A DNA stretch of 22,171 bases from a virus. The position numbers were made by a program, and so were the translations under genes. Positions 1-22,171 of this stretch are shown piece after piece (within the stretch, counting starts at the first letter, position 1; each line of letters starts with the position of its first letter). Where the stretch lies: IMG/VR virus record IMGVR_UViG_3300008954_002089, positions 1-22,171 of that record. The stretch is one strand, 5' to 3'. The notes beneath the pieces are model-generated. The model did no database searches. It was given only the letters and a program-made list of their open reading frames with translations, and was not told where the DNA came from.

Positions 1-336
1 CTTCTTTCAGGCAGGTTTGACCATCACCGTATACATAGTCACGTGTCTGCTGAAAATGATTCCCCTCTTTTCACTTCGGTACTTGAGTTGGCAGGAGTAA
101 CGGACCCAGAAGGTTTTACCTACGACTCCTTCCATGTCATCGTATCTGGCACACAAACAAAATCTGGTTTTCAATTTTCCCTTTTACTGTCCCCATCATT
201 TACACCACTGAGCACCCATTCCGGTGCCAAGCAATTTACTTCCCTCCGTGAAGGTCTCTCCCTCCTCCCTTCCTTGTTGGCTGAAGAGAACCTCCTCGTT
301 TCATCCAAGGTACAAATGTTGGAGCACATGCCATGA
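1..336 (+). CDS. Unknown protein, 5' end outside the window
   Basis: The frame is open from base 1. The only early start-like codon is a GTG at 43, which has no Shine-Dalgarno sequence ahead of it, so the gene probably begins upstream and only its C-terminal part (about 111 codons) is visible. The visible protein is acidic at its N-side (SAENDSPLF), then has alternating hydrophobic and polar stretches that suggest beta structure (FHVIVSG, FQFSLLL), and a Ser/Leu-rich C-terminal part. I recognise no catalytic motif or family. Its stop codon overlaps the topoisomerase start as ATGA (333-336), so the two genes are probably co-transcribed and translationally coupled. The function is unknown. Confidence 0.65.
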   Translation, partial: LLSGRFDHHRIHSHVSAENDSPLFTSVLELAGVTDPEGFTYDSFHVIVSGTQTKSGFQFSLLLSPSFTPLSTHSGAKQFTSLREGLSLLPSLLAEENLLVSSKVQMLEHMP

Positions 337-1901
337 AAGAGTTGCGGGTTCTTGCCAATGTAGAGATCGCGTTACAGGTGGATTTAACCCCTGAAGCCGT
401 CCTTTCCTTCTTTCGCACCCTTGCATATATCATCTATTCTGTCAAGTCTGGAAGGCCCTTACAGGTCCAGCAAAGGGTACGTTTGAACCAGCTCTTTGCC
501 CAAGCTGAGGACTTCCTCACCCAATTCGGTATCAAAGTCCCGCCTCTACGCAAGGTTGTAGATAAGCTAGAGCAGGGTGGCACCGCCTCGGATGAAAGCA
601 AGGCCCTACTCGCTTTGGGTTCCATCCTGAAGGTCAAATTTCCTAATATATACGGAGCCACTGAGGACTCAATTCCAGAGGAATATTTTGCTCTCCTGAA
701 AGACTTTTCCGTCCTGTCTGCCAAGCCTAGCCCTGCCGCCTACAAGCGGTTTCATAAGAACATAGGTGTATTGAAAGACCCCCATATCAATAAGCTTTTT
801 GTCCATGAGGACCCACCGAGCACACCAAAAGAGTGGTTACTTAACCACATTCGGAGTAGCGGTAAACCAATCTTGGATGCCTCTGATGTAAGGACCGCTG
901 CGTCCCAAGAAGGGGTGGCGGTCAAGATACCAGAGGGGTTTACCGGATTTGTTGGGGAAGACGGTGGCCTGTATACCAAGGCACGACAAAAGATTAATGG
1001 GGTTCCTGCTGGTACGATCGAAATGAACCCTAAGTATGACCCCAAATCTGATGACACTTGGGTGTTTAAAGGTCAGCCTCCAAAAGGGACCAAGTTCAAG
1101 TATTACTATACCGAAAAGTACCACAAGGCCCGTACCAAGGAAAAGTTTGCCAAGGTGGCTAAGCTGGTCAAAGGTATCGAAGCCCTTCTCAAGAAATGGC
1201 GCCGTGACCTGATGTCGGATGGCTCCAAGAAGCAGATTCCGGCTTTGCTGGTGGAAATTGCTTACCTTACACAGGGTCGTATAGGGACCCCTGGTTCTTC
1301 GACCAAAGGACAGAGTACCTATGGTTTGTCCACGCTGAGGGCCAAACATATCCAGCTTAAGGGAAACACTGCGGTACTGCATTATAAGGGCAAGGACGGT
1401 ATTTCTCATAAGCATGCTATTATTCCGGACACCAAATGGAGCCGCAAGGTAATGGCTTTGCTCAAGATCCTGACAGAAGGTCTGGAACCAGATGACTTGG
1501 TGTTTCGCGGACCATCAGGAGCCCATGTCTCTGCTACCGTGGTGAACGCTTATTTCAAAGGGATCGGAAGTCCTGTTACCATCCACAAGTTACGCACCCT
1601 CCGCGGTACTCTTTTGGCGGAACAGGTATTGAAGGGTAGCAGGTACCATAGACAAGGGGTCCCGCCTTCCCAAAAGGAGGCCCTACAAGAATTTCGTTTG
1701 TTGCTGATGAAGGTAGCAAAGGCGTTGGGCCATTACAGTGGGGATAAGCTCACTCCAGACACGGCCATACAAAACTACATTGACCCATCGATCATGATTC
1801 AGCATTTCCGGTCGATTGGTGTTCGCACACCACAACCCTTGTTGCGTATGATGAGTTCGGTTAGCAGTATGCAACGTGCTTTTGAAGGAGCCGAATTGTG
1901 A
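333..1901 (+). CDS. Type IB DNA topoisomerase
   Basis: A 522-aa enzyme that relaxes supercoils by nicking one strand through a 3'-phosphotyrosine. Residues about 300-490 carry the poxvirus/bacterial TopIB catalytic set in the right order: Arg316 in LTQGRIGTPG, the STYGLSTLR segment (328-336) that follows it in the family, Lys352 or Lys354 in HYKGKDG, Arg421 in HKLRTLRGT, His467 in ALGHYSG and the nucleophile Tyr482 in NYIDPS. The first 300 residues are an unusually long N-terminal region compared with the roughly 310-350 aa of minimal TopIB enzymes. I assign no domain to about residues 20-165. About 165-265 resembles the small N-terminal TopIB domain (VFKGQPPKGTKFKYYY). The protein begins MKELRVLANVE, one of the recurrent N-terminal motifs of this window. 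GGAG lies 8 bases before the ATG. Relief of torsional stress during phage DNA replication is the likely role (inferred). Confidence 0.9.
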   Translation: MKELRVLANVEIALQVDLTPEAVLSFFRTLAYIIYSVKSGRPLQVQQRVRLNQLFAQAEDFLTQFGIKVPPLRKVVDKLEQGGTASDESKALLALGSILKVKFPNIYGATEDSIPEEYFALLKDFSVLSAKPSPAAYKRFHKNIGVLKDPHINKLFVHEDPPSTPKEWLLNHIRSSGKPILDASDVRTAASQEGVAVKIPEGFTGFVGEDGGLYTKARQKINGVPAGTIEMNPKYDPKSDDTWVFKGQPPKGTKFKYYYTEKYHKARTKEKFAKVAKLVKGIEALLKKWRRDLMSDGSKKQIPALLVEIAYLTQGRIGTPGSSTKGQSTYGLSTLRAKHIQLKGNTAVLHYKGKDGISHKHAIIPDTKWSRKVMALLKILTEGLEPDDLVFRGPSGAHVSATVVNAYFKGIGSPVTIHKLRTLRGTLLAEQVLKGSRYHRQGVPPSQKEALQEFRLLLMKVAKALGHYSGDKLTPDTAIQNYIDPSIMIQHFRSIGVRTPQPLLRMMSSVSSMQRAFEGAEL

Positions 1902-3046
1902 GTCACGATACCATCGAGGCTATTCTCAAAGCGGTGGTAGGACATCAAGTAACCGCGCGGGCTGTCGTCCAGATTCCAGAACCGTTGGAAGAGGTAGAAC
2001 ACGTCGTAGTGACTTGGATCCTCCAAGACCCAGACGGTGTTGAGTATGCCCGCGGGTTTGCCCCACACGTGGAGGTCATGACCCGACGTACCACTGCGAC
2101 CGCTTACTTCTCTTTACCTGATAACCTCGAAGCCGACGACTATGGTACCGAATACCAAGTTAAGTGGATTTTTGACTTTGACGGTGAAGAAGACCTACAT
2201 TATTTTGAGTCTTTCCTGGTTTATCCACCTGTTACTGATCCCTTTGGTCCTATGGATGCCGTGGAGATATATGGCATGGGATCTGCTGAGCTGATTTGTA
2301 TCCTTCCTATTGGTGGTCGTATTCCAACCGCTTCTGTCACGGTGTTCAACGAAGATAACGTCTCCCTTTACTCCAAGCAGGTAATCCGTTCCTCTGCCGG
2401 GGATAATGGCAAGTACCGCTTTGTTGATGCCGTTGACCTAGTGACCAATAAGTTGGTCCCTTCCCTCGTTCCATACTCAGTTATATGGAACTACAGAGTC
2501 GATCGAGTTCCCCAACAGGAACTTGGCCGTCTATTTGTGACCACTCCATCTATTTTGCAGGCTCAGAAGGAACTCGGTGATTGGATTAACAGGCTCCACA
2601 CGGATACTGGCCTGGAAGAAGCCCAGTATACGATGGTTGACATGATGTCGTTCCTTAAGAGCGGGGCTGATTATTTTAACACTCTGGATCAGGTCACTAC
2701 CTTTTCCATGACACGGGCCAAAGGACCTATTGCTCATTTCTGGATCACAGCCGCCAAGGCAGTGGCCCTCCGTAGTCAGTACCTGGCTGAAGGCGAGAAA
2801 AGCTTTGACTTTGGAGGGCAAGCCATCAGTCTGTCCACCGATGTTACAGGGTACCTTGAAAGTCAACTATCAAACGCTGAGTCCTACCTCCAAGAGAATG
2901 CAGAGCGTTTTAAACGGCAGGCTCGTAAGAAGGGCATTATCGGAGGGGATGGGTCTGAGAACGCAGGCGCCAACGCCAGCCGGGTTGGAGTATGCGGTGT
3001 CCAGATGAGTCTGGTCAGTCAAGCCGGGAGGGCAGTAGGGCGATGA
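1898..3046 (+). CDS. Probable virion structural protein
   Basis: A 382-aa protein starting at GTG with a strong site (AAGGAG, 7 bases upstream), overlapping the topoisomerase stop as GTGA. Residues about 15-110 read like a beta-sandwich (VVVTWILQDPDG, YQVKWIFDFDGEED, FESFLVYPP), and about 125-215 like a second beta-rich unit. The C-terminal half is mostly helical. It contains the phrase FDFGGQAISLSTDVTGY followed by a helix ending in basic residues (RFKRQARKKG). FxFxGQxxSLxxDxTxY is a pattern I associate with structural proteins of large myoviruses, so a head-tail, neck or baseplate component is the best guess. The last 35 residues are Gly/Ala-rich and less protein-like. There is no enzymatic motif. 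The structural assignment is inferred from that single recalled pattern. Confidence 0.75.
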   Translation: MSHDTIEAILKAVVGHQVTARAVVQIPEPLEEVEHVVVTWILQDPDGVEYARGFAPHVEVMTRRTTATAYFSLPDNLEADDYGTEYQVKWIFDFDGEEDLHYFESFLVYPPVTDPFGPMDAVEIYGMGSAELICILPIGGRIPTASVTVFNEDNVSLYSKQVIRSSAGDNGKYRFVDAVDLVTNKLVPSLVPYSVIWNYRVDRVPQQELGRLFVTTPSILQAQKELGDWINRLHTDTGLEEAQYTMVDMMSFLKSGADYFNTLDQVTTFSMTRAKGPIAHFWITAAKAVALRSQYLAEGEKSFDFGGQAISLSTDVTGYLESQLSNAESYLQENAERFKRQARKKGIIGGDGSENAGANASRVGVCGVQMSLVSQAGRAVGR

Positions 3047-3522
3047 GGAAACTACGTGTGTTGGCCGACCTCGGCCCAGAAGAAAACCAGCATTTCAAAG
3101 AGCTGGTCCGCAAGTTTCGTGGTATGTTACGACGTATCGACCTGTTGATGGAGATCGTTGACGGTGAAACGTATGACGTTGACGGGCATTACCTGGTGAT
3201 TGATACCGATGAAATGGAAGAAGCCCTCGAGTTAAAGCTGGATGGTAGTGGTGCCGCTCCGTACTCCGGAGCCAAGCCCGGGAAGGCGTTTATCGTGGTA
3301 TCTGTGTCTAGATCCCTTGATGCCAAGAAAGTACAGCAGTGGTTGGCAGAGCAGTGGCGTCTCAAGCCCTTTAAAGCCGTGATCAATCCGTTAATCAAAA
3401 AGGGTCACGTGATGAACGCCAAGTTCCGCAAACTGGAAAAAATGTGGGCGAGTGTCATGATGGCTCAGGAAAAGATGGTGGCCGGTGTCATCAAGGAAGT
3501 CCAGGCTCTGCCTGACCAATGA
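3043..3522 (+). CDS. Unknown tag-A protein (159 aa)
   Basis: A longer ORF is open from an ATG at 2992, but ATG 3043 is preferred. It overlaps the upstream stop as ATGA, has GGGAGG and AGTAGGG purine tracts upstream, and makes the protein begin MRKLRVLADLG, nearly identical to the topoisomerase N-terminus MKELRVLANVE. The rest is a small alpha/beta protein with an acidic middle (TDEMEEALELKLDG), a beta-like stretch (KAFIVVSVSRS) and an amphipathic helical C-terminus rich in Lys and Met. I recognise no family. It closes the first run of overlapping genes; a gap with a putative promoter follows. Confidence 0.8.
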   Translation: MRKLRVLADLGPEENQHFKELVRKFRGMLRRIDLLMEIVDGETYDVDGHYLVIDTDEMEEALELKLDGSGAAPYSGAKPGKAFIVVSVSRSLDAKKVQQWLAEQWRLKPFKAVINPLIKKGHVMNAKFRKLEKMWASVMMAQEKMVAGVIKEVQALPDQ

Positions 3523-3530
3523 ACCCGTCT

Positions 3531-3538
3531 TGTAAATA
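3531..3538 (+). promoter_or_regulatory. Putative phage (late-type) promoter TGTAAATA, copy 1
   Basis: TGTAAATA lies in the 47-base gap upstream of the gene at 3570. The same octamer occurs in gaps at 13241 and 19736, each time 36-54 bases before a start codon. It differs by one base from the T4 late promoter TATAAATA. Here it is also the centre of a perfect 14-base palindrome, CTTGTAAATACAAG (3529-3542), so an operator is an alternative. The promoter role is inferred. Confidence 0.45.
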
Positions 3539-3569
3539 CAAGGCATAACACCCCAGTAGGAGAGCGTAA

Positions 3570-4490
3570 ATGAACGCCAATCGTAGTCGTTACTTTGACC
3601 CCGCGCGGGTTGCCAAGAAATTGCAGAAGCGTAACAGCCGCCGTCTGCTTGCAACCGTCCATGAATTCAATGTGTTGGCGGAGGGTCAAGTGGGCCAAGT
3701 TATCGTTGGCCTGTCGTCCCCTACCTCTGACCGGAAAGCCATCCAGGCGGCTATCAACAACGCCTTTGACGGTAAGGCCGTGATCGTACCTGACTCTTTC
3801 CGCCAGTTGGTAAACATCCGAGGTAACCGGCCAATCCTTTCGGGTTTCGTTGTTCCCAACCGTGTGGTTGAACCCTACACCGATGAGCGTGTCAAGGACA
3901 TGCGGGTGATGGCATCCAATATCCTGATGGATGCCAAAGACCAAAGCTTGTGGAACGTCAAGACAAGCGGTGGTCAGAAGTTCCTGTGCCGTGACCAAGA
4001 CGAAGACCTGTCTGAGTTGCTGGCCCATGCCCGCACCCGTCGGGTAGGTGTTCCACAGATTCAGGAGATCGCACGTATTGCCAGCCCTGAGAGGTCCTAC
4101 GTTGGGTTTGTCGATCCAGCCGAGGGCATTGTCAAGTTCGGTTACGTCCTAACCTCCTGCACGGACTCCGGCGACGTGCTGATTGCGGTGCGGGACGAAG
4201 AGGCTGTGGCCACGCACCCTGACCTGATCGTGGAGGTGGCTTCCTTGGGTGACAGCGAACCCAAAATGCAGGTGACGGCCAAGGCACGACCTACCTACAT
4301 CCCCGAGGAGAAGTTGAAAGCCTGGGCCAAGAAACAAGAGGTTGCGGACGAAATCAAGCCCATCACGGTCGAAGACCCAGAGGACTTGACGGAGACCGAC
4401 CTCAAGCAGTACTACGCCGACCTATACCAACAGGATCCCAGCTACTACAGCAACCTCGAACAACTGATGCGTACCCATGGAGTCGTCTGA
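3570..4490 (+). CDS. Unknown 306-aa protein, first gene after promoter copy 1
   Basis: Starts at ATG 3570 with a good site (AGGAGA). The N-terminus is very basic (MNANRSRYFDPARVAKKLQKRNSRR in outline), followed by an alpha/beta region with beta-rich stretches (QVIVGLSSP, KAVIVPDSF, RPILSGFVVPNRVVEPY). Around residues 185-230 there is another beta-rich stretch (FGYVLTSC, DVLIAVRDEE), and the last 60 residues are acidic and Tyr-rich. I recognise no family or active site. It lacks the recurrent N-terminal tags seen in its neighbours. It overlaps the next gene as TGATG. A structural or regulatory phage role is possible, but nothing in the sequence decides this. Confidence 0.85.
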   Translation: MNANRSRYFDPARVAKKLQKRNSRRLLATVHEFNVLAEGQVGQVIVGLSSPTSDRKAIQAAINNAFDGKAVIVPDSFRQLVNIRGNRPILSGFVVPNRVVEPYTDERVKDMRVMASNILMDAKDQSLWNVKTSGGQKFLCRDQDEDLSELLAHARTRRVGVPQIQEIARIASPERSYVGFVDPAEGIVKFGYVLTSCTDSGDVLIAVRDEEAVATHPDLIVEVASLGDSEPKMQVTAKARPTYIPEEKLKAWAKKQEVADEIKPITVEDPEDLTETDLKQYYADLYQQDPSYYSNLEQLMRTHGVV

Positions 4491-4864
4491 TGAAACGTGA
4501 GCTTGCACACCAACAGGCTCTCGGACGCCTTCGCTTTACCGGTAGGGAGCCTGTTTTGGCAGGCTTCGACCGGAAGAAGCTGGGTGGTCTGGGACCCCAA
4601 GAAAAGAAAATCGTAGACCAACTGGAACCTCTACAAGGGGTGATCTCCGACCAGGTATTGTGGACGATCCTGGATGTGGCCCGCGAACTTGAGTATAGTG
4701 ATGAGGTGATACAGGCACTCATCGCATTCAAGAAACGGGCATCTGTTGCAGCTCGGCAGGTCACTAAGTTGACGTCGGACCTCGATACTTTCGGGATCGA
4801 CCTGTTCCTGCGTCTCCAACAAACCCACGGAGAAGAGCCTGAGGCTGAAGGGGAAATGGAATGA
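4490..4864 (+). CDS. Unknown tag-B protein (124 aa)
   Basis: Begins with ATG overlapping the previous stop (TGATG), with GGAG 7 bases upstream. The N-terminus contains AHQQALGRLRF, a member of the recurrent tag-B motif family, here displaced by five residues. The middle is helical (VLWTILDVARELEYS, VIQALIAFKKRASVAARQV), and the last 15 residues are acidic (EEPEAEGEME). It is the first of three consecutive small helical genes with the same N-terminal motif. Beyond the tag they do not look clearly homologous to one another. Function unknown. Confidence 0.8.
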   Translation: MKRELAHQQALGRLRFTGREPVLAGFDRKKLGGLGPQEKKIVDQLEPLQGVISDQVLWTILDVARELEYSDEVIQALIAFKKRASVAARQVTKLTSDLDTFGIDLFLRLQQTHGEEPEAEGEME

Positions 4865-5295
4865 GCACCCACAAACAAGCCTTAACTCGCCTGAAAAGAA
4901 TGGGCCGCTCCTCGGTTAACGCAAGTTTTGACGCCTTGGAGCCCACTCGGTCTGGGTCTGGCTCAGACTTTGATCTTGATGATTTTGTAGCCCAGTCTGA
5001 CCAACAATACCCACAAGATGTTCTTCAGGTTCTTACCTTGTTTGATGGGGTATCTAGCCTGGATTACTACGATGTCCAGGAACTCGCAGGGCGGTTATAT
5101 ATTCTTCATGCTTTAAAGGCCCTTACTACTGCCCAAGAATTGTGCCAACGTTGGTTAGAAAAGAGAAGCAAAGCCCGGGGCCTAGCCAACTTGCTTTATA
5201 AGCAGGGTACACCACAAGATACCCTGCGGTGTTTACGCTCTTCTACCCACCAGGTTATCCGTGAATTGGATGACTTGGTTTACAAATCCCTGTAA
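4861..5295 (+). CDS. Unknown tag-B protein (144 aa)
   Basis: Starts at ATG overlapping the upstream stop (ATGA) with a GGGGA purine tract upstream. The N-terminus is MSTHKQALTRLKRMG, a clear tag-B sequence. A Ser/Asp-rich linker (about residues 30-45) leads into a helical domain of roughly 100 residues with regularly spaced Leu (DVLQVLTLFDGV, LYILHALKALTTAQELC, QVIRELDDLVYKSL). No catalytic residues or known family are apparent. It ends 16 bases before the next gene. The modular look, a short conserved tag then a linker then a unique helical body, supports the tag being a separable signal. Confidence 0.8.
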   Translation: MSTHKQALTRLKRMGRSSVNASFDALEPTRSGSGSDFDLDDFVAQSDQQYPQDVLQVLTLFDGVSSLDYYDVQELAGRLYILHALKALTTAQELCQRWLEKRSKARGLANLLYKQGTPQDTLRCLRSSTHQVIRELDDLVYKSL

Positions 5296-5311
5296 CCCAA
5301 AGGAAGACGAA

Positions 5312-5629
5312 ATGACCACGACACGACAAGCGGTGGCACGCCTCAGACAATGCCAACAGGCAGGTACCGCAGACCCTGCCCTGAAAATCATCGACAAATT
5401 ATACACGATGGTCGAAGATGCCTTGACGATGACCAAAACTCCAGGGTCTCCTCTGTCCAAGGAACTCAAGCGTCTGGATCCTGGTTTCCTTGGTGACAGT
5501 AAGAAACTCCATGCTCTGCTCAGCCAAGCAAGTTCCTTGTTGGAAGACATGGAGATGGAGGTAAGTCAGGCTGGTGACGCGGACGAAGATTATGATGAGT
5601 CATCCACAGAGCAGGTACTGGACGGATGA
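5312..5629 (+). CDS. Unknown tag-B protein (105 aa)
   Basis: The frame is open from an ATG at 5261, but that start lies inside the previous gene. ATG 5312 has AAAGGAAG just upstream, avoids the overlap, and places MTTTRQAVARLRQC, a tag-B variant, at the N-terminus. The body is helical (ALKIIDKLYTMVEDALTM, KKLHALLSQASSLLEDME) and ends in a strongly acidic tail (DADEDYDESSTEQ). It overlaps the ligase gene as ATGA. No family is recognised. A protein-protein interaction role would fit the small size and charge, but this is speculative. Confidence 0.8.
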   Translation: MTTTRQAVARLRQCQQAGTADPALKIIDKLYTMVEDALTMTKTPGSPLSKELKRLDPGFLGDSKKLHALLSQASSLLEDMEMEVSQAGDADEDYDESSTEQVLDG

Positions 5630-6609
5630 AAAGGTTGAGGGAAGTGGCAGCGTATGAGTTCGATTTGACAGCCCTAAAGGCAGACCCTGGAGGTTATGCC
5701 TCAAAGTTGTCCGCTCGGCTGCTACGTCAGTTATACCGCCGGGCCAAGAACACGTACTACAAGGGAAGCCCTTTCTTGTCAGACGCCGAGTTTGACGCGA
5801 TTGAGGATACGTTCCGCCAGAGGTTCCCTGACAGCCCTTTGCTCCAAAAAGTAGGCGCTCCTGTCGATCAGGGTAAGAAACAAAAACTGCCCTATTGGAT
5901 GGGTTCCCTCGACAAGATCAAACCCAACACTCCAGACCTTGACCGTTGGTTTGACGCCAACCCAGGGCCCTACGTGGTGTCGGACAAGATGGACGGCATC
6001 TCAATGCTTATCATCTGTACCAAGGGCCGGTACCAACTGTTTACCCGAGGTAACGGTAAGGTCGGACAGGATGTAACGTCCATGGTGCCAATTCTTGGGC
6101 TTCCCAAGACACAGGACACCTTCGCGGTACGGGCCGAGATCATCATGTCCGAGACGGCGTTCAAGAAGTACGCCAAGGACTTCGCAAACCCACGGAATTT
6201 CATGGGTGGGTTGGTCAACCGCCCGGATGTCAGCCCTGCCCTCAAAGACGCCACCTTGGTGTGCTACGAACTCATCGTTCCACGCAAGAAACCCTCCGAA
6301 CAGCTCAACTACCTGAAACACCAGCTTGGATTCACGGTCGCTCCTGCCAAGGCCTATAAGGTCCTGGACGCCCAGACACTCTCTGACAGACTCATTGCGA
6401 GGCGGAAGAGCTCTAAGTTTGCCATAGACGGTCTGGTGGTCACACAGGACTCAATATACAAACGCGCCACATCTGGCAACCCTCGGTACAGCGTAGCCTT
6501 CAAGATGTTGATGGAGGATCAGATAGTGAAATGTAGGGTGGTGAGTGTAGAATGGAACGTGTCTAAGCATGGTATTTTGAAACCTACTGTCATAGTGGAA
6601 CCGATGTAA
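5626..6609 (+). CDS. ligA: NAD+-dependent DNA ligase, N-terminal fragment (adenylation domain and start of OB fold)
   Basis: A 327-aa fragment carrying the NAD-binding and nucleotidyltransferase parts of a LigA-type ligase. It has a domain Ia signature (YYKGSPFLSDAEFD, 44-57), MGSLDKI (92-98), the catalytic KMDG with Lys121, TRGNGKVGQDVT (140-151), VRAEI with Glu171, NPRNFMGGLVNR (188-199), FAIDGLVV (265-272) and AFKM (291-294). The chain enters the OB fold (HGILKPTVIVEP) and stops exactly where LigA proteins continue with the V-x-[VL]-[AG]-G strand. That continuation is encoded about 1.05 kb downstream at 7639-8607. The first residues, MKRLREVAAYE, match tag A, which ordinary LigA lacks. The start overlaps the previous stop (ATGA), and the stop overlaps the endonuclease start (TAATG). 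The role is sealing nicks during phage replication with NAD+ as cofactor. Confidence 0.93.
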   Translation: MKRLREVAAYEFDLTALKADPGGYASKLSARLLRQLYRRAKNTYYKGSPFLSDAEFDAIEDTFRQRFPDSPLLQKVGAPVDQGKKQKLPYWMGSLDKIKPNTPDLDRWFDANPGPYVVSDKMDGISMLIICTKGRYQLFTRGNGKVGQDVTSMVPILGLPKTQDTFAVRAEIIMSETAFKKYAKDFANPRNFMGGLVNRPDVSPALKDATLVCYELIVPRKKPSEQLNYLKHQLGFTVAPAKAYKVLDAQTLSDRLIARRKSSKFAIDGLVVTQDSIYKRATSGNPRYSVAFKMLMEDQIVKCRVVSVEWNVSKHGILKPTVIVEPM

Positions 6610-7646
6610 TGGGTATGTCTAAATCTCTCGAGGTAAGAGAACAAGAGTATATTAAATCCTTGGATTCTACTTTGGTAGGGTACCTTTCCGGGTATTCCGG
6701 TGTTCACGTACCTTGTAGCCATTATTGTAAGATCTGCGGTAATGGGTTTATAACTAAACCCAGGACCACGAAAAACGGGTTCCTTAACTGCCCTGCCTGC
6801 TCTGATAGGTTGCAGAATTTCCATTCGATGTGCAACCATATGACAGAAATCCGTAACTCTTCCTTTTATGTTATGGAAGGTTATCGTCGGTTGAAGAATG
6901 CCAAAAACCTGTATCAATGTAAGTTTTGTAATACCCAGGATTGGTATACCACAGAGGCTGTTAAACGTGGTGTTGGTTGTCGATCATGCAACCCGTCAAA
7001 ACATGGCCTACATACCACAGAGAGATACGGTGAGAGGTTGGAGAAATTAGGTAAAGCCCTACAGCCTATAGGAGTGTATAAGGGTATTAGTGTTCCAATA
7101 GAACATAAATGCCTTTCTTGCGGTGCCTTATTTACGGCCCGCCCTTCTTCCGTGTTGGCTAAACGAGGCTTGGCATGTAATGCTTGTTCCAGCACAAGAT
7201 TTTATCATTCTTATACGTTAGGTTCCCGGGTCGTTCAGGTACAAGGATATGAAGACCTAGCATTGGATTGGTTACTCCACAAAAAAGGGGTGGATCCTTC
7301 AAGGATCCGAGTATTTAGTGACCGCGAAGTGCCGGTTGTATATTACCAACTTGACGGAAAGAACCGTAGGTACTACCCCGATTTGTTCCTCCCGGACCGT
7401 AACATACTTATAGAAGTAAAGTCTTTACACACGGCAGGATTAACAAACCATAGATTACATAAAAGCTCCCCTGACCGTTTATGGCACATTTTGTGTGCTA
7501 AAGCCCGACAGACAATGAAGGATGGTTTTATCTTTCGACTTTTGGTTATGCAAAATGATAACGGCTCCCCCAAACGCATAGTTTTGCCACGAGGTTGGTA
7601 TCGGAAGACACGCACTCAGATTTTAAAGGGGATACACCATGGCTAA
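6609..7646 (+). CDS. Free-standing homing endonuclease, zinc-ribbon array plus PD-(D/E)XK nuclease, inserted in the ligase gene
   Basis: A 345-aa protein with two parts. Residues about 36-195 hold three spaced pairs of Cys-x2-Cys knuckles (CKICG/CPAC, CKFC/CRSC, CLSCG/CNAC), the pattern of repeated zinc ribbons that read DNA. Residues about 210-315 hold a restriction-endonuclease-like fold: GYEDLALDWLL, then RRYYPDLFLP with Asp258, then ILIEVKS with Glu269 and Lys271, the PD...ExK triad. The gene fits almost scarlessly inside the ligase. Its ATG overlaps the ligN stop (TAATG), and its TAA falls inside the ligC start region. Codon use is visibly more A/T-ending than in its neighbours, which suggests recent entry. 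The likely activity is cutting uninterrupted ligase alleles to copy itself in. A related domain is encoded on the minus strand at 21776-22171. Confidence 0.88.
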   Translation: MGMSKSLEVREQEYIKSLDSTLVGYLSGYSGVHVPCSHYCKICGNGFITKPRTTKNGFLNCPACSDRLQNFHSMCNHMTEIRNSSFYVMEGYRRLKNAKNLYQCKFCNTQDWYTTEAVKRGVGCRSCNPSKHGLHTTERYGERLEKLGKALQPIGVYKGISVPIEHKCLSCGALFTARPSSVLAKRGLACNACSSTRFYHSYTLGSRVVQVQGYEDLALDWLLHKKGVDPSRIRVFSDREVPVVYYQLDGKNRRYYPDLFLPDRNILIEVKSLHTAGLTNHRLHKSSPDRLWHILCAKARQTMKDGFIFRLLVMQNDNGSPKRIVLPRGWYRKTRTQILKGIHHG

Positions 7647-8607
7647 AAGTGTACGTCCTGGTGTTAGATTGGGAGGGGTAACTATCCGTCGGGTAACTGG
7701 TTTCAATGCCAAGTTCATCAACGACAACAAGGTAGGGCCTGGTGCGGTCCTCAAGATTACAAGGAGTGGAGATGTTATCCCGCATATTTTGGAGGTTGTT
7801 GCTCCTAGCCGCAAGGCAGGATTACCGGAAGACGGTAACTTTGAATGGACTTCCTCTGGTGTCGATATACGCGCCACGGGGGACACCGACGAACAGTTGG
7901 TAAAACAAATTGCTTGGTTTTTTAAGGCCATTGAAGTCGAAAACTTTGCTCAAGGTACAATCCAACGGTTGGCTACTCATGGAATCGACTCCATCGAAGC
8001 CGTTATCCGAGCCACGAAAAAAGACTTGATGGCGGTTCCTGGCATCCAGGATAAAACGGCCACCACCATCGTCACCGGGATTAAGAAAGCTTTGAATCCA
8101 GTGTCTCTGCCCGTATTGATGGCGGCTTCTGGGGTATTCGGTCCTGGCTTTGGTGTACGGCAGTTAACACCACTGGTTGAGAAATACCCGCAGATCATGG
8201 ATCTTAACAGACCTAACCCTCGGGACTTGGAGCATATGGCCCTGTCTGTATCTGGGTTCAGCAGTAAGCGTGCCAAGCAGTTTGCCCAAGGATTTCCCAA
8301 ATTCCAGGCCTTCGTAAAACCCATCAAACGCCTGATTACCATTGAAACACTAGGTCCTGTGGCTCCTCCAGAGGGTGACAAGATGTCGGGTGAGATTGTG
8401 GTGTTTACCGGCTTCAGGGATAAAGACTTACAAGAACAAATCGAACGTGAGGGCGGTACTATCGCCAGCGGCATCTCCAGGAAAGTGACAGTCCTGGTGA
8501 TGAAACTTAAAGGTACTGGCAGTTCCAAGGAGCGGAAAGCGGTTAACCTTGGCATCAAGATCATGACTAGGGAAGAGCTGGTTGAGACGTTCAACCTAGA
8601 AAAATGA
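7639..8607 (+). CDS. ligA: NAD+-dependent DNA ligase, C-terminal fragment (rest of OB fold, helix-hairpin-helix, BRCT)
   Basis: A 322-aa fragment continuing the ligase. VRLGGVTI (9-16) and RSGDVIPHILEVV (42-54) finish the OB fold. A HhH region includes VPGIQDKTATTI (133-144) and GVFGPGFGVRQL (165-176). A BRCT domain occupies about 250-320 (GEIVVFTGF, EREGGTIASGISRKVTVLVM). It has its own start and a Shine-Dalgarno sequence (AAAGGG, 8 bases before ATG 7639) supplied by the end of the endonuclease gene. The first eight residues (MAKSVRPG) have no counterpart in LigA and are probably acquired or intron-derived. The fragment contains no cysteine, so the four-Cys zinc finger normally between OB fold and HhH is absent. 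It must work with the 5626-6609 product, either as a two-chain enzyme or after RNA splicing. Confidence 0.92.
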   Translation: MAKSVRPGVRLGGVTIRRVTGFNAKFINDNKVGPGAVLKITRSGDVIPHILEVVAPSRKAGLPEDGNFEWTSSGVDIRATGDTDEQLVKQIAWFFKAIEVENFAQGTIQRLATHGIDSIEAVIRATKKDLMAVPGIQDKTATTIVTGIKKALNPVSLPVLMAASGVFGPGFGVRQLTPLVEKYPQIMDLNRPNPRDLEHMALSVSGFSSKRAKQFAQGFPKFQAFVKPIKRLITIETLGPVAPPEGDKMSGEIVVFTGFRDKDLQEQIEREGGTIASGISRKVTVLVMKLKGTGSSKERKAVNLGIKIMTREELVETFNLEK

Positions 8608-8723
8608 AAGATCCAAGGGGCCCTCACTGGAAGGAAGAGCTGTTCTTTATGGGATTACTGTATATAGTAGGTGGTGCGATGTTTTTTGCATGGGTAAAAA
8701 TGAGGCTGTTGCTGGGAATGTGA
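8604..8723 (+). CDS. Small single-pass membrane peptide (39 aa)
   Basis: A 39-codon ORF starts at ATG overlapping the ligase stop (ATGA, 8604-8607), the linkage used throughout this genome. A short charged N-terminus (MKDPRGPHWKEE) is followed by one hydrophobic helix, about residues 13-30 (LFFMGLLYIVGGAMFFAW), and a short basic tail (VKMRLLLGM). This reads as a small inner-membrane protein. It lies just upstream of another small membrane protein. Such peptides can be holin-like or host-envelope effectors, but no family is recognisable and no endolysin lies nearby, so no lysis role is claimed. Confidence 0.55.
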   Translation: MKDPRGPHWKEELFFMGLLYIVGGAMFFAWVKMRLLLGM

Positions 8724-8752
8724 ATGGTGGACCCATCAATTGGAGGCCCGCC

Positions 8753-8950
8753 ATGTTTGATTTTATTCCGCCCCTCGACCTTGTTTCGGCACTCATCATT
8801 ATTGGAATGCCGGCTTTAACCATTGGTTTTATCAGCGGCGTCTTGAGCTGTAACGTATCTTGGCGTCAACTTTTCAAAAAGGGAGGTCTCAATGGACCCA
8901 CACAAAGAAGCATTGGCCCGGCTGCGTCAGGCCTGGAGTGCTGCCAATGA
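8753..8950 (+). CDS. Small membrane protein (65 aa)
   Basis: The frame is open from ATG 8690, but the start at 8753 is chosen because GGAGG lies 6 bases upstream and gives a compact protein. MFDFIPPLD is followed by a hydrophobic helix of about 22 residues (LVSALIIIGMPALTIGFISG) and a basic cytoplasm-like segment (WRQLFKKGG). The last 20 residues overlap the next tag-B peptide gene by 59 bases, more than any other overlap here, and they do not look well conserved. The true C-terminus may therefore differ, or the reading frame may have drifted. Function unknown. Confidence 0.5.
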   Translation: MFDFIPPLDLVSALIIIGMPALTIGFISGVLSCNVSWRQLFKKGGLNGPTQRSIGPAASGLECCQ

Positions 8951-8999
8951 TATGGCGGTACGTAATCACGAACGTAAAACCACTCAAGTTAAGGAGTAA
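8892..8999 (+). CDS. 35-aa tag-B peptide
   Basis: A 35-codon ORF with a strong ribosome site (GGGAGG, about 5 bases before ATG). Its N-terminus MDPHKEALARLRQAW is a textbook member of the tag-B family. The remaining 20 residues are short and polar (AANDMAVRNHERK in outline). It is therefore almost the tag alone, which makes it the minimal natural example of the motif in this window. The end of the gene also supplies AAGGAG for the next start at 9005. The tag match and the ribosome site make it likely to be real despite its size. Confidence 0.6.
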   Translation: MDPHKEALARLRQAWSAANDMAVRNHERKTTQVKE

Positions 9000-9004
9000 A
9001 GCAG

Positions 9005-9178
9005 ATGCCCACCGTCACTGCCCTGAAGCCCAAGCGGAAGCCTGAGAAAAATCCGGCCAAGAAGAAGGCCCGCCAGAAGTACTACCAAAAGAACAAGGCC
9101 AAGATCCAGAAGCAGCAGCAACAGTACCGCAAGAAGAACAAGAAAAAGATTGCTGTGCGGCGTGCCAAGAGGAAATAA
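9005..9178 (+). CDS. 57-aa lysine-rich, highly basic protein
   Basis: AAGGAG lies 8 bases upstream of ATG. The protein is dominated by Lys and Arg with only one acidic residue (a single Glu), plus Gln and Tyr in a quasi-repeat: YYQKNKAKIQ then QYRKKNKKKI about 12 residues later. It has no hydrophobic core, so it is probably an extended or coiled helix that binds nucleic acid or another polyanion. Similar Y-x-K-N-K-x-K-I repeats occur as N-terminal extensions of some phage HNH proteins, but no nuclease follows here. Possible roles are DNA condensation, a packaged internal protein, or an RNA-binding modulator. None is proven. Confidence 0.65.
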   Translation: MPTVTALKPKRKPEKNPAKKKARQKYYQKNKAKIQKQQQQYRKKNKKKIAVRRAKRK

Positions 9179-9180
9179 CC

Positions 9181-9427
9181 ATGAACATCCACCAACAGGC
9201 GTTGGCTCGCCTTCAGGAAACAGCAGGCGACTTCCTACGAACATACACGCAATGAACTCCAAATCCCTGAAGACCTGGTGTTCTTCGAACAACTGTTGTT
9301 TACGCCGCTCCCTGACGGTGACCGGAAGAAAGCCAAAGCTTTCTGGTCCTTGCTCCGCCGTAAAGGCCAATATTCCGATTCCATGCGTGATATGAAGGGT
9401 AAGGGTAATGCCTTGTTCCAAGCCTGA
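9181..9427 (+). pseudogene. Tag-B gene with an apparent +1 frameshift (programmed or lesion)
   Basis: ATG 9181 starts MNIHQQALARLQETAGD, almost identical to the protein starting at 10434 (MNTHQQALARLKETAED), but this frame ends at TGA 9253-9255 after 24 residues. The +1 frame (phase of 9182) is open from 9185 to a TGA at 9425-9427. It encodes a coherent protein-like continuation (YEHTRNELQIPEDLVFF, then KKAKAFWSLLRRKGQ and an end at ALFQA). The +1 frame has no suitable start codon of its own near its beginning. A shift between about 9225 and 9255 would give a protein of roughly 80 aa. Programmed frameshifting, a real one-base indel and a sequencing error are all possible. No classic slippery heptamer is obvious. 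Confidence 0.55.
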
Positions 9428-9430
9428 TTT

Positions 9431-10135
9431 ATGAAATCCCTACGGGTTGTCCTGCTTCCACGTATTCCAGTAATACACCGCGGCCAAGTTTGTGCCATGG
9501 TGCCTAGCAAGGGCCTGAGGTTTCAGGCCCTAGCCCGGCTCTCCTTGTCGAGTTTGCGAAAGGTCCTAAGCATACAGACGTTCCCTACTTACCAAGTGAG
9601 GACCGAAGAGATTCCGCCTGGAGAGTCGGGTTCCAATAAGCCGCTGGAGATGAAGAGTGCATACAACCTAGATGGGGATTATATAGGGGATCCCGAGTTC
9701 GCTGCCTCTTTGGCAAAACGAGGAATCGTACCCGAACTGTCAGCACCCGACCACAATGTCTGCTCTGTTGGATACTGTGAGGCCAAACAAAAGTGGTATG
9801 GGTGGAGTCACCGCGCCATGTATGGGTTTGGAGTCGGCTCCAAAGTCAAGAAAGGTGATTGTGCTTTTCACCCTTCCGACCCACAGGAATTCCTCGAGGA
9901 CGTTGAGGCATGGTACTCAGATGACATGTACCAGAACAAAGAGATCACTCTCCACGAGGACGGTGACAGTGTAAACATCCATGTATCCTATGAAATTTGG
10001 CCAAAAGGTGATGAAAGTCAGGCCATCTATACAGACCATGTTGAGCAGTTTAACAGAGGGCGTGGGGAGTGGCAGGCGGAAACGATGGATGACGCGAAGC
10101 AGATGGCAATAGACTTCGCAAGTGGAGTATCATAG
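9431..10135 (+). CDS. Conserved-looking phage protein of unknown function with an unusual double-tag N-terminus
   Basis: A 234-aa protein. From about residue 75 it has a compact domain with NVCSVGYCEAKQKWYGWSH followed by a Gly-rich YGFGVGSKVKKGDC stretch, a pattern I associate with hypothetical proteins common in large phages. The C-terminal 60 residues are acidic and helical. Ahead of this lies an extension of about 74 residues starting MKSLRVVLLPR (tag A) and also containing RFQALARLSLSSL (tag-B-like) at about 30-42. An alternative start at the internal Met before KSAYNLDG (about 9651) would give only the recognisable domain. The gene begins 3 bases after the frameshifted gene and lacks a clear ribosome site, so translation may depend on coupling. 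Function unknown. Confidence 0.75.
   Translation: MKSLRVVLLPRIPVIHRGQVCAMVPSKGLRFQALARLSLSSLRKVLSIQTFPTYQVRTEEIPPGESGSNKPLEMKSAYNLDGDYIGDPEFAASLAKRGIVPELSAPDHNVCSVGYCEAKQKWYGWSHRAMYGFGVGSKVKKGDCAFHPSDPQEFLEDVEAWYSDDMYQNKEITLHEDGDSVNIHVSYEIWPKGDESQAIYTDHVEQFNRGRGEWQAETMDDAKQMAIDFASGVS
9510..9531 (+). other. Strong hairpin inside the N-terminal part of the 9431 gene
   Basis: AGGGCCTG and CAGGCCCT form a perfect 8-base-pair GC-rich stem around a 6-base loop (AGGTTT). No U-tract follows, so it is not a typical intrinsic terminator. It lies within the N-terminal extension of the 9431 ORF, ahead of the possible internal start, and could affect mRNA stability or start choice. Chance is not excluded. 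Confidence 0.35.
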
Positions 10136-10431
10136 TGGAACAGGAGTGCAAAATACACTCGGATAGTAAGGAAGTGGTGTTTGTACCACCCAGTACCTTC
10201 CAATTTGAATGTCATGGTATGTTTCGGAAGGCTATGGACCAGGTTAAACCCGACCAGAATCTTGTGGTTGACCTAAGACATGCCAGGTACATTGATAGTG
10301 CTGCCCTTGGTATTCTGTTAATAGCCAACGAAAAGCTAGGACCCAAGCGTGTAGTATTACGTCACGCACGTCCTGGCGTCCGTAGAATACTGGAAGTAGC
10401 CAACTTTCAAAAACTTTTCAAGATGGAGTGA
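10135..10431 (+). CDS. STAS-domain protein, anti-sigma-factor-antagonist type
   Basis: A 98-aa single-domain protein starting at GTG that overlaps the previous stop (TAGTG). The hallmark is NLVVDLRHARYIDSAALG (42-59): a hydrophobic strand ending in Asp, then the loop with D-S-x-x-L-G whose Ser55 matches the serine phosphorylated in SpoIIAA/RsbV/HsbA-type proteins. GVRRILEVANFQKLF (81-95) matches the family's C-terminal helix. Length is normal for a stand-alone STAS domain. In bacteria such proteins bind a kinase/anti-sigma partner and free a sigma factor in partner switching. No kinase, phosphatase or sigma gene is visible nearby, so the phage protein may act on a host partner-switching circuit (inference). 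It is followed directly by a tag-B gene. Confidence 0.85.
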   Translation: MEQECKIHSDSKEVVFVPPSTFQFECHGMFRKAMDQVKPDQNLVVDLRHARYIDSAALGILLIANEKLGPKRVVLRHARPGVRRILEVANFQKLFKME

Positions 10432-10433
10432 CC

Positions 10434-10796
10434 ATGAACACCCACCAACAGGCACTGGCTCGTCTTAAAGAAACAGCCGAGGATGAACCTTGGGGCGAAC
10501 CTTACGAGGTGATGGTGGAACAACTGGTGGCCAATGGTTTCAAGATCGGGCCCAAGGTTACCGGTACTATGGATACCTACAAGCTCCTACGTTTTGCTGG
10601 TGAGGGTGCTCTCAAAAAGGCGATGAGGGCCGCCAAGTGGAAACCCACTCCTGACGAGGACACGGACTTCCCGGATGTTAATATGGGGAATGGTCCAGAA
10701 TATTATATTGTTCCGCCAACCTTTGGGAAGTCCGGGGAATACAACGGTATCGTGCTGTCTCCGCACTCAAAGACCATCTATGTGGGACCAATGTAA
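10434..10796 (+). CDS. Unknown tag-B protein (120 aa)
   Basis: The frame also has a GTG at 10428, but ATG 10434 is preferred. It has GGAG 5 bases upstream and gives the exact tag N-terminus MNTHQQALARLKETAED. The body contains a helix (YEVMVEQLVANGF), a Lys-rich stretch (GALKKAMRAAKWK) and a C-terminal beta-like region (EYYIVPPTFG, GIVLSPHSKTIYVGP). The tag is nearly identical to that of the frameshifted gene at 9181, yet the remainders differ. The codons in the two tags differ at third positions, which shows selection on the peptide. Function unknown. About 160 mostly non-coding bases follow. Confidence 0.8.
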   Translation: MNTHQQALARLKETAEDEPWGEPYEVMVEQLVANGFKIGPKVTGTMDTYKLLRFAGEGALKKAMRAAKWKPTPDEDTDFPDVNMGNGPEYYIVPPTFGKSGEYNGIVLSPHSKTIYVGPM

Positions 10797-10958
10797 ATTA
10801 TTTATGAGATTTGAGACTGGGTTTGTAACAATGGGATTTCGTGTGGGTTACCTGTTTCCGGGTACCAGTGTAGTTGTGGCCGTCAGGACACGGGCATAAA
10901 CTATCTCTCTGATTGGTAAGGGTCCAACACATCCTGAATAATAACTCCAGGGAGCCTA
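10797..10958 (+). other. 162-base gap with no confident gene
   Basis: The gap holds a 31-codon ORF (ATG 10804 to TAA 10899) with no ribosome site, judged doubtful, plus short GC-rich inverted segments but no convincing terminator. A near-match to the promoter octamer (TGTAAATT) sits at the 10434 gene stop. GGGAG just before 10959 serves the next gene. No tRNA-like cloverleaf or T-arm sequence was seen. Confidence 0.4.
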
Positions 10959-11606
10959 ATGACAGTCAGGCGTAATCAATATGCCCAACGTCGGGATGTG
11001 GCTCTATCACATGTTAAGTCGCAGCGGTTAAAAAAATCGCGGGCGGGCAAGGTCTCTTCCTCTCATAAAGAGGGGAGGCCCCCGTCTAGCGGCTTGACCA
11101 AGAAACAGCGTCAACAAGCACGTCGTTTGAAGAACCTGCGTTCTTTGTTTAAGGATGACGTAACAGAAATCGCATCCCTACTGGAAGACCAGCAGACAGA
11201 GAGCGCGGTCAATCGGTTTCAGCGTACTATGTTGAAGTCCCTGATGGACCTGATACCCATAGCAGAAGACAAGTACAGGCAGGAGGGTTCAGAGAGGGCT
11301 GCCTATGCCTTAAACAGTCTGGTTTCCCAAGCAAGGGAGCTAATTGCAGACATGCAGGCAGAGAGGGATGGTAGGCAACTGGCTCTGCAACTGTCATCGG
11401 AAATAATCGATCCCGCCTTTATCGGTATCGCGCAGGTGGTGATTGATAGCTTACACAATCTCAAGAGATCATTGGAAACCTATGTGCCAGAGCACAGGCA
11501 TCCTCAATTGAACAATTTGGCGCGTGAGAGTGCCGGTACGATTGCTCGATACATTGAGTCACAGCGAGGGCACATAAAGGAAAAGATGGTCGAATCAATG
11601 GAGTAA
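10959..11606 (+). CDS. Unknown helical protein with basic N-terminus (215 aa)
   Basis: Starts at ATG with GGGAG 5 bases upstream. The first 60 residues are strongly basic (SQRLKKSRAGK, TKKQRQQARRLKNLR) and probably disordered or nucleic-acid-binding. The remaining 150 residues are almost entirely helical with heptad-like Leu/Ile spacing (LKSLMDLIPIAEDKY, AAYALNSLVSQARELIADMQAE, GIAQVVIDSLHNLKRSL). There are no catalytic motifs. The layout, a basic arm followed by a helical bundle, would suit a DNA-bound structural or scaffold-type protein, but no family is recognised. Confidence 0.82.
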   Translation: MTVRRNQYAQRRDVALSHVKSQRLKKSRAGKVSSSHKEGRPPSSGLTKKQRQQARRLKNLRSLFKDDVTEIASLLEDQQTESAVNRFQRTMLKSLMDLIPIAEDKYRQEGSERAAYALNSLVSQARELIADMQAERDGRQLALQLSSEIIDPAFIGIAQVVIDSLHNLKRSLETYVPEHRHPQLNNLARESAGTIARYIESQRGHIKEKMVESME

Positions 11607-11611
11607 ACGGT

Positions 11612-11656
11612 ATGGATGGATACCTCGGGTGCCTACCTTGGTGGTTACAAGGATGA
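11612..11656 (+). CDS. Possible 14-aa leader peptide coupled to the HNH gene
   Basis: ATG 11612 has GGAG 8 bases upstream and encodes a 14-residue peptide (MDGYLGCLPWWLQG). Its TGA overlaps the ATG at 11653 as ATGA. The HNH start itself has only a weak site, so translation of this peptide could deliver ribosomes to it. The two adjacent Trp codons are notable. The evidence is positional only. Confidence 0.25.
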   Translation: MDGYLGCLPWWLQG

Positions 11657-11934
11657 CACGCTTTTATCGTAAATCCGGTGGGGTGACCCGTATCCAACGT
11701 CCTGGGTATGGGTCCCAGTGGGCCCAGTTATCAGCCCGTGTTCGTGAACGAGATAACCACACTTGTCGGTCATGTGGTGAGACCGCGTCAGCCCGTAAGG
11801 CGCGAGGTGGGAAGTTAGAAGCCCACCATATTCGCCCAAAGTCTAGGGGAGGTTCCGATTCCATGAGTAACTTGATGGCCGTGTGTGATCGGTGCCACGT
11901 CCGTAAACACAAACACATGAGAGGCTCACGGTGA
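11653..11934 (+). CDS. HNH endonuclease
   Basis: A 93-aa protein (a GTG start at 11629 would add 8 residues). It has the compact HNH layout: QWAQLSARVRERDNHTC, a first CRSCG knuckle, LEAHHIRPKSRGGSDS with the catalytic His pair, the Asn in SNLMAVC, and a second knuckle with CDRCH. All expected metal-binding and catalytic residues appear intact. In phages such small HNH proteins are either mobile homing nucleases or terminase-associated nickases. No terminase gene is near, so a mobile or free-standing role is more likely. The stop overlaps the next gene (GTGA). Confidence 0.88.
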   Translation: MTRFYRKSGGVTRIQRPGYGSQWAQLSARVRERDNHTCRSCGETASARKARGGKLEAHHIRPKSRGGSDSMSNLMAVCDRCHVRKHKHMRGSR

Positions 11935-12326
11935 AGGAGTTGGCGGTAAAGGTTCCTACATACACCGCAGAGATGGAGCGGTGGTTTGAGCATCGGACGG
12001 CCCGACACATTAAGTTAGTACAACGGGCTGGCACCTCTTTGTTCAGGTTCTTTGCTGATCCAGAGGACCTTACGTTGTTCAAGCAGCGTCTGAAGGGCCA
12101 TGATCGTACCAAGTATGGCCCTCAAGAGCGGGTGCCCTACATCTTCATTTCCTGGTGGTATAAGCACAAGGACACCCCTACACCTTATGAGTACCCTCCT
12201 GGGATTGAAGCCTGGACTCATCGTGCTTCTGAGCACCATGTGCGGATGAACTTACACCACCCCGAGGCCCATGGAGCGGACGACAGGATGCAAGATGTGG
12301 ATTTGGTGGACATGGTTGCAGACTGA
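11931..12326 (+). CDS. DUF5662-like protein, ends at a TGA replacing an expected Trp
   Basis: A 131-aa product starting at GTG over the HNH stop. It shows the DUF5662-type pattern: a helix starting WFEHRTARHIKLVQRAG, then GHDRTKYGPQERVPY with HDxTK, a Tyr/Trp-rich helix, HHVRMNLHHPEAHG and a final DVDLVDMVAD. The His/Asp arrangement suggests a metal-binding, HD-like helical fold, but no activity is established for the family as far as I know. Relatives continue as M-V-A-D-W followed by a helix. Here the codon after Asp is TGA (12324-12326), and the same frame then continues with the expected C-terminus (see 12333-12455). The first residues (MKELAVKVP) fit tag A. The TGA may be a mutation, a readthrough site or a sequence error. 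Confidence 0.8.
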   Translation: MKELAVKVPTYTAEMERWFEHRTARHIKLVQRAGTSLFRFFADPEDLTLFKQRLKGHDRTKYGPQERVPYIFISWWYKHKDTPTPYEYPPGIEAWTHRASEHHVRMNLHHPEAHGADDRMQDVDLVDMVAD

Positions 12327-12332
12327 GGTGGC

Positions 12333-12455
12333 ATGTCCCTGGAATTAGGAACCTCCTTAAGGGAATGGGCTGCCAAAGATATACCAAATTATTCTTTTAC
12401 CACTCAACAGGTCCAAACCATCTGGGACCTCGTAGACATGACAGGTATTAAGTGA
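12333..12455 (+). CDS. C-terminal segment of the DUF5662-like protein, in frame after TGA
   Basis: A 40-aa segment beginning at ATG 12333 in the same frame as the upstream gene, two codons beyond its TGA. MSLELGTSLREWAAKDI then an IWDLVDM helix matches how I recall DUF5662 proteins ending (A-M-S-x-E-x-G-T-S followed by E-W-A). GAGGTGG just upstream could allow reinitiation, giving a two-chain product. UGA readthrough as Trp would give a continuous protein of about 174 aa. It is unlikely to be an independent gene by origin. Confidence 0.6.
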   Translation: MSLELGTSLREWAAKDIPNYSFTTQQVQTIWDLVDMTGIK

Positions 12456-12462
12456 GGGCCCT

Positions 12463-13203
12463 ATGAAAGAACTTACACACATTGAGGAGGGTTCGGTTAA
12501 CCTCCAGTCTCTTGGGGTAGCAGCACGCCACCATGGTAAACGTCCTACCAAATCTGCTTATCCTCCACGGTTTAACCCTGATGCCCGGAAAATCTGGGAC
12601 AAGATGATGGCGTCCAAGGAGTTCTTGGGGATGATGGGGGCCCTGGGAACACCCGAAAGCCAATGGCGGATGGCGCTCTCCGAGTTCATGAAACGGGCAC
12701 GGAACGCCAATGTGGTGGCTGTTCAGGATACCTCAGGGGCATCGGCCAACAAACGTATTGAGAACTACCTTGGCAACGGTCGGCGTAAACTGGTGGCGGC
12801 TCTGGATAAAACAGGGCTCCTGTCAACGGCTCGCTTGATGAAACCTCATCGGTTGGTTGCTCAACGAAACTCTGGGTTCCTGATCACCAGCTCTGCCGAA
12901 TTGAAGGTCCCTACTCTATCGGCGTACGGGGACCTGGTGAAACAGTTATCTGGTCATGGGTTCACAATGCCCAGGGGAGGGTCCCTCCAGCGTCAGGTCT
13001 GCCCTGGGGTACGTGTACAGCTCAATCGTCGTCCAACCCTGTCCTACACCGTGGAGGTCCACCAGGACCCGGTTATTCGGGTAAGGGGTAATGGGGTAGT
13101 GTCAAAGAAGCAGTTCCTATCCTTTGTTGAACGGCGCCTTTGGTTGCCAGTTGTGAGGGCGAACCGCTTCAAGACCCTCAAAAACCCCAAGAGTTTATTC
13201 TGA
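12463..13203 (+). CDS. Unknown protein (246 aa), tag-A-like start
   Basis: ATG 12463 has GAGGG just upstream. The N-terminus MKELTHIEEG resembles tag A in its first four residues. The protein is basic, with a helical N-terminal half (ARKIWDKMMASKEFLGMMGAL, WRMALSEFMKRARNAN) and a more beta-like C-terminal half (SGFLITSSAELKVP, LSYTVEVHQDPVIRVRGNG), and ends with a basic segment (RRLWLPVVRANRFKTLKNPK). No family or catalytic motif is recognised. The basic charge would allow nucleic-acid binding. It is the last gene before a hairpin and the second putative promoter. Confidence 0.82.
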   Translation: MKELTHIEEGSVNLQSLGVAARHHGKRPTKSAYPPRFNPDARKIWDKMMASKEFLGMMGALGTPESQWRMALSEFMKRARNANVVAVQDTSGASANKRIENYLGNGRRKLVAALDKTGLLSTARLMKPHRLVAQRNSGFLITSSAELKVPTLSAYGDLVKQLSGHGFTMPRGGSLQRQVCPGVRVQLNRRPTLSYTVEVHQDPVIRVRGNGVVSKKQFLSFVERRLWLPVVRANRFKTLKNPKSLF

Positions 13204-13209
13204 ACCACA

Positions 13210-13238
13210 AGAACCATACGCTAATTTCATATGGTTCT
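13210..13238 (+). terminator. Perfect inverted repeat after the 12463 gene, possible terminator or operator
   Basis: AGAACCATA (13210-13218) and TATGGTTCT (13230-13238) form a perfect 9-base-pair stem with an 11-base loop, 7 bases after the stop of the upstream gene. It is followed by ACTGTAAATAAATT rather than a U-run, so it is not a classic intrinsic terminator. Lying immediately before the promoter octamer at 13241, it could instead be a protein-binding operator. Confidence 0.4.
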
Positions 13239-13240
13239 AC

Positions 13241-13248
13241 TGTAAATA
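13241..13248 (+). promoter_or_regulatory. Putative phage (late-type) promoter TGTAAATA, copy 2
   Basis: TGTAAATA lies 36 bases before ATG 13277, in the 73-base gap. The flanks resemble copy 3 beyond the core: CTGTAAATAAATTCACGG here against CTGTAAATAGAATTCAAGG at 19735. It probably drives the small gene at 13277, the helicase and the 19140 gene up to the terminator at 19706. No -35 element was recognised. Confidence 0.5.
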
Positions 13249-13276
13249 AATTCACGGTAGAACAGGAGCATGAGAA

Positions 13277-13711
13277 ATGACCATAAAGTCCCTTAGGATC
13301 ATCGGCCTCCAACAGCCAGTCCATGAGATGGGCAAAGAGTTGGCAGAACTGCGGCAGGACCTCAAACAGGGGTATGACCCTGGCATGACAGAGGACCAGG
13401 TGGATGCCCGCAATGCCCGCCTGAACCAACAAATGGACTCTTTGTCAGAGGCATACGATAAGTTACACGCCAAGTACATGCAATTGGTGTCGTTTACCGA
13501 TGAAGAGCGTGATCGTACCATTGGTCGTATTGTTTCCGACCTAAAAGACATGGGCCAGCCTGCTGGGTTTGAACGGGCCACCCGTATGTATAACCAAGAT
13601 TTTTTCCAACAACAAGAAGACCGAACATTTGCACGGCAATTGGCAGAAGCACTCCTGAACCATTTTGGTCCATCCGGCGCCTACCGTGTCTGGGAACGGG
13701 CGGCTGAATAA
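13277..13711 (+). CDS. Unknown coiled-coil-like protein (144 aa)
   Basis: First gene after promoter copy 2; GGAG lies 8 bases upstream of the ATG. The N-terminus MTIKSLRIIGLQ contains a shifted tag-A core (K-S-L-R-I). Residues about 15-70 look coiled-coil (ELAELRQDLKQ, ARLNQQMDSLSEAYDKLHAKYMQL), followed by a polar helical C-terminus (RTFARQLAEALLNHFG). It lies 21 bases upstream of the giant helicase gene and may be a partner of that protein. No known family is recognised. Confidence 0.8.
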   Translation: MTIKSLRIIGLQQPVHEMGKELAELRQDLKQGYDPGMTEDQVDARNARLNQQMDSLSEAYDKLHAKYMQLVSFTDEERDRTIGRIVSDLKDMGQPAGFERATRMYNQDFFQQQEDRTFARQLAEALLNHFGPSGAYRVWERAAE

Positions 13712-13732
13712 GCATAATAGAGGACAAGTGAC

Positions 13733-16700
13733 ATGCGACGACTGAAACTAAGGATCCCGAACCGTAAAGTCATAAAGGGCCTGAAGGTACAACGCCGTAA
13801 CGGCGTGACCGGGCGTGTTAACACACGTTCCAGCTGGCAACGCCCGGTTCCATTGGTGTCCAAGGTCAAACCCTTCCATTATTTGGAAGAAGCAGGCGTT
13901 CGCAGCCAACTCCAGGCGGCAGTGCCTGAGCCCAAGTCTTTCAAGAAGGCTTTTTTGAAGCCTGTCCTGCATAAGTTTGGGGAGTTTGTTCGGCTGGCAG
14001 TAAGTGGGGCCCAGAACGAATTCATTACTCATTTTATGGATAACCTCCAGGTACAGCGGGACGAGCCCAAGGAGCCGAACCCAAGGTTAGCAATTTCTGA
14101 TGCCTCTCATGCAGCCATTGCAGAGAAAACCAACCAGATTCGTGTCAAAAAAGCCGATGATGGTTTCCTCCTTACGATCCCTCTTGGTGGTACCATTGGG
14201 GCCGCTTTTGATTTCTCCAGCATCGCACGCAGTGTTGATACCTATATGCCTTGGGGTGACAACAACCCAGAGGCCAACGCACTTAAACAACAAATGATTG
14301 AGGCGTTGAATAAATTCCCAGGTCCTGCCCTCTTCGACATATCCCAAGCAGTCGATCACACCTACAGGGCGTCTGATGCTGTTGAGACAAGCCCTTGGTT
14401 CGACCCCACCCATTCTGATTTGGCGGTTTCCAAGGACTCTCTGGCGTTGTTCAAAAAATACGTCAAGATGATCCGCCTCATGTCACCTCCGTTGGATGCC
14501 AAGGATTTGGGGTATGGTGGCGGTCTATACAATGAGTCCGACATCAACAAAGAGAGTCCACTGACCAGCATCAAAGACGCCGCCAATCCAATTGGATTCG
14601 CCGCACAGGCATTGAACTCTCGGGACTTCTTTACATCAATGGTGTTGCACGTTCCTGCTGAGTACGCGGAGTACATAATCCAAACGCCCTTTGCCCAGGC
14701 AGAAGCCAGTGACATGCTCTTGTGGAGTCAACAATGGATCCAAGGGTTGTTCAAGAAGGGTGAAAAGTGGCAACCGCGGATGAACCCCATCCGCAACATC
14801 CGTGACTCTAACAGCGATGTGCAGGGTGATGTGAAGCCTCGTGTTAACGAGGATGGTCTGTCCATCACCTTCCAAGGGGATTTGGTTTGGATTCCAACAT
14901 CTGATAACGTTGACGCCTATGACCAGGAAGTGAAAGATTTTGCTTCCCAACATGGTGGGGAAGAAGTCACCTTCCAGGATGTCAAACAACCATCTGGTCG
15001 GCGCCGTCGAGTATCTGTGGATGAAGGTGAAGAACCCGTCAAGCCAAAGAAACTCCCCGCCAATATGTTGGTGTACACAGACTGGGTAAACAACCGGCTT
15101 GCTTACACTGATACGAGTGCGGCTCTCAAAATCTGGAGCCTGGAAGGCTTTGCCAGTGGCCAGTCTACCGCGATTGCTTCTTTGTTGGAGCGTCCGTTGT
15201 TTGGATATAACGAGGAAGAAGAACTCTTAGAGAACCTCGGCCGCGCCGCCAACCGTTTGACTGACGGAGGTACCGACCTTAACTCTTTCATGGGTGATGG
15301 TCCCGTTGGTCAGTCGGATGAACTCTTGTCTTTGCTGAACCCTGCCCAGGCAGAAAAGTACAGCCCTGACGACAAGTACAGTGTACCTTGGGGTCTCCGC
15401 AACATCCTAGGAGGTTATTTTGACATGTCGCCAGGGGAGATCGTCAGGAAAGTACACTCCGCAGTCCGCGATCTGAAGACCTACTACGACTACGATCGGT
15501 CTGCCAACCCCGCTGATGTGCCTGAATGGGTGGAACAACATTCGTCCATGGATGACTGGAAACTCCACCTGGTGTCCTCCAACAGCCCTGTCCCGGCCCT
15601 CCGTCCCCTCGGGCGTATGGTCGAAGCCGCTTGGAAGTTGGTTGAGGGGGACCCGACAGCGGCCCTCTCAGGGCGTTCGGTACTAAACGGTATGAAAGAG
15701 GTTGCCCAACTCCTGTGTATTGCCAAGTACGCTTCCAAGTATGACCAGGTGGTTGCTGCTGACCTCAAGAGGCGCCAACCCTACATCGATCCACAGATCG
15801 ACCCCAACGCAGAGCCTACGGCTCTCCCTTATGTCGAAGGGTTTTCGTTCCTGCCTCATCAGATGAAGACCCAGAACTATCTTGTGCAGGATCCGCAGTT
15901 TGCGATCCTGGATGTGTCGCCGGGGGGCGGAAAAACGATTTTGATCTTGACGGACCTGATTCGGTTGGTCCAGGCTGGCAAGGTAACGCGAGGTATTATC
16001 TTGTGTCCTGGGTACTTGGTGCGGAACTACATTGAGGATGGCGTCTTCCTGTTCAAAGGGAAGATGAACATGATCCCAATCACCACCCAGACTTTCCGTC
16101 AATATGGAGAGGAAGGCCTCCAGAAAGTCCTGGAACAGGCACCTCGGAATACCATCGTGGTATCTGACTACGACTTCATCAAGGGTCGTGTCCGCGAAGA
16201 GTCCTACGGTCCAGAACCGATTAAGATTGGTGACAACAGCGAGATGCTGCGGTCCTTTGGGTTCGACTACATCGCGCTGGATGAAAGCCACAATGTCAAG
16301 AACCCAGCGTCCACTCGTAGCCAGGTTACTCAACGGCTAGCGGCAGATATCCCTTATCGTAGGCTGGCAACTGGTACCTTTGTTACTGACCAGATGACGG
16401 ATATTGTCGGTCAGTTTAACATGATCGACCCCGCTACCTTTGGCAATAGGAAAAAGTTCATCGAAGCCTATGCCTCGGATTGGCGTGGTGGAAAGGTCTT
16501 GAGCTGGAAGCCTGACGCTGAGCGGAAGATCGCCCAACGAGTAGGCCAGTTTTCCAACCTTGTTACCATTAAGAGGAAGGAATGGGCGGCTCTCCTGCCA
16601 AAGCGTGTGGAGAACTTCCACTTTGTCAAGATGAGGCCCAACCAACGGACGGTCTACGATTCGATCCTCAAGCAGACGTTGGAGCTCATCGCCCAAAACG

Positions 16701-19138
16701 AAGACCTCTTGTCCAAGTTGAGGTCTGGTGATGAAGTAGAAGCTGAGAACATCGAGTTTTTGCTACGGCCCTACATGCAACGGATGGAAAAGTTCCTGTC
16801 GGCGCCTGCGATGGACCACGATGGTGAAGCCCTCCTGAAGGACCCCGCAGACCAGGTCAGCCCCAAAGCCATGCAGGTTACGAAGCTGTGCAACCAGCAC
16901 ATCAGCCAGGGTATCCCGGGCAAGATTCTGGTGTTCTGCGGTTACAACCGATCAGCAGATGCCATGTACGAGGGCCTGCCTCCTGACTTGCAGAGCCGGG
17001 CCCTTCGGTACCATGCTTCGGAGAAAGCCAAGCATGTCGCCCAGTTCATGAAGGATGACCGTATCCAGATCCTGATCGGTGTGGGCAAGTCTCTGGAGGA
17101 AGGCCTCAACCTCCAAATGGCGAGTCGGTTGATTAGGGTTGAGTCGGTGTGGAGCCCCGGAGCGTTGGACCAGGCAGAGTCGCGTATCTTCCGGCCGGAT
17201 CCGAAAGGGCAGTTTGCCGAGCGTGACAAAGTGTACTTTGACTGGGTGATTTGTGACCAATCCATTGATGTCACCAAGATCAGCCGCTTGATCTCCAAAA
17301 TGTTGGCCAAGGTTCGTTTCGATGAGCAAGGTAACCCGCTGTACGATGGAGTACCGAACCTTCCACTGGTGTCGATGACACTGGATTCGATCACTGAGAA
17401 GAACGATTTCGAGACCAACCTGTCTCAGTATCTGGAAGGCTTCCACACATACAAGGAGGCAGAGCATAAGGACTTCCAGAACTATAAGAACAACCCCAAG
17501 CACCACAAAAAGCCAAGGTTGGTGGCTACGGCCCCAGACCTCGAGGGTTCTCAGTATATGGTAGGTGTGCCCTACATTGACGGGCAGGTGTTGCCATACA
17601 TGGACGAACTCGGGGTATCGACGTTTGCCAACTATGCGGAGGACAACGGGCAAGAGTTGGATGATTTCACCCCGGTGAATGCCCGTGTCCACACAGAGTT
17701 CGGGGATGGTGTTATTGTTGGGGGTACTAAGAACAAGATCAGGGTCAAGCTGGCAAGTGGTCAAACAGTGTCGGCTTTCAAGATGCGGAGTTTTATCATC
17801 CAGTCTGAGGATACCGCTCCGGTCCAAGAACGTCTGGTTGGTTTGCTAGGCTTACCCACGGTAGGGGTTATTGATGTTGGTGAGCCCGTTAATGTTCCAG
17901 ACACTGGCTCTGACGCTCAGGTCCAGCGTGACAAAACCAATGCCCCGGCGACCAAAGCGGGTAAAGCCTCACGTCAACAAAAACGTCGGCGTGCTTTGGT
18001 GCCTGACGGGCGTACGGTTGAAGAACTCCAGATGGAGATTAAACAAACTGCCGTCAAGATCAAGCAGGCTGTACAAGAAGGTAACGAGGAACTGGAAAAG
18101 GAATTGCGGCGTGAACGTAGGCGCCTACGTCGGGTTATGAAACAAACGCAAGAGATGGGACCAGAGGAGACTCCAGAGGCTCCGGTGGACGAAGGACTTC
18201 CACCTACAGACGAACAGCCGGAAGGTGAGGGTATCAAGGAACTTAAGGTTGAACAGGAGCCCACCAATGAGGAGGAAGAACAGAAACAAGCCGAGGACCA
18301 TAAAGACCAGCTTAAGAAGCAGGCAGAAGACCATGTTGAAGATCTCATGGATGATGCCCAACAACAGATGGAAGAAGAGCCTCCTGCCGAAGAAGAACCC
18401 CGCATGGATGTTGATCCCACAGAGGTAGTCGAAGACCAGGATGAACAGCCGGTGGGCCCAAGTGGGGACCAAGTTCGGAAGCCTGTTCCAACAGGTGACA
18501 AGCAGGCAGGTAATGGCTTTGAGGCGTTCTTGACGGTCGCCAACAACATCATTTGTGTGACCGTTGATGACGACGACCCTGATGCTCCGCCTGCAAGTGA
18601 GATGCAGGATCTTGGGTTCCATCTGATCCCGGCTTACGCTTTTGCCTATATCCCGAACAAGCAAAAGATGGCGCTTATGGTGGATGCCTTAGTCGAGGGT
18701 TACGAAATGCGGAGCAGTTTCGTCCGTACCCTTCGTCGCCTTCAACAGGCATTTGACCAAGGCAAAGGACGCCTGTTGAACGTACCTAAAGCCACTCAGA
18801 TGGATATCAAGAACTTCTTCCGTATGCGGTTCCGCCCTGTTGGAAAACCAACCATACTGCGGCCGTACCCGGTTATCCAAGACGGCCAGCTCTTTATCTG
18901 TGCTACGATTCCCACCCAACCTGCTTCCAAGACGCTGAGGCAGAAAGCCAAGGTACCGGGAGTCAAGTGGGAGCGTTCCAATGGAGAGTGGTTCTACTTC
19001 GCCAAGTCCAAGAACGATGCCAAGGACAAGGTAAAGGAGATGGTAGATGCAGGTTATGATATTCGTAACCTCGACCAAGTGAAGGAAGAGTATAAACAAC
19101 TCAAGGTTACCAAACAAGACTCAGGAGGCAACGAATAA
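13733..19138 (+). CDS. Very large SNF2-type SF2 helicase (1801 aa) with extra domains
   Basis: The ATP-driven motor occupies about residues 700-1200. Walker A SPGGGKT has Lys734, motif II DESH is at 850-853, and motif VI is QAESRIFRP (1147-1155), with SLEEGLNLQMASRLIRVES just before it as in SNF2 helicases. About 700 residues precede the motor with no recognised domain. The start MRRLKLRIPNRK is basic and tag-A-like. After the motor, FGDGVIVGGTKNKIRVKL (about 1322) looks like the SH3/KOW-like C-terminal module of some helicases. About 1400-1580 is a charged, coiled-coil then acidic low-complexity linker. The last 220 residues form another domain ending in a segment (PGVKWERSNGEWFYF) reminiscent of HARP-type DNA-annealing modules. 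It probably remodels DNA or protein-DNA complexes during phage replication. Virion association is possible given its size. Confidence 0.92.
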   Translation: MRRLKLRIPNRKVIKGLKVQRRNGVTGRVNTRSSWQRPVPLVSKVKPFHYLEEAGVRSQLQAAVPEPKSFKKAFLKPVLHKFGEFVRLAVSGAQNEFITHFMDNLQVQRDEPKEPNPRLAISDASHAAIAEKTNQIRVKKADDGFLLTIPLGGTIGAAFDFSSIARSVDTYMPWGDNNPEANALKQQMIEALNKFPGPALFDISQAVDHTYRASDAVETSPWFDPTHSDLAVSKDSLALFKKYVKMIRLMSPPLDAKDLGYGGGLYNESDINKESPLTSIKDAANPIGFAAQALNSRDFFTSMVLHVPAEYAEYIIQTPFAQAEASDMLLWSQQWIQGLFKKGEKWQPRMNPIRNIRDSNSDVQGDVKPRVNEDGLSITFQGDLVWIPTSDNVDAYDQEVKDFASQHGGEEVTFQDVKQPSGRRRRVSVDEGEEPVKPKKLPANMLVYTDWVNNRLAYTDTSAALKIWSLEGFASGQSTAIASLLERPLFGYNEEEELLENLGRAANRLTDGGTDLNSFMGDGPVGQSDELLSLLNPAQAEKYSPDDKYSVPWGLRNILGGYFDMSPGEIVRKVHSAVRDLKTYYDYDRSANPADVPEWVEQHSSMDDWKLHLVSSNSPVPALRPLGRMVEAAWKLVEGDPTAALSGRSVLNGMKEVAQLLCIAKYASKYDQVVAADLKRRQPYIDPQIDPNAEPTALPYVEGFSFLPHQMKTQNYLVQDPQFAILDVSPGGGKTILILTDLIRLVQAGKVTRGIILCPGYLVRNYIEDGVFLFKGKMNMIPITTQTFRQYGEEGLQKVLEQAPRNTIVVSDYDFIKGRVREESYGPEPIKIGDNSEMLRSFGFDYIALDESHNVKNPASTRSQVTQRLAADIPYRRLATGTFVTDQMTDIVGQFNMIDPATFGNRKKFIEAYASDWRGGKVLSWKPDAERKIAQRVGQFSNLVTIKRKEWAALLPKRVENFHFVKMRPNQRTVYDSILKQTLELIAQNEDLLSKLRSGDEVEAENIEFLLRPYMQRMEKFLSAPAMDHDGEALLKDPADQVSPKAMQVTKLCNQHISQGIPGKILVFCGYNRSADAMYEGLPPDLQSRALRYHASEKAKHVAQFMKDDRIQILIGVGKSLEEGLNLQMASRLIRVESVWSPGALDQAESRIFRPDPKGQFAERDKVYFDWVICDQSIDVTKISRLISKMLAKVRFDEQGNPLYDGVPNLPLVSMTLDSITEKNDFETNLSQYLEGFHTYKEAEHKDFQNYKNNPKHHKKPRLVATAPDLEGSQYMVGVPYIDGQVLPYMDELGVSTFANYAEDNGQELDDFTPVNARVHTEFGDGVIVGGTKNKIRVKLASGQTVSAFKMRSFIIQSEDTAPVQERLVGLLGLPTVGVIDVGEPVNVPDTGSDAQVQRDKTNAPATKAGKASRQQKRRRALVPDGRTVEELQMEIKQTAVKIKQAVQEGNEELEKELRRERRRLRRVMKQTQEMGPEETPEAPVDEGLPPTDEQPEGEGIKELKVEQEPTNEEEEQKQAEDHKDQLKKQAEDHVEDLMDDAQQQMEEEPPAEEEPRMDVDPTEVVEDQDEQPVGPSGDQVRKPVPTGDKQAGNGFEAFLTVANNIICVTVDDDDPDAPPASEMQDLGFHLIPAYAFAYIPNKQKMALMVDALVEGYEMRSSFVRTLRRLQQAFDQGKGRLLNVPKATQMDIKNFFRMRFRPVGKPTILRPYPVIQDGQLFICATIPTQPASKTLRQKAKVPGVKWERSNGEWFYFAKSKNDAKDKVKEMVDAGYDIRNLDQVKEEYKQLKVTKQDSGGNE

Positions 19139-19139
19139 C

Positions 19140-19673
19140 ATGACCGACATTGGACACAAAGAAATCACCCAGATCCAACAGGTGTTGATTGATAAGGGAT
19201 TCCTATCAGGCAAAACCACGGGAATCTGGGACCACGTAACAAGTAAAGCCTACTTTGGTTGGTGTGCTGCGCAGGGCGCCTCTCGGTTGGTTCGTAATTC
19301 TCAACCTGTCAACATGGAAAGCCTAGAACCTGTTTTGCGAGGCTTGCTGGTGGAAGAACCTGCTGCGAAACCAGATCCGGCTCCTGCCAAAGCGACACCC
19401 AAACCCATCATGCCACCCAAAACGGCGGCCACCATTCGACCTCCCTCCAGCGGTCCTGTAACCCCTCCTGGTTCTCGGAAAGGCAAAGGCCCCCGACGCC
19501 AAGAAAAACCCGAGGGAGAACCCAAAGCGGTCCAGCAAAAGCCCAAGTCGGTGGATCCGGATGCCCGACCTGAGAAACAGCAAGCCCACCCACATCCCGC
19601 TTCTGTGACTGCCTCCCAGGTAGGTCTCATACGGGCCGACGAGCCGACCGAAGAAAACACGCGTCCTGACTGA
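19140..19673 (+). CDS. PG-binding-like domain with long Pro/Ala/Lys-rich tail (177 aa)
   Basis: The gene starts one base after the helicase stop; AGGAGG lies 11 bases upstream. Residues about 8-45 resemble a peptidoglycan-binding type 1 helical domain (ITQIQQVLIDKGFLSGKTTGIWD, where the usual pattern is L-x-x-x-G-[FY]-x-x-G-x-x-x-G-x-[WF]-[GD]). From about residue 70 the chain is a disordered, Pro-, Lys- and Gln-rich tail (PAPAKATPKPIMPPK, SRKGKGPRRQEKPEG). No catalytic domain is present, so it is not itself a lysin. Binding to cell wall or to a virion component through the small domain is the modest inference. It is the last gene of its unit, before an intrinsic terminator. Confidence 0.75.
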   Translation: MTDIGHKEITQIQQVLIDKGFLSGKTTGIWDHVTSKAYFGWCAAQGASRLVRNSQPVNMESLEPVLRGLLVEEPAAKPDPAPAKATPKPIMPPKTAATIRPPSSGPVTPPGSRKGKGPRRQEKPEGEPKAVQQKPKSVDPDARPEKQQAHPHPASVTASQVGLIRADEPTEENTRPD

Positions 19674-19705
19674 CCAACCACTCTCCTTTCCTTGGATGTT
19701 ATACT

Positions 19706-19731
19706 GGGGCCCTTCGCGGGCCTCTTTTTTT
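19706..19731 (+). terminator. Intrinsic (Rho-independent) terminator
   Basis: GGCCC (19708-19712) and GGGCC (19718-19722) pair around the loop TTCGC and are followed by TC and a run of seven T (19725-19731). It lies 33 bases after the stop of the 19140 gene and just ahead of the third TGTAAATA site, so it closes one transcription unit before the next begins. Confidence 0.85.
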
Positions 19732-19735
19732 GAAC

Positions 19736-19743
19736 TGTAAATA
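19736..19743 (+). promoter_or_regulatory. Putative phage (late-type) promoter TGTAAATA, copy 3
   Basis: TGTAAATA begins 5 bases after the terminator U-run and 54 bases before the thymidylate kinase start. It shares the extended context CTGTAAATA(G)AATTCA with copy 2. A promoter directly after a terminator is a natural arrangement and is the strongest of the three cases. Confidence 0.55.
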
Positions 19744-19789
19744 GAATTCAAGGAAATGACCATCACAGGTACAAAGAAGGAGCATGGCT

Positions 19790-20428
19790 ATGAGCGGAAG
19801 GTTTATTGCTATTGAGGGTGGTGAAGGTACAGGGAAGACCACCCTTTTGAAAGGTCTGATCCCTTGGGTTAAAGAGACCCAAGGGGTGGAGGTAGTCGTG
19901 ACAAGGGAACCTGGCGGGACTCCCGCTGGAGAAAGGATGCGTAGTATCCTTCTGGACCCAGAGACTGACCTATGTGGGGATGCCGAGTTATTGTTGGTGT
20001 CAGCCGCTCGTTGTCAACACGTACACCAGGTAATCCAGCCTGCTTTGGACCGAGGAGACTGGGTTATCTGTGATAGGTTTATTGACAGTACGTTCGCTTA
20101 CCAAGTAGGTGGTCGCCGTACTTCAGTTGACAATTTTCGGGCCGCTTCTGCCATGGCCGTCCAGGGAGTGTTCCCACACCTGACTCTTTTGTTGCTGATG
20201 GATCCGGTTAAAGCAATGGCCAGGATTGAACGTGGGTTGGATCGAATGGAACAAGAGGATCGGGCTTTCTTCGACCGCGTAGCCTACAACTTTGAGAACC
20301 TACACCGATCTCCCTTGTTCAGGGGCAGGTCAGTAGACCAAATCAATGCCGACCAACCACCAGAAGATATACTGGCAGCCGCCCAGTCTGCCATCCAAAA
20401 ACACCCTCAACTGGGAGCACGCCAGTGA
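19790..20428 (+). CDS. tmk: Thymidylate kinase (dTMP kinase)
   Basis: A 212-aa enzyme that phosphorylates dTMP to dTDP with ATP. Visible features are the P-loop GGEGTGKTT (10-18), TREPGGTPAGE (38-48) that binds dTMP, the DRF motif (95-97) followed by STFAYQ, and a LID region with ERGLDRMEQEDRAFFDRV (147-164). Length is normal for the family. An in-frame ATG at 19784 lies one base from the GGAG site. ATG 19790 is 7 bases from it and gives the usual MSGRFIAIEG start, so it is preferred. It is the first gene after the terminator and promoter copy 3 and overlaps the polymerase start (GTGA). It would raise dTTP supply for phage DNA synthesis. Confidence 0.95.
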   Translation: MSGRFIAIEGGEGTGKTTLLKGLIPWVKETQGVEVVVTREPGGTPAGERMRSILLDPETDLCGDAELLLVSAARCQHVHQVIQPALDRGDWVICDRFIDSTFAYQVGGRRTSVDNFRAASAMAVQGVFPHLTLLLLMDPVKAMARIERGLDRMEQEDRAFFDRVAYNFENLHRSPLFRGRSVDQINADQPPEDILAAAQSAIQKHPQLGARQ

Positions 20429-21819
20429 TAACAGACCGCCGGCAGATGCGTTATGTGACTTTCCAAAACGATCTTCCAGAGGGTTGGAGCCCAAAGGAAT
20501 GCCCCGCATTTGACGTAGCTATCCCTATAACGAAAAACTGGAAGACCGCCAGGCGCCGTGTTATTCTGGTGGTAGAACATGTGGATGGTAAAGACCTCAA
20601 GGAAAAGGCGTTATTGGATCGAGGAACCGGCGCCACCGTTGTCACGAACCTCCTACAATTTGCCCGCCGACAATGTGCTCTTGTCAACCCAGAATCCATT
20701 GAGGAATCGGTGGCTTATGCCACCATCAACTTCAATTTCTTCAAGACCTACCACCTCAAAGGTGCCCGACGTAAGCACGCCAATGATGCTGCTTCTAAGC
20801 GAGTAAAGGCGTTTGTTCGCAAGATGGATCCGACGAACGTGATAGTATTTGGGGATGAAGCGGCAGAATCCCTGTTACCCCGGGTGGATGACATTTCACA
20901 TAAAAGGGGTTGGCCCCATGCTATCAAAGTGCGAGGGAAGCCTGTCCTGGTCACCAACACCATACGGTACGACCACACCTATTTTTTGCGTGGTACCGAC
21001 ATGGACAATGACTCCGATGCCGAGAGTCAGACAAAGATGGATGAAGCCATCACCCAGGCCAATATTCTTGGATATATCGGACGCACTCTCATGTCGGCGT
21101 TTTTGGACCGACTCCCATTTACGGCCTCCGAGGTGCGGCCAAATCCAATCCTCATCGATACGTTGAGCAAGTTTAAGCGTATGATGAGGGTCATTAAACG
21201 GGCTCCCGTGGTTTCCGTTGACTCAGAGACCAAGAACCTGTCCGTTCATCATAACCAACTCCAGACCCTCCAATTCTCAGACAATCCCGACAGGGCTTTT
21301 ATCCTCCCTGTACACCATCGTGATACCCCATTCTCAGGATCAGAGTTCCGCACAATATTTAAGGAACTACGTGCCTACTTTGGGCAACGAGTGGAATGGC
21401 AGCCTAAATCCCCTCGTTATTTGGTTATGCACAACGCCAAATTTGACCTTCGTATTATACGTCAGGAGTTCGATCTCCCATTCATTTATTGGCCTGTTTG
21501 GGACACCATTGCCGGTGAGTTCTGTATACACCCAGAGTCTTGGGTGGTAACGGAACGTGGTATGGTACAAATGAAAGACTTGGTGGTTATGGGGAATCCT
21601 CCTCAGGTTTTATCATATAACCATAAAACACAACAGGAAGAATATAAACCACTTTTAGCTACTTCTACCCACCCAACAGACCAACGAATGGTGGAAATAT
21701 CCTATGAAGGGGGATCCATTCGCGTTACTGAAGACCATGAGGTTTGGTCGGTTACCCGAGGTTCCTATGTAAAAGCTAAGAACCTAACCTCTGACGATGA
21801 AGTTTTACTTCAGACCTAA
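20425..21819 (+). CDS. DNA polymerase (family A type), N-terminal half fused to an N-terminal split intein
   Basis: A 464-aa product from a GTG overlapping the tmk stop. Residues about 95-185 resemble a uracil-DNA-glycosylase fold (NVIVFGDEAAESLLP, KPVLVTNTIRYDH), as in SPO1-like polymerases; this is tentative. About 260-366 is a DnaQ-like 3'-5' exonuclease with motif I VSVDSETKN (Asp266, Glu268), motif II HNAKFDL (Asn337, Asp341) and VWDTIAGEF at the end. At Cys367 the chain enters an intein (see 21523-21819) and stops. The exonuclease motif III and the polymerase domain are therefore missing and must be encoded beyond the window. Its role would be proofreading and, with the distal half, phage DNA replication. 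The identity of the polymerase family is inferred from the exonuclease motifs. Confidence 0.85.
   Translation: MITDRRQMRYVTFQNDLPEGWSPKECPAFDVAIPITKNWKTARRRVILVVEHVDGKDLKEKALLDRGTGATVVTNLLQFARRQCALVNPESIEESVAYATINFNFFKTYHLKGARRKHANDAASKRVKAFVRKMDPTNVIVFGDEAAESLLPRVDDISHKRGWPHAIKVRGKPVLVTNTIRYDHTYFLRGTDMDNDSDAESQTKMDEAITQANILGYIGRTLMSAFLDRLPFTASEVRPNPILIDTLSKFKRMMRVIKRAPVVSVDSETKNLSVHHNQLQTLQFSDNPDRAFILPVHHRDTPFSGSEFRTIFKELRAYFGQRVEWQPKSPRYLVMHNAKFDLRIIRQEFDLPFIYWPVWDTIAGEFCIHPESWVVTERGMVQMKDLVVMGNPPQVLSYNHKTQQEEYKPLLATSTHPTDQRMVEISYEGGSIRVTEDHEVWSVTRGSYVKAKNLTSDDEVLLQT
21523..21819 (+). other. N-terminal half of a split intein (98 aa)
   Basis: It begins at Cys (block A, CIHPESWVVTERGMVQMKDL), continues with QVLSYNHKTQQEEYKPL, and carries block B RVTEDHEVW with the T-x-x-H motif, then YVKAKNLTSDDEVLL and a stop two residues later. 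The end just after block B and the length of about 100 aa match natural split N-inteins such as NrdJ-1. The C-intein should end in His-Asn and be followed by a Cys/Ser/Thr at the start of the rest of the polymerase. It is not in this window, and the minus-strand endonuclease lies in between. Confidence 0.88.
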
Positions 21820-22171
21820 CCTGTTTTCTGGTCTTTTGGTGTATGTCTTTAATAACAAGTGGACGGTAGTCAAGAGGGAGGGACCGTCCATAATGGACAA
21901 GGAGTGTCCTGAAATTGTAACCGGCCTCTTCCACACCCTTTGCCTTCATACGTAGCCGGTAAAACTCAGCCCCAGACTTGGTGGTTATACCCGCTGTATA
22001 CGTGCTTTTGACTTCAATAATAAACCATCGCCCTTTAACTTTGGCATAGATGTCAGGGTGATATATGTGGTACTTGTTTTTATTGTCATACCAAGGGATG
22101 GATGGCTTACCTTGTACCGCCGTCGTGTAAATTTCGTCTATAGAACACCCAAGTTCGTGGACAAGGTATTT
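21776..22171 (-). CDS. PD-(D/E)XK homing endonuclease, C-terminal part (5' end outside the window)
   Basis: Reading the minus strand from 22171 to a TAG at 21776-21778 gives 131 residues. The nuclease core is KYHIYHPDIYAKVKGRWF followed by IIEVKSTYTAG, with the same PD...E-x-K arrangement and spacing as the ligase-inserted endonuclease (RRYYPDLFLP then ILIEVKSLHTAG). A helical segment and a beta strand (FRTLLVHYG) follow, as in that protein. It overlaps the 3' end of the N-intein gene by 44 bases, tail to tail. It is most likely the homing endonuclease that mobilises the split-intein insertion. Its N-terminal DNA-binding region lies beyond the window. Confidence 0.82.
   Translation of the reverse strand, partial: KYLVHELGCSIDEIYTTAVQGKPSIPWYDNKNKYHIYHPDIYAKVKGRWFIIEVKSTYTAGITTKSGAEFYRLRMKAKGVEEAGYNFRTLLVHYGRSLPLDYRPLVIKDIHQKTRKQVRSEVKLHRQRLGS

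What the first reader, a model, noticed from the sequence alone, without database searches (positions are those of the whole stretch)
20425..22171. Polymerase split by a natural split intein with an antisense PD-(D/E)XK endonuclease between the halves
The polymerase exonuclease ends at WDTIAGEF|C and runs into a 98-aa N-intein that stops just after block B. A convergent nuclease gene begins to overlap it immediately. This matches the fractured-gene layout reported from metagenomes (Dassa et al. 2009), where split inteins flank a free-standing endonuclease, but the nuclease type here is PD-(D/E)XK. The insertion lies inside the proofreading exonuclease, before its motif III, so proofreading as well as polymerisation depends on trans-splicing.
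Basis: partly seen in the sequence, partly recalled or inferred. Interest (0 to 1): 0.85.

Follow-up and report, generated by a model that had tools for sequence, protein, structure and literature searches.

The report
Phage polymerase split by split intein
A large bacterial virus encodes its DNA polymerase as two separate genes that a self-excising protein element probably stitches together after translation, with a DNA-cutting enzyme gene lying backwards between them; the same layout turns up in a repair helicase of two other phages.

Summary
The window is a phage fragment. Two longer, near-identical records run past its end: polymerase N half with a 98-aa N-intein; an antisense 381-aa nuclease; then an ORF that starts with a 46-aa C-intein ending VLVHN|C and continues as the rest of the family A polymerase. 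The exteins align seamlessly to 7 intact phage polymerases. The other 77 of 79 viral loci examined (of 102 relatives found) lack an insert there. The class 1 splicing residues are present. The nuclease is DUF7487 with a PD..EVK motif. No other family A, B or C polymerase was found in the two records. The layout recurs in helicases of Yersinia phage fHe-Yen9-02 and Dickeya phage JA33, and the same phage has a second split intein, in its clamp loader. Best reading: a new variant of the known 'fractured gene' arrangement, tolerated through trans-splicing and mobile through the nuclease; both activities are inferred. Correction: the matched polymerase domain lies in the C half, so only proofreading clearly needs splicing.

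The parts
20425..21522 (+). N-extein of the family A DNA polymerase (366 aa): a weakly UdgX/UDG-like N-terminal region, then the 3'-5' exonuclease up to ..VWDTIAGEF, holding the first two exonuclease motifs
   Evidence: ORF; PF01612 residues 243-352; TIGR03914 residues 91-205, E 2.1e-4, far under its cut-off; aligned to 7 intact phage polymerases
21523..21816 (+). N-intein (98 aa), Cys1 to ..DDEVLLQT; block B TEDH present; stop codon TAA at 21817-21819
   Evidence: TIGR01445 24.8 bits, over cut-off; PDB match to NrdJ-1 intein, E 2e-6; leave-one-out profile E 3.6e-20
21776..22171 (-). C-terminal 131 aa of the antisense DUF7487 PD-(D/E)XK nuclease (381 aa in full from a GTG, or 352 aa from an ATG); overlaps the N-intein gene by 44 bp
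   Evidence: PF24308 29.4 bits for the part in the window, 98.6 bits for the full protein; the rest is L002:11352-12497. The C-intein (L002:12411-12548) and the C half of the polymerase (to L002:14483) lie outside the window at window-equivalent 22835-24907

Best explanation
A phage family A DNA polymerase gene has been invaded by a split-intein cassette: N-intein, an antisense PD-(D/E)XK (DUF7487) nuclease gene, C-intein. The two halves are translated separately; the intein fragments associate and, by the class 1 mechanism (Cys1, block B Thr/His, terminal His-Asn, Cys+1), excise themselves and ligate WDTIAGEF to CLDENMK, restoring an unscarred 1010-aa polymerase with a complete proofreading domain. 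The nuclease is most likely a homing endonuclease that cuts uninterrupted polymerase alleles of co-infecting phages, so that repair copies the whole cassette in. Shown: gene order, ORFs, splice-site residues, exact junction, empty sites in relatives, recurrence of the layout. Inferred: splicing activity, cleavage specificity, homing.
For: Both halves and the nuclease are read directly from two longer records. Joined exteins align with no gap or surplus at the junction to 7 intact phage polymerases. tblastn matches of the C half in cultured phages begin at residue 46-49 in the 40 records listed of 316, that is right after the 46-aa C-intein. Empty site in the 77 of 79 viral loci that are not this phage. 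The class 1 residues named in PMC4031507 (passages read) are present. Closest solved intein is NrdJ-1 (that it is a natural split intein of phage type is recalled). The clamp loader of the same phage has a related split intein (N parts score 119 against a shuffle maximum of 52 in 1000, C parts 69 against 37). The layout with an antisense DUF7487-type nuclease recurs in helicases of fHe-Yen9-02 and JA33. The nuclease's residues 85-226 match a PHROG family named homing endonuclease, E 2e-11. A GAGGT sequence precedes the C-half ATG.
Against: No experiment. The C-intein is below the TIGR01443 cut-off (11.6 against 15.6 bits), matches PF14890 only at E 0.12 and finds no PDB match. No selection test is possible: the records carry no differences in this region. 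Of 25 DUF7487 loci examined (some the same place twice) only 3 have the nuclease between split-intein halves, so the nuclease is not tied to inteins. The nuclease model is confident only in its C-terminal domain and its fold matches are middling.
Confidence: 0.85

Rival explanations
1. The intein is inactive and the two polymerase fragments work as a non-covalent complex, as reported for the split NrdA of phage Aeh1 and the split polymerase of Aeromonas phage 25.
For: Such cases exist (PMC2988022, passages read); the DNA ligase of this same phage is broken by a DUF7487 nuclease without any sign of an intein; the matched polymerase domain is in the C half.
Against: The splicing residues on both sides are intact and the extein junction is exact; a dead intein would be expected to lose these. 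Related split inteins with intact termini occur in two other phages.
Confidence: 0.07
2. The nuclease is not a homing endonuclease for this site but an independent gene that settled in an existing intein, with no current role in its mobility. (Compatible with active splicing.)
For: In 21 other DUF7487 loci (some the same place twice) no split intein was found nearby; in seven of these whose neighbours I read (L031, L119, L120, L121, L131, L132, L133) it stands between or beside other genes. Antisense orientation with its own start means no need for co-expression.
Against: Three insertions, in different genes or sites, lie between N- and C-intein in the same orientation and with a similar tail overlap of 44, 64 and 69 bp; the PD..ExK residues are conserved (one relative, L119, has SD for PD); a PHROG homing endonuclease family matches its residues 85-226.
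Confidence: 0.15
3. Assembly or sequencing artefact: a chimera, or a frameshift in a contiguous intein.
For: The records are metagenomic and may come from related samples.
Against: Two longer records are identical over 21.4 kb and agree with the window; the insert is a complete 381-codon antisense gene, not a frameshift; the same layout is in isolate genomes.
Confidence: 0.01

Closest known systems
Fractured genes: split inteins with a free-standing endonuclease gene between the halves (Dassa et al. 2009; paper not held; content recalled, its citation seen)
   Same: Conserved DNA-metabolism enzyme broken in two by a split intein, a free-standing endonuclease gene in the gap, phage setting.
   Different: Host gene here is a family A polymerase, inside its exonuclease; the nuclease is DUF7487 with PD..EVK instead of the Vsr-related EDxHD type; it is antisense and overlaps the N-intein gene. 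Whether any 2009 locus was antisense or in polA could not be checked.
Split-intein helicases of Yersinia phage fHe-Yen9-02 (OR620964) and Dickeya phage JA33 (MH460462)
   Same: IntN half, antisense DUF7487-type nuclease overlapping its 3' end by 64 or 69 bp, then IntC half.
   Different: Host gene is a repair helicase (ResIII/XPB-like matches in fHe-Yen9-02, annotated so in JA33), at two different sites (FVDE|C and TPKRKD|C); the features listed there name no intein, and JA33's nuclease is not annotated.
NrdJ-1 split intein (PDB 8ubs)
   Same: Best solved relative of the N-intein, E 2e-6, residues 13-96 of 98 aligned.
   Different: Different host protein; no PDB match of the C-intein at E up to 1.
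CapR/DUF4379 plus EDxHD/Vsr-like homing endonucleases in phage group I and II introns (PMC12350094, passages read)
   Same: The third DUF7487 nuclease of this phage and those of JA33 and GR7B carry DUF4379 matches over cut-off before the nuclease domain; the ligase nuclease only a weak one, 15.4 against 24.5 bits.
   Different: The polymerase-locus nuclease shows no DUF4379 or CapR match and lies between split-intein halves; relation of the nuclease domains was not tested.
Genes in pieces: Aeh1 nrdA/mobE and phage 25 gene 43 (PMC2988022, passages read)
   Same: A homing endonuclease gene splits a phage replication gene; this phage's ligase fits this class.
   Different: No intein there; the fragments work without being ligated.

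Membership tests
Class 1 intein, naturally split | Cys/Ser1, block B Thr and His | tested here: met
   CIHPES.. and VTEDHEVW in the N-intein; feature list from PMC4031507
Class 1 intein, naturally split | Block F Asp and His, terminal His-Asn, Cys/Ser/Thr+1 | tested here: met
   VCDVTVQDNHNLF (Asp, then His seven residues on) and VLVHN|C in the C-intein ORF; block assignment by eye
Class 1 intein, naturally split | Split between blocks B and F into two separately translated ORFs | tested here: met
   Stop codon ends at L002:11395, new ATG at L002:12411, 1,015 bp between
Class 1 intein, naturally split | Recognised by an intein C-terminal profile | tested here: inconclusive
   TIGR01443 11.6 bits, under its cut-off of 15.6; a profile of three related split inteins does find it, E 2e-6
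Class 1 intein, naturally split | Ligation of the exteins in trans | not testable with these tools
   Needs protein experiments
Fractured gene arrangement | Conserved enzyme gene broken by a split intein with a free-standing endonuclease gene between the halves | tested here: met
Fractured gene arrangement | Endonuclease of the Vsr-related EDxHD family (half of the 2009 loci, recalled) | tested here: inconclusive
   Pfam gives DUF7487; motif is PD..EVK; Vsr is not among the 50 rows shown, of 451 chains with Z >= 2
PD-(D/E)XK nuclease (DUF7487) | Profile match over cut-off and conserved PD..(D/E)xK | tested here: met
   PF24308 98.6 bits, cut-off 27; P, D, E, K invariant
PD-(D/E)XK nuclease (DUF7487) | Fold | tested here: inconclusive
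   Best rows TnsA Z 7.5 and Hjc resolvase Z 6.6, below 8; no Foldseek match at E <= 0.001; model confident mainly from about residue 231 on
Homing endonuclease | Cuts intein-less alleles and promotes copying of its own gene | not testable with these tools
   Inferred from position, empty sites in relatives and a PHROG homing endonuclease match
Family A DNA polymerase | Polymerase motifs A, B, C and three exonuclease motifs (labels recalled) | tested here: met
   PF00476 E 2.4e-36 in the C half; exonuclease motifs I and II in the N half, III and polymerase motifs A-C in the C half

The most novel reading that the evidence does not exclude
Split inteins with an antisense DUF7487 nuclease are a distinct, still-moving class of cassette that preferentially lands in replication and repair genes of large phages. 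In this phage the polymerase and the clamp loader are both fractured by related split inteins (and the ligase is in pieces without one), so that assembly of an accurate replisome waits for two trans-splicing reactions; before splicing the C half could act as an exonuclease-free polymerase.
Probability: 0.3. Interest if true: 0.75.

Novelty: new variant of a known kind. Interest (0 to 1): 0.62.

Why it matters
It adds a split family A polymerase, broken inside its proofreading domain, to the fractured genes, and gives a set of related natural split inteins (polymerase, clamp loader, two helicases) that can be tested directly and could extend the protein-ligation toolbox. The antisense nuclease with its tail overlap, seen in three places, helps to test how contiguous inteins become split: the endonuclease gene landing in the intein may itself be the break. 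Two of the three examples are in cultured phages, so homing crosses are possible.

Tried and rejected
Intron instead of intein: no Rfam match in the window at gathering scores, none up to E 1 around the ligase break, and only two chance-level miRNA rows around the polymerase break. Contiguous polymerase elsewhere: not found in the two longer records, but these are linear records of unknown completeness. More split polymerases: the 3 loci found with the N half are this same phage, and so are 2 of the 79 found with the C half. PDB search with the C-intein alone: nothing. PDB search with the full nuclease by sequence: only one chance row, E 2.6. The antisense mini-ORF between the clamp-loader halves (L016:7377-7502) looks to me like the tail of a Vsr-like nuclease, but a PDB search gave nothing relevant, so the 'relic' is only an impression. 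TnsA or Holliday resolvase as identity of the nuclease: fold neighbours only, Z under 8. The contiguous intein of the portal protein is no near relative: its C part scores no better than shuffles (363 of 1000 reach it) and its N part only slightly better (54 against a maximum of 46), and the split-intein profiles miss it, so those profiles have limited reach. Literature: no paper with DUF7487; none holding 'split intein', 'antisense', 'endonuclease gene', 'bacteriophage' and 'polymerase' together; in the listings I saw no split family A polymerase, but of those papers I read only abstract starts and passages (PMC7090010, PMC2988022, PMC3653736, PMC10448857, PMC12350094, PMC7765530, PMC4031507; of PMC3229294 only a reference-list place, of PMC10343443 that and one results passage). 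Dassa 2009 and the I-Bth0305I paper are not held.
Full report
What is there. ORF 20425-21819 (+) encodes the first part of a family A DNA polymerase. A weak UdgX-like match (residues 91-205, E 2.1e-4, far under its cut-off) is followed by the 3'-5' exonuclease (PF01612, residues 243-352), which stops at VWDTIAGEF. From Cys367 on it is an N-intein of 98 aa (TIGR01445 24.8 bits, cut-off 24.5), with block B TEDH, ending before a TAA at 21817-21819. A minus-strand ORF runs from 21776 to the window's end, overlaps the N-intein gene by 44 bp and carries PD..IIEVKS.

What lies beyond the window. The window is a 22,171-bp virus record. The search for related loci brought two longer records of the same phage, L002 (from a 168.9-kb record) and L003 (from a 128-kb record), identical to each other over 21,392 bp and 99.95% identical to the window over 11,747 bp; against the whole window the 168.9-kb record has 8 mismatches, none in the polymerase. 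In L002 the nuclease is 381 aa from a GTG (11352-12497, minus). A second plus-strand ORF begins at 12411 with MVTRTVRVKSVKVVDSPPMVCDVTVQDNHNLFICNEISDKPVLVHN, a C-intein of 46 aa, and goes on as CLDENMKVLMLYG.. to the end of the polymerase at 14483. The nuclease ORF has an in-frame ATG at 12410 which abuts the ATG of the C half head to head (CATATG); with that start it is 352 aa and does not overlap the C half. A GAGGT stands upstream of the C half's ATG. Which nuclease start is used is not known.

The junction. The joined exteins (1010 aa) align with seven intact phage polymerases (1017-1085 aa) with no gap or surplus at the junction: WDTIAGEF|CLDENMK against WDTIAGEY CLDENLK in Vibrio phage GR11A, and similar in the other six. 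tblastn with the C half finds 316 phage records, and the 40 listed begin at query residue 46 to 49. In viral contigs 102 relatives of the C half were found and the best 79 distinct loci returned. Two are this phage; the other 77 read straight through the site (44 by a motif, the remaining 33 by inspection of the open frame). Several of these are near-identical records. The insertion therefore looks recent or rare, and its ends are exactly those of the intein.

Is it an intein? The residues named for class 1 splicing in PMC4031507 (passages read) are present: Cys1, block B Thr and His, block F Asp and His, terminal His-Asn, Cys+1; and the break lies between blocks B and F. A profile of three related split inteins without this one finds the N part at E 3.6e-20 (70.0 bits) and the C part at E 2e-6 (25.7 bits) in the six-frame translation of the record; one of the three is the clamp-loader intein of the same record. 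In 77 polymerase loci used as negatives only one, L107, gave significant matches, and that is a contiguous intein elsewhere in its polymerase. Against this stands that the public C-terminal profile scores the C part under its cut-off (11.6 against 15.6 bits). The best solved relative of the N part is NrdJ-1 (E 2e-6).

What depends on splicing. The exonuclease profile is itself divided: positions 3-99 in the N half and 107-166 in the C half, the latter under the cut-off on its own. Exonuclease motifs I and II are in the N half, III in the C half, while polymerase motifs A, B and C are in the C half (motif names recalled). Proofreading should thus need both halves; polymerisation may not. No other family A, B or C polymerase was found in the two long records, which may be incomplete.

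The nuclease. It matches DUF7487 (98.6 bits, cut-off 27), and its residues 85-226 match a PHROG family named homing endonuclease (E 2e-11). P, D, E and K of the motif are invariant in two alignments. The model is confident mainly from about residue 231 on; its best fold neighbours are TnsA (Z 7.5) and archaeal Holliday junction resolvases (Z 6.6), PD-(D/E)XK enzymes, with a mitoribosomal protein tied with the latter; Z stays below 8 and there is no Foldseek match at E <= 0.001. Three DUF7487 genes lie in the 168.9-kb record.

Recurrence. Searching cultured phages with the N-intein (19 records at E up to 0.01) led to Yersinia phage fHe-Yen9-02: a helicase ends FVDE|C + N-intein, an antisense 352-aa ORF follows (DUF7487 26.5 bits, just under the cut-off of 27, with PD..LIEVKS), then a C-intein ending VLVHN|C and the helicase C half. 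Searching with two nucleases led to Dickeya phage JA33 (JA11 has the identical nuclease): the repair helicase is split at TPKRKD|C, with an unannotated antisense ORF of 367 aa (DUF7487 66.1 bits) between, and VLVHN|C at the other end. In all three the nuclease gene overlaps the tail of the N-intein gene (44, 64, 69 bp). I scanned 25 DUF7487 loci (some the same place twice) with profiles built from these split inteins: the nuclease lies between the halves in 3 of 25; 21 show no split intein, and the clamp-loader intein in the remaining one is some 9 kb from its DUF7487 gene. Sensitivity is limited. Among the 21, L125 has the nuclease between the two parts of a gp32-like single-strand DNA-binding protein. 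DUF7487 nucleases are thus general phage invaders, of which some sit in split inteins.

The same phage. Its clamp loader (DnaX-like) is split at FILDE|CHQLT by a second split intein with a 226-bp gap; in the 128-kb record the N-intein profile finds only the portal and polymerase ones. It is related to the polymerase one: alignment scores 119 and 69 against shuffle maxima of 52 and 37 in 1000 shuffles each. Its penultimate residue is Ser instead of His. A contiguous intein with a LAGLIDADG domain sits in the portal protein. The ligase in the window is broken by a sense-strand DUF7487 nuclease with no sign of an intein and no Rfam intron.

How it most likely works. The cassette moves by the nuclease cutting uninterrupted alleles and being copied in by repair; the split intein makes this harmless by re-joining the polymerase. 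Splicing is likely (about 0.9) from intact residues; homing by this nuclease is likely but less sure (about 0.75) from position, conserved catalytic residues and recurrence. Neither is shown.

Relation to the known. The arrangement is that of fractured genes (Dassa et al. 2009, recalled; not held). The points that look new are the family A polymerase as host, the DUF7487 nuclease, its antisense and overlapping placement, and its recurrence in two cultured phages whose records do not annotate it. I could not check whether any 2009 locus was antisense. Homing endonucleases with CapR/DUF4379-like repeats and a Vsr-like domain were described in phage introns in 2025 (PMC12350094, passages read) and resemble some of the DUF7487 nucleases here in their repeats. 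Split phage replication genes without inteins are known (PMC2988022, passages read).

Noticed in passing
window 5626-8607: NAD-dependent DNA ligase in two ORFs (5626-6609, 7639-8607) with a sense-strand DUF7487 nuclease (6609-7646) between, overlapping them by 1 and 8 bases; the break falls in the OB-domain region between EP and VRLGG, where three intact phage ligases read through; no intein seen, no Rfam intron. A gene in pieces like Aeh1 nrdA.
   Followed up: yes
L016:6729-8553 (G001:26729-28553): Second split intein in the same phage, in a DnaX-like clamp loader at FILDE|CHQLT (Walker B, label recalled); 226-bp gap holding most of an antisense 41-codon ORF that may be a nuclease remnant.
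   Followed up: partly
L018:6710-9961, minus strand: Contiguous 489-aa intein with a LAGLIDADG match in the portal protein of the same phage.
   Followed up: partly
L016:17044-18342, minus strand: Third DUF7487 nuclease of the phage, with four DUF4379 stretches, overlapping by a few codons a 6-pyruvoyl tetrahydropterin synthase gene and a phosphoribosyltransferase gene on the other strand.
   Followed up: partly
L128:2748-5845 (OR620964.1) and L130:2497-5603 (MH460462.1): Helicases of Yersinia phage fHe-Yen9-02 and Dickeya phage JA33 broken by split inteins with an antisense DUF7487-type nuclease between the halves; not annotated as such.
   Followed up: yes
L129:3045-5509 (OP617745.1): Klebsiella phage KP13-7 nrdA broken by a split intein with a sense GIY-YIG nuclease gene between the halves.
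   Followed up: partly
L107:2433-5849: Contiguous small intein inside a related phage polymerase, at a different site.
   Followed up: no
L092, L095, L098, L101, L105: Related polymerase loci with an extra stretch of roughly 0.2 to 0.8 kb near residues 734-780 of the polymerase; no Rfam match at gathering score.
   Followed up: no
L125:4100-6315: DUF7487 nuclease between two ORFs that match the two ends of a gp32-like single-strand DNA-binding protein; no Rfam intron at gathering score.
   Followed up: partly
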